A stretch of DNA of 42,065 nucleotides from Treponema sp. (GTDB lineage Bacteria; Spirochaetota; Spirochaetia; Treponematales; Breznakiellaceae), in assembly GCA_031274035.1 (NCBI GenBank), contig JAISQR010000176.1, positions 1 through 42,065 of the forward strand. The letters run 5' to 3'. Numbering within the stretch: the first letter of the stretch is position 1; the number at the start of each line of letters is the position of its first letter. Below the pieces are notes generated by a model, which worked only from the letters and a program-made list of their open reading frames with translations, was not told where the DNA came from and searched no databases. Of the stretch, positions 1 to 42,065 are shown piece after piece. Both the position numbers and the translations under genes were made by a program.

Positions 1-117
1 ATGGTATAAATATTCATAAACATGAATATTTATACCTTACAAACTCCGAAAGCATGCCCATTGATCGGGATTTTTTGCATGAATATGCAAAAAATCCACA
101 AGTGCAACAGGCTGCTA
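1..117 (+). repeat. MITE-like palindromic element, copy A (left-truncated by window)
   Basis: The element has two hairpins: a long inverted repeat built on GGTATAAATATTCAT (about 3-36), and a second one around the TTTTTTGCAT/ATGCAAAAAA pair (71-96). It ends with AAGTGCAACAGGCTGCT at 100-116. Nearly the same block, with the same CAAACTCCGAAAG...GCCC core, recurs at 31364-31506, and fragments recur at 9200, 16507, 32308 and 41726. It lies just downstream of holA and could also terminate transcription of that gene. The left end is outside the window. Confidence 0.75.
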
Positions 118-156
118 GGCTCGCAATGTTTTCTATTGTATATCATCTGTCTATCA

Positions 157-1119
157 TCACCGGAGCTTGGCAGAGTACATCAATTTATAGAGGAAAAGAT
201 CCATAGTTAATGCTTCCAAAGCCGATCCTGAAGAACGGATTTTAAAATCGTATTCGGCAAGCAGTGCAAGGCACGCTCCGGCATCATAGCGGCGCTGGGC
301 TTGGGCGTAGTCCTGCCTTGACTTAGGATGGCTAAGGCCGATCTTTCTCAGTTCAAAATCGTCGTAGCCCAGCCCTTTTTCAAGAAGATGGGCGTAGTCC
401 CGGAGCTTTCTAAAACACGAGGCAAGGCCTCCGAAAATGGCTATGGGTGTTTCCTTTGCGGCCAGGAGGGTCCGCAGCGATTCAAGGCTTTTGGAAAGAT
501 CGCCTGAAGCTATACGCGAGAAAAGGGTAAAGGCCGATTCTTCCCTTGTATGGGAGAGCCATTTTTCTATGTCCTCAGCCTCAATAACTTTCTCATTGCC
601 CAGAAAGAGTATAAGACGTGAACATTCCCGCTTGAGAGCCTCGGTGTTGTTCTCTACCATTTCGAGAATAGCCGTAATACCGTCCCCGCTTATCCTGCAT
701 CCCTGCCTGCTGAAAAAGGCGGCAACCCATTCAACTTTACGGTTCTCAAACAATTCATAGAAGAGCTTTTTACCTGCTGTGCCTACAGCCTTTTCAATGG
801 TTTTATCAATACCGGTATTTTCCGAGATAAGGATAAGGGCCGTATCATCCTGCGGGGCTTTGATATAGGCCGTAAGGGTCTCTGTTTCTTCCTTTTTTTT
901 AAAAATTTCCACGTTTTTTATAAGAAAGAGCCGCTTATCAGCAAAAAGCGATCCGTTGCGCAGGATAGAAACTATGCCGGGGAGCGGCGTTTCCCCTGCA
1001 TAAAAAGACATTTCTTCCAGAGGCCCTGCCCCCTGTAATTTCCGGCGGATTTCCTGTATTGCCTCTTCTTTCTCGCCAATTTCCGGCCCCAGAAAGATAT
1101 AGACGCTGCCCTTGGCCAT
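157..1119 (-). CDS. holA: DNA polymerase III subunit delta (HolA)
   Basis: This 320-residue protein matches the clamp-loader delta subunit in length and pattern. The N-terminus (MAKGSVYIFLGPEIGEKEEA) is the typical opening strand and loop of the delta AAA+-like domain, without a functional Walker A motif. A middle segment (about 195-240, SRIASGDLSKSLESL...ETPIAIFGGLA) matches the domain II/III boundary of HolA. Delta opens the beta sliding clamp and works with DnaX, encoded in this same window, and delta-prime. The start has AAGGGTT about 12 bases upstream. It lies 14 bases after lexA and is probably cotranscribed with it. The C-terminus runs close to a repeat element. The family call is fairly firm, although delta subunits diverge strongly. 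Confidence 0.85.
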   Translation of the reverse strand: MAKGSVYIFLGPEIGEKEEAIQEIRRKLQGAGPLEEMSFYAGETPLPGIVSILRNGSLFADKRLFLIKNVEIFKKKEETETLTAYIKAPQDDTALILISENTGIDKTIEKAVGTAGKKLFYELFENRKVEWVAAFFSRQGCRISGDGITAILEMVENNTEALKRECSRLILFLGNEKVIEAEDIEKWLSHTREESAFTLFSRIASGDLSKSLESLRTLLAAKETPIAIFGGLASCFRKLRDYAHLLEKGLGYDDFELRKIGLSHPKSRQDYAQAQRRYDAGACLALLAEYDFKIRSSGSALEALTMDLFLYKLMYSAKLR

Positions 1120-1133
1120 AGAAAATTCAACCC

Positions 1134-1745
1134 TTAGTAGAAGCGGATGATATGGGAAAGCCGCCCCATGATGCGCAGGTCATGGCTTATATAGATAGGA
1201 GGGTATCGGGGGTTTTCCGGCTGTAAGCGTATGCGTGTGTTTTCGCGGTAAAAAGTTTTAAGGGTTACCGCGTCATCCATCTGTACTACAGCAATTTCAC
1301 CATTCTGAACCAGAGGCTGCTTTTCAATTATCGCCGTATCTCCATCCAGGATGCCGGCGCCTTCCATGGAATCTCCCCGTACCGTAAGTGCAAAGTATTC
1401 GCTGTTCCTTTTCAGCATAGATGTATGAATAGCAATCGTTCCATCCAGATTCTCCTCTGATAAAACCGGCCTTCCCGCGGCCACCGTTCCCAGCAGGGGA
1501 ATTTTCTTAAAAGAATCGTTACTTGTCTCCTCAATATCTTTAACCAGTTCAATAGTCCTAAAGCGGTTATCATCGGTTTTAATCCGGTTCTTTTTTTTAA
1601 GGGCGGTTACATGATCATGCGCACCCTTTACCGAGATGGAGAAATGTTGAGCGATCTCCCGTATAGTCGGGGGATAGGTATGAAATTCGATATACTCCGC
1701 GATAAACGCTAATACTTCCTGCTGGCGTTTGGTAATTTCCTTCAT
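1134..1745 (-). CDS. lexA: LexA repressor (SOS regulator, autoprotease)
   Basis: The 203 residues have the standard LexA layout. The N-terminal winged helix (about 1-66) has the recognition segment TIREIAQHFSISVKGAHDHV. A hinge leads to the C-terminal S24 peptidase domain. The scissile Ala90-Gly91 bond lies in GTVAAGRP, the catalytic Ser126 in VRGDSMEG and the catalytic Lys163 in VTLKTFY. All residues needed for RecA-stimulated self-cleavage are therefore present. An AAGGG Shine-Dalgarno lies upstream. A palindrome in the promoter region (1781-1806) probably lets LexA repress itself. holA follows directly, so DNA damage may also raise delta-subunit expression (inference). Confidence 0.95.
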   Translation of the reverse strand: MKEITKRQQEVLAFIAEYIEFHTYPPTIREIAQHFSISVKGAHDHVTALKKKNRIKTDDNRFRTIELVKDIEETSNDSFKKIPLLGTVAAGRPVLSEENLDGTIAIHTSMLKRNSEYFALTVRGDSMEGAGILDGDTAIIEKQPLVQNGEIAVVQMDDAVTLKTFYRENTRIRLQPENPRYPPIYISHDLRIMGRLSHIIRFY

Positions 1746-1755
1746 CGTTTTTCCC

Positions 1756-1806
1756 TTTTTATATAATTTATCTCTTTATTGTTACAAATGAAAGCAAAAT
1801 TGTAAC
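1756..1806 (-). promoter_or_regulatory. lexA promoter with probable LexA operator
   Basis: A perfect inverted repeat GTTACAA-N12-TTGTAAC spans 1781-1806, 35-61 bases before the lexA start. On the minus strand one arm supplies a -35-like TTGTAA, followed 16 bases later by TATATA. The palindrome therefore overlaps the promoter, where an autoregulatory operator would be expected. It is not the E. coli CTGT-N8-ACAG SOS box. Assignment to LexA rests on position only. Confidence 0.5.
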
Positions 1807-1845
1807 GATTCAGTCTGTTGCAAGCCAGGTGTATCTGAAACTGCC

Positions 1846-3312
1846 CTACTTTTTTTCCGCAAGGGTAGGTTTTCCCCCATTTATAACGATCCGATATTTC
1901 CGCAATTTGGCGTGGAGATTACTAGGGTAAATACCCAGGGCCTCTGCCGTCCTTGCTATGATACCGCCATTTTTTGCGAGTTGATATTCCAAGTAGAATT
2001 TTTCAAAGGATTCCTTAGCACTATTATAGCGCATTTCAAGAATTTGTATAGGAAAAGAATGGTTCGAAAAGGCATTATTTCCAACATTCGGCTGTGTCTT
2101 TTGAGCGCCTTTCAATGTACCCGGCAGGTCAGATGTGGTGGAATTACCCAAGGCCGCGGGGGTTTTCTGTAGAAGATCGATAACCGCCTTATCCCCAAGC
2201 CTGTTTTCTCTGTGCATCACCGCCACCCTTTCCGCAAAATTCCGCAACTCCCGTACATTGCCCGGCCATTCGTAAACAGTAAGTATCTGTAAGGCGCTGT
2301 CGTCAAATTCGATCTTCTCTACCCCCATGCTGCTTAAAAAATGGAAGAGCAGCAGGGGAATGTCCTCCTGCCGTTCACGGAGCGGGGGAATTTGAATTGG
2401 AATAACATTTAAGCGGAAGAAGAGATCTTGCCGGAATCGGCCTTCCTCACACTCCTTTATAAGATTCTTATTGGTTGCCGCTACGATCCGCACATCAACA
2501 CCGATGGTCTTTTCGCCGCCGACCCGTTCTATCTTCTGCTCCTGAAGCGCCCGCAGTACCTTTGCCTGAGCCATAAGGGACATATCCCCTATCTCGTCAA
2601 GGAAGAGCGTACCGCCGTCGGCAATTTCAAAACGGCCCTTACGGCTGGAGAAGGCATCGGTAAAGGCTCCTTTCTCATGGCCGAAAAGTTCACTTTCGAT
2701 GAGGGTATCTGGAATGGCAGCGCAGTTCACCTCGACAAAGGCATTATCGGCACGAGACGAAAGCTGATGTATAGCTTGGGCAACAAGCTCTTTACCCGTA
2801 CCATTGTCCCCAGTAATAAGAATACGGGCATCGCTGGCTGCGGCCTGACGTATCAGCGTGCGTACCTCTTCTATCTTTGCGCTGGTTCCAACTATTTCAT
2901 CGCCGGTAAGACGGGATTTTTTTTTCAGTTCCCTGTTTTCTTTGCGCAGGTTTTGCAGCGTTAGGGCATTGCGGCAGACCGTAAGCACTTTATCCAAGGA
3001 AAGCGGTTTCTCCAGGAAATCGAAAGCTCCCAGTTTTACCGCCCGTACAGCCATATCGATATTGGCATGTCCCGATATAACCGCTACCTCCAGATGAGGC
3101 CAGCCCTTGCGTATCTGTTCCAGAGCTTCAAGCCCGCCAAGATTGGGCAGCAGTACATCGAGGAAAACCAGGCTGATAGATTCGCGTTTCAGTATGTCAA
3201 TACCGATAATAGCATCTTCGGCGGTAAAAACTTCGTACTTTTCATCCTCCAGGATTGAGGCTAAGGTACGGCGAATTCCCGATTCGTCATCTATGATTAA
3301 TATGCTGGCCAT
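1846..3312 (-). CDS. NtrX-like sigma-54-type response regulator
   Basis: This 488-residue protein has three domains. The receiver (about 1-118) has acidic D8/D9, phospho-acceptor D52, S80 and K102. The AAA+ sigma-54 activator domain (about 138-370) has Walker A GDNGTGKE at 168-175, Walker B GGTLFLDE at 233-240, and the sigma-54 contact loop reading GAFTDA at 215-220 instead of GAFTGA. The C-terminal Fis-type helix-turn-helix (about 445-478) reads IARTAEALGIYPSNLHAKLRKY. The start is supported by AGGAAG upstream. It is encoded after an NtrY-like kinase and is its likely partner. The two are separated by 139 bases containing two hairpins, so it may be transcribed at a different level. Loop substitutions can weaken sigma-54 contact, so activity at sigma-54 promoters is not certain. 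Confidence 0.9.
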   Translation of the reverse strand: MASILIIDDESGIRRTLASILEDEKYEVFTAEDAIIGIDILKRESISLVFLDVLLPNLGGLEALEQIRKGWPHLEVAVISGHANIDMAVRAVKLGAFDFLEKPLSLDKVLTVCRNALTLQNLRKENRELKKKSRLTGDEIVGTSAKIEEVRTLIRQAAASDARILITGDNGTGKELVAQAIHQLSSRADNAFVEVNCAAIPDTLIESELFGHEKGAFTDAFSSRKGRFEIADGGTLFLDEIGDMSLMAQAKVLRALQEQKIERVGGEKTIGVDVRIVAATNKNLIKECEEGRFRQDLFFRLNVIPIQIPPLRERQEDIPLLLFHFLSSMGVEKIEFDDSALQILTVYEWPGNVRELRNFAERVAVMHRENRLGDKAVIDLLQKTPAALGNSTTSDLPGTLKGAQKTQPNVGNNAFSNHSFPIQILEMRYNSAKESFEKFYLEYQLAKNGGIIARTAEALGIYPSNLHAKLRKYRIVINGGKPTLAEKK

Positions 3313-3347
3313 ATCTTCCTGCCTTTGGCGCTGTTTTTAGGGCTATG

Positions 3348-3421
3348 GAAAAAGCGGCCAAACACCCGCTTTTTCACTTAAATTTAAGGCAGCTTTCCCA
3401 AAAACTAAAGTTTTGGAAAAG
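3348..3421 (-). terminator. Two hairpins between the kinase and regulator genes
   Basis: A perfect 10-bp stem (GAAAAAGCGG at 3348-3357 with CCGCTTTTTC at 3366-3375) has an A/T-rich base like an intrinsic terminator in either direction. A second hairpin built on CAAAAACT/AGTTTTG lies at about 3391-3418 and belongs to a small hairpin family found elsewhere in the window. Together they may reduce read-through from the kinase gene into the regulator gene. Confidence 0.55.
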
Positions 3422-3451
3422 CCTCGCCGTTATAATTTTTTTGACAAGGCA

Positions 3452-5254
3452 TCATCTGTTCTTTTCTTCCAGGGGCAGATCAATAAAGAACGTAGTGCCT
3501 ATCCCCTCTTCGGAATTGAAATAGATGCTCCCCCCGTGATCGTTGAGTATGCGTTCAACTATAGGCAGCCCCAGACCGGTTCCCGAAGTCTTTGTAGTAA
3601 AATACGGCGTCCAGATATGTTTTCCGTTTTTTTTGCTAATACCCGCACCGGTATCACGAATACTTATCCTAATATAGCGACTTTCCCTTTTTTTTACAAG
3701 ATCGGTTCGTATCTCAATTGTTCCCTTTTCCTTCATGGCATCTATCCCGTTGATGATAAGGTTGGTAAGTACCTGGGCCATGCGGTGCTTGTCTATCTTT
3801 ATGGAAATACCGCTTTCTACATGCTCTATCTTGAATTCGACCTGCGGGTAGGAGGCACGGTAGGGTGCAATGGTTTCCTTGATGATCTCCCGCAGGATGA
3901 TTCTGGACTGGGACGGTTCCATGGGCCTTGAGAGGGTTCTGAACTCGGTAAGCAGGGTTGAAAGCCCTTCTACTTCCTGGATAATGGCAAGCATGGAATC
4001 TTTGAGAATTTCTCCTATACGTTCGGGTTCGTTGGTCCAGCGCCGCATAACCCGTTCCGCCGAAAGCCTTATCGGGGTGAGCGGATTCTTTATCTCGTGT
4101 GCAAGCTGCTGGGCTATGCTCTGCCAGACAGATATCTTTTCCGTTTCGATAAGGGCGGATCGGGACTTATCGAGTTCCTTGACCATTGTATTAAAGGACC
4201 GGATAAGTATCCCCAATTCATCCCCCCGGTGGGCCAAAATCTGAATAGAAAAATCCCCCTCGGCAACCTTTTTGGTAGCTTCGGCAATTTCTATAATGGG
4301 CACGGTTATCCGGCGGGAAAAAGAAACCGTGATGATCACCGTCATAAACAGGATAGGCAGGAAGAATATGCCGTAGTAGATGAACAAGATAGTACCTATC
4401 TTGATTTGCAGCGATGAGATTACTTCGAAACGGGCCTTTTCAGATTCGATGATCTGATTGGCCTTATCAAAACCGGTTCCAAGGTTGTAGCTAATTACGC
4501 GGGCAAGATTGGGTTCTGGAAAGGTAACATACCGGATAGTATCCGTATCGCGAGGCATTTCACGGCGCATAAAGCCTGCCTGTACACTGAGGGGAAGCGT
4601 TTCCAGCCTGAACCCGGCGTCCCCCGCATAGCGCAGTTTTTTCCAGTATCCGTCAATTAGGGTAAAATCTTCCAGGGCGGCTATACCTTCGGGCAGCCTT
4701 GCGGCGGGGGCGCCTTCGCCGGCTCCTGTTCCGCCTGCCTGCGGTATTTCCTCCTCGTAAACCGCGTATAGTACCATAAAGCCTTCAAAATCGGTCCTGT
4801 TGACCATTGCCTCCATTTTTTCCAGGTGCAATGCATAGTTTTCCAGACTGAATTTCTGAGCTTCCTGCATGGCAGTATCTATATCCATGCTTTTCCAGAA
4901 TCGTATAAGTTCGTTTACCGACTGAAGTGTTATGATTGTTACCGGGGCTGCCGCCAGGAAGACTGAAAGCAGGAAATAAGCCAAAAGACGCGCCTGGAAT
5001 TTACTTCCTGTTCTGCGGGCCAGCAGGTCCTGAAAGAGGCCGAAGGCGGAAACAGCCAGAAAGACCATAAGTACAACAGGAATAGCAAAAAAGATCACCA
5101 AATTGAGTAATCCTGGTGTGTTTCCTTCCTGTAGTATCTCATTAATAAAAAAACGGGAAAAAAGAATAACAACTATACAGAGAACTATATATATAAGAAG
5201 CAGCCCCCGGACATTGATAAAAAAATGCTTGGGTCTGATACGGACAGTCTTCAA
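3452..5254 (-). CDS. NtrY-like membrane histidine kinase
   Basis: This is a 600-residue sensor kinase. Hydrophobic helices lie at about 17-36, 50-74, 88-110 and 287-312. The long segment between the third and fourth (about 111-286) is the likely extracytoplasmic sensor. A HAMP domain (about 311-365) is followed by the dimerisation helix with phospho-acceptor H386 in AQQLAHEIKNPLTPIRLSAE, a run very close to NtrY kinases. The ATPase part has the N box (TNLIINGIDAM), G1 (DTGAGIS) and G2 (GTGLGLPIV). The gene starts with TTG: the TTGA at 5254-5251 overlaps the TGA stop of HPr by four bases, so the two are translationally coupled. The signal sensed is unknown. Confidence 0.88.
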   Translation of the reverse strand: MKTVRIRPKHFFINVRGLLLIYIVLCIVVILFSRFFINEILQEGNTPGLLNLVIFFAIPVVLMVFLAVSAFGLFQDLLARRTGSKFQARLLAYFLLSVFLAAAPVTIITLQSVNELIRFWKSMDIDTAMQEAQKFSLENYALHLEKMEAMVNRTDFEGFMVLYAVYEEEIPQAGGTGAGEGAPAARLPEGIAALEDFTLIDGYWKKLRYAGDAGFRLETLPLSVQAGFMRREMPRDTDTIRYVTFPEPNLARVISYNLGTGFDKANQIIESEKARFEVISSLQIKIGTILFIYYGIFFLPILFMTVIITVSFSRRITVPIIEIAEATKKVAEGDFSIQILAHRGDELGILIRSFNTMVKELDKSRSALIETEKISVWQSIAQQLAHEIKNPLTPIRLSAERVMRRWTNEPERIGEILKDSMLAIIQEVEGLSTLLTEFRTLSRPMEPSQSRIILREIIKETIAPYRASYPQVEFKIEHVESGISIKIDKHRMAQVLTNLIINGIDAMKEKGTIEIRTDLVKKRESRYIRISIRDTGAGISKKNGKHIWTPYFTTKTSGTGLGLPIVERILNDHGGSIYFNSEEGIGTTFFIDLPLEEKNR

Positions 5255-5541
5255 ATTACGGTGTCTTGCTCTTCTTCAAACTTCGATGCAAAAAGTTTGA
5301 TCAAGGCCTCTACTGCTTCTATCTCTTCATTCGTATCTTCACCTTCGGCAATAATCCGTATCTCTGTTCCGTAAGCAGCGGCCAAGGTTAGAACGCCCAT
5401 AATTGATTTGGCGTTTATCCTGTCGTTACCCCTTTCAAAATAGATATTACAGTTATAATTTTTAGAAGTTTCTACCAGTAAAGCCGAAGGACGGGCATGA
5501 ATCCCTGCCCTGTTGGATACCGTTATGGTTTTCTCTGTCAT
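5251..5541 (-). CDS. ptsH: Phosphocarrier protein HPr
   Basis: The protein is 96 residues from the ATG at 5541, which has AAAGGAT upstream at good spacing; an upstream in-frame ATG at 5577 is less likely. Active-site H15 lies in NRAGIHARPSA and regulatory S46 in NAKSIMGVL, both at the canonical positions. It therefore has the site used by PTS enzyme I and the site phosphorylated by HPr kinase. It is slightly longer than the usual 85-88 residues because of an acidic C-terminal tail (EEEQDTVI). It sits between hprK and a sensor kinase, which suggests a regulatory rather than a purely transport role (inference). No enzyme I or enzyme II gene is in the window. Confidence 0.95.
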   Translation of the reverse strand: MTEKTITVSNRAGIHARPSALLVETSKNYNCNIYFERGNDRINAKSIMGVLTLAAAYGTEIRIIAEGEDTNEEIEAVEALIKLFASKFEEEQDTVI

Positions 5542-5585
5542 AGTAAGATCCTTTAGAAATGTTTTTGTATAGAACAAACTACCAT

Positions 5586-6575
5586 TCAGATAATATCTTC
5601 ACTGCCGAAATAGGCCGAACGGGCTGTTTCACGCTCCATCCAATTCATAATATTCTGATTAAACTCTTTTGCAGAATGATACCCCATCTGTTTAAGCCTT
5701 TCGTTCATGGCGGCAGCCTCTATGATAACAGGAATATTCCGCCCTGGTTTTACCGGAATTTCCAGCTTGTGGATGCTAATACCCAAAAACTCCTGTGATT
5801 TTTCATCCAAGCCGATTCGGTCGTATGTCTTGTTAGAATTCCCTTCTTCCAGTGCAACGACAAGCTGAATCCGCTTACGATCCCGTATGGCCCCAACGCC
5901 GAAAAGCCGGGTTATATTGATGATACCAAGTCCGCGGATCTCCATGTGATGGCCTACTTTCTCGTTTTCGCCTTTCCCCATAAGAACATTGCCGTCTACA
6001 ATGTACATCTTTACACTATCATCGGTTACCAACCGGTGCCCGTGCTTGACAAGCTCCAGGGCGATTTCGCTTTTACCAATGCCGGAATCTCCCAGGATAA
6101 GCACCCCAACACCGTAGACTTCGACCAGTACCCCGTGGATGAGAATTTGAGGGGAAAACCTCTCCGATAGGAAACGGATGATACGGATAGTAAATTCCAT
6201 CGTATTGAGTTCTGTCTGAAGGATAGGGCAGCGGGCTTTTTCGGCTATTTCAAAAAAAGCCGTACAGGGGCTGAGGTTATGGGTAAAAACGCAGCAGGGT
6301 ATAGAGTAGTCGAACATCTGCCGTATAGTTTCAAAATTATTTTCCTTTTCCAGTTTCTGTATATAAGCCGCCTCCCCCCGCCCAAAAACCTGTAAACGGT
6401 TGTAAGAAAAGAAATCGAAAAAGCCAGAAAGGGCAAGGCCGGGCCGGTTAAGTTCGGGGACGCTTATTTCGCGGTTTAAACCTTTTCTTCCGCCCAGGCA
6501 GCGCAGATTGAGGGCGTTGTGTTCCTTCAATTCAAGATCGATCAGATCCAGAACAGTAAAGATCTTTTCAGTCAT
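5586..6575 (-). CDS. hprK: HPr kinase/phosphorylase
   Basis: At 329 residues it has the family's usual length. The N-terminal domain (about 1-130) is followed by the kinase domain with Walker A GDSGIGKS at 162-169, conserved H147 just before it, TDD at 184-186, and the HprK/P signature EIRGLGIINI at 212-221. It phosphorylates and dephosphorylates Ser46 of HPr, encoded 44 bases downstream. A TATAAT hexamer lies at 6594-6589 on the minus strand, 13 bases before the ATG, with no Shine-Dalgarno, so the leader is very short. It begins the hprK-ptsH-ntrY-ntrX gene string. Confidence 0.95.
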   Translation of the reverse strand: MTEKIFTVLDLIDLELKEHNALNLRCLGGRKGLNREISVPELNRPGLALSGFFDFFSYNRLQVFGRGEAAYIQKLEKENNFETIRQMFDYSIPCCVFTHNLSPCTAFFEIAEKARCPILQTELNTMEFTIRIIRFLSERFSPQILIHGVLVEVYGVGVLILGDSGIGKSEIALELVKHGHRLVTDDSVKMYIVDGNVLMGKGENEKVGHHMEIRGLGIINITRLFGVGAIRDRKRIQLVVALEEGNSNKTYDRIGLDEKSQEFLGISIHKLEIPVKPGRNIPVIIEAAAMNERLKQMGYHSAKEFNQNIMNWMERETARSAYFGSEDII

Positions 6576-6834
6576 AACTTTATTCTATATTATATGTAAT
6601 TTTTTATCAACCAACCCCGCCGCAAGCGCCAACAATTTTACTTTTAAGAAATTCAACCGCGAAAGGCACATCGAACCTTTGGTTCGCGAACACGAAGGTT
6701 TTGGTTAGAAAACACTCTTTTTCCCGCCATTGTAGCCCTTGGCAAACAATAAGACGAAGATAAGAGGAAGAGTGAAAGTGCCGCGGTATTATAGAAATTC
6801 GGTGTAAATTCAATGAATCCCGCGGGTTGGCATA
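6576..6834. repeat. Gene-free stretch with fragment of the CAGC-TTTTACTTTTA repeat family
   Basis: No gene is visible. From about 6630 to 6712 the sequence carries the left end of an interspersed repeat (CAACAATTTTACTTTTAAG, then ACCGCGAAAGGCACATCGAACC and a short GAACC/GGTTC hairpin). It matches the starts of the full copies at 15388 and 30486. The remaining bases show nothing recognisable. Confidence 0.6.
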
Positions 6835-6870
6835 AAAAAGCCCTTCCACTGAAAAGGGGAAGGGCTTTTT
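6835..6870 (-). terminator. Intrinsic terminator after the VWA lipoprotein gene
   Basis: A perfect 13-bp stem (AAAAAGCCCTTCC at 6835-6847 with GGAAGGGCTTTTT at 6858-6870) surrounds a 10-base loop. On the minus strand it ends in a run of T, 26 bases after the stop codon of the VWA gene. Its symmetry would let it act on the other strand too. Confidence 0.9.
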
Positions 6871-6895
6871 GTTAAGTTATCAGCTAATAGTTGTA

Positions 6896-8080
6896 TTACT
6901 GATAGCTTATAGGATTACCTTTCTTATCCAACGCATCAATAAACGCTTTCGCCGCCGCCCTGACTTTATTAATATCTCCATCGCTTATTGATCTGCTGTT
7001 ATCAAGGAGAAGATAAATAATTACAGATTTTTTCTCTGTCTCTTGGTTTTGTGTAGCGGTTCCAGAGCTATATTCATAACTTGCCTGATAAGCATTGCCC
7101 TTCTTTTTCCATTGTTTAAAAAAATCTTTGTTAAATGTTACTCCGGTTGCATTAAATATTCTTACGGTAACCTGGCTGGTGCTGGGCCGATATGTAAGCT
7201 CCACTCTCGCTGTTACACCAGCGCTGGCTTTCATATCCTCGAAAACATAGTTATTACCGGATTTTGCTATTGTTCCTTCAATCCAGGATGTTGAATCACC
7301 TCCAGAGGCCGCATCGTCAAAGGTCCACCTAACAATATCCCTATTGGCATAAGCGGCAGAGGTGAATGTAATTGCGGATGTTGTTGTTGTAATATCCAAG
7401 CTGGTTGCTTTAGTTGCAAGCTCCTCTGCCAATTTATCATAACCATCAGTAATAATTGTCTTATTAGAATCCTCCCCCCCCGCCAAACCTTTAAGAGCTT
7501 CCGCAAAATCATCACTATCAGGAGCTGTTTTATCTGTTGCCGCTAAACCTACCGAATATGCTGTAATGTTCTTTGACCTTACGGTAAAACTTTTAATCCG
7601 CTCTTCAGTAGCGGTTTTATACTCCGCTTCCGTGTCGTCGCCAGCCGCCGCCGCGGAACCTTCATCTAAACCATCGGTAAAGGTGATCATATAGACAGCA
7701 TCCAGCGAATTTGGAAAAGCAGCTTCCTTATTCTTTATATTATCCAATGTTTTATTTATGGCATAATACAACTTTGTACCGTCATTACCGGCACGGGTGT
7801 ATTTATCCAAAACCGCCTTAAGATCATCCGCCCCATACCCATATTGTGTATCACCATTTTCATCCCAATAGGCGTAGCTCCCCAAATAAACAGGATAGTA
7901 ATCGGTAATGTCCCTAACCTCATTACCAAAGGTAACAATGCCTACATAAACCCCAGGTACAGAGGTCTGGCGGACAATATCCTTCAATATCTTGTCCAAC
8001 TCTCCGCAATTACTCAATCCCAGCCCTATAAAAGCCAAAATTCCAACTACTACAGCCGCTTTTAAGCCGCGCTTTTTCAT
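6896..8080 (-). CDS. Lipoprotein with apparently circularly permuted VWA domain
   Basis: This 394-residue lipoprotein precursor has a signal peptide with a lipobox ending at C25 (GLSNC). The mature part begins with what is normally the second strand of a von Willebrand A domain (VYVGIVTFGN, 44-53). The metal-site threonine follows (NDGTKLYYAI, T102), then the strand with the metal-site aspartate (MITFTDG, D136) and the last strand and helices (NITAYSVGL, about 171-227). A beta-rich segment of about 120 residues follows (230-348). The first VWA strand with the DxSxS motif (IIYLLLDNSRSIS; D360, S362, S364) and its helix come only at the very end. All three metal-site elements are present, in permuted order. 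AGGGGG precedes the ATG and an intrinsic terminator follows the gene. Substrate or partner is unknown; it is probably anchored at the periplasmic or outer surface. Confidence 0.8.
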   Translation of the reverse strand: MKKRGLKAAVVVGILAFIGLGLSNCGELDKILKDIVRQTSVPGVYVGIVTFGNEVRDITDYYPVYLGSYAYWDENGDTQYGYGADDLKAVLDKYTRAGNDGTKLYYAINKTLDNIKNKEAAFPNSLDAVYMITFTDGLDEGSAAAAGDDTEAEYKTATEERIKSFTVRSKNITAYSVGLAATDKTAPDSDDFAEALKGLAGGEDSNKTIITDGYDKLAEELATKATSLDITTTTSAITFTSAAYANRDIVRWTFDDAASGGDSTSWIEGTIAKSGNNYVFEDMKASAGVTARVELTYRPSTSQVTVRIFNATGVTFNKDFFKQWKKKGNAYQASYEYSSGTATQNQETEKKSVIIYLLLDNSRSISDGDINKVRAAAKAFIDALDKKGNPISYQ

Positions 8081-8209
8081 GCTTTCCCCCTAATTTTAAG
8101 TGTAAAATTTGTATTTATATTCATAACTATATCATTATATTTTTCTTGTGTCTATATAATATTTTTGCCAAAGAGAAAAAAGACGTAAAAACATCAAATT
8201 TAACCCCGC

Positions 8210-9052
8210 CTAGCCGCGGGCAAAGGGGTTAAGGCGCAGCCCGGCATCGTAGACATCCACCTGTTCTATCTTTTTTAGCCGCTTTACCGCAAGGTAGGTG
8301 AGCGGCGTCATCAAGACTTCCACGCCGCACTTAAAAAGGTAGTTTGTCAGGACCAAGCTTACAAAGAGTTCCCAAGCAAAAACCCCGGTAATGCTTGCAA
8401 CAAAAACGAAGATAAGACTATCGAGAAATTCCCCCAGCAGTGTGCTGCCTATGGTTCTGACCCAGAGCAGCTTCCCTTTCATCAGAACCTTCATCCGGGA
8501 AAGCGCCATAGAATTGGCAAATTCGCCGGTTAGGTACGCCAGAAGGCTTGCAAGCGCAATACCGCCTGTACTTATACCGCCAAGGATAGCGTCATAAGCC
8601 GCGCTGCCGGCATAGGCCTCCCACTCGGTTTCACCGGGAAGGACGCGGAGCAGGAAGAGGATGAGAGATGACAGAGCCAAAGCGCCAAAGCCTGTCCATA
8701 TTACCTTACGGGACGCGCGGAAGCCGTAGACTTCCGTAAGTATATCCCCAAAAATATAGGATAGGGGGAAGATGAGCGTGCCCCCGTCAAAGGCCAAGGG
8801 AACCTTTGGTATACCCCAAAAGCCGAAGAGGGAAATGCCAAGATCTACGATTTTAGCTGAAGACGCAACGTTACTTGTAATGAGTATGGCCACAAACAGA
8901 GCCATAACAAGATCGAGGCAGCGGAAGCCGGAGGGGAGGGGCGTAGCTGTGGATGAAAGGTTAAGAGTTACCGATGAAACGGAAAAAACATTCACAGCCT
9001 CCACTTTGGCTAAAGCAGGCTCCGCTTTGCGGGAGGGAGAAGACTTAGACAT
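8210..9052 (-). CDS. yhhQ: Queuosine precursor transporter, YhhQ/VUT family
   Basis: This is a 280-residue integral membrane protein. Family landmarks include FPLSYIFGDILTEVYGF near residue 95-110, GEFANSMALSRMKV, a GEFLDSLIF motif, and the end segment FKCGVEVLMTPLTYLAVKRLKK. Six or so hydrophobic helices run from about residue 45 to 260; the first 40 residues are polar and longer than usual for the family. YhhQ proteins import 7-deazaguanine precursors (preQ0/preQ1) or queuine for tRNA queuosine. The start is supported by AAGGAG seven bases upstream. It appears to be monocistronic, with its own promoter and a roughly 70-base leader. Confidence 0.9.
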   Translation of the reverse strand: MSKSSPSRKAEPALAKVEAVNVFSVSSVTLNLSSTATPLPSGFRCLDLVMALFVAILITSNVASSAKIVDLGISLFGFWGIPKVPLAFDGGTLIFPLSYIFGDILTEVYGFRASRKVIWTGFGALALSSLILFLLRVLPGETEWEAYAGSAAYDAILGGISTGGIALASLLAYLTGEFANSMALSRMKVLMKGKLLWVRTIGSTLLGEFLDSLIFVFVASITGVFAWELFVSLVLTNYLFKCGVEVLMTPLTYLAVKRLKKIEQVDVYDAGLRLNPFARG

Positions 9053-9160
9053 GAAAAACTCCTTGTTTTGTTTAGGCAGGTTAATCCAGGTTACTGCCGC
9101 GGCATCCGCCGCCGGAAAAATATTAAGAATTATACTACGGATGTAAGGTTGTTACGTCAA
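9053..9160 (-). promoter_or_regulatory. yhhQ promoter and structured leader
   Basis: On the minus strand, TTGACG (9160-9155) and TAGTAT (9137-9132) are 17 bases apart. The leader contains a 5-bp stem GGCAG/CTGCC (9098-9094 with 9079-9075) around a 14-base loop containing CCT. It is followed by the A-rich tail TAAACAAAACAAGGAG, which includes the Shine-Dalgarno. Loop CCT could pair with AGG of the Shine-Dalgarno to make an H-type pseudoknot, which is the topology of small preQ1 riboswitches. The preQ1-I consensus bases are not all present. Confidence 0.35.
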
Positions 9161-9436
9161 GGGGCCGCAGGAAAAAGGCAGCAGTCATGCAAAGCCCCAC
9201 AAACTCCGAAAGCATGCCCATTGATCGGGATTTTGAGTTTCAAACCTGGGAAAATTTTCTGCTTTTTGTTACCGCTCATGCCAGATGCGGCTAAAAGTAA
9301 AATTGCTGATACGTGAGATTGATATATTTCAAGAGTTTTTTTATAATTGTTAAATCTAAGGCAGCTTTCCCCAAAACTGACCGGTTTTCCGCGGCGACTT
9401 AAAGGCAAAACATTAAACGCCGTATAGAAGAAAAAC
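9161..9436. repeat. Gene-free region with fragments of two repeat families
   Basis: 9200-9234 carries the CAAACTCCGAAAGCATGCCC core of the MITE-like family. 9287-9308 carries GCGGCTAAAAGTAAAATTGCTG, the right end of the other repeat family. A CCCCAAAACT...GGTTTTCC hairpin lies at about 9368-9390. No gene or cobalamin riboswitch is visible in front of btuF. Confidence 0.6.
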
Positions 9437-9451
9437 TAAGGAGTAACTTTC

Positions 9452-10402
9452 GTGTCTGTCCATAAGTCCTGCCTTCTGCTTTTAAGCCTGCTCTGTTGGG
9501 CAGGGGTTTTACCGGCTATGCCGTTGAAGGACCGCGAGGTTAACAGCGGCCCTCCCCCTGCGGTCTATCTCGATTCCCTGGGCAGAGACTTTGTCCTGGA
9601 AAAGCCCGTTTCCCGTGTGGTAAGCCTGCTGCCGGCGGCTACCGAGATACTCTTTGCCATAGGAGCGGGGGATCTTGCCGTGGGTATTACCGAGTACTGC
9701 GATTATCCGCCTGAAGCCCAAAGCCTGCCGCGAGTAGGGGGCTTTTCCGGCGCCACGGTCAGCGTAGAACAGATCGCCATGCTGATGCCCGGCCTTGTCC
9801 TTATATCGGCGGATATGCACTACAGAATAGCGGATCTCCTGGATGAGCTTGGCATCCCCTTCTTCGCGGTGGAACCCCGGAACTTTGCCGATGTTTACTC
9901 TGTCATCTCGATCATCGGCGAATTGACCGGCAGAGAGGAAGGCGCCGGGCGGGTAATTGCCGGAATGAAGGAGAAGCTGAAAACGGCGGAAATACGGGCG
10001 GCGCTGTCCATCGAAAAGCAGAAAAAGAGCGGCGCGGACCCAGAGATTCCGTCCGTGTTTTGGGTTTTATCATCCGAACCCCTGATGAGTATAGGCGGAA
10101 ATACCATCTTGAACGAAGCTATCAAGCTGGCAGGGGGAAGGAATATATTTGAGGATATGAAAGAAGACTGGCCCCTGGTAAGTTTTGAAGAGGTGTTGAA
10201 AGCAAAACCCGACTGGATACTTTCCGCCGATGATATGGGTTCCGCCCTGGATACCATGCTTCTTTCGCGTCGGGAATTCTCGCGGCTTATCCCCGCGGTA
10301 GAGAAGGGCCGGACGGTCAACCTTGACGCGGATCTGGTCTACCGTTACGGCCCCCGGCTTGCCGACGGTGTTCTTGCAATTACGGCACTGCTTCACCCCT
10401 GA
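9452..10402 (+). CDS. btuF: BtuF/FepB-type periplasmic binding protein of a metal-chelate ABC importer
   Basis: The protein has 316 residues from a GTG start preceded by TAAGGAGT. It opens with a cleavable signal peptide (about 1-22; hydrophobic LLLLSLLCWAGVL). The mature protein has the cluster-A binding-protein pattern: RVVSLLPAATEILFAIGAGDLAVGITEYCDYP, then PRVGGFSGATVSVEQIAMLMPGLVL, and the C-lobe segment FEEVLKAKPDWIL. Such proteins deliver cobalamin, haem or ferric siderophores to a BtuCD-like permease. The next two genes supply the permease and ATPase with 1- and 4-base overlaps. The cysteine in the signal region is not in a convincing lipobox. The exact ligand is not determinable; cobalamin is favoured by the CDYPPEA segment. 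Confidence 0.85.
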   Translation: MSVHKSCLLLLSLLCWAGVLPAMPLKDREVNSGPPPAVYLDSLGRDFVLEKPVSRVVSLLPAATEILFAIGAGDLAVGITEYCDYPPEAQSLPRVGGFSGATVSVEQIAMLMPGLVLISADMHYRIADLLDELGIPFFAVEPRNFADVYSVISIIGELTGREEGAGRVIAGMKEKLKTAEIRAALSIEKQKKSGADPEIPSVFWVLSSEPLMSIGGNTILNEAIKLAGGRNIFEDMKEDWPLVSFEEVLKAKPDWILSADDMGSALDTMLLSRREFSRLIPAVEKGRTVNLDADLVYRYGPRLADGVLAITALLHP

Positions 10403-11484
10403 TGCCTAAACCCGCAGAACAAAGTCCGCAAGGTTCCGTATTGCGGCATAGCCGCTTCTATCCGCCGCTGCCGGTATTCCTCGTCCTGGGCCTGTCCCTC
10501 ATCCCCGCATGTACGGCGGCCGTCCTCCTTGGTTCCGGCAGCCTAAGCCTTGAGGATACGCTACAGGGCTTCCGCTTCTTTATTTCAGGCAGGGGCGACA
10601 GGACCGCGGCCGCGGTGATTTTCGGCATACGCCTTCCCCGGCTTATACTTGCCCTGGCCGCGGGCGCGGCCTTGGGAGTTTCCGGCGCCGGGTATCAGGG
10701 CATATTCCGTAACAGCCTTGCCGATCCTTACGTGATAGGCGCATCCTCCGGCGCCGCCCTTGGAGCGGGTCTTTCCCTATGTTTCGGCCTATCCCTTCCC
10801 TTTGTCCAGGCCGGCGTTGCTTCCGCGTCGGCTTTCTGGGCTTTTGCCGGCAGTATGGCGGCTGTGTTCCTGGCCTTCTCTATTTCACGATCCGCGGGGA
10901 ATCCTCCGCCGGTAACGGCCCTGCTCCTTGCGGGCACGGCGGTAAGCGCCTTTTTTTCCGCTATCCTCTCCTTTGTGCTGGTACTCTATGACAGGAACCT
11001 GTACCGCGTATACTACTGGCTTTTAGGGAGCCTTGCCGGAACTTCATGGTCCAGACTTTTTCCCCAGGTTCCGCTGATGCTTGCAGGCTGCATTGCGGTG
11101 ATGATGCTCAACCGCCCCCTCGATCTCCTTATACAGGGGGATGAAACCGCGGAGAATCTGGGGGTCAACGTAGGCCGGATTAGGCTTGCGGCGGCTCTCG
11201 GCTGTTCCCTGGCTGCCTCCGCGGCGGTTTCCGCCGCCGGTATTATCGGCTTTATCGGCCTTGTCTCTCCCCATGTATGCAGGCTGATGCTGGGGCCGGT
11301 GCACCGGCGTCTGATCCCCGCTTCCGCCCTGACAGGCGCTCTGCTTGTAGTTCTAGCCGATACCCTTGCCCGGTCCCTGGCATCTCCCCTGGAAATTCCT
11401 GTGGGGATCATCAGCTCACTGGGGGGCGCGCCTTTCTTTTTATTCATGCTTTCCCGTGCGGGCGGGCGGCTGGGGCGCTTATGA
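10402..11484 (+). CDS. btuC: BtuC/FecCD-family ABC permease
   Basis: This 360-residue polytopic permease has about ten hydrophobic helices. Conserved landmarks are FGIRLPRLILALAAGAALGVSGAGYQGIFRNSLADP (about 75-112), GASSGAALGAG and the C-terminal AAAVSAAGIIGFIGLVSPHVCRL, followed by RRLIPASALTGALLVVLADTLARSL. These belong to the FecCD/BtuC family. The ATG shares its A with the last base of the btuF stop (TGATG). It should form a homodimer with two copies of the ATPase encoded next. Confidence 0.93.
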   Translation: MPKPAEQSPQGSVLRHSRFYPPLPVFLVLGLSLIPACTAAVLLGSGSLSLEDTLQGFRFFISGRGDRTAAAVIFGIRLPRLILALAAGAALGVSGAGYQGIFRNSLADPYVIGASSGAALGAGLSLCFGLSLPFVQAGVASASAFWAFAGSMAAVFLAFSISRSAGNPPPVTALLLAGTAVSAFFSAILSFVLVLYDRNLYRVYYWLLGSLAGTSWSRLFPQVPLMLAGCIAVMMLNRPLDLLIQGDETAENLGVNVGRIRLAAALGCSLAASAAVSAAGIIGFIGLVSPHVCRLMLGPVHRRLIPASALTGALLVVLADTLARSLASPLEIPVGIISSLGGAPFFLFMLSRAGGRLGRL

Positions 11485-12236
11485 GCGGCAGGGCGCTGGA
11501 GCTTTCCGGTCTTTCGGCAGGATTCAGGAAGCAGGCTGTCGTACACGATATTAACCTGAGCGCGGAACAGGGAAGCCTGCTCGTCTTGGCCGGGCCTAAC
11601 GGCGCGGGGAAAAGCACGCTTCTGAGAGCTATGGCGGGTCTTATAAAGCCGCTTGGCGGCAGGGTCTTGATTGACGGCAGAGATATTGCCGGCCTTTCGA
11701 GACGGGAAAGAGCCCGGCATATAGCCTTTCTCCCTCAGTCTCCCCTTCCCCCCTGGCCCTTTACCGTTTGGGAACTGGTATCCCAAGGCCGCTATTCCCA
11801 GGGCGGCTTTTTTTCCCGGAATGAGGGGGATCAGGCGGCGGCGGAAAGGGCAATAGCCGAGGCGGGGCTTTCCGGCTTTGAAAACCGTCCCGTTACCGAA
11901 CTTTCGGGCGGCGAATACCAGCGGGTACTCATCGCCAGGGCCATGGCCCAGGAATCGTCCTGGATGCTGCTTGACGAACCGGTGAACAACCTCGATCTAA
12001 AACATCAGCTTATGGTGATGGAACTCTGCCGATCCCTTAGCAGGGCAGGCAAGGCTGTGGTTATCAGCCTGCACGAGTTAAGGCTTGCCGGACGCTATGC
12101 GGATAGTATAGTCCTTCTTGCAAACGGCCGTATCCGTGCTTCCGGTTCCTCCGGGGAGGTTCTTAGGGCGGATTTGCTAAGGGATGTTTTTGATTTGAAA
12201 GCGGAAGAAGAGTGGATTGCCGCAATGAACAGTTAA
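11481..12236 (+). CDS. btuD: BtuD/FecE-type ABC transporter ATPase
   Basis: The protein has 251 residues from the ATG at 11481, which overlaps the permease stop (ATGA); the frame remains open upstream, but that part is inside btuC. Walker A GPNGAGKST is at 38-46, the Q-loop at Q86, the signature LSGGEYQRV at 141-149, Walker B WMLLDEPVNN at 161-170, the D-loop LD at 171-172 and the H-loop histidine at H198. All catalytic motifs are intact. It powers the metal-chelate importer encoded just upstream. Confidence 0.93.
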   Translation: MSGRALELSGLSAGFRKQAVVHDINLSAEQGSLLVLAGPNGAGKSTLLRAMAGLIKPLGGRVLIDGRDIAGLSRRERARHIAFLPQSPLPPWPFTVWELVSQGRYSQGGFFSRNEGDQAAAERAIAEAGLSGFENRPVTELSGGEYQRVLIARAMAQESSWMLLDEPVNNLDLKHQLMVMELCRSLSRAGKAVVISLHELRLAGRYADSIVLLANGRIRASGSSGEVLRADLLRDVFDLKAEEEWIAAMNS

Positions 12237-12410
12237 GCACACTGATTAATCTAAACGATCCGGTAAAGAATTTTAACCTGCCCGCGTTTACCCGGCGTGG
12301 GCCGTGTTACCTTTGTTGTCTGAACACGCCGCGAACCTTAGGTTCGGCGTATGGTTAAATATGCTTCCGTCAAATGGCGTTTATACAGCATCCGGCACTT
12401 CCTCAAACCG

Positions 12411-12908
12411 CTAAAAATTTTCAAGTTCATCATCACCGTCCATCATTTCGGGGATTGTATACACAATGGTTCCCGATTTACGGACACGCATTTCAGCATA
12501 GCCTTTGGAGAGCATTGCATCGAGTTCTTTTTTAGCCTCGTCAATGCTAACATTCGCGGAGAGGGCTACTTCGGCAGGGGTTATCACACCCTTATTTTCC
12601 CGCGCCGCTTTGAGAATGCTCCTTTCTACGCTGTCCTTTGGTCCTGAATCCCGCGCCTCATGCGTAACATTTCTCCATTGCGGGGAGGGCTGCCTAGCCC
12701 GCAGTTCCGCCAGCTCATTTTTAAGGTTTGCGTCGCGCACTTGCCCCGCGAGGGTAAAGAAATCGTAGATTGAACCGACAACAAAAAGCCCGCCGGTCAA
12801 AGCCCAGAGGATACCGGAACGGTACTTCCCCAGGTAAAAACGGTGTAAACCCAGAGCCCCGAAACCGGAAAGAAACCAAAGCAGATATGCTAATCCTACA
12901 CTATACAT
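12411..12908 (-). CDS. TM2-domain membrane protein with C-terminal winged-helix-like region
   Basis: The protein has 165 residues. The N-terminal part (about 5-55) has two hydrophobic helices around GLHRFYLGKYRSGILW and YDFFTL, the TM2 domain pattern. The soluble C-terminal part (about 90-155) has a helix-rich segment, SVERSILKAARENKGVITPAEVALSANVSIDEAKKELDAM, that reads like a winged helix-turn-helix of the kind that often follows TM2 domains in bacteria. GAAGAGG precedes the ATG. It lies between convergent btuD and divergent tatD. Function is unknown. Confidence 0.75.
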   Translation of the reverse strand: MYSVGLAYLLWFLSGFGALGLHRFYLGKYRSGILWALTGGLFVVGSIYDFFTLAGQVRDANLKNELAELRARQPSPQWRNVTHEARDSGPKDSVERSILKAARENKGVITPAEVALSANVSIDEAKKELDAMLSKGYAEMRVRKSGTIVYTIPEMMDGDDELENF

Positions 12909-12970
12909 GACAACCTCTTCAACTTATAATTATTATACACGCAATACATAAATTTTTCCAAGGGGTTTTA

Positions 12971-13846
12971 ATGCGGCTTATTGATATCGGCGTTAATCTT
13001 ATGAGCCCTGCCTATAACATGGATCGTGAAGCGGCGGTACAGAGCGCGTTTAACGCGGGTGTGTCTCCGCTTGTTATTACCGGGGTTACCGCGGCGGAGA
13101 GCTCAAGGGCTCTGAGCTATGCGCGGAATTGGAATACCAGGAGTACAGCGCAGGACCCTGCCGGCGTGCTTCCGTCAGGAAGGCTCTATACTACCGCGGG
13201 GGTTCATCCCCATGACGCAAAAAGCTGCAACGGCGGAACCATCGCCGATCTTACCGCCCTCGCCGGAGACAGGCTGGTTCTTGCCATAGGGGAATGCGGC
13301 CTGGACTATAACCGGAATTTTTCTCCCCAGCCTGTTCAGCGGGAATGGTTTGAAAAGCAGATTGAGCTTGCCGCCGATCTTTCCCTGCCGCTCTTCCTCC
13401 ATGAACGGGATGCCTTTACAGATTTTTCCCTGATACTGGAACGGCACAGGGATAGTATCAAGGCTATGGTTGTACACTGCTTTACCGGCGGAGAACGGGA
13501 ACTGGAAAAATATCTGAGCCTCGGCGCCTATATCGGCCTTACCGGTTGGGTCTGCGATGAACGCCGGGGATCGCACCTCCTTCCGCTCCTCAAAATGATA
13601 CCAAGCGATAGGCTTTTGCTGGAGACGGATGCTCCTTTCCTTTTTCCCCGCAATCTAAGCAGGCAAGATACCCAGCCCCCGCCGGGTCCAGGCGGCAGCC
13701 GGTTCCGCGGCGGCAGGAACGAGCCGCGCTTCCTGCCCCATATAGCCTGTTTTATCGCGGCCCATCTGGGCAAAGATACTGAGGTTCTCTGCCGTGAAGC
13801 CTATGAAAATACCTGCCGCTTCTTCGGCAGAGACTTTGAAGAATGA
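12971..13846 (+). CDS. tatD: TatD family metal-dependent nuclease
   Basis: The 291 residues follow E. coli TatD closely. They start RLIDIGVNLMSPAY, then TTAGVHPHDAK, the metal-ligand segment LAIGECGLDYNRNF, LFLHERDAF, HCFTGGERELEKYL, TGWVCDERRG and LLLETDAPFLFPRNL. These histidine, glutamate and aspartate positions bind the two metals. A Pro/Gly/Arg-rich insertion at about 240-256 lengthens the loop before RRNEP-like NEPRFLPHI. Members are 3'-5' exonucleases and D-aminoacyl-tRNA or quality-control hydrolases. AAGGGG precedes the ATG. Confidence 0.93.
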   Translation: MRLIDIGVNLMSPAYNMDREAAVQSAFNAGVSPLVITGVTAAESSRALSYARNWNTRSTAQDPAGVLPSGRLYTTAGVHPHDAKSCNGGTIADLTALAGDRLVLAIGECGLDYNRNFSPQPVQREWFEKQIELAADLSLPLFLHERDAFTDFSLILERHRDSIKAMVVHCFTGGERELEKYLSLGAYIGLTGWVCDERRGSHLLPLLKMIPSDRLLLETDAPFLFPRNLSRQDTQPPPGPGGSRFRGGRNEPRFLPHIACFIAAHLGKDTEVLCREAYENTCRFFGRDFEE

Positions 13847-13941
13847 CCCTGCGTTTCAATAAGGCCGGGCTCATTCGGAGGGGGCGGGACTTGATGCGGG
13901 GCGCCGTGCGCCTTTTCCTGCTTTTTTAAAATTACGAATTA

Positions 13942-13957
13942 TGTTATAAGTATTTTT
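13942..13957 (+). promoter_or_regulatory. Extended -10 promoter of the DUF1015 gene
   Basis: TG-n-TATAAG (13942-13950) is an extended -10 element. It ends seven bases before the ATG at 13958, and no Shine-Dalgarno lies between. Transcription would start at or next to the A of the ATG, giving a leaderless mRNA. Confidence 0.5.
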
Positions 13958-15361
13958 ATGGAAGAAATCCACCAGAGGCTTGCTTCATTGGGGCTTGCCG
14001 TTCCCGAAATTCTGCTGCCTGTTCCGTCAATCGATCTCTCAAAATGGGCGGTAATTGCCTGCGATCAGTTTACTTGGGACCGCTCTTATTGGGAGGCTGC
14101 AAAGAATACGGTTGGGACCAGCCCTTCAACGCTGAATATCATTCTCCCTGAAGTGTATCTGAATAAACCTGATCGACAGGAGAGGGTAAGGCGTATACAC
14201 CGTACTATGGCAGACTATCTGGGGAATCCCCGTGCGGAAACAGGCGTCTTTTCACCGCCGCAGAAGGCATTTGTATACATTGAACGGAGCAGCCCCTTTC
14301 ACCGGATAAGGCGGGGTTTTCTTGCCGCTCTGGACCTGGAACAGTACGATTGGCGGCCGGAGGCCCGCCCCCTCATCCGGTCTACCGAGGGGACTGTGAG
14401 TGAACGGCTCCCGCCCCGTATGGATGTGCGCCGCGGCGCTCCCCTGGAAACGCCCCATATTATCGTGCTTATAGACGATGAGGCCGGCGCCCTGCTTCCC
14501 GGTATTGCGGAGCGGGCAAAGAAAGATAAGCCGGCCTATTCTGCGTCTCTCATGCAGGATGCCGGCGCTGTTTCCGGTTGGTTCCTCAAGGAAGACGCCG
14601 CCCAGCCTTTTCTCGCGGAAAGCCTTACGGCCCTTGCGGAAAGGGCTGTAAGGCTTTCCGGCGCTTCCGATCCGGCGCCTTTCCTCTATGCGGTAGGAGA
14701 TGGAAACCATTCGCTTGCGGCGGCAAAGGCGGTCTGGGACGAATTCAAGACGGCTCATCCCGGCGTCAAGGATCATCCCTGCCGCTGGGCTTTAGTAGAA
14801 ATAGAAAATATCTATGATGAGGGCATAAATTTCGAGCCCATACACCGCCTTATCCTGGGCGCCGAAGAGGACGAGCTTCTTTCTCTGCTCTCTGCCCTGC
14901 CCGGTTCTTCAAGCCGTCCCGTATCCGGCAGGGCGGAACTCTCCGCCCTTGTCCGTGATGAAGACGCCCCTGGAAACAGGCTCGGCCTTATTGCAGGCGC
15001 CCGGTGTACCCTCATTGAAACCAGAGCCGATGGCATCATCACTGACAGTTTACAGCCTTTGCTGGATGAGTGGCTTACATCGGATGGTCTACATTTCCAG
15101 GCACTGCCGGCAGCGGATCAAAGCCCTGCCGCCGGCATGGTTAACGCGCCCCGTGCCATCGACTATATTCATGGTGAAGAGGAACTTTTCCATCTGGCCG
15201 GTACTCAGGGCCGTCCATCTGTAGGGATACTCCTCCCTCCGATAAAAAAAAGCGGCCTCTTCCAAACCGTAGCCCAGCGGGGCCCCCTCCCGCGTAAAAG
15301 TTTTTCAATGGGAGAGGCGGTGGAAAAGCGGTTCTATCTGGAATGCAGGAGATTATTCTGA
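13958..15361 (+). CDS. DUF1015 family protein
   Basis: This 467-residue protein is recognised from LLPVPSIDLSKWAVIACDQFTWDRSYW at the start (about 20-46), FVYIERSSPFHRIRRGFLAALDLEQYDW, and the central motif FLYAVGDGNHSLAAAKAVWDEFK (about 245-267), typical of DUF1015 (PF06245). The family is cytosolic and uncharacterised; some members lie near phosphoglycerate/serine biosynthesis genes, but nothing here fixes the role. No signal peptide or membrane helix is seen. It appears leaderless. The gene stands alone between tatD and a repeat. Confidence 0.85.
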   Translation: MEEIHQRLASLGLAVPEILLPVPSIDLSKWAVIACDQFTWDRSYWEAAKNTVGTSPSTLNIILPEVYLNKPDRQERVRRIHRTMADYLGNPRAETGVFSPPQKAFVYIERSSPFHRIRRGFLAALDLEQYDWRPEARPLIRSTEGTVSERLPPRMDVRRGAPLETPHIIVLIDDEAGALLPGIAERAKKDKPAYSASLMQDAGAVSGWFLKEDAAQPFLAESLTALAERAVRLSGASDPAPFLYAVGDGNHSLAAAKAVWDEFKTAHPGVKDHPCRWALVEIENIYDEGINFEPIHRLILGAEEDELLSLLSALPGSSSRPVSGRAELSALVRDEDAPGNRLGLIAGARCTLIETRADGIITDSLQPLLDEWLTSDGLHFQALPAADQSPAAGMVNAPRAIDYIHGEEELFHLAGTQGRPSVGILLPPIKKSGLFQTVAQRGPLPRKSFSMGEAVEKRFYLECRRLF

Positions 15362-15387
15362 AATGACAAGGATGGCCGATAGTTCAA

Positions 15388-15613
15388 CAGCAATTTTACT
15401 TTTAAGAAATTTACCGCGAAAGACACGAAAAGGACGCGAAAAAGGAAAGTACGCTGCTTCCAAATACCGCGAAAATATCCAAATTTGAAGAAATTTAACC
15501 GCAAGGAGCACAAAGGTTTTTGTCAGAACGCTTCTTTCCTCCCTTCGTGTCCATAGTGGTTGTTTTTCTTTTCGTGCATTTCGTGTTTTTCGTGGCTAAA
15601 AGTAAAACCGCTG
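15388..15613. repeat. Interspersed repeat with terminal inverted repeats, full copy 1
   Basis: The ends CAGCAATTTTACTTTTA (left) and the complement of CAGCGGTTTTACTTTTA (right) form imperfect terminal inverted repeats. Inside are ACCGCGAAAGACACGAAAAGG, a GCTTCCAAATACCGCGAAAAT block and GAAGAAATTTAACCGC. The block also occurs in a longer copy at 30486-30831 and as fragments at 6630, 9287 and 27080. It is non-coding and about 226 bases long. It supplies the sequence upstream of the next gene. Confidence 0.75.
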
Positions 15614-15631
15614 GCCGATGCCCTGGTCCGC

Positions 15632-15667
15632 TTGATGAACTATACAGACGTATGGTATATTTATTGT
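15632..15667 (+). promoter_or_regulatory. Promoter of the PD-(D/E)XK-like gene
   Basis: TTGATG (15632-15637) and TATATT (15656-15661) are separated by 18 bases. The ATG at 15668 begins only six bases after the -10 and has no Shine-Dalgarno, so the mRNA is probably leaderless. The promoter begins 19 bases after the end of an interspersed repeat. Confidence 0.55.
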
Positions 15668-16258
15668 ATGAGCGATTTACCTGTCCGTGAGCCTCAGCGG
15701 GGGCTTACCTTTGAAGATGTTTGGGCGGCGATGATGGAAACCGACCGCAAGTTCCAGGAAACCGACCGCAAGTTCCAAGAAACCGACCGTATGATTAAGG
15801 AAATGGCTAAGGAGACCGACCGCAAAATCGGCAGCCTGGGGGGACGTTTTGGTGAATTAATCGAACATATTATGGCTCCCAATATCCGCGAAAAATTCAA
15901 TGCCCTGGGTTACGTGTTCGGAAGAACCTCTACCGATGTCAAATTTGCCAATACCGACGGCTCGACGCTTACCGAAGTCGATGTTCTGCTTGAAAATGGC
16001 GAGGTTGTCCTAGCAATGGAAGTAAAGGCAAAATTACATTTGGACGATGTCCGGGACCATATAGAGCGTATGGAAAAACTGCGGCTCTATGCCGACGCGC
16101 ACGGGGACCGGCGCAGGTTTGAAGGCGCGGTGGCCGGGGCTGTTATTCCCGAAGGGGTAAAACTCTTTGCCATCAAGAACGGTTTCTATGTACTTGAACA
16201 GACGGGGGATACGGTGAAGATCGATGTTCCCGATGATTTCGTCCCGCAGAGATGGTAG
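15668..16258 (+). CDS. Coiled-coil PD-(D/E)XK nuclease-like protein (DUF3782-like)
   Basis: The protein has 196 residues from the ATG at 15668; the frame is open further upstream but the promoter lies inside that part. Residues 24-55 are a charged coiled coil with an exact seven-residue repeat (ETDRKFQ twice, then ETDRMIK and ETDRKIG). The rest resembles the PD-(D/E)XK fold seen in DUF3782-type proteins: EVDVLLENGEVVLAMEVKAKL, with possible metal ligands D105, E118 and K120. No partner restriction or toxin gene is adjacent. Nuclease activity is inferred from motif only. Such genes are often present in many copies in treponemes and cyanobacteria. Confidence 0.65.
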   Translation: MSDLPVREPQRGLTFEDVWAAMMETDRKFQETDRKFQETDRMIKEMAKETDRKIGSLGGRFGELIEHIMAPNIREKFNALGYVFGRTSTDVKFANTDGSTLTEVDVLLENGEVVLAMEVKAKLHLDDVRDHIERMEKLRLYADAHGDRRRFEGAVAGAVIPEGVKLFAIKNGFYVLEQTGDTVKIDVPDDFVPQRW

Positions 16259-16284
16259 CCGTAGGCCCGCTTCCCTGTTTGTCT

Positions 16285-16490
16285 TCAAAAGGCGGCTATT
16301 GAATAAAAAGCTCCCTTCCCAATGGCGCTTATCCCCCAATCGGCGGGGATAGCCGGTGTTGCCGCATTGCCGGAGTACCTTACCAGCACCCCGTCCGTAA
16401 TCTCGAAATCGGCCCGGCTAATTTGCTGGGCAAAGACCGCTGTCCCTGCCATTAGCGCCAGGGATGATTGCGTTTGTCTTTTTTATACAT
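16285..16490 (-). pseudogene. Remnant of an exported BspA-type leucine-rich repeat gene
   Basis: On the minus strand an ATG at 16490, preceded by GGAGAAGTG, opens a frame (MYKKDKRNH...) that stops after 12 codons. If one A is added to the A6 run (16479-16484) the reading becomes MYKKRQTQSSLALMAGTAVF followed by AQQ, a convincing signal peptide. It continues into ISRADFEITDGVLVRYSGNA and IPADWGISAIGKGAF, the start of a BspA-like leucine-rich repeat, and stops at 16285. It therefore has a frameshift in a homopolymer and a missing C-terminal body. It could be a dead gene or a slipped-strand phase-variable start. Confidence 0.6.
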
Positions 16491-16506
16491 CACTTCTCCG
16501 CGCTTA

Positions 16507-16573
16507 AAACGGTATAAATTTGCAATAAATTGCAAATTTATACCGTTTTTGGGCAAAGTGCAACAGGCTGCTA
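16507..16573. repeat. MITE-like element, copy E: long hairpin plus terminal repeat
   Basis: A near-perfect palindrome AAACGGTATAAATTTGCAA / TTGCAAATTTATACCGTTT spans 16507-16548, followed by TTGGGCAAAGTGCAACAGGCTGCTAG up to 16574. The last part is the right terminal repeat of the MITE-like family. Its CTA (16571-16573) is the TAG stop codon of the neighbouring minus-strand gene. The hairpin with flanking A/T runs can act as a bidirectional terminator. Confidence 0.75.
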
Positions 16574-17857
16574 GACTTCCAAAAGGTCTTTAACCCGTAC
16601 CGGCAGGCCCGATGCTATTGATTTATTGGCGGCAATACCGGTCAGGATAGAATACGCCCCGTCCACGTGCGAGGCCGCCCGCTTGAAGCGGTCCGGTTCG
16701 GGGCTGCCGAAAATATCGTTCAGCATCACCAGGTCGCCGCCGCCGTGGCCGCCCTTCGCTTCTTCAAACTGTACTTCGTAGGGTTTGCCGAACATGGGCT
16801 TTACGGTTATGTGCTTGCCGATCAAGGCCCCCTCATCGCCCTTCTCGCCGCCCGCGTTGATGTAGGATTTCTCTACTACGTTTACTTCAAGCCGGCCCTT
16901 GGACCCGTTAAAAGAGATATTGTAGCCTTCCCAAGGCATATAGGCATTGAGGGAATAGGTCATTACCGCGTTATTCTTGTAGCGCACCATAACCCCCATA
17001 GTATCTTCTATCGAAATGTCATCGGAAAAAACACTCCGGTCCCGTATATAGCCGGAATCTGCCTCCGCGTCAAGGTAGAGGGCTTTAAGGGTTTCGTTCT
17101 TTTCAATGTCAATGGCAAAAGGATCGTCCTTTGCCGCCTCGCTGCCGTAGCAGCGGTAATAGAAATTCCGCACACCCCGCCGCTCGGCATTCTTCATACC
17201 GTAAAAATTAAGATCGCCCATAGCGTACACTGTTTCCGGCAGACTGGCTATCCAGAAATTGACAAGGTCAAAATGATGGGTAGCCTTATGCACCAGAAGC
17301 CCGCCGCTGTTAAGTTTGTTCCGGTGCCAGCGCCGGAAATAATCGGCGCCGTGCTGGATATTGAGGAGCCATTCAAAATGAATTGAGTATACCTCCCCGA
17401 TAGCGCCATCCATAAGCACTTCGCGTATTTTGGTGTTATGCGGAGCATAGCGGTAGTTAAAGGTAACACGTAAATTTTTGCCGGTCTTTTTTTGGCAGTC
17501 AATTATCGCCTGCGCCTTTCTTTCGTCAATAGTCATAGGCTTTTCGCTTATCACATCGTAGCCCTTCTCCATTGATCTGATAATATAATCATGGTGGGTA
17601 CGATCTACGCTGGTAACAATGACAGCGTCGGGCTTGTTTTCGTCAAGCATCTTGTCAAAATCGGTATAATAATACGTTTTCGCGGCCGGAGCGCCGTGCT
17701 TTTCGGTTAGTATCCTATTGGCATAATTCATGCGGGTTGGTGAAAGATCGCAGAATGCAGCAATCTCCGCACGGTCCTTAAAGGTAGAGGCAACCGCCTC
17801 GTAGTACATCCTTGCCCGTCCGCCCGTACCTACCTGTACATACTTCTTCTTTTCCAT
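16571..17857 (-). CDS. Gfo/Idh/MocA family NAD(P)-dependent oxidoreductase
   Basis: This 428-residue protein has an N-terminal Rossmann fold with VGTGGRAR at 9-16 and the family motif SEKPMT (E105, K106, P107). The C-terminal alpha/beta domain contains GGLLVHKATHHFDLVNFW, where HH and D resemble the substrate-site residues of sugar dehydrogenases. It should oxidise or reduce a sugar or sugar acid with NAD(P). It is the last gene of the long sugar operon, three bases after the enolase-superfamily gene, with GAGGAG before its ATG. Its TAG stop lies in a MITE-like element, so the original C-terminus may have been altered by insertion. Confidence 0.88.
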   Translation of the reverse strand: MEKKKYVQVGTGGRARMYYEAVASTFKDRAEIAAFCDLSPTRMNYANRILTEKHGAPAAKTYYYTDFDKMLDENKPDAVIVTSVDRTHHDYIIRSMEKGYDVISEKPMTIDERKAQAIIDCQKKTGKNLRVTFNYRYAPHNTKIREVLMDGAIGEVYSIHFEWLLNIQHGADYFRRWHRNKLNSGGLLVHKATHHFDLVNFWIASLPETVYAMGDLNFYGMKNAERRGVRNFYYRCYGSEAAKDDPFAIDIEKNETLKALYLDAEADSGYIRDRSVFSDDISIEDTMGVMVRYKNNAVMTYSLNAYMPWEGYNISFNGSKGRLEVNVVEKSYINAGGEKGDEGALIGKHITVKPMFGKPYEVQFEEAKGGHGGGDLVMLNDIFGSPEPDRFKRAASHVDGAYSILTGIAANKSIASGLPVRVKDLLEV

Positions 17858-17860
17858 GAC

Positions 17861-19057
17861 TTAACTCCTCAAATCAAAAATTACCCGCGCGTCGGATTTA
17901 TTCACGACGCTCAGGTCAAGGCCAAGCCCGATTCCACCGGGAACCCGGACGCGTCCGTCCTTTACCGTAAGGCCGCCGGGCACGCAGTCCTCTACACCCT
18001 TAAAATGCTTGTATTCATGGTAGTGCCCCGCGTTGGGAATAACCGCGCAGTAAAGCAGGGTGTTGTATGACGGATAGCCTCCTGAAACATGCGGGGTAAC
18101 CGGCTTGCCCGCGGCCTCGGCCATACGGGCCGCCTTGATACATTGAATAAAGCCGCCTGAATATTGGATATCCGGCTGAAGCACCTGGGCAGCGTCGTTT
18201 TCAATAATCCAGGCAAACCGGCGCAGGCTTGTCTCCTGTTCACCAAATGCCAGGGGAATGTCCAGGGCGTCGGCAACGGCTTTAGTATCCCAGAGATCAT
18301 CAAAGGGGCAGGGCTCCTCATAGAAATACCCGTTGATACTTTCCACGATTTTACCCACCTCAACGCCCTTGACCGCGTCAAAAGAGCCGTTACCATCGGA
18401 ATGGATAACCATACCGTCGCCGAAGTGTTTCCGTGCAAGATTTAAAATCCCCTCGGTCCGTCCCGCCAGGGAATCGGCGTTCCGGCTCATCCGGCCGCCG
18501 AGCTTAAATTTTATCGCCTTTACGCCGGTTTCGTCTACCCGTTCCTGTAAAATATCAACCTCTTCTTCCGGGCTTGTATGCCGGTTGCCGCTGGCCACAT
18601 ACAGTTCCAGTTCATCACGGTACCGCTTCCCGATAAGGTCCGTTACATTCACCCCTGCCCGTTTGCCGAGCATATCCAACAGCGCGGACTCGGCCCAGGC
18701 TGCACAGCACCACCAGGCAAGCCCCTGTATCTTATAATTGAGGCCGTTCACAAAGGCTTCCCTAAAGATACTTTCCATATCGCGGGCATCCTTATTCAAA
18801 AAATAGGGGAGTAGTTTTTTCTGTAAAATAAGATGAAAATAGTCCGCCTGACCGGAACAGGGGGCTAAACCTTCTTCCCCTTGCTTACCCCGAACCCGCA
18901 AAAACCATGCGTCCCCGCGGTTAATCAAGGTAAATGAATCGATGATAACCGGCGTGTCAATCAATTGGGTTTGAATCACCGGTTTATCCATCAGTTCCTG
19001 GAGCCGGGCAAAGCTAACCGGCTTGTGGGGGGAAAAATCTTGATGAACTTGGTACAT
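17861..19057 (-). CDS. Mandelate racemase/muconate lactonizing enzyme (enolase superfamily), probable sugar-acid dehydratase
   Basis: The 398 residues have a capping domain (about 25-150) and a barrel with the mandelate-racemase-group residues: KFK at 183-185 (KxK), metal ligands D221 (HSDGNGSF), E247 (YFYEEPC) and E273 (FGEQE), and the Asp296-His323 dyad (LQPDIQYSGG; TPHVSGG). This set fits acid-sugar dehydratases or racemases acting through an enediolate. The substrate is unknown; a hexuronate, aldonate or similar acid released from plant polysaccharide is likely given the neighbouring transporters and oxidoreductase (inference). GAGGAG precedes the ATG. Confidence 0.88.
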   Translation of the reverse strand: MYQVHQDFSPHKPVSFARLQELMDKPVIQTQLIDTPVIIDSFTLINRGDAWFLRVRGKQGEEGLAPCSGQADYFHLILQKKLLPYFLNKDARDMESIFREAFVNGLNYKIQGLAWWCCAAWAESALLDMLGKRAGVNVTDLIGKRYRDELELYVASGNRHTSPEEEVDILQERVDETGVKAIKFKLGGRMSRNADSLAGRTEGILNLARKHFGDGMVIHSDGNGSFDAVKGVEVGKIVESINGYFYEEPCPFDDLWDTKAVADALDIPLAFGEQETSLRRFAWIIENDAAQVLQPDIQYSGGFIQCIKAARMAEAAGKPVTPHVSGGYPSYNTLLYCAVIPNAGHYHEYKHFKGVEDCVPGGLTVKDGRVRVPGGIGLGLDLSVVNKSDARVIFDLRS

Positions 19058-19069
19058 ATATGCTCCTCA

Positions 19070-19948
19070 TTATCCTTTTATTGATCCCACTAAAACACCT
19101 TTGGTAAAGTATTTCTGTAAAAACGGATACACACACAAAATAGGAAAGGTGGAAAACATGATAGCCGCCATTTTAACCCCCTGGGGAGGTATGACAAAAT
19201 TCTCCCCCACCGACGCGGCGTCTCCAATGCCGCCCTGGGAAAGTATGACAATCTGGCGTAACAGCACCTGAATATTCCATTTTTTGGGGTTGTTGATATA
19301 CAGTATGACATTCATAAAACTATTCCAATGCCCTACCGCGTAAAACAGGGTAAAAGTCGCGATGGCCGGCAGGGACAGGGGAATTACTATTTTAAGTAAA
19401 ATAACCAGATCGTTACATCCGTCCAATTTTGCCGATTCCTCAAGGCTCAGGGGAATTCCCTGGAAGAAATTTTTCATCAATATCAAATTAAACGCGTTAA
19501 TTAATGAGGGCACAATCAATGCGCCGAAGGAATTTAAAAGCCCCGTAGATCGAACAATAAAATAACCGGGAATCATGCCGCCGGAAAAGATCATGGTAAA
19601 GGTAATCATAAACATCAATATCTGCCGCCGCCGCAGATTCTTATGGGCAAGGGGCCAGGCCATAAGGGCGGTCATGGCGATATTAGCCGCCGTACCCGCC
19701 ACCGTGATATAGATGGAAACCAGTAATGCGCGGGGCATGGTAGCGGTGGAAATCATGTACCGGTAAGCGTCCAGGGTCGGCTCTTTCGGCCATAAAATAA
19801 AGGGATTCAGCGCGTTTTCCCGGGCGGAAGCCAAGGATCCCACCAGGATATTGTAGAAGGGGAGTAAGGTAACAAGGGCAAAAAGGATAAGAATGAGGTG
19901 GATCACCGCATCCGTTATCAGGGAGGAAACGGATTTTCGCTTTATCAT
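19070..19948 (-). CDS. Sugar ABC transporter permease, YtcP/LplC type (set 1)
   Basis: This 292-residue membrane protein has six hydrophobic helices. The EAA loop is clear (SLEESAKLDGCNDLVILLKIVIPLSLPA, about 176-203), as is the characteristic end FLQKYFTKGVLVGSIKG. It belongs to the binding-protein-dependent permease family of the LplABC type, which imports complex or acidic oligosaccharides. Its ATG overlaps the stop of the other permease gene by four bases (ATGA). It is clearly similar along its whole length to the permease at 24927-25805. No dedicated ATPase gene lies in the operon; a shared MsmX-like ATPase elsewhere would be needed. Confidence 0.92.
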   Translation of the reverse strand: MIKRKSVSSLITDAVIHLILILFALVTLLPFYNILVGSLASARENALNPFILWPKEPTLDAYRYMISTATMPRALLVSIYITVAGTAANIAMTALMAWPLAHKNLRRRQILMFMITFTMIFSGGMIPGYFIVRSTGLLNSFGALIVPSLINAFNLILMKNFFQGIPLSLEESAKLDGCNDLVILLKIVIPLSLPAIATFTLFYAVGHWNSFMNVILYINNPKKWNIQVLLRQIVILSQGGIGDAASVGENFVIPPQGVKMAAIMFSTFPILCVYPFLQKYFTKGVLVGSIKG

Positions 19949-20901
19949 AGGATGCCCTCTTCTCCGGCTTTTTTCGCCAACCGGTCGGCGCCCAGTACCA
20001 GAATAAGCCCTATGACCGACTTAAATACCCCCACGGCGGTGGAATAACTCAACTGCCCCATATTGATGCCGAACCGGTATACATAGGTATCGAAAACTTC
20101 CCCCACATTGCGGTTCAGTTCGTTTATCATGTTATAGATTTGATCAAAACTGGAATCCATGATATTACCCAAACGCAGGATAAACATGGTGATGATAACT
20201 ACCTTTATGGACGGCAGGGTAACATGCCAGAGCTGTTGAAAACGGTTCGCCCCGTCAATGGTAGCCGCTTCGTACTGTTCCACGTCTATCCCGCTCAGGG
20301 CCGCCAAATATACGATGGTTCCCCAGCCGGTTTCCCTCCACATGGCCTGGCCTACAATCATGGGGCGGAAGAGTTTTTCGCTGGAAAGAAAATTGATAGG
20401 CTCAAAACCCAGCGCCTTAACCGCCTCGTTGATAATACCTCCGTCTGTAGTGAACATCACATAGGAAAGCCCCGCCACCACCACCCAGGACATAAAGTGG
20501 GGCAGATAGGTAACGGTTTGAATGATCCTTTTAAAATACTTGTTCCTGACTTCGTTAAGCAGGAGGGCAAAGATAATCGGAACAGGAAAATTGAATATCA
20601 GGTTCAGTAATGACAGGGTGAGGGTATTGGCAAAAAGCTGAAAAAAAGCGCGGTCGTGGAAAAAACGGTCAAAATTTTCAAAGCCTACCCATTCACTGCC
20701 AAAGAAACCCAAAAAGGGCCGGTAATTTTTAAAGGCCAGGGAAATTCCCCACATGGGGCCGTATTTATAAATGATAAAAAAAATAATCCCCGGAATCAGC
20801 ATAAAATAAAGCCATCGGTCCTTGGAAACGGATGACTTTTTGATAGGCCGCTGTTTGGATTTTTGCCCCCAAGGGGCGGGGGAATTTGCCATGCTAATCA
20901 C
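19945..20901 (-). CDS. Sugar ABC transporter permease, LplB type (set 1)
   Basis: This 318-residue permease has a short cytoplasmic N-terminus and then DRWLYFMLIPGIIFFIIYKY, a first helix typical of LplB. The EAA loop is DVEQYEAATIDGANRFQQLWHVTLPSI (about 222-248). The C-terminus (ADRLAKKAGEEGIL) is shared with the second copy at 25806. It should form a heterodimer with the YtcP-type permease encoded next. The match to the other copy extends over nearly all of the protein, showing duplication of the set. Confidence 0.92.
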   Translation of the reverse strand: MISMANSPAPWGQKSKQRPIKKSSVSKDRWLYFMLIPGIIFFIIYKYGPMWGISLAFKNYRPFLGFFGSEWVGFENFDRFFHDRAFFQLFANTLTLSLLNLIFNFPVPIIFALLLNEVRNKYFKRIIQTVTYLPHFMSWVVVAGLSYVMFTTDGGIINEAVKALGFEPINFLSSEKLFRPMIVGQAMWRETGWGTIVYLAALSGIDVEQYEAATIDGANRFQQLWHVTLPSIKVVIITMFILRLGNIMDSSFDQIYNMINELNRNVGEVFDTYVYRFGINMGQLSYSTAVGVFKSVIGLILVLGADRLAKKAGEEGIL

Positions 20902-21001
20902 TTCCTCAAGTAAGGGAAGGGATACAGGCCCCGCCGGGAAGCCTGTATCAACCCCTGTTTATTTGAGCCTGCCCATAACGCGGACTCATTATGGATAGAT
21001 A

Positions 21002-22513
21002 CTATTTATTCTGGGCCAGCTTATGGGCCGCCGTAAATTCCGCGGCAATCTTATCGCCTCCCGCGGCTTTCCATTGGGCCGCCGCCGCCCTCCATCCGGC
21101 AAGATCCAACTGGCCCAGGACGTACTTCATCCGCGCATCCTGGAGTATCTCTGTAAGCCCCTGGGACCGGATCAGGGTTTCGGAGGAGTATATGGTACTG
21201 TAATTGGGATACAATTTACCCTTGTAACCGTCTACCGCGTCGTTTATCGCCTGCTGCAAGGGATCGCTTGAGAGTTCAGGAATCGGTTTTGTTACATAGA
21301 AGGGGGTAATCTGGTCCGCGTCGGGGAAGTCTACTTCCCTGAATTTTTTAAGCTGATCCGCGGTAAAGGAGAGCTTGCCGTTCACGATGGAATAGTGTTC
21401 CCCCTCAAAGCCCCTGCGCATGACAAGCGCGGTTTTGTCCGTTCCCAGGGAATCAAAGAACCGCATGATCCGGTCCAATTCCGCTTCGGTCTTAATGGAT
21501 GTTCTGGGGAACATAAAACCTCCGGTGTAGCCCACATAGGCCTTCATCGCCGGATTCCCGTTGGGGCCGATATTGTGGACAAACCCTACGGTTGCGTTGG
21601 GGAATACCGAATTCAGCTTTATCCGTGCGTCCAGCACATCCGTAAAAGCGTCGGTAAACACAAACCCCGCCCGTCCCTGCTGGAAGGGGATGTATTCGTC
21701 GTTGTTTTCCACCAAATTGCTGATGATATACCCCCGGGCGTATACATCGCGGTACCAGTCCAGGGCCTTCTGATAGGCGGGATGGTCTATTTCATTTTTA
21801 ATAGTACCGTCATCGGCAAGATACCATTCGTGTTGCCCGCCAAAATAGATGGAAACCAAGGTAAGATATATCCCCAGGTTGCGGCCTTTCATGGAAATAC
21901 CGGTGGTATCGTTCCTGCCGTTGCCGTCCGGGTCCCGTTCGGTAAAGGCCCTAATGATCTCGTAGATTTCTTCCATGGTTGTAGGGCTCTTGAGACCCAG
22001 TTTATCCATCCAATCCTGGCGGAAATACACGCAAGAACGGACAATATCCCGTTCTTTAGGGAAGGCGTAGAGTTTGCCGTCTATTTTAAGGTTGTCCAGC
22101 CGCATATCCCCAAGTTTATCCAGGTTAGGATAGGCCGGGTTGTTGACGTATTTATCCAAAGGCCAAAAGAGGCCGTCCCGTACCGACTGGACGATGATGG
22201 CGTCCTTGGGACTGCGGACCACTACAACCGAAGGAAGATCCGCCGCCGCTAACTGGGCGGCGAGTTTGTCGTTATAAGCCGAATTGGGAACCCATGTCCA
22301 CTCAATATCCGCCTTGAGTTCGTCTTTCCAGTATTGGAGCATCTTAGTGGTATCCTTGGGCGCTTCGGGCTGGTTAAAATTCGCCATAAAGCTGAATTTA
22401 AATCTATCGCCCCCTCCTCCCGCGGCCGCCTGGTTTCCTCCGGCCGCAAACAGGGAACCGGAAACGATTATCGCTGCCAAGGCAGGGATAAACAGGGTCT
22501 TTAAAAATCGCAT
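21002..22513 (-). CDS. Sugar ABC transporter substrate-binding protein, LplA type (set 1)
   Basis: The protein has 503 residues from the ATG at 22513, which has GGAGGAAGG upstream; the longer in-frame start at 22642 lies inside the preceding gene and is rejected. The signal peptide (about 1-25, ending SGSLFAAGG) lacks a lipobox cysteine, unlike the second copy. The mature part begins FKFSFMANFNQPEAPKDTTKML and includes ERDPDGNGRNDTTG, a calcium-loop-like motif common in these proteins. Extracytoplasmic, it feeds the LplB/YtcP permeases of the same operon. Confidence 0.9.
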   Translation of the reverse strand: MRFLKTLFIPALAAIIVSGSLFAAGGNQAAAGGGGDRFKFSFMANFNQPEAPKDTTKMLQYWKDELKADIEWTWVPNSAYNDKLAAQLAAADLPSVVVVRSPKDAIIVQSVRDGLFWPLDKYVNNPAYPNLDKLGDMRLDNLKIDGKLYAFPKERDIVRSCVYFRQDWMDKLGLKSPTTMEEIYEIIRAFTERDPDGNGRNDTTGISMKGRNLGIYLTLVSIYFGGQHEWYLADDGTIKNEIDHPAYQKALDWYRDVYARGYIISNLVENNDEYIPFQQGRAGFVFTDAFTDVLDARIKLNSVFPNATVGFVHNIGPNGNPAMKAYVGYTGGFMFPRTSIKTEAELDRIMRFFDSLGTDKTALVMRRGFEGEHYSIVNGKLSFTADQLKKFREVDFPDADQITPFYVTKPIPELSSDPLQQAINDAVDGYKGKLYPNYSTIYSSETLIRSQGLTEILQDARMKYVLGQLDLAGWRAAAAQWKAAGGDKIAAEFTAAHKLAQNK

Positions 22514-22547
22514 ATCCTTCCTCCAAAAAAAATATTTATACCGGGAT

Positions 22548-23261
22548 TTAATATCCCAAAAAGAAAAGCAATGCCCTTTGAATGGAAACCTCCCAGAAAT
22601 CCCATTCATGGCCTCCGGGCCATTGTTGAAACTCATGTTCATACCCCGCTTCCCGCAGAAGCGCCGAGAGGCGCTGGTTTTGTTCCAACCGGATATCCTC
22701 GCCGCCGCAGCTTATGAAAAGCCGGGGGCGTTTTGCGGCCCGGGCGGCAGGCCCGGCCAGGGCAAAAAGATCGTCCGCATCTCCGGGCTCAGGCTCCGCG
22801 CCGAAAACCCCCTGAAGGTCCCGGTACGACGGAGCGTTCAGGGGGGTATTATTAAGCCGCCAGCGAATATCGGTAACGGCGGAAAAGACGCCGCATCCCG
22901 CATATCGTTCAGGACGGCTGAACGCGCATTTCAGCGCGCCGTACCCTCCCATGGAAAGTCCGGCGATATAGGTTTTTTCCGGCGCATCCTCAATACGGAA
23001 CATCCGTCCGCATAAACCGGGTAATTCTTCGGTGATATAGCTGAAATAATCCCCGCCGTAACACATATCCGTGTAAAAACTCCGGGCCCCTTCGGGCATG
23101 ATCACCGCCATACCGTATTTTTCCGCGTAAGCCTCAATGCGGGAATGCCGTACCCAGGACAGGGCGCTCTGACCGCGGCCGTGGAGCAGATACAAGGTTC
23201 CCCCCAGGGCCGGGTTATGGGAACCGTCCTGGGGCAGGATAACCGTCAGGGAGGTTTCCAT
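22548..23261 (-). CDS. Esterase D/tributyrin esterase-like alpha/beta hydrolase
   Basis: This 237-residue enzyme has the serine hydrolase triad S103 (GLSMGGYG), D189 (SCGGEDI) and H218 (PGGHEWDFW), with an oxyanion segment LYLLHGRGQS near 23-32. It has the PF00756 esterase layout and no signal peptide, so it should be cytoplasmic. It probably removes acetyl or feruloyl groups from imported oligosaccharides (inference from its place between two binding-protein genes). The ATG is preceded by GAGG at unusually short spacing, so translation may be weak or coupled. Confidence 0.85.
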   Translation of the reverse strand: METSLTVILPQDGSHNPALGGTLYLLHGRGQSALSWVRHSRIEAYAEKYGMAVIMPEGARSFYTDMCYGGDYFSYITEELPGLCGRMFRIEDAPEKTYIAGLSMGGYGALKCAFSRPERYAGCGVFSAVTDIRWRLNNTPLNAPSYRDLQGVFGAEPEPGDADDLFALAGPAARAAKRPRLFISCGGEDIRLEQNQRLSALLREAGYEHEFQQWPGGHEWDFWEVSIQRALLFFLGY

Positions 23262-23312
23262 CCTCAGCGAATCGGATTTTATCTCACATTGTAATAAAGC
23301 CGTTTTATACTC

Positions 23313-24863
23313 CTAAAGGGACGGGCTCTCCAGATACGCGGCGGTCAGTTCCTCCTGTACCTTATTACCCCCCGCTTCGCGCCATCGGGCCGCTTCAGCC
23401 TTGAACCCGGCAAGATCAATCTGGCCCAAGACATACTTCATCCGCGCGTCCTGTAGAATATTAATAAGCGTGTTACCCAATCTAACGCTGGTTTCTGAAA
23501 TATAGGTATCGCCTATGCCCAGATACCGCTTCCCGTTATAATTGGCCATTGAATCAAAGGTTGCCTGGGTTAAAGAATCGGAGAGCCGTTCAGGAATAAT
23601 CCTTGTAACACCGTAGGGCGTAATCAGGGAAGCATCGGGGAAGTCGGTGTCGCGGAATGCTTTAATCTGCGCATCGGTAGAAACAAGGTAGCCGTTTTCA
23701 ATGGTGTAGTGCTTGTCTTTAATGCCCCGGCGCAGCGTAAGAATAGCGTCATCCGTTCCTAAAGCGTCAAAGTACCTCATAACCTCTTCGAGCCGGGCTT
23801 CGGTCTTTACGGATGTTTTGGGAATAAAAAAACCGCCGTTAAAGCCTATATGGGAACGGCTCACGACACCCCCGTCAGGCCCCTGGAGATTCTGGGTAAA
23901 GCCGATCCGGGCTTCCGGGAATACCGCCGAAACACTGATCTGGGTATCAACCACATCGTTAATATCGCTAAAGAAGACCAGCCCCGCCCGGCCCTGTTGG
24001 AGGGGAAGGTACTCGTTGCGGAGTTCAACAAGATCCTGAACAAAATAGCCCCTGGCATAGGCCTCACGGTGGAAATCCAGGGATTTGTAGTATGCCGGAT
24101 CATCTGTTTCATGCTGTACCTTTTTTGCGGCCTCGTCCCAGAACCACTCCTGGCGTCCGCCGTAATAGACAGCTACATCCGAAAGTTTGGCCGAAAGATT
24201 GCTCCCCTTCATGGAAAGGCCGGAGGTATCGTTCCTGCCGTTACCGTCGGGGTCCCGCTCCGAAAAAGCCGCAATTATATTCCGCACATCATCCATGTTT
24301 TTAGGTTCAGAAAGACCCAGCTTTTCAAGCCAGTCCAGGCGGTAAAGCACCCCGGCCTGCACCATTTCCCTCTCAATGGGGATGCCGTAGAGATGCCCCT
24401 TAATCTTCATGTTGGTAAGCCGCGCATCGCTTAACCTTGACAGTCCCGGATAATCGCCGTTGTTAAAAAAATTGTCCAGATTCCAAAAAAGACCGTCCTC
24501 AATGGCGCTTACCACATTGGCGGGCCTGGCGTTCCCCCTGACAACCACCGCGTCGGGCAGATCATTGGAAGAAATTCGCACCCCCAGGGTGTTCATATAG
24601 TCCGGCGTCGGATACCAGATAATTTGAATGTCCGCCTTGACGGTATTCCGTAAATACTGCATGAGATCGCTTGAATCGCGGGGCGGCTCAGGTTGATTAA
24701 AATTTGCCATCATCGTGAGTTTATGCACAGGTCCGCCGCCGGCTCCTGTTTCTGCGCCGGGCGGCTGGGCCGCCTGATTCTGCCGTGAATTTCCGCAGGA
24801 CAGAACAGAAAGGATCAACGCCGCAGACAGCGCCGATATTGCCGTGTTCGTCTTAAAAAACAT
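23313..24863 (-). CDS. Sugar ABC transporter substrate-binding lipoprotein, LplA type (set 2)
   Basis: The 516-residue precursor has a lipobox ending at C23 (SVLSCGN). The mature part opens HKLTMMANFNQPEPPRDSSDLMQYL, closely matching the set 1 protein, and shares the ERDPDGNGRNDTSGLSMKG stretch and the end region RMKYVLGQIDLAGFKAEAARWREAGG. It is membrane-anchored, unlike the first. AGGAGG lies upstream. The two proteins differ throughout, so the duplication is old and ligand preference may have shifted. Confidence 0.92.
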   Translation of the reverse strand: MFFKTNTAISALSAALILSVLSCGNSRQNQAAQPPGAETGAGGGPVHKLTMMANFNQPEPPRDSSDLMQYLRNTVKADIQIIWYPTPDYMNTLGVRISSNDLPDAVVVRGNARPANVVSAIEDGLFWNLDNFFNNGDYPGLSRLSDARLTNMKIKGHLYGIPIEREMVQAGVLYRLDWLEKLGLSEPKNMDDVRNIIAAFSERDPDGNGRNDTSGLSMKGSNLSAKLSDVAVYYGGRQEWFWDEAAKKVQHETDDPAYYKSLDFHREAYARGYFVQDLVELRNEYLPLQQGRAGLVFFSDINDVVDTQISVSAVFPEARIGFTQNLQGPDGGVVSRSHIGFNGGFFIPKTSVKTEARLEEVMRYFDALGTDDAILTLRRGIKDKHYTIENGYLVSTDAQIKAFRDTDFPDASLITPYGVTRIIPERLSDSLTQATFDSMANYNGKRYLGIGDTYISETSVRLGNTLINILQDARMKYVLGQIDLAGFKAEAARWREAGGNKVQEELTAAYLESPSL

Positions 24864-24926
24864 AAAGTTCCTCCTGAAATATGGTTCCGAAAACCTAAAG
24901 TTTTCGTAATTTTCGTTAACGTCCGT

Positions 24927-25805
24927 TTAACCCTTTATTGATCCCGCCATTACGCCTTTTATAAAGTATTTCTGTAAAAACGGATAAACGCAGAGTATGG
25001 GAAAGGTAGAAAATATTATTGCCGCCATTTTTACCCCCTGGGGAGGGATAAGAAAAGCCTCCCCCATCATTGAGGAGTCCCCTACGCCGCCCTGGGATAA
25101 TATGACGATCTGGCGCAGCAACACCTGGATAGTCCATTTAGCCGAATTATTGATATACAGTATGACGTTCATAAAGGTATTCCAGTGCGCGACCGCATAG
25201 AACAGGGTAAACGTCGCGATGGCGGGCATGGACAGGGGGATAACGATGCGTATGAGGATTCCCAAATCGTTGGCCCCATCCAGTTTTGCCGATTCCTCAA
25301 GGCTTACGGGAACTTCCTGAAAAAAATTTTTCATTAAGATCAGGTTAAACGCGTTAACGGCGGTGGGGATAACCAGGGAGGCCCAGGAATTAAGAAGGCC
25401 GGTGGCCCTGACCACGATATAAGTGGGGATCATGCCGCCGTTAAAGAGCATGGTAAAGGTAACAAAAAACATAAGCCCATGCCGGCCCATGATGCGCTTG
25501 TGGGCCAGCGGCCATGCCATAAGAACGGTAAGAACAATATTGACCATCGTTCCGACAATCGTAATATATATGGTTATAAGGAGCGCCCGGGGCATGGTTG
25601 GAGTAGAAAGAATATAACGGTAGGAATCCAGCGTCGGCTCACGGGGCCACAGGAGCAGGGGGTTTAAAGCGTTTTCACGGGCCGAAGCGAGGGAACCGGC
25701 AAGGATGTTGCAGAAAGGCAGCAGGGTAATCAGGGCAAACAAAAACAAAATAATATGAATGACAACATCGGCTATCCGGGAACCGGGGGTGCTATTCTTT
25801 ACCAT
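24927..25805 (-). CDS. Sugar ABC transporter permease, YtcP/LplC type (set 2)
   Basis: At 292 residues it is the same length as the set 1 copy and similar throughout (EESAKLDGANDLGILIRIVI in the EAA loop; end YFIKGVMAGSIKG). Its ATG directly follows the TAA stop of the LplB gene (TAAATG), with GAGGAGGG upstream inside that gene. A CGAAAAC/GTTTTCG hairpin (24888-24906) separates it from the binding-protein gene and could tune relative expression. Confidence 0.92.
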   Translation of the reverse strand: MVKNSTPGSRIADVVIHIILFLFALITLLPFCNILAGSLASARENALNPLLLWPREPTLDSYRYILSTPTMPRALLITIYITIVGTMVNIVLTVLMAWPLAHKRIMGRHGLMFFVTFTMLFNGGMIPTYIVVRATGLLNSWASLVIPTAVNAFNLILMKNFFQEVPVSLEESAKLDGANDLGILIRIVIPLSMPAIATFTLFYAVAHWNTFMNVILYINNSAKWTIQVLLRQIVILSQGGVGDSSMMGEAFLIPPQGVKMAAIIFSTFPILCVYPFLQKYFIKGVMAGSIKG

Positions 25806-26759
25806 TTAAAAGATACCCTCCTCTCCCGCTTTTTTCGCGATTCTATCGGCGCTTACCACCAGAATAAATCCCACTACCGACTTGAAAAGCCCTACCGCGG
25901 CGGCATAGCTGAGTTGGCCGTTGGTAATGCCGGTATTGTATACATAGGTATCAAACACCTCACTAACTGTCCGGTTCATCTCATTCTGCATGTTGTATAT
26001 CTGATCAAAGCTGGAATCGATGATGCTGCCCAGCCTGAGTATAAACATAGTGATAATAACGGGTTTTATAGAAGGAAGGGTGATATGCCAGAGCTGCTGC
26101 AAACGGTTGGCCCCGTCTATACGGGCGGCTTCGTACTGTTCCATATCCACCCCGCTTAAAGCCGCAAGATACACGATGGTTCCCCAGCCGGTTTCCTTCC
26201 ACATGGATTGGCCTACAATCATAGGACGGAACATGCCTTCGCTTGCCAAAAAATTGACCGCCGGAAAGCCCATAGCCTTTATAATCTCATTTACAACGCC
26301 TCCGGCGGAGGTAAACATCACATAAGAAAGCCCCGCCACCACAACCCAGGACAGAAAATGGGGAAGATAAGTAACGGTTTGCACGAATTTCTTGAAATAA
26401 CGATTGCGGACTTCGTTAAGCAGAAGGGCAAAAAGAATAGGCGTTGGAAAATTGAACAGAATATTGAGGAGGGATAGAGTCAGTGTATTAGAAAAAAGCT
26501 GCAAAAAGGTAGAATCGCCAAAAAACCGCCGGAAATGCTCAAGCCCAACCCACTTGCTGCCCCAGTAACCCAGGAAGGGGCGGTAATTCTTAAATGCCAG
26601 GGACAGCCCGAACATGGGGCCGTACTTATAAACAGTAAAGAAGACCAGCCCTGGAATCAGCATAAAATAGAGCCAGCGATCCTTTAGGAAATTAATTTTT
26701 ACAAGCTGCCCCCTCTTTTTGGCCTTATAAGATTTCAGATCTAATCCGCTATAAGACAA
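25806..26759 (-). CDS. Sugar ABC transporter permease, LplB type (set 2)
   Basis: The protein has 317 residues if translation starts at the TTG at 26759, which has AAGGAGG eight bases upstream and gives the same length as the set 1 copy. An ATG at 26891 would add 44 residues without family support. The first helix region KDRWLYFMLIPGLVFFTVYK and the EAA loop DMEQYEAARIDGANRLQQLW match the first copy. It appears to be the first gene of the long operon running down to 16571. The sequence upstream is A/T-rich and contains a TTGACG (on the minus strand near 26851) but no well-spaced -10 that I could settle on. Confidence 0.88.
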   Translation of the reverse strand: MSYSGLDLKSYKAKKRGQLVKINFLKDRWLYFMLIPGLVFFTVYKYGPMFGLSLAFKNYRPFLGYWGSKWVGLEHFRRFFGDSTFLQLFSNTLTLSLLNILFNFPTPILFALLLNEVRNRYFKKFVQTVTYLPHFLSWVVVAGLSYVMFTSAGGVVNEIIKAMGFPAVNFLASEGMFRPMIVGQSMWKETGWGTIVYLAALSGVDMEQYEAARIDGANRLQQLWHITLPSIKPVIITMFILRLGSIIDSSFDQIYNMQNEMNRTVSEVFDTYVYNTGITNGQLSYAAAVGLFKSVVGFILVVSADRIAKKAGEEGIF

Positions 26760-27079
26760 CTCATTTTCCTCCTTCAGCATTAAAACTAAAAAAAACATTT
26801 CATTATTAAAACTGTATTTTATAATAGACCATTTTTTCATAAAAAAAACGTCAACATTTTTCATTTTTCCGCACATTTTACCGCCGCTCATAAATGAACT
26901 GCCTCGTATTTAAAGAGGATTTCCCAAAACTTCAGTTTTTGGGAAATCCTCTAAAGGCTAAACTTGACCCGCAATTCAAGATGAGATTACCTAACACCTA
27001 AGAATTTTTATCCGCGGATTAACTCAAACCAATGAACAAAATCCGTGTTAATCGGTGTAATCCGTGGACTTTTTATTCC
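26760..27079. other. Gene-free region: operon leader, hairpin and repeats
   Basis: 26760-26890 is A/T-rich leader of the sugar operon. 26914-26952 is a 15-bp hairpin (GAGGATTTCCCAAAA / TTTTGGGAAATCCTC), the strongest of a hairpin family found also near 3391, 9368, 33410 and 34862; it may act as a transcription barrier. CTTGACCCGCAATT at 26963-26976 recurs at 29979 and 34803. 27008-27068 carries a CCGCGGATTAAC...TCCGTGTTAATCGGTGTAATCCG repeat typical of interspersed non-coding elements. No gene is seen. Confidence 0.6.
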
Positions 27080-27159
27080 CTTCCCCGCCTTTACGCCCCT
27101 TGCCGGTTGTTTTCTTTTCGCACATTTCGTGTTTTTCGCGGTTAAAAGTAAAACCGCTG
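27080..27159. repeat. Right-end fragment of the TTTTACTTTTA repeat family
   Basis: The sequence TTTTCTTTTCGCACATTTCG, then TGTTTTTCGCGGTTAAAAG and TAAAACCGCTG, matches the right ends of the full copies at 15388-15613 and 30486-30831. The left part is missing or replaced by a different repeat. Confidence 0.65.
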
Positions 27160-27212
27160 AAAACCGCCGCGGCCGCCTTGATCATTTTTTGCAAATGTTG
27201 TAATATAATTTT

Positions 27213-27329
27213 GCCCCGTAGCCAGGAACCATGCGGGTAACCGCCGCCCAACCCCGCCAGGTCCGGAAGGAAGCAACGGTAAGCGGTTGGCTGCTGCGCC
27301 GTGAATTCCCTGGTTACGGGGTTTTTTTT
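27213..27329 (+). ncRNA. ffs: Signal recognition particle RNA (4.5S type)
   Basis: This is the small bacterial SRP RNA of about 109 bases. The ends GCCCCGTAGCCAGG and CCTGGTTACGGGG pair into the long closing helix. The Ffh-binding apical region is clear: CCAGGTCCGGAAGGAAGCAA followed by CGGTAA (about 27257-27283), with a GGAA tetraloop flanked by CC/GG. There is no Alu domain. The T8 run at 27322-27329 serves as terminator. TATAAT at 27204-27209 lies at the right distance upstream of the 5' end; the -35 is weak. It lies just before dnaX-ybaB-recR, a common bacterial arrangement. Confidence 0.95.
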
Positions 27330-27355
27330 GTTTCCGCTTGGATGTATATTAGATT

Positions 27356-28882
27356 ATGGCCTATGAAGTTACCGCCACAAGGCGGCGTCCAAAAACCTTT
27401 GATGAACTGGCAGGACAGGAATTTGTTGCGGCCACGCTGAAAAATTCCCTGGAAACCGGGCGCATTGCTCATGCCTACCTTTTTTCAGGACCCCGCGGCT
27501 GCGGCAAAACCAGCGCCGCCCGTATTCTCGCGCGTTCCCTCAACTGTGAAAAGGGGCCTACCGCAATTCCCTGCGGAGTATGCTCAAACTGTATTGAGAT
27601 CAGCAGGGGGGCCAGTCTTGATGTTATAGAAATAGACGGGGCTTCCAATACCGGCGTCAACGATGTCCGGCAGATCAAGGATGAGGTCCTCTTCCCCCCC
27701 AATTCAGGGCGTTACAAGGTATACATCATAGACGAAGTGCACATGCTCTCCACAAACGCCTTCAATGCGCTCCTTAAAACCATTGAAGAACCGCCGCCCT
27801 ACATTGTCTTTATCTTTGCCACTACCGAACTGCACAAGGTGCCCGCAACCATCAAGAGCCGTTGTCAGCAGTTCAATTTCCGCCTTATTGCGCTGGAAAC
27901 TATTGCCGCCATCCTGCGGGACACCTGTGTAGAAATGGGGATAGAAGCCGAGGAAGAAGCCCTGGTCTGGATAGCCAAGGAATCTACCGGCAGTATGAGG
28001 GATGCGTATACGCTCTTTGATCAGGTAGCATCCTTTTCCGGCGGGTATATCACTTCCGCTCTGATTCGGGAAAAGCTCGGCCTTGTCGGTCTTGACATGC
28101 TGAACAGCCTGGCCGAAGCCTGTATTCTGGGCAATACGGCGGCGGCCTTTAATCAAACAGGAGATATACTCTCAAACGGTGTATCTATTGAACAGTTCGT
28201 TATAGACTTTGCCGAATACTACCATAATATCCTCTTTATCAAGGCAGGCATCACCCGAGAGTCGATACTGGGTTACAGTCCCAGCCGTTTCTCCGCAAAT
28301 GTCCTGGGCGCCCTTGATCCTATCCGCATTGAGGAAGCCCTGGATATGCTCCTCAGACTCTACCGCGATATAAAAATTTCCCTGTCCCCGCGCTTTGAGC
28401 TTGAACTTGTTATCGCCAGGCTCTGTTCCCTTACGCAGTGGGTTTCCCCGCTGGAATTGCGGAACGCGATAACCGCGGCCAGGGAATCTTTAGAGAGAGG
28501 CGTTCCGGCGGGCGGGCCTTCTTTTCAGGCGCCCCCGCCGGGCAGCTATGCCGAAACAACACAGCCCGGGGAAAACAGAGCGGACACGGGGACGCAGCCT
28601 GAACAGAGAGAAGGGCCGGCGCGGAATGTTCCGGGGGCCAAGGGGAGCCTCGTTGAAGGCTTTGACCGGTATATGGCCCAACGGGGTTCAGAAAACGGCG
28701 GAGAGGCGGCAGAAGATCGCAGGCCGCATACCGTACAGGATAGCAATATCCTGCCCACGCTTTCAGGTAATGTACCTAAACCAGCTATGCCGGGAATGAC
28801 GCCGGAACTTGAAAGGGTGCTCCGCATATTCCCCGGTATAATTGTAGAAAATAAACAGAACAATAAGGAAACGAGGGTATGA
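27356..28882 (+). CDS. dnaX: DNA polymerase III subunits gamma/tau (DnaX)
   Basis: The 508-residue clamp-loader ATPase has Walker A GPRGCGKTS at 45-53, zinc ligands C64, C73, C76 and C79, Walker B with IIDEVH (D126/E127), and the sensor/arginine-finger SRC motif at 168-170. Domain III ends near 365, followed by a Pro/Gly/Glu-rich linker and a short final segment (ELERVLRIFPGIIVE). It is shorter than E. coli tau (643) and longer than gamma (431); I see no A-run slippery site for frameshifting. TATATT at 27345-27350 ends five bases before the ATG and there is no Shine-Dalgarno, so the mRNA may be leaderless. The gene starts 26 bases after the SRP RNA terminator. Confidence 0.95.
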   Translation: MAYEVTATRRRPKTFDELAGQEFVAATLKNSLETGRIAHAYLFSGPRGCGKTSAARILARSLNCEKGPTAIPCGVCSNCIEISRGASLDVIEIDGASNTGVNDVRQIKDEVLFPPNSGRYKVYIIDEVHMLSTNAFNALLKTIEEPPPYIVFIFATTELHKVPATIKSRCQQFNFRLIALETIAAILRDTCVEMGIEAEEEALVWIAKESTGSMRDAYTLFDQVASFSGGYITSALIREKLGLVGLDMLNSLAEACILGNTAAAFNQTGDILSNGVSIEQFVIDFAEYYHNILFIKAGITRESILGYSPSRFSANVLGALDPIRIEEALDMLLRLYRDIKISLSPRFELELVIARLCSLTQWVSPLELRNAITAARESLERGVPAGGPSFQAPPPGSYAETTQPGENRADTGTQPEQREGPARNVPGAKGSLVEGFDRYMAQRGSENGGEAAEDRRPHTVQDSNILPTLSGNVPKPAMPGMTPELERVLRIFPGIIVENKQNNKETRV

Positions 28883-29196
28883 ATTTCAATCCTTTGGATA
28901 TGCTGAAAAATATCCAGAAGCTACAGGAAGAGATGGGTTCGGTACAGCAGCAGCTTGCCAAGGTCATTGTTACGGGAACGGCGGGCGGCGGAATGATCGA
29001 AATAGATATGAACGGGAAAATGGAGCTTACCGCTATTAGAATAAGCCAGGATACGATGGATATGCGGGATAAGGATATGCTTGAGGATCTGATTAAAGCA
29101 GCCCATAACCAGGCTTACGAGAAAGCGCGTTCTCTGGCAACGCAGGAAATAAGCAAGGCAGGGGGGATTCTACCCAATCTCATGGGGGGATTATGA
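28879..29196 (+). CDS. ybaB: YbaB/EbfC nucleoid-associated protein
   Basis: This 105-residue protein has the YbaB pattern: NPLDMLKNIQKLQEEMGSVQQQLAK helix, then VTGTAGGGMIEIDMNGKMEL and the helix with DLIKAAHNQAYEKARSLATQE. It is a small dimeric DNA-binding protein. The ATG overlaps the dnaX stop (ATGA), and its own stop overlaps the recR start in the same way, so the three genes are translationally coupled. Confidence 0.95.
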   Translation: MNFNPLDMLKNIQKLQEEMGSVQQQLAKVIVTGTAGGGMIEIDMNGKMELTAIRISQDTMDMRDKDMLEDLIKAAHNQAYEKARSLATQEISKAGGILPNLMGGL

Positions 29197-29780
29197 ATGC
29201 CCTTGACCGGCTTACGGCCCTCCTTGCAAGGCTGCCGGGAATAGGCAAGAAAACTGCCGCCCGCCTCTGCTACTATATGCTGGATGCCGATCCCGCCTAC
29301 ACAACAGCCTTGGTAAACGAACTCAGCGGTCTGCGTGAAGCTATTCATCAGTGCTCGCTCTGCGGCAACTATACCGAAATCGACCCCTGCCCCATCTGTA
29401 CGGATCCCGACCGCGACCGAAACCTTATCTGTGTGGTAGAAAAACCCCAGGATGTAAGGATCATTGAGGAAGCAAGGGAATTCCGCGGCCTCTTTTTCGT
29501 GCTGGGCGGTCTTATTGCACCCCTGGAAGGTATAGGACCCGGTGATCTCGGCATAGACCGGCTTATAAACAGGGTCCGCGGCGAAGGTATACGCGAACTT
29601 ATCCTTGCCATGAACCCTACTGTTGAAGGGGACACAACGGCCCTCTATCTGCAAAAAGTGCTCGTCGGCCTCCCAGTTGAGATCAGCCGCCTGGCTTCGG
29701 GCCTTCCTGTAGGGGGAGACCTTGAGTACACGGATCGCCTTACCTTATCGCGCAGCTTCCGCGGACGGACAAAACTGTAG
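29193..29780 (+). CDS. recR: Recombination mediator RecR
   Basis: The 195 residues have the full RecR layout: helix-hairpin-helix LPGIGKKTAAR (14-24), a zinc finger with C54, C57, C66 and C69, a Toprim domain starting near 77 (LICVVEKPQDVRIIEE), and C-terminal ISRLASGLPVGGDLEYTDRLTL. It works with RecF and RecO to load RecA on gapped DNA. The start overlaps ybaB by four bases. Confidence 0.96.
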   Translation: MNALDRLTALLARLPGIGKKTAARLCYYMLDADPAYTTALVNELSGLREAIHQCSLCGNYTEIDPCPICTDPDRDRNLICVVEKPQDVRIIEEAREFRGLFFVLGGLIAPLEGIGPGDLGIDRLINRVRGEGIRELILAMNPTVEGDTTALYLQKVLVGLPVEISRLASGLPVGGDLEYTDRLTLSRSFRGRTKL

Positions 29781-30485
29781 CATATAAGCTCCTAAGATAA
29801 GGGACACCCGAAAAAGCGTGCGAAAGCATGTTCCGCCTGCTAAAGTAACACTTACAGGCCCCGCCCCATAAACGCCCGCGAACTGGTGAGCGGGTTCATC
29901 CGCGTATCTTTCACGGCGTGGGGCCCAGAAAAACCCTTTGTAAGAATAACGTTACAGGCCCCGCGGCAGAGCCCTAAACTTGACCCGCAATTCGACGATT
30001 GATTACCTGTCTTTTAGGAAGAATTTAACCGCCAAGAGCACATCGAACCGCGAACCGCGAACCTTCGGTTCGATGGTTCGATGGTTCGCGGACACAAAGG
30101 ACACCGATAGAAGCACGCGGGAGCGTGTTACCAGTTAAAGGCAGCACAGTGGGCGCCCCATCGGAGGTTACAGTGCTGAGAGAAGGCTGAAAGGGCGTAA
30201 AGATGATCATGCAGGAACAAGAAAAAACCGCTAAAAAGTATTGTATTGCGCCTATGAAATTCATTCATATACGAACTTACCGGTATTTCTCCGGGGGTTT
30301 TTATTCAATTTCAATACAAAACGGTTGAAAGACGGGGTACGGAGGGTTGCCCTCCAAGTTTTCTTCCCTTAGTGCCCGCAGACCATAGGTCTGATGTGCC
30401 TCGGAACCCCTGGGTGCTTTTGTGGTAAAATTTCTTCGTTCTTGGTTATTCGTTCTTACGTTATGGGTCAAGATTAGGGCAGAGC
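29781..30485. other. Gene-free region of interspersed repeats
   Basis: No convincing gene is present. TTACAGGCCCCGC occurs twice (about 29850 and 29951). CTTGACCCGCAATT is at 29979. From 30021 a repeat-family block (GAATTTAACCGCCAAGAGCAC) leads into a nested palindrome of CGAACC/GGTTCG units at 30044-30088, three on each side of a TTC loop. A run AGGGTTGCCCTCC near 30347 recurs near 30670 inside the next repeat. Open frames here lack start signals and family resemblance. Confidence 0.6.
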
Positions 30486-30831
30486 CAGCGGTTTTACTTT
30501 TAAGAAATTTAACCGCGAAAGGCGAGAAAAGACATGAAAAAGGAAAGTGCGCTGCTTCCAAGTACCGCGAAAATACCCAAATTTGAAGAAATTTAACCGC
30601 TAAGTACACATCGAACCGCGAACCTTCGGTTAGATGGTTCGCGAACACAAAGGAAGGACGGAGTCCAGAGGGTTGCCCTCCCATTCTTCTTCCCTTTAAG
30701 TTTGGGTCAAGAATAATGCTCTGCCTCCCCCGCATGAGCGGGTTCTTGGGCTCGCCATTCTTTTTCTTCCCTTCGCGGTTGTTTTCTTTTCGTACATTTC
30801 GTGTTTTTCGCGGTTAAAAGTAAAATTGCTG
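30486..30831. repeat. Interspersed repeat with terminal inverted repeats, full copy 2
   Basis: The left end CAGCGGTTTTACTTTTA and the right end (complement of CAGCAATTTTACTTTTA) are near-mirror images. The left half (GAAAGTGCGCTGCTTCCAAG, ACCGCGAAAATACCC, GAAGAAATTTAACCGC) is nearly identical to copy 1 at 15388. About 120 extra bases in the centre carry a CGAACC hairpin and an AGGGTTGCCCTCC segment. It lies just before the flavodoxin promoter. Confidence 0.75.
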
Positions 30832-30849
30832 CCTGCCTATTACTTACTA

Positions 30850-30878
30850 TTGACAAATCATTGTTAGAATTGTATAAC
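30850..30878 (+). promoter_or_regulatory. Flavodoxin promoter
   Basis: A consensus-like sigma-70 promoter: TTGACA (30850-30855), a 17-base spacer and TATAAC (30873-30878), about 42 bases before the TTG start. It is the best promoter in the window. Confidence 0.85.
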
Positions 30879-30919
30879 ATAAAGAGTAAGCTAAAACTAA
30901 CTTGCTGAAGGAGAAAAAC

Positions 30920-31348
30920 TTGAAAAAGGTATTAATTGTTTATTGGAGCGGTACGGGCAACACCGAAGTCATGGCAAAACAGGTTGCCAAAGGGGTAAGC
31001 GATGCCGGAGCGGAGCTTGTTTTAAAAAAGGCGGCGGAAGCAACGGCAGGGATGGTTAAAGAGGCGGCTGCCCTGGCCTTTGGCTGCCCCGCAATGGGCG
31101 CGGAAATTTTGGAAGAAGCGGAAATGGAACCCTTTGTAAGCGCTTTAAGCAAGGAGGAACTGGACGGAAAACCCTTGGGACTTTTTGGTTCCTATGATTG
31201 GGGAGACGGTCAGTGGATGCGGGATTGGGCGGAACGTATGAAAGCTATGGGCGCTCTGGTGGATGGAGAAGGGCTGATTACCCAACTTGCGCCAACAGAG
31301 GAAACATTGAATAAATGTTACGAATTGGGCAAACGGCTTGCGGGATGA
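30920..31348 (+). CDS. Flavodoxin
   Basis: The protein has 142 residues from a TTG start at 30920 with AAGGAG six bases upstream. KKVLIVYWSGTGNTEVMA carries the FMN phosphate loop (SGTGNTE, about 9-15). GCPAMGAEILEEAEMEPFV and LFGSYDWGDGQWMRDW are the two isoalloxazine-side loops of short-chain flavodoxins. It is a low-potential one-electron carrier used in place of ferredoxin. Its strong promoter suggests high expression. The DUF3793 gene downstream is a frequent neighbour of flavodoxin in anaerobes (from memory of the family). Confidence 0.93.
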   Translation: MKKVLIVYWSGTGNTEVMAKQVAKGVSDAGAELVLKKAAEATAGMVKEAAALAFGCPAMGAEILEEAEMEPFVSALSKEELDGKPLGLFGSYDWGDGQWMRDWAERMKAMGALVDGEGLITQLAPTEETLNKCYELGKRLAG

Positions 31349-31363
31349 CCGGTACATTGGTAT

Positions 31364-31506
31364 AGGAGTTTGTTGCGCTTCGCGCATAAAATGGTATAAA
31401 TATTCATAAATATGAATATTTATACCTTGCAAACTCCGAAAGTATGCCCCTTTATCGGGATTTTTTGCATGAATATGCAAAAAATCTACAAGTGCAACAG
31501 GCTGAT
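31364..31506 (+). repeat. MITE-like element, copy B (complete, 143 bp)
   Basis: Imperfect terminal inverted repeats AGGAGTTTGTTGCGCTT (31364-31380) and AAGTGCAACAGGCTGAT (31490-31506) bound two internal hairpins: GGTATAAATATTCAT with its complement (31393-31427), and TTTTTTGCAT/ATGCAAAAAA (about 31461-31484). No coding capacity. The left end closely matches the sequence at 41891, next to the transposase gene. It sits between flavodoxin and DUF3793. Confidence 0.8.
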
Positions 31507-31553
31507 AGCGGTTTTTGGGCAAAGCCCAGCACCCCGCAGGCTCATAGGAGCCG

Positions 31554-32276
31554 GTGAATACTTTGGAGAAATACGTGCAGACTGAAATTGAGCGGATTAT
31601 TATCAACTACTGTAGTCCGGTTTTGATGGGTTTCAAACCGGCCGCCTTATTTACGCTTCAATCGGAAAACTGTTTGGAGTGTTTATCCGGTATATTACCG
31701 CCGGATATAACTCTAATGGTTTTGCGGAAAAACGGGCATAGAATATCGGTAATCGTATTTGATAAACAGTTGCTTGAAAAGGCTATACTAAATGAAACAG
31801 TCCTGTCTCTGCTTAAGGGAATGGGGTATCCTGAAGAACACCTCAGCCGGAAGGTGGAGGATAAATCCAGCTTTCGGCTCCGGCGGGATACGCCGGTTGA
31901 TCCCTCTAGTGAGGATTCTATACCCCGCCCCTCTACAGCGGAAGCCGATTCGCCGATTTTCGTTTATCTGAACTGTCTAAAAAAGAAACTTGAAACATTT
32001 CAGCAATTTCCCCATGAAATTGGTTTTTTTCTTGGATATCCCATTGATGATGTCCTGGGCTTTGTGAAGCATAAGGGACAGAACTATAAACTCTGCGGTT
32101 ACTGGAAGGTGTACGGAAACATAGAAACGGCAAAAAATAATTTTTATTGCTATGAATTATGCCGGAAGTACATGAGCGCTTGGTTACAAAAAGGCGGTTT
32201 GAGCAGCCTGCGTAATTCTACAGCAACCCTTGGAGAGATCGTTGGGAATGCGGTTAGGGGAACTTCTGAAAACTGA
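31554..32276 (+). CDS. DUF3793 family protein
   Basis: The 240 residues, from a GTG start after TAGGAG, are recognised by INYCSPVLMGFKPAALFTL (about 17-36) and the C-terminal core FPHEIGFFLGYPIDDVLGFVKHKG (about 153-176), with YKLCGYWKVYGN and C-rich FYCYELCRKY following. These match DUF3793 (PF12672), common in clostridia. A polar, poorly conserved segment (about 105-135) splits the two halves. It is cytoplasmic and function is unknown; neighbouring flavodoxin suggests a redox or metal link. MITE-like elements lie directly on both sides, which hints at acquisition or rearrangement. Confidence 0.82.
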   Translation: MNTLEKYVQTEIERIIINYCSPVLMGFKPAALFTLQSENCLECLSGILPPDITLMVLRKNGHRISVIVFDKQLLEKAILNETVLSLLKGMGYPEEHLSRKVEDKSSFRLRRDTPVDPSSEDSIPRPSTAEADSPIFVYLNCLKKKLETFQQFPHEIGFFLGYPIDDVLGFVKHKGQNYKLCGYWKVYGNIETAKNNFYCYELCRKYMSAWLQKGGLSSLRNSTATLGEIVGNAVRGTSEN

Positions 32277-32307
32277 ATTTGCAGAGGTTCCTGAATATAG
32301 TTGACCG

Positions 32308-32399
32308 AGGAGTTTGTTGCGCTTCGCGCATAAAATCGTATAAAAATTTACTTTTGTGAATTTTTATACCTTGCAAACTCCGAAAGCAGCCTGTTGCAC
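32308..32399 (+). repeat. MITE-like element, copy C (shortened)
   Basis: It begins with the same AGGAGTTTGTTGCGCTTCGC end as copy B, then a GTATAAAAATT/AATTTTTATAC hairpin and CTTGCAAACTCCGAAAG. It finishes with AGCAGCCTGTTGCAC, which is the right terminal repeat in inverted orientation. The second hairpin is deleted, or two elements have fused. It lies 31 bases after the DUF3793 stop. Confidence 0.75.
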
Positions 32400-32519
32400 A
32401 TAAAGTTCCGCTCGTATAAGATAGGTTATACTGTATCCTTTTCGTCATACTTTGTCGATAGCCGCCCTGTTTTTGCCGCTGAACAGCGGTCAAATAGTCA
32501 TATTTCGTCAACTTACCTC

Positions 32520-32556
32520 TTGTAAATAGTTACTTATTTCTATATATTTGTTAGTA
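32520..32556 (+). promoter_or_regulatory. Promoter of the IclR-type regulator gene
   Basis: TTGTAA (32520-32525), 17 bases, TATATT (32543-32548). The first ATG of the gene (32557) begins eight bases after the -10 and has no Shine-Dalgarno, which fits a leaderless transcript and decides the start. Confidence 0.6.
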
Positions 32557-33396
32557 ATGGCAGAGAATATGGCAGAAACTAACATAAGACCAATAAGCGA
32601 GGGCATAAAAAAAAATCAATCCCTAAGAAAAGCCCTCCAAATTTTAGAAGGGATGACCAAGATACATACTCCCGCCCGGCTTCAGGATATTGCCCAGAGT
32701 CTTGATATGCCCCAGAGCACCCTCTTGCGTTTTCTGAATACCTATATTGATTTTGGTTATATAAACCAGGATCCTGCCTCGTCCTGTTATTATCTTACCT
32801 TAAAATTAACCGAACTTGGTTCCCGCGCCAGGGATAAATTTCCTTTCCAAAATTCCCTGCATAAATATGTAAAACAGATAGCAGGATATTTCAGCGAATC
32901 GGCGTCCCTCTGTATCGAACACGATATGCAGATGGTGTATATCGCCACCGAAGAAGGGCCGGGACGTATGCTCCAGACCTTGCAGCGTATAGGGCGTATC
33001 GCCCCTATGCATGCCACCGCGGTAGGTAAACTCCATCTGACAAACTATTCAGAGACAGAGTTGGAGGAACTTGAACGGAAATACGGTTTCCCCAAGTATA
33101 CCGAACATACCATCACCAGCCTGGAATACCTCAAACATGAACTGGAACAGATAAAGGCGCAGCATTTTGCAATGGATGATGAGGAGTGTGAAGTAGGCGT
33201 CCGCTGTATTGCGGTACCGGTTATCGACTTTACGGGGAAAGTGGTGGCAGGTATAAGCCTTTCAGCGCCTATTACCCGGCTTACTTCGGAAAAAACCGAA
33301 TCTATCGTTCAGTATTTGAAGGATATCAGCGTAAGGGCATCCAAAGAACTTGGCTGGGAAGAGGAATACGCCAATTCTGGTATGTCTTTAAAATAA
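32557..33396 (+). CDS. IclR family transcriptional regulator
   Basis: The protein has 279 residues from the ATG at 32557. The N-terminal winged helix (about 20-80) has TPARLQDIAQSLDMPQSTLLRFLNTYIDFGYI. The C-terminal effector domain (about 90-265) has the family landmarks RIAPMHATAVGKLHL (around 148-162), DDEECEVGVRCIAVPVIDFTGKVVAGISLSAP and the final helix. The family usually controls catabolic operons in response to a small acid. No catabolic gene lies beside it; the sugar-acid operon ending at 16571 is about 6 kb away, so its target is not known. Confidence 0.92.
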   Translation: MAENMAETNIRPISEGIKKNQSLRKALQILEGMTKIHTPARLQDIAQSLDMPQSTLLRFLNTYIDFGYINQDPASSCYYLTLKLTELGSRARDKFPFQNSLHKYVKQIAGYFSESASLCIEHDMQMVYIATEEGPGRMLQTLQRIGRIAPMHATAVGKLHLTNYSETELEELERKYGFPKYTEHTITSLEYLKHELEQIKAQHFAMDDEECEVGVRCIAVPVIDFTGKVVAGISLSAPITRLTSEKTESIVQYLKDISVRASKELGWEEEYANSGMSLK

Positions 33397-33409
33397 TTGG
33401 AGCGGCGGG

Positions 33410-33439
33410 GATTTCCCAAAATTTTAGTTTTGGGAAATC
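33410..33439 (+). terminator. Hairpin after the IclR-type gene
   Basis: A perfect 12-bp stem GATTTCCCAAAA / TTTTGGGAAATC surrounds a TTTTAG loop, 14 bases after the stop codon. It lacks a long T run but belongs to the hairpin family also seen at 26914 and 34862. It probably limits read-through or protects the 3' end. Confidence 0.6.
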
Positions 33440-33567
33440 TACCTTAGATTTATGGGTTCAAAACGCCGAATTTTACAGGCGGATGGAGCGGGGGTTGTAT
33501 TTAACATCGGGGCGACGCGGTTTTATCAAATTTTAGCCTGTACTAACCGAATTTTGAATTTGGTTCA

Positions 33568-33681
33568 TTTACAAATGTTATGTAAAGAAGTATAATAGTA
33601 TAAACTTATGGATTTTTTTGGTATATTAAAAATCCATCGGAAAGAGCCGACGGATCAAAAATTCTAAAGATGAGGATAATT
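33568..33681 (+). promoter_or_regulatory. Promoter, palindrome and alternative-hairpin leader of the Fn3/cadherin-like lipoprotein
   Basis: TTTACA (33568-33573), 17 bases, TATAAT (33591-33596). The -35 is one arm of TTTACA-N7-TGTAAA, a possible operator. The leader of about 80 bases can fold two ways that exclude each other: ATGGATTTTT (33608-33617) with AAAAATCCAT (33628-33637), or ATCCATCGG (33632-33640) with CCGACGGAT (33647-33655, one mismatch). GAGG at 33672-33675 is the Shine-Dalgarno. Confidence 0.55.
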
Positions 33682-34656
33682 ATGAAGAAATCATTACTCG
33701 CTTTGCAGGTTGTATTTTTTACTTTACTTTTAGCGCTTTTAAGCTGCGGTTCAACGCCTCCGGCAGCCGAAGAACCGGAAGAAGTAAAGGAAAAATTGAT
33801 TGCGCCTTTCGTTATTGTTTCCAGCGACAAGTCCACTATCAAACTTAACTGGAACAAGGTTGAAGGGGCCACCGGTTACAAGATATATTACAGTACCTCG
33901 GAAGCCGCCCCTTCCAATACCGAGGACCCGCCTTCGGTCATCACGATTGACTCAGGGGATACCCTTAGTACGCAGATCGAAAATATAGGCGCCGGCGCAA
34001 CCTATTTTATCTGGGCCAAGGCAACAGGCGACGGCATTGATAGCGATTGGGCCATGAGCCTGGCGAACAAAATGCCCAATTACAATGCTAATTTAAGCAA
34101 TCTTGAAATTATCGATTATACACTAACGCCCGTCTTTAATCCCGATGTTTATAACTATTCCCTGACATCGCCTGTTGCGTCCGGCGTGGAAACCATAACC
34201 GTTTCAGCGGATCCGGAAGATATTAATGCCCTCGTCAGCGGGGATGGATGCCAGGCGCCTTTCGGTGAAGGGCAGGATGAAAATATCATTACCGTCCGGG
34301 TAACCGCCGAAGACGGGGTAAACTACAACGATTATACCATATATATAAGCCGCGGCGAAATTGTCGAAGCTGAAGAGGAAGAAGACGACGACGATGGGGA
34401 GGGTATAGGCGTCCTTAAACTGCGCGTCCGCCATGATAAAGATAATAAACTGCTTATTCTAAGCTGCCGGGATGGTGAAGGCTACTACCAATGGCATATC
34501 AACGGCATTGTACGCAAAACCACCAGAACCGGAAGGACGCGTATCGATATCTCTCATTTAAGGCCGGGAACCTATACAATCGGTGTAGTGGTGTTTAAAA
34601 AGCAAAATACGATACATTACTCATCGAAAGTTACTATTACAGTAGACGAAGATTAA
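33682..34656 (+). CDS. Lipoprotein with fibronectin III and cadherin-like domains
   Basis: The 324-residue precursor, from the ATG at 33682 (GAGG upstream), has a lipobox ending at C22 (LALLSCGS). Residues about 40-130 read as a fibronectin type III domain (STIKLNWNKVEGATGYKIYY ... YFIWAKATGDGIDSDWA). Residues about 140-222 match the cadherin-like beta-sandwich (PF12733 type: NLSNLEIIDYTLTPVFNPDV, YNYSL, then VTAEDGVNYNDYTIYI). A run of acidic residues (about 228-240) links to a C-terminal beta domain of about 80 residues of unknown type. It is an envelope surface protein, probably for adhesion or structure. A terminator follows. Confidence 0.82.
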   Translation: MKKSLLALQVVFFTLLLALLSCGSTPPAAEEPEEVKEKLIAPFVIVSSDKSTIKLNWNKVEGATGYKIYYSTSEAAPSNTEDPPSVITIDSGDTLSTQIENIGAGATYFIWAKATGDGIDSDWAMSLANKMPNYNANLSNLEIIDYTLTPVFNPDVYNYSLTSPVASGVETITVSADPEDINALVSGDGCQAPFGEGQDENIITVRVTAEDGVNYNDYTIYISRGEIVEAEEEEDDDDGEGIGVLKLRVRHDKDNKLLILSCRDGEGYYQWHINGIVRKTTRTGRTRIDISHLRPGTYTIGVVVFKKQNTIHYSSKVTITVDED

Positions 34657-34955
34657 TTTGGACAGGAGTTTGCGGGCAAAGCCCCGCGGCGCCGCCTCCG
34701 CTGTTTCAGAGGCGGTTTCCTGTAAATATTAGCGAATAACTCCAAAGCCCGTTCACCGCGGGCTTTTTCTATTATTCAAACGCGGTATACTCTGCGGCTG
34801 TTCTTGACCCGCAATTTAGTGCGGGATTGTATATCGTTAAAAAAGGTAACCGCGGGGTTTTCCCAAAACTTCAGTTTTTGGGCGGGACTCCTTCAACAAG
34901 GAATTACCCTTCTATTCTTTTTTTTCTAAATATCGCATATACCTGAGTAGTTACG
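34657..34955. other. Intergenic region before the beta-helix gene
   Basis: It holds the terminator at 34744-34768, a CTTGACCCGCAATT repeat (34803-34816) whose CCCGC...GCGGG forms a small hairpin, and a CCCAAAACTTCAGTTTTTGGG hairpin at 34862-34882 of the family seen elsewhere. No gene is visible. Confidence 0.55.
34744..34768 (+). terminator. Intrinsic terminator after the lipoprotein gene
   Basis: Stem AAAGCCCG (34744-34751) with CGGGCTTT (34759-34766), a seven-base loop and a T5 run. It lies 87 bases after the lipoprotein stop. Confidence 0.8.
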
Positions 34956-34989
34956 AATCTCTCAAATCTGAATATTACAGAGATTTTTT
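34956..34989 (+). terminator. Terminator-like hairpin immediately before the beta-helix gene
   Basis: AATCTCT (34956-34962) pairs with AGAGATT (34979-34985) and is followed by TTTT to 34989. It ends directly at the Shine-Dalgarno GGAAGG (34990-34995) of the next gene. It could be an attenuator or a barrier to read-through from upstream. Confidence 0.45.
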
Positions 34990-35002
34990 GGAAGGTGTGT
35001 TT

Positions 35003-37723
35003 ATGCTAAAAAAGACGATTTTCACGGGTCTTCTCTGCACCGTCCTGCTGTTGACGGCTGCTGGAAGGTCATGGCCGGAGGAATCCTGGTTTGTCAAGGC
35101 AACAGGCAGCGATTTAAACGGCGGGCTTTCCGAGGTTGTTCCCTTTAAAACCCTTGCGCGGGCCCTGGATGCAGCTTCAAATGGAACTGTTAAAACCATT
35201 ACCGTCTTAGGCGTCCTTGATATGCACAGCGAAACTCTCCAATCCGATGAGGGGGTTTTTACCATCGAAAACGCGGGGGATCGGATTCTTATACGCGGCA
35301 AACAGAACCCGGCGGAAGGCGAAGGGGCTGTTTTAAGCGGGAAAGGCGCGGGAACGCGGGTTGTGTATATAGCCGGAAACACCGGTATACGTTTTGAGCG
35401 TATCGGCATACAGGACGCGGAGACCGGTCAGTATGGCGGCGGACTTATGATCAGAGATGCCCATGTTACGCTGGGGGAAGGGGTCTGGATAAGCGGCAAC
35501 CGGACGGAGGCCTCGGGCGGCGGCGTTGCTGCTACGGATGCCTGCGTTTTAACAATTGAAGGCGCGGATATCAGCGGCAACGAGGCGGCCCGGGACGGCG
35601 GCGGGCTTATTGTCAGTGATACCGCGTCGGTCATCATGCTTTCAGGAAAGATCGGCGGCAACGAAGCGGCATGGGCCGGGGGTGCGGGCGTTTCAGGTAC
35701 ATTTACGATGGAGGGCGGAACCATAGCCGGTAACAGGGCCGCCAATTCGGGCGGCGGCGTCTACGCTTTTAAGGGAAGCAATGTTTCCATGAAGAACGGC
35801 GGGATCAGCGGCAACGAAGCGGCGGCGGGCGGGGGCTTAGGCGTTTCAGGTGAATTTACGATGGAGGGCGGGATTATAACCGGTAACAAGGCCGCCAATT
35901 CAGGCGGCGGCGTCTGGGCCTTTGAGGGAAGCAGCGTTTCCATGAAGGGCGGCGGGATCAGCGGCAACGAAGCGGCATGGGCCGCGGGCTTGGGTGTTTT
36001 AGGTACATTCACGATGGATGGCGGTGAGGTCAGCGGAAATAAAGCGGATGAGGACGGCGGCGGGCTTATTGTCAGTGATACCGCCTCGGCCGTCATGTTT
36101 TCGGGGAAGATCAGCGGCAACAGGGCGGGGCGGAACGGCGGGGCCGTTAATATCTACGCAGGCGGCGGCTTTAACTTGCACGGCGGCGAGATCAGCGGCA
36201 ACGAAGGCGCAAGCGCGGGCGGTCTGGCTGTTTCTGGCGGGTTTACGATGGAGGGCGGAACAATAGCCGGTAACAGGGCCGCCAATTCAGGCGGCGGCGT
36301 CTATGCCTTTAAGGGAAGCAGCGTTTCCATAAAGAACGGCGGGATCAGCGGCAACGAGACGGCTGGGAACGGAGGCGGTATTTTTGTCGGGGATGCCGCC
36401 TCGGTCATCATGCTTTCGGGGAAGATCAGCGGCAACAAGGCAGGGCGGAACGGAGGGGGCGTTAATATCTATACAGGCGGCAGCTTTAACCTGTGCGGCG
36501 GTGAAATTACCGGCAACGAAGCGGCATGGGCAGGCGGTCTGGTTGCGGCAGGCGAATTTACGATGAAGGGCGGGAGCATAGCCGGTAACAGGGCCGCCAA
36601 TTCAGGCGGCGGCGTCTACGCCTTTGGGGGAAGCGGCGTTTCCATACAGGACGGTGTGATCAGCGGGAATAAAGCGGATACCGGCGGCGGTATTTTTGCC
36701 GGGGATGGCTGTGTTTTAATAATTGAAGATGCAGAGATTAGCGGTAATGAAGCGGCCCAGGACGGCGGCGGGCTTTTTGCCGGTAACAGCGTATCGGTCA
36801 TCATGCTTTCGGGGAAGATCAGCGGCAACAGGGCAGGCCGGAACGGAGGGGGTGTTGAAATCTACACAGGCGGCAGCTTTAATATGCACGGCGGCGGGAT
36901 CAGCGGCAACGAAGCGGTATGGGCGGGCGGTCTGGCTGTTTCAGGTGAATTTACGATGGAGGGCGGAACCATAGCCGGTAACAGGGCCGCCAATTCAGGC
37001 GGCGGCGTCTATGCCTTTGAGGGGAGCAGCGTTTCCATAAAGAACGGCGAAATCAGCGGCAACGAGACGGCTGGGAACGGCGCGGGTATTCTGGCCTTTG
37101 AAGATAGTTCCCTTACCCTGGCGGGCGGCATTATCCGCGGCAACCAGGCGGCCCTATCCGGGGGCGGAGTACTCACCTACGGACGCTTTGTGATGAACGG
37201 CGGGAAAATCATCGCGAACCACGCAAAAGACGGCGGCGGTGTTGTCGTTAGAGACCAGAGTGAGTTCAGACTGCTGGACGGGGAAATTTCCGGCAATCAG
37301 GCCCTGCGTGTAGGCGGTGTTTTGGTTTTCGGCGTTTTTATCATGGAAGGCGGCGCGGTCAGCGGTAATTACGGCGTCTATGCGGGCGGCGTCGGCACTG
37401 ACACAGGCGGTGTTTTTACAATGGAGGGCGGCCTTATCGAGCAGAACCAGGGCGGACTGGGAGCCGGGGGGCTGCGGATAATTATGGGGGCACGGGCCCT
37501 TATGTCGGGCGGCAAGATACGCGGCAATCAGGCGCACCAGGGGGGAGGAGTCCTGCTATACTCAGGCGGCGGCTTTACCCTGGAAGGCGGCGAGATTGAA
37601 GGGAACCTGGCAAATGAAGGCGGCGGCATCTTTATGAACAAGGGCGGCAGTTTTACCCGGACAGGCGGTTCCATACAGAGTAACGATGCATCCTTGGGCG
37701 CCGATACGATAAGCGAAAATTGA
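35003..37723 (+). CDS. Exported repeat-rich beta-helix protein (polymorphic outer membrane protein-like)
   Basis: The protein has 906 residues from the ATG at 35003 (GGAAGG upstream). A signal peptide (about 1-24) is followed by a cap with parallel beta-helix character (WFVKATGSDLNGGLSEVVPF; about 27-130). About 30 turns then carry the motifs GGGV/GGGI and ISGN/IAGN, like the GGAI/FxxN repeats of chlamydial Pmp proteins. A unit FTMEGGTIAGNRAANSGGGV followed by YAFKGSSVSIKNGGISGNE recurs five times, nearly unchanged at DNA level. No C-terminal autotransporter barrel is seen; it ends in QSNDASLGADTISEN. It is likely surface-exposed or secreted, possibly an adhesin. The WD40-caspase gene follows after 50 bases. 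Confidence 0.82.
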   Translation: MLKKTIFTGLLCTVLLLTAAGRSWPEESWFVKATGSDLNGGLSEVVPFKTLARALDAASNGTVKTITVLGVLDMHSETLQSDEGVFTIENAGDRILIRGKQNPAEGEGAVLSGKGAGTRVVYIAGNTGIRFERIGIQDAETGQYGGGLMIRDAHVTLGEGVWISGNRTEASGGGVAATDACVLTIEGADISGNEAARDGGGLIVSDTASVIMLSGKIGGNEAAWAGGAGVSGTFTMEGGTIAGNRAANSGGGVYAFKGSNVSMKNGGISGNEAAAGGGLGVSGEFTMEGGIITGNKAANSGGGVWAFEGSSVSMKGGGISGNEAAWAAGLGVLGTFTMDGGEVSGNKADEDGGGLIVSDTASAVMFSGKISGNRAGRNGGAVNIYAGGGFNLHGGEISGNEGASAGGLAVSGGFTMEGGTIAGNRAANSGGGVYAFKGSSVSIKNGGISGNETAGNGGGIFVGDAASVIMLSGKISGNKAGRNGGGVNIYTGGSFNLCGGEITGNEAAWAGGLVAAGEFTMKGGSIAGNRAANSGGGVYAFGGSGVSIQDGVISGNKADTGGGIFAGDGCVLIIEDAEISGNEAAQDGGGLFAGNSVSVIMLSGKISGNRAGRNGGGVEIYTGGSFNMHGGGISGNEAVWAGGLAVSGEFTMEGGTIAGNRAANSGGGVYAFEGSSVSIKNGEISGNETAGNGAGILAFEDSSLTLAGGIIRGNQAALSGGGVLTYGRFVMNGGKIIANHAKDGGGVVVRDQSEFRLLDGEISGNQALRVGGVLVFGVFIMEGGAVSGNYGVYAGGVGTDTGGVFTMEGGLIEQNQGGLGAGGLRIIMGARALMSGGKIRGNQAHQGGGVLLYSGGGFTLEGGEIEGNLANEGGGIFMNKGGSFTRTGGSIQSNDASLGADTISEN
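35701..37070 (+). repeat. Near-identical ~120-bp coding repeats in the beta-helix gene
   Basis: Five copies of a unit beginning TTTACGATGGAGGGCGG and including GGTAACAGGGCCGCCAATTC start near 35701, 35850, 36241, 36558 and 36952. Longer blocks that include the AAGATCAGCGGCAACA unit (near 36106, 36422, 36816) also recur. The high DNA identity makes recombination or slippage between copies likely, which would change protein length in steps of whole turns. Confidence 0.75.
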
Positions 37724-37773
37724 GATTTTAGAGCCGCAAAGGGATATATTGTATCTGTGGAAGAGGTTGTGTA

Positions 37774-40700
37774 ATGAAAAAGACATTGCTTTCTATTATA
37801 GTGCTTTTTCTTGTTCCTTTACTGGGGGCCCAGGAAGTTTCGGTTTATCCGCAATTAGGACATAGCGATCTGATCAATACCGCGGTCTACAGCCCTGACG
37901 GAAAATTTATTCTCTCCTCATCCTGGGACGAAACCCTCAAGATATGGGATGCGGTTTCGGGCAGGGAGCTTAAAACCATAGCGGCGCACGGTAGAACCCC
38001 GCTCTGCGCGGTCTGGGACAACAGGGGCCTCTTCCTTGCGGCAGGCTTCTGGGACGGCTCGGTAAGCATCTGGGATAGGGAAAGCGGGGCGGAACTGAAA
38101 ACCTTTAAAGGCCACACAAGCACCGTCAATGCAATCTTCTTCACTGCCGATGACAGCCGGATAATCACCGCTTCCTTTGACGGGACAATCAAGGTATGGG
38201 ACAGCGGATCCGCGGAAAATACCGGAACGATAATCGCGTCGGGCACGGTTAACGCGGCGGTTTGTAGTCCGAATGGAAAAAATTTGGCCTCCGGCGGCGG
38301 AGACGGCATAGTACAGGTCTGGGAGACGGAAACCGGCGCCAAGCTGGGGGCTTTTGCGGGGATAGGCGGCGCGGTTACCTCCCTTGCCTGGACCGCCGGT
38401 AAGAACCGTATTATCGCCGGTTACTTTGACGGAAGCATAGCGGTTTGGGATGCGGAGAGCGGAAAGCTGTTAAAGACGATGAGCGCTCATAGGGGGGCGG
38501 TGAGTAGTCTTGCGGTGAACCCCGCGGCAACACGTATCGTTTCAGGCTCTATGGATAGAACGCTTAAAATGTGGGATATGGAAAGCGGCGCTCTGGTACT
38601 GTCCATGATAGGCCACGAGAGGCCGGTACGATCCCTTGCATGGAATCCAGCGGGAAGGCGGGTGCTTTCAGCCTCCTTTGATAAGACCATCAGGGAGTGG
38701 GATGCGGAATCGGGCGTATTGCTGGCCTCTTATTCAGGCTGGATTGATTACGCCTTTTCCGCAGACTTCCGGTTTGATATGAAATACATACTCTCCGGGG
38801 CGGCTAATACGCTGGATTCAGAGGGCGCCCTGCATATCTGGGATATGGAAACCGGCGCTCTGCTTACATCCCTAAAAGGACACGCCAAAGGTGTTACGGA
38901 CGCCGCGTTCAGCCCGGACGGCAGCCTGGCGCTTTCCGGCTCCGGTGATACATCCCTTAAAATATGGGACGTGGAATCGGGCTCGCTTCTCCATACCCTG
39001 AGCGGCCATAGCGACCGGATTACCAGGGCCCTTTTCAGCCCGGACGGCGGCCGTATTTTGTCCGCTTCCTGGGACGGGACGCTGAGGATATGGGACGCGG
39101 CAAGCGGCGCCGAATTAAAAACGCTCACCGGTAATACCGACATTGTTTACGCCGCAGCCTGGAACCCCGGGGGCATGCGGGTACTTTCAGGCTGCCGGGA
39201 CGGTTCTATCCGCGAATGGGATGCCGAAACCGGCCTTGAACTGGGCTCGTTTAACCCCAACGACGGCGGTATTTCCTGTGTAGTGTACAGCCCGGACGGT
39301 AAACAGTTTGCGTATGGTTCTTATAGAAAGATAGTAAGCGTGTATAAGACGGGCATGGACAAAGAGAATCGATTGTTTAATCTTGAAGGTCATGGGGACG
39401 CCGTTAATACCCTTGCCTACAGCCCTGACGGAAAATGGATACTCTCGGCCTCGGGACAAACGGATACTTCTTCAGGGGATAAAACTATCCGCATTTGGAG
39501 CGCGGAAACCGGCAGGGAATTGCTCTGTCTTCCCGGTCATACCAACAATGTTGCATCCGCGGCCTTTAGCCCGGACGGACGGTATATCATTTCCAGTTCC
39601 AGTGATGGTACGGTTAGGCTCTGGGCCGTAGAGCTTAATACAGAGAGCGGTATTCTTTCGGGCAGGGAAACGCTCCGGTTTATTGCCTTTGCCAACGGGG
39701 AATGGATTTGCATTACGCCGGAAGGTTACTACAACGCGTCGGCGCGCGGCGATCAGCGCCTCAATGTGCGGATAGGCGATGAGGTTTACGGCATGGACAA
39801 TTTTCGGGGGGTATTCTACCGGCCCGACGCAGTTTCTACCGCGCTTTCCGGGGATAACAAAGCCTACTTAGCCTCTATAGGGGGCAGACGTATACAGGAC
39901 GCGGGGGATTTTCTGCCGCCTAAAATTGAAATTCAGGATTCTGAACTGAAAATAGAGGCGGGGACAGCCCGCATTCCCGTTATATTTACCGGCGAAACTC
40001 AGCCGGTAAAGAACGTCCGCGTGATTGTACGCGGCCACCTTATAGCCCATGAAGAAATGGAGGGAGCGGAAAGCAGCCGGGAGCGGGGAGTGTCTGAGCC
40101 CCGCCGTTTTGAGAGGACCTACCCTGTTACGTTGAAACCAGGCTGGAATAGTATAGAGATCATCGCAGACAACGGCTTTTCTGACGATTCCCGAATCATC
40201 GAGATATACTATGCGGGATCAGAAGCCGCCCCCGTACCTAACCTGTGGATACTTGCCATAGGGGTTAATCAGTATGAGGATGCTGTTCTGGAGGATCTTT
40301 CCTACGCAGCCGCAGATGCCCAGGGCATCGTCAGGAGCTTCAAGGCCCAGGAAGGCGCCCTCTACGGCAAGGTAAACAGCCTCCTTGTTACCGGAGAACA
40401 GGAAAAAGGCCCTACGCGGGAGGCTGTTATAGAAGGTCTCTCCTTTCTTAAACAAGCCGGCGGACAGGATATCACGGTGCTTTTTATGGCAGGACACGGG
40501 GTCAGCGACCGCGATAACAATTTTCTTTTCCTTCCCGCGGATGCGGCCCATACCGGCGATATTACAGTCTGGGAAAACGCGGTAAGCCGTCAGGAAATTG
40601 ATGCTGTCTTACGAAGAATCCTGGGACAGAAGATCGTCTTTATTGACGCATGCCATTCTGCGGGGGTAGCCGGAGGCAGGGCAAAATCGGTCGATTCCAA

Positions 40701-41019
40701 CCGTCTCTTCCGCGACATGGATGACGGCAGTACCATAGTGCTGACTTCAAGCAGAGGTAATGAATCGTCCCTGGAACGCGCCGAATTTGGACACGGCCTT
40801 TTTACCTACAGCATTATTCAGGGGCTGGCCGGCGCCGCGGACCTGGACATAGGCGGCTTAGGTAAGGACGGGCTTATAACACTTAACGAACTTAATACCT
40901 ATGTACAGATCATGGTGCCCCGCTTAAGCGGCAGGAAGCAGAATCCGACAATAAATACACCGGCGGGATTTTCCGATTTTGATATTGCGGATCTGCGGAA
41001 AATTGGGTATATTGAGTAA
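37774..41019 (+). CDS. Exported WD40 double-propeller protein with C-terminal caspase (peptidase C14) domain
   Basis: The 1081-residue protein has a signal peptide (about 1-19, ending LLGAQ). Fourteen WD40 repeats (about 26-625) end in IWD-type motifs, enough for two seven-bladed propellers. A linker (about 626-820) with a beta-sandwich-like part (IEIQDSELKIEAGTARIPVI) leads to the caspase-like domain (about 820-1060). It opens NLWILAIGVNQYEDAVLEDL and has catalytic H908 (MAGHGVSD) and C960 (FIDACHSAG), followed by VLTSSRGNESSLERAEFGHG and a helix-rich end. Both residues of the His-Cys dyad are intact, so protease activity is plausible. The signal peptide places it outside the cytoplasm, which is unusual for signalling-type WD40-caspase proteins. 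A DUF4384-like gene follows after 13 bases. Confidence 0.88.
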   Translation: MKKTLLSIIVLFLVPLLGAQEVSVYPQLGHSDLINTAVYSPDGKFILSSSWDETLKIWDAVSGRELKTIAAHGRTPLCAVWDNRGLFLAAGFWDGSVSIWDRESGAELKTFKGHTSTVNAIFFTADDSRIITASFDGTIKVWDSGSAENTGTIIASGTVNAAVCSPNGKNLASGGGDGIVQVWETETGAKLGAFAGIGGAVTSLAWTAGKNRIIAGYFDGSIAVWDAESGKLLKTMSAHRGAVSSLAVNPAATRIVSGSMDRTLKMWDMESGALVLSMIGHERPVRSLAWNPAGRRVLSASFDKTIREWDAESGVLLASYSGWIDYAFSADFRFDMKYILSGAANTLDSEGALHIWDMETGALLTSLKGHAKGVTDAAFSPDGSLALSGSGDTSLKIWDVESGSLLHTLSGHSDRITRALFSPDGGRILSASWDGTLRIWDAASGAELKTLTGNTDIVYAAAWNPGGMRVLSGCRDGSIREWDAETGLELGSFNPNDGGISCVVYSPDGKQFAYGSYRKIVSVYKTGMDKENRLFNLEGHGDAVNTLAYSPDGKWILSASGQTDTSSGDKTIRIWSAETGRELLCLPGHTNNVASAAFSPDGRYIISSSSDGTVRLWAVELNTESGILSGRETLRFIAFANGEWICITPEGYYNASARGDQRLNVRIGDEVYGMDNFRGVFYRPDAVSTALSGDNKAYLASIGGRRIQDAGDFLPPKIEIQDSELKIEAGTARIPVIFTGETQPVKNVRVIVRGHLIAHEEMEGAESSRERGVSEPRRFERTYPVTLKPGWNSIEIIADNGFSDDSRIIEIYYAGSEAAPVPNLWILAIGVNQYEDAVLEDLSYAAADAQGIVRSFKAQEGALYGKVNSLLVTGEQEKGPTREAVIEGLSFLKQAGGQDITVLFMAGHGVSDRDNNFLFLPADAAHTGDITVWENAVSRQEIDAVLRRILGQKIVFIDACHSAGVAGGRAKSVDSNRLFRDMDDGSTIVLTSSRGNESSLERAEFGHGLFTYSIIQGLAGAADLDIGGLGKDGLITLNELNTYVQIMVPRLSGRKQNPTINTPAGFSDFDIADLRKIGYIE

Positions 41020-41032
41020 GGAGATAGTTAAA

Positions 41033-41689
41033 ATGAAAAAGATATTTTTTGTATCGGTACTGTGTCTGGCAGTTATGATAAATCTGGGCGCTCAGAATTC
41101 AGATGCTTTTACTTGGGAACTGCGTATTGAAAAGAAAGCGTCCGGTACACCGCTGGATTTTAACCAGACCATAGAGAAACTTGCAGATGTGATACCGCCG
41201 GATGCTCCGCCCGATGTGGTGAATCATAGCCTGGCTAAAGATGACGATTTGGCGATTAGGGTAAAACCCCTGGCAAACAGTTACTGTTACATTATTCAGT
41301 ATGGGCCTGATAGAAAAGTTACCCTATACCACGATGTACAGTTAAACGCGGGGATTGAGAAGGTTTTTAACCCTGTACTAACAGGCGGCCCTGGAATTGA
41401 TACCTTTTATATAATAATGAGTGCAAAAAGGGAAGCAAAACTGGAGAATGTTATCAATACATACAAGCGTTCGCCCAATGTACGGCAGGCTAATTCAAAT
41501 GTGTATTACGAGGCGTTGGCCATTCAGAAGGCTGATGAACCCCTTGGCGAGCCTCCGCAGAGGTTTACGATTAGCGGAGGAACCGCCCGCGGTACTCTTA
41601 CAAACGTCCCTGCCGATTCCCCTCCGAGCGGGACCGCCCGGTATTCGGGACGGAACCGTTATGTAAGGATTGTCTCGGTTAAACATTAG
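41033..41689 (+). CDS. Exported DUF4384-like protein
   Basis: The protein has 218 residues from the ATG at 41033, which has AAGGAG upstream; the frame is open further upstream but overlaps the caspase gene. A signal peptide (about 1-20, ending INLGAQ) matches in style that of the caspase gene (LLGAQ). The core LAIRVKPLANSYCYIIQYGPDRKVTLYHD and FNPVLTGGPGIDTFYIIMSA match the DUF4384 pattern (a beta-rich domain often fused to or encoded beside bacterial caspases). The last 40 residues are Pro/Gly/Arg-rich and low-complexity. Probably it acts with the caspase protein in the periplasm (inference). Confidence 0.72.
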   Translation: MKKIFFVSVLCLAVMINLGAQNSDAFTWELRIEKKASGTPLDFNQTIEKLADVIPPDAPPDVVNHSLAKDDDLAIRVKPLANSYCYIIQYGPDRKVTLYHDVQLNAGIEKVFNPVLTGGPGIDTFYIIMSAKREAKLENVINTYKRSPNVRQANSNVYYEALAIQKADEPLGEPPQRFTISGGTARGTLTNVPADSPPSGTARYSGRNRYVRIVSVKH

Positions 41690-41725
41690 AGGAGAACCGC
41701 TAAACCGCTTGTTTTGGGAACAATG

Positions 41726-41770
41726 GGCATGCTGTACTCTCCGAGTATTCGGAGTTTGCAAGGTATAATC
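41726..41770 (-). repeat. MITE-like fragment, copy F (inverted)
   Basis: On the minus strand it reads TATACCTTGCAAACTCCGAA ... GCATGCCC, the core of the MITE-like family, with an extra ~15 bases inserted before the GCATGCCC part. Its orientation is opposite to copies A-C. Confidence 0.6.
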
Positions 41771-41891
41771 GAAGCTCCGGTTCGCGCTTGCCACGTACTA
41801 AGGGGTATGTACCCTAAGTCAAATACCTTACCAAAACAACGTACCCCTTCGGCTTGCCGCGGGGTACATTGCTTTCCTCTTCCATCCCTCT
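41771..41891. other. Short gene-free spacer before the IS element
   Basis: It contains a long interrupted inverted repeat, AAGGGGTATGTACCC / and GTACCCCTT with CGGGGTACAT (41810-41870), which can fold as a large hairpin. No gene is visible. Confidence 0.4.
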
Positions 41892-42065
41892 AGGAGTTTG
41901 TGGGGCTTCTCTTTGGGGGATCGACAAAAACCTGCTTTTTCCGGTAAAATTCCTATATGAGCGCGAGATTTGTAACGATAGACCGGGAAACACCGCTGTT
42001 ATTTCCCGAGGACTTGAGGAAATGGGTGCCTGAGGACCATATAGTACACTTTATCATTGAAGCGG
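41892..42065 (+). mobile_element. Left end of an IS1182-like insertion sequence (runs off window)
   Basis: The left end AGGAGTTTGTGGGGCTTCTC matches AGGAGTTTGTTGCGCTTCGC of the MITE-like elements at 16 of 20 positions, suggesting a shared terminal repeat. A transposase gene starts 65 bases inside. TCGACA (41921-41926), 18 bases, TAAAAT (41945-41950) is its likely promoter. The right end is outside the window. Confidence 0.65.
41957..42065 (+). CDS. IS1182-like transposase, N-terminal part (cut by window end)
   Basis: Only 36 codons are present: MSARFVTIDRETPLLFPEDL, then RKWVPEDHIVHFIIEA. FVTIDR..PLL.PEDLR.WVPEDH.VHF is the standard N-terminus of IS1182/IS5-group transposases (PF05598, DUF772). 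The -10 TAAAAT ends six bases before the ATG, with no Shine-Dalgarno, so it probably starts leaderless. Catalytic DDE residues would lie beyond the window. Confidence 0.85.
   Translation, partial: MSARFVTIDRETPLLFPEDLRKWVPEDHIVHFIIEA

Follow-up and report, generated by a model that had tools for sequence, protein, structure and literature searches.

P0001, a predicted lipoprotein encoded in the window (the whole stretch of 42,065 nucleotides of Treponema sp. DNA that was analysed, contig JAISQR010000176.1), very probably carries a naturally circularly permuted VWA (integrin-I-type) domain and belongs to a conserved family. Few adhesion folds have been studied as much as the VWA/integrin I domains, of which we know no natural circular permutant. 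The first-pass annotation had described the domain as apparently circularly permuted, which is borne out by two complementary Pfam pieces, by the conserved order in the relatives and by homologues in normal order.

Segment order and metal site of P0001

The gene and the parts of its product are as follows.

8126..8154, minus strand: promoter-like site, TAGACA-17-TATAGT with extended -10 (consensus scan only; the count of such sites is not above that in shuffled sequences)
8085..8090, minus strand: ribosome binding site GGGGGA, from reading the sequence
6896..8080, minus strand: gene of P0001, 394-residue predicted lipoprotein with the permuted VWA domain (open reading frame, 8080→6896)
8006..8080, minus strand: residues 1-25, predicted signal peptide ending in a lipobox-like LSNC (residues 22-25, Cys25), from sequence inspection
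7397..7954, minus strand: residues 43-228, VWA strand 2 to last helix with T102 and D136, from superposition of the model
7775..7777, minus strand: T102, metal-site Thr, invariant in 78/78
7673..7675, minus strand: D136, metal-site Asp in TFTDG, invariant in 78/78
7028..7390, minus strand: residues 231-351, beta-sandwich bridging the old VWA C-terminus and the old N-terminus, from AlphaFold2
6917..7027, minus strand: residues 352-388, VWA strand 1 and helix 1 (Pfam VWA 2-33 of 174; AlphaFold2)
6989..7003, minus strand: DxSxS motif D360-N-S362-R-S364 (D360 and S364 invariant; Ser or Thr at 362 in 78/78)
6858-6841, minus strand: intrinsic-terminator-like hairpin, 3' of the P0001 gene

The gene is solitary, flanked by the promoter-like site and the terminator-like hairpin, and P0001 is present in one copy in its own genome. 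Generally, in VWA domains the DxSxS motif comes first, followed by the metal-site Thr and then the metal-site Asp. The corresponding linear order (strand 1-helix 1-strand 2 ... last helix) is not found in P0001, where strand 1-helix 1 trails the rest of the domain, and the protein is therefore classed as a permuted VWA variant and not as an ordinary member. VGIVTF lies at residues 46-51, T102 in NDGTKLYYAI and D136 in TFTDG, and the C-terminal segment VIIYLLLD360NS362RS364 is followed by a single helix and the stop; all of these residues, and the LSNC motif, are where the first-pass annotation had put them. Its claim that every metal-site position is kept holds as well, because in the alignment of 78 relatives T102, D136, G137, D360 and S364 are invariant and residue 362 is always Ser or Thr. 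Hence, the match to the metal site in P0001 is not due to chance.

Sequence profiles confirm that the order of segments is rotated: the VWA domain of P0001 begins at strand β2, and β1-α1 comes last. The Pfam VWA model matches P0001 only at residues 355-386, corresponding to profile positions 2-33 of 174 (E 3.8e-8). When the C-terminal segment is moved to the front, the Pfam VWA score rises to 42.5 bits in two stretches, and a VWA_2 match spans the join. The rotated relative L003 matches Pfam VWA over 2-167 of 174, and its N-terminal part alone gives no match. In other relatives kept in their native order the N-terminal part matches the complementary piece of the profile (36-170 in L013, 36-171 in L039, 34-170 in L005), such that the two pieces abut at about position 34. 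Searches of the PDB gave a similar picture: the profile of rotated sequences matched the VWA domains of complement C2/factor B and CLCA across the join (C2, E 4.9e-6), with a multi-VWA collagen VI chain as top entry (E 3.1e-10), whereas with the unrotated profile the two halves were matched separately (best E 0.0027).

With VWA/integrin I (PF00092), P0001 thus shares the five metal-site positions and the fold of the part between strand 2 and the last helix, but its strand 1-helix 1 with DxSxS is C-terminal and the old ends are bridged by the beta-sandwich. The VWA domains of complement factor B and C2, which are among the best PDB matches of the rotated profile and also of the C-terminal strand 1-helix 1 segment, have the ordinary order, are eukaryotic and protease-linked, and are without the beta-sandwich bridge. 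Neither Pfam nor NCBIfam has an entry for the unit of permuted VWA and beta-sandwich, and no permuted VWA or MIDAS domain is named in the literature searched, in which the coverage of subscription journals is limited. Co-mentions in the literature led to cpRAS, permuted GFP and a permuted transglutaminase-like peptidase, none of which is a permuted VWA. cpRAS and the YawG/YlqF GTPases are likewise natural circular permutations of a three-layer alpha/beta fold, from an unrelated fold family, and the VWA neighbour of the permuted RAS domain in cpRAS is not described as permuted (PMC2430557).

Permuted relatives and their possible role at the cell envelope

With P0001 alone as query, a search of genome contigs for close relatives gave no match. 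A tight alignment of 7 rows served well as query; one of 19 rows was too diverse for this use. In a search of 99 related genomes, 17 (counting that of the window) contained homologues, all belonging to the same family, and the full-length ones have the same order throughout. A scan with one genome per species returned 130 relatives, from which 79 loci were retained, mostly from termite-gut Treponema and other Spirochaetota and from ruminant-gut Bacteroidales, together with Alistipes and UBP6; the hosts are those given in the titles of the sequence records, and for the Treponema MAGs a termite origin is presumed. The alignment of 78 rows is the basis of the conservation counts and the AlphaFold2 input, and later searches enlarged the set to 117 distinct permuted proteins from Spirochaetota, Bacteroidota and UBP6, i.e. 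at least three phyla. The conservation of the permuted order among homologues, which had been suggested as a check, is hence evident. In the full-length relatives DxSxS lies no more than ~30 residues before the end of the matched domain, or shortly beyond that end. Among Spirochaetota outside the window's family the distribution is thin: relatives were found in 9 of 395 genomes at class level and in 5 of 296 at phylum level, and the majority of these belong to the window's own family. UBP6 genomes contain up to five copies of the permuted VWA family; the 1.9-Mb genome G462, to which locus L108 belongs, has five, two of them adjacent on one contig. One relative, L154 (307 residues, minus-strand open reading frame), has a permuted VWA domain without the beta-sandwich, and only few residues join its last helix to strand 1-helix 1.

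A lipobox-like signal was found by pattern search in 73 of the 117 permuted relatives. More than 60 residues follow helix 1 in 78 of them, and these parts include FGE-sulfatase-like, FN3, SPOR, Lcl_C and other domains. The placement of helix 1 at the very C-terminus, as initially described, is thus correct for P0001, whereas in most relatives helix 1 is followed by additional domains. This extension, together with the promoter-like site and the ribosome binding site upstream and the terminator-like hairpin downstream, argues that P0001 is not a broken gene.

The intact metal-site positions, the export signals and the fusions to envelope and surface domains led us to propose that the domain binds an acidic ligand in a metal-dependent manner at the envelope of the gut symbionts, with the beta-sandwich presumably coupled to the VWA domain at two points. 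After export and lipidation at Cys25, P0001 would be anchored to the cell envelope, where its metal face would bind the acidic ligand through the metal, as in adhesive VWA domains. Adhesion to host, diet or neighbour cells appears to be the likeliest use, which we favour by a modest degree. It is also possible, although we regard it as rather less probable, that the permutation is real and the domain works inside the envelope, for example as a scaffold related to peptidoglycan or to assembly, instead of being an outward adhesin. The SPOR (peptidoglycan-binding) or CsgG-like parts in some relatives fit such an internal role, whereas the FN3, FGE-sulfatase-like or Lcl_C domains of others have the look of surface proteins, and the C-terminal part of the normal-order proteins described below resembles an outer-membrane beta-barrel by eye. 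No conserved neighbour gene, and none hinting at function, was found around the genes of the permuted family. The recurrent neighbour clusters beyond the family itself resemble overlapping antisense frames or synteny among close relatives, and a search for phage records of the family found none.

Structure model, orientation and the beta-sandwich

AlphaFold2 predicted nearly the whole folded region of P0001 with high confidence (pLDDT 88.8, pTM 0.82). The model shows the Rossmann-like alpha/beta fold for strand 2 through the last helix, and its residues 41-231 superpose in VIA-align on residues 178-336 of the integrin alpha2 I domain with Z 13.9-14.0 at ~2.5 Å over 154-159 residues; on 6nd8_C, residues 41-229 superpose with Z 14.0 at 2.5 Å over 154 residues. 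In integrin alpha2 I DxSxS is at residues 151-155, so that 178-336 is everything after α1. In Foldseek the full model gave no significant match in the PDB (best E 0.04), which we attribute to the use of a sequential method on a permuted fold.

The first-pass annotation had named as counter-case a model in which the C-terminal DxSxS segment does not complete the sheet. This outcome appears unlikely, as the segment was modelled as a confident strand (352-360) and helix (367-388) with pLDDT ~96. In the VWA sheet β1 is flanked by β2 and β4, and the covariation of strand 1 was highest with strands 2 and 4, a suggestive signal that is noisy with 81 effective sequences. From the model confidence, the DSSP assignment and this weak covariation we infer that the C-terminal strand 1-helix 1 docks into the gap of the same chain, where it would slot between strands 2 and 4 and complete the metal site. 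Alternatively, the permuted order could be real and strand 1-helix 1 could complete the VWA domain of a neighbouring molecule, in which case the metal site would exist only in surface dimers or chains. With strand 1-helix 1 at the chain end and a linker domain before it, the geometry is swap-prone, and AlphaFold2 was run on the monomer only. Nevertheless, we consider such a domain swap improbable, as the monomer model is confident throughout, including the terminal segment, and as L154, with its short junction and no beta-domain, leaves little room for it.

The topology of the fold also suggests how the domain is oriented. In VWA domains β1, β2 and β4-β6 run parallel to one another, with the metal site at the C-terminal ends of these strands. 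Consistently, D360 ends strand 352-360 in the model and D136 directly follows strand 126-135. Since the chain enters the domain at the N-terminal end of β2, parallel to β1, the N-terminus of P0001 should be at the pole opposite to the metal site, where by fold topology the N- and C-termini of ordinary VWA domains lie as well. Thus, the earlier suggestion of a lipid anchor next to the metal face is probably incorrect. With the lipid-anchored end at the opposite pole, the metal face would be free to point outward, away from the membrane.

The beta-sandwich folded alone gave a confident model of nine strands (pLDDT 89.9, pTM 0.81). No Pfam family was found for this domain and no significant Foldseek match for it alone; its structural matches are weak and generic Ig-like (best Z 5.9), and an integrin or ITIH hybrid domain is absent among the listed ones. 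A comparable architecture exists in the integrin beta I-like domain with its hybrid domain and in the inter-alpha-inhibitor heavy chain 1, where a VWA domain is likewise tied to one beta-sandwich at both ends. However, in P0001 the beta-domain is contiguous and the VWA domain is the split one, the converse of the integrin beta I-like/hybrid arrangement. Tethered via the last helix and strand 1, the beta-sandwich could report or transmit an open/closed change, comparable to the transmission by the hybrid domain of the integrin beta I-like domain.

Both orders in one family

Four intact normal-order homologues with the same unit of VWA and beta-domain were found in Bacteroidales.

Locus L149, 991-2622, plus strand: normal-order protein
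Locus L150, 301-1800, minus strand: normal-order protein
Locus L151, 982-2670, minus strand: normal-order protein
Locus L152, 841-2706, minus strand: normal-order protein

Against the family profile all four match in two pieces of reversed order, 211-343 and then 3-209, with a gap of 5-9 residues; in L149 the pieces score 77.0 and 119.3 bits, and the 8 residues between them are the helix 1-strand 2 loop. In Pfam, L149 has a single full VWA match (2-173 of 174, E 9.5e-15). The beta-domain of these proteins is split around the VWA domain, with YIEG…WQ.DSE ahead of it and the …VRWTLD strands after it, which are joined in P0001. Their final stretch (ECYVPPRFKGKVRWTLD) matches the strands with which the P0001 beta-domain begins. 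As judged from the profile order, the VWA domain is thus inserted in the beta-domain as in integrin beta. The C-terminal region of the four proteins looks like an outer-membrane beta-barrel by eye. Conversely, with a profile made solely from these four sequences, rotation improved the score of 115 of the 117 permuted proteins, raising the median from 72.7 to 122.1 bits and the coverage from 197 to 331 of 369 positions. P0001, a divergent member of the family, is among the two without gain (41.8 vs 40.4 bits).

The reversed order of the pieces and the split beta-domain show that the same two-domain ring is opened at two places in one family; hence, the normal and the permuted forms are circular permutations of one ring. 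In this ring a single beta-sandwich domain would be connected to each of the two original ends of the VWA domain. In the normal-order members the ring would be open within the beta-sandwich (beta part - strand 1, helix 1, strand 2 ... last helix - beta part), and in P0001 and most members at the helix 1-strand 2 loop (strand 2 ... last helix - beta-sandwich - strand 1, helix 1). Accordingly, the beta insert of ~120 residues noted in the first-pass annotation does exist, but it is not an arbitrary insert; it is a partner domain, which links the former ends of the VWA domain and which is itself divided in two in the normal-order proteins. The occurrence of both orders in one family makes a natural circular permutation of the VWA fold directly demonstrable. 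Moreover, it can be tested with natural sequences how such a ring can be reopened at a new loop and whether a metal-dependent shape change depends on the location of the chain ends. The family also points to a blind spot of library scans, in which most of its proteins show at best a partial VWA domain.

Such a partial Pfam match, as seen in P0001, could also come from two truncated VWA domains lying side by side, the first without strand 1-helix 1 and the second consisting of nothing else, i.e. from decay instead of permutation. The normal-order homologues show that both pieces are parts of one VWA domain, and the 117 relatives in three phyla keep the metal positions and have no remnants at either end: a second VWA fragment, either strand 1-helix 1 upstream or strand 2 and onwards downstream, was sought and found in 0 of 117. 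Homologues with a lost DxSxS and a second truncated VWA domain, which had been named beforehand as evidence against permutation, are therefore absent, and with 78 of the 117 running on for more than 60 residues the permuted order is not a scar of two truncated domains. The homologues thus rule out this highly improbable reading. The least credible explanation, segments moved by a sequencing, frameshift or assembly artefact, could be invoked for the fragmented assembly of the window (590 contigs, contamination 5.85%) but is ruled out by the same order in dozens of independent assemblies, including the single-contig 4.1-Mb genome G040.

The history of the permuted order was followed in an unrooted tree of 57 members, whose sequences had been brought into a common order. 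The four normal-order proteins group in a single clade (100/100), adjoined by a permuted member from the order Bacteroidales (95/81). The Spirochaetota are on the other side (100/100), except for the class-level relative L030, which groups with the Bacteroidales side. A first tree had two long branches that met; after rebuilding without both, the normal-order clade still had 100/100. The normal and permuted orders are separated by one branch with support 100/100, and a single change of order is enough to explain the tree. To our knowledge, all other VWA domains have the ordinary order; hence, the permuted one was derived from it at least once. If the β-VWA-β unit was duplicated in tandem and both ends were then lost up to the α1-β2 loop, exactly the present order would have resulted. 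More speculative, and in our opinion rather doubtful, is the idea that the chain ends of the ring of VWA and beta-sandwich are movable, with the normal-order clade perhaps being a second, reverse permutation and the double tether acting as a two-point allosteric switch that is indifferent to which loop is opened.

The normal order is rare: a search in 395 genomes of the phylum of G585 found it in G585 only. Two more normal-order copies, L148 and L156, are each split by a frame change, and L156 shares the genome G639 with an intact copy. Elsewhere in the window, three plus-strand genes encode further proteins with repeat or beta-sandwich features. A predicted lipoprotein (33670-34656, LLSCGS) with a cadherin-like beta-sandwich domain lies directly 5' of an exported protein of 911 residues (34988-37723) with right-handed beta-helix repeats (GGG..ISGN), which is similar to polymorphic outer-membrane proteins. 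The third protein (37774-41019, 1081 residues) contains an extended series of WD40 repeats; its C-terminal domain, with the motif FIDACHSAG, looks caspase-like (peptidase C14) by eye.
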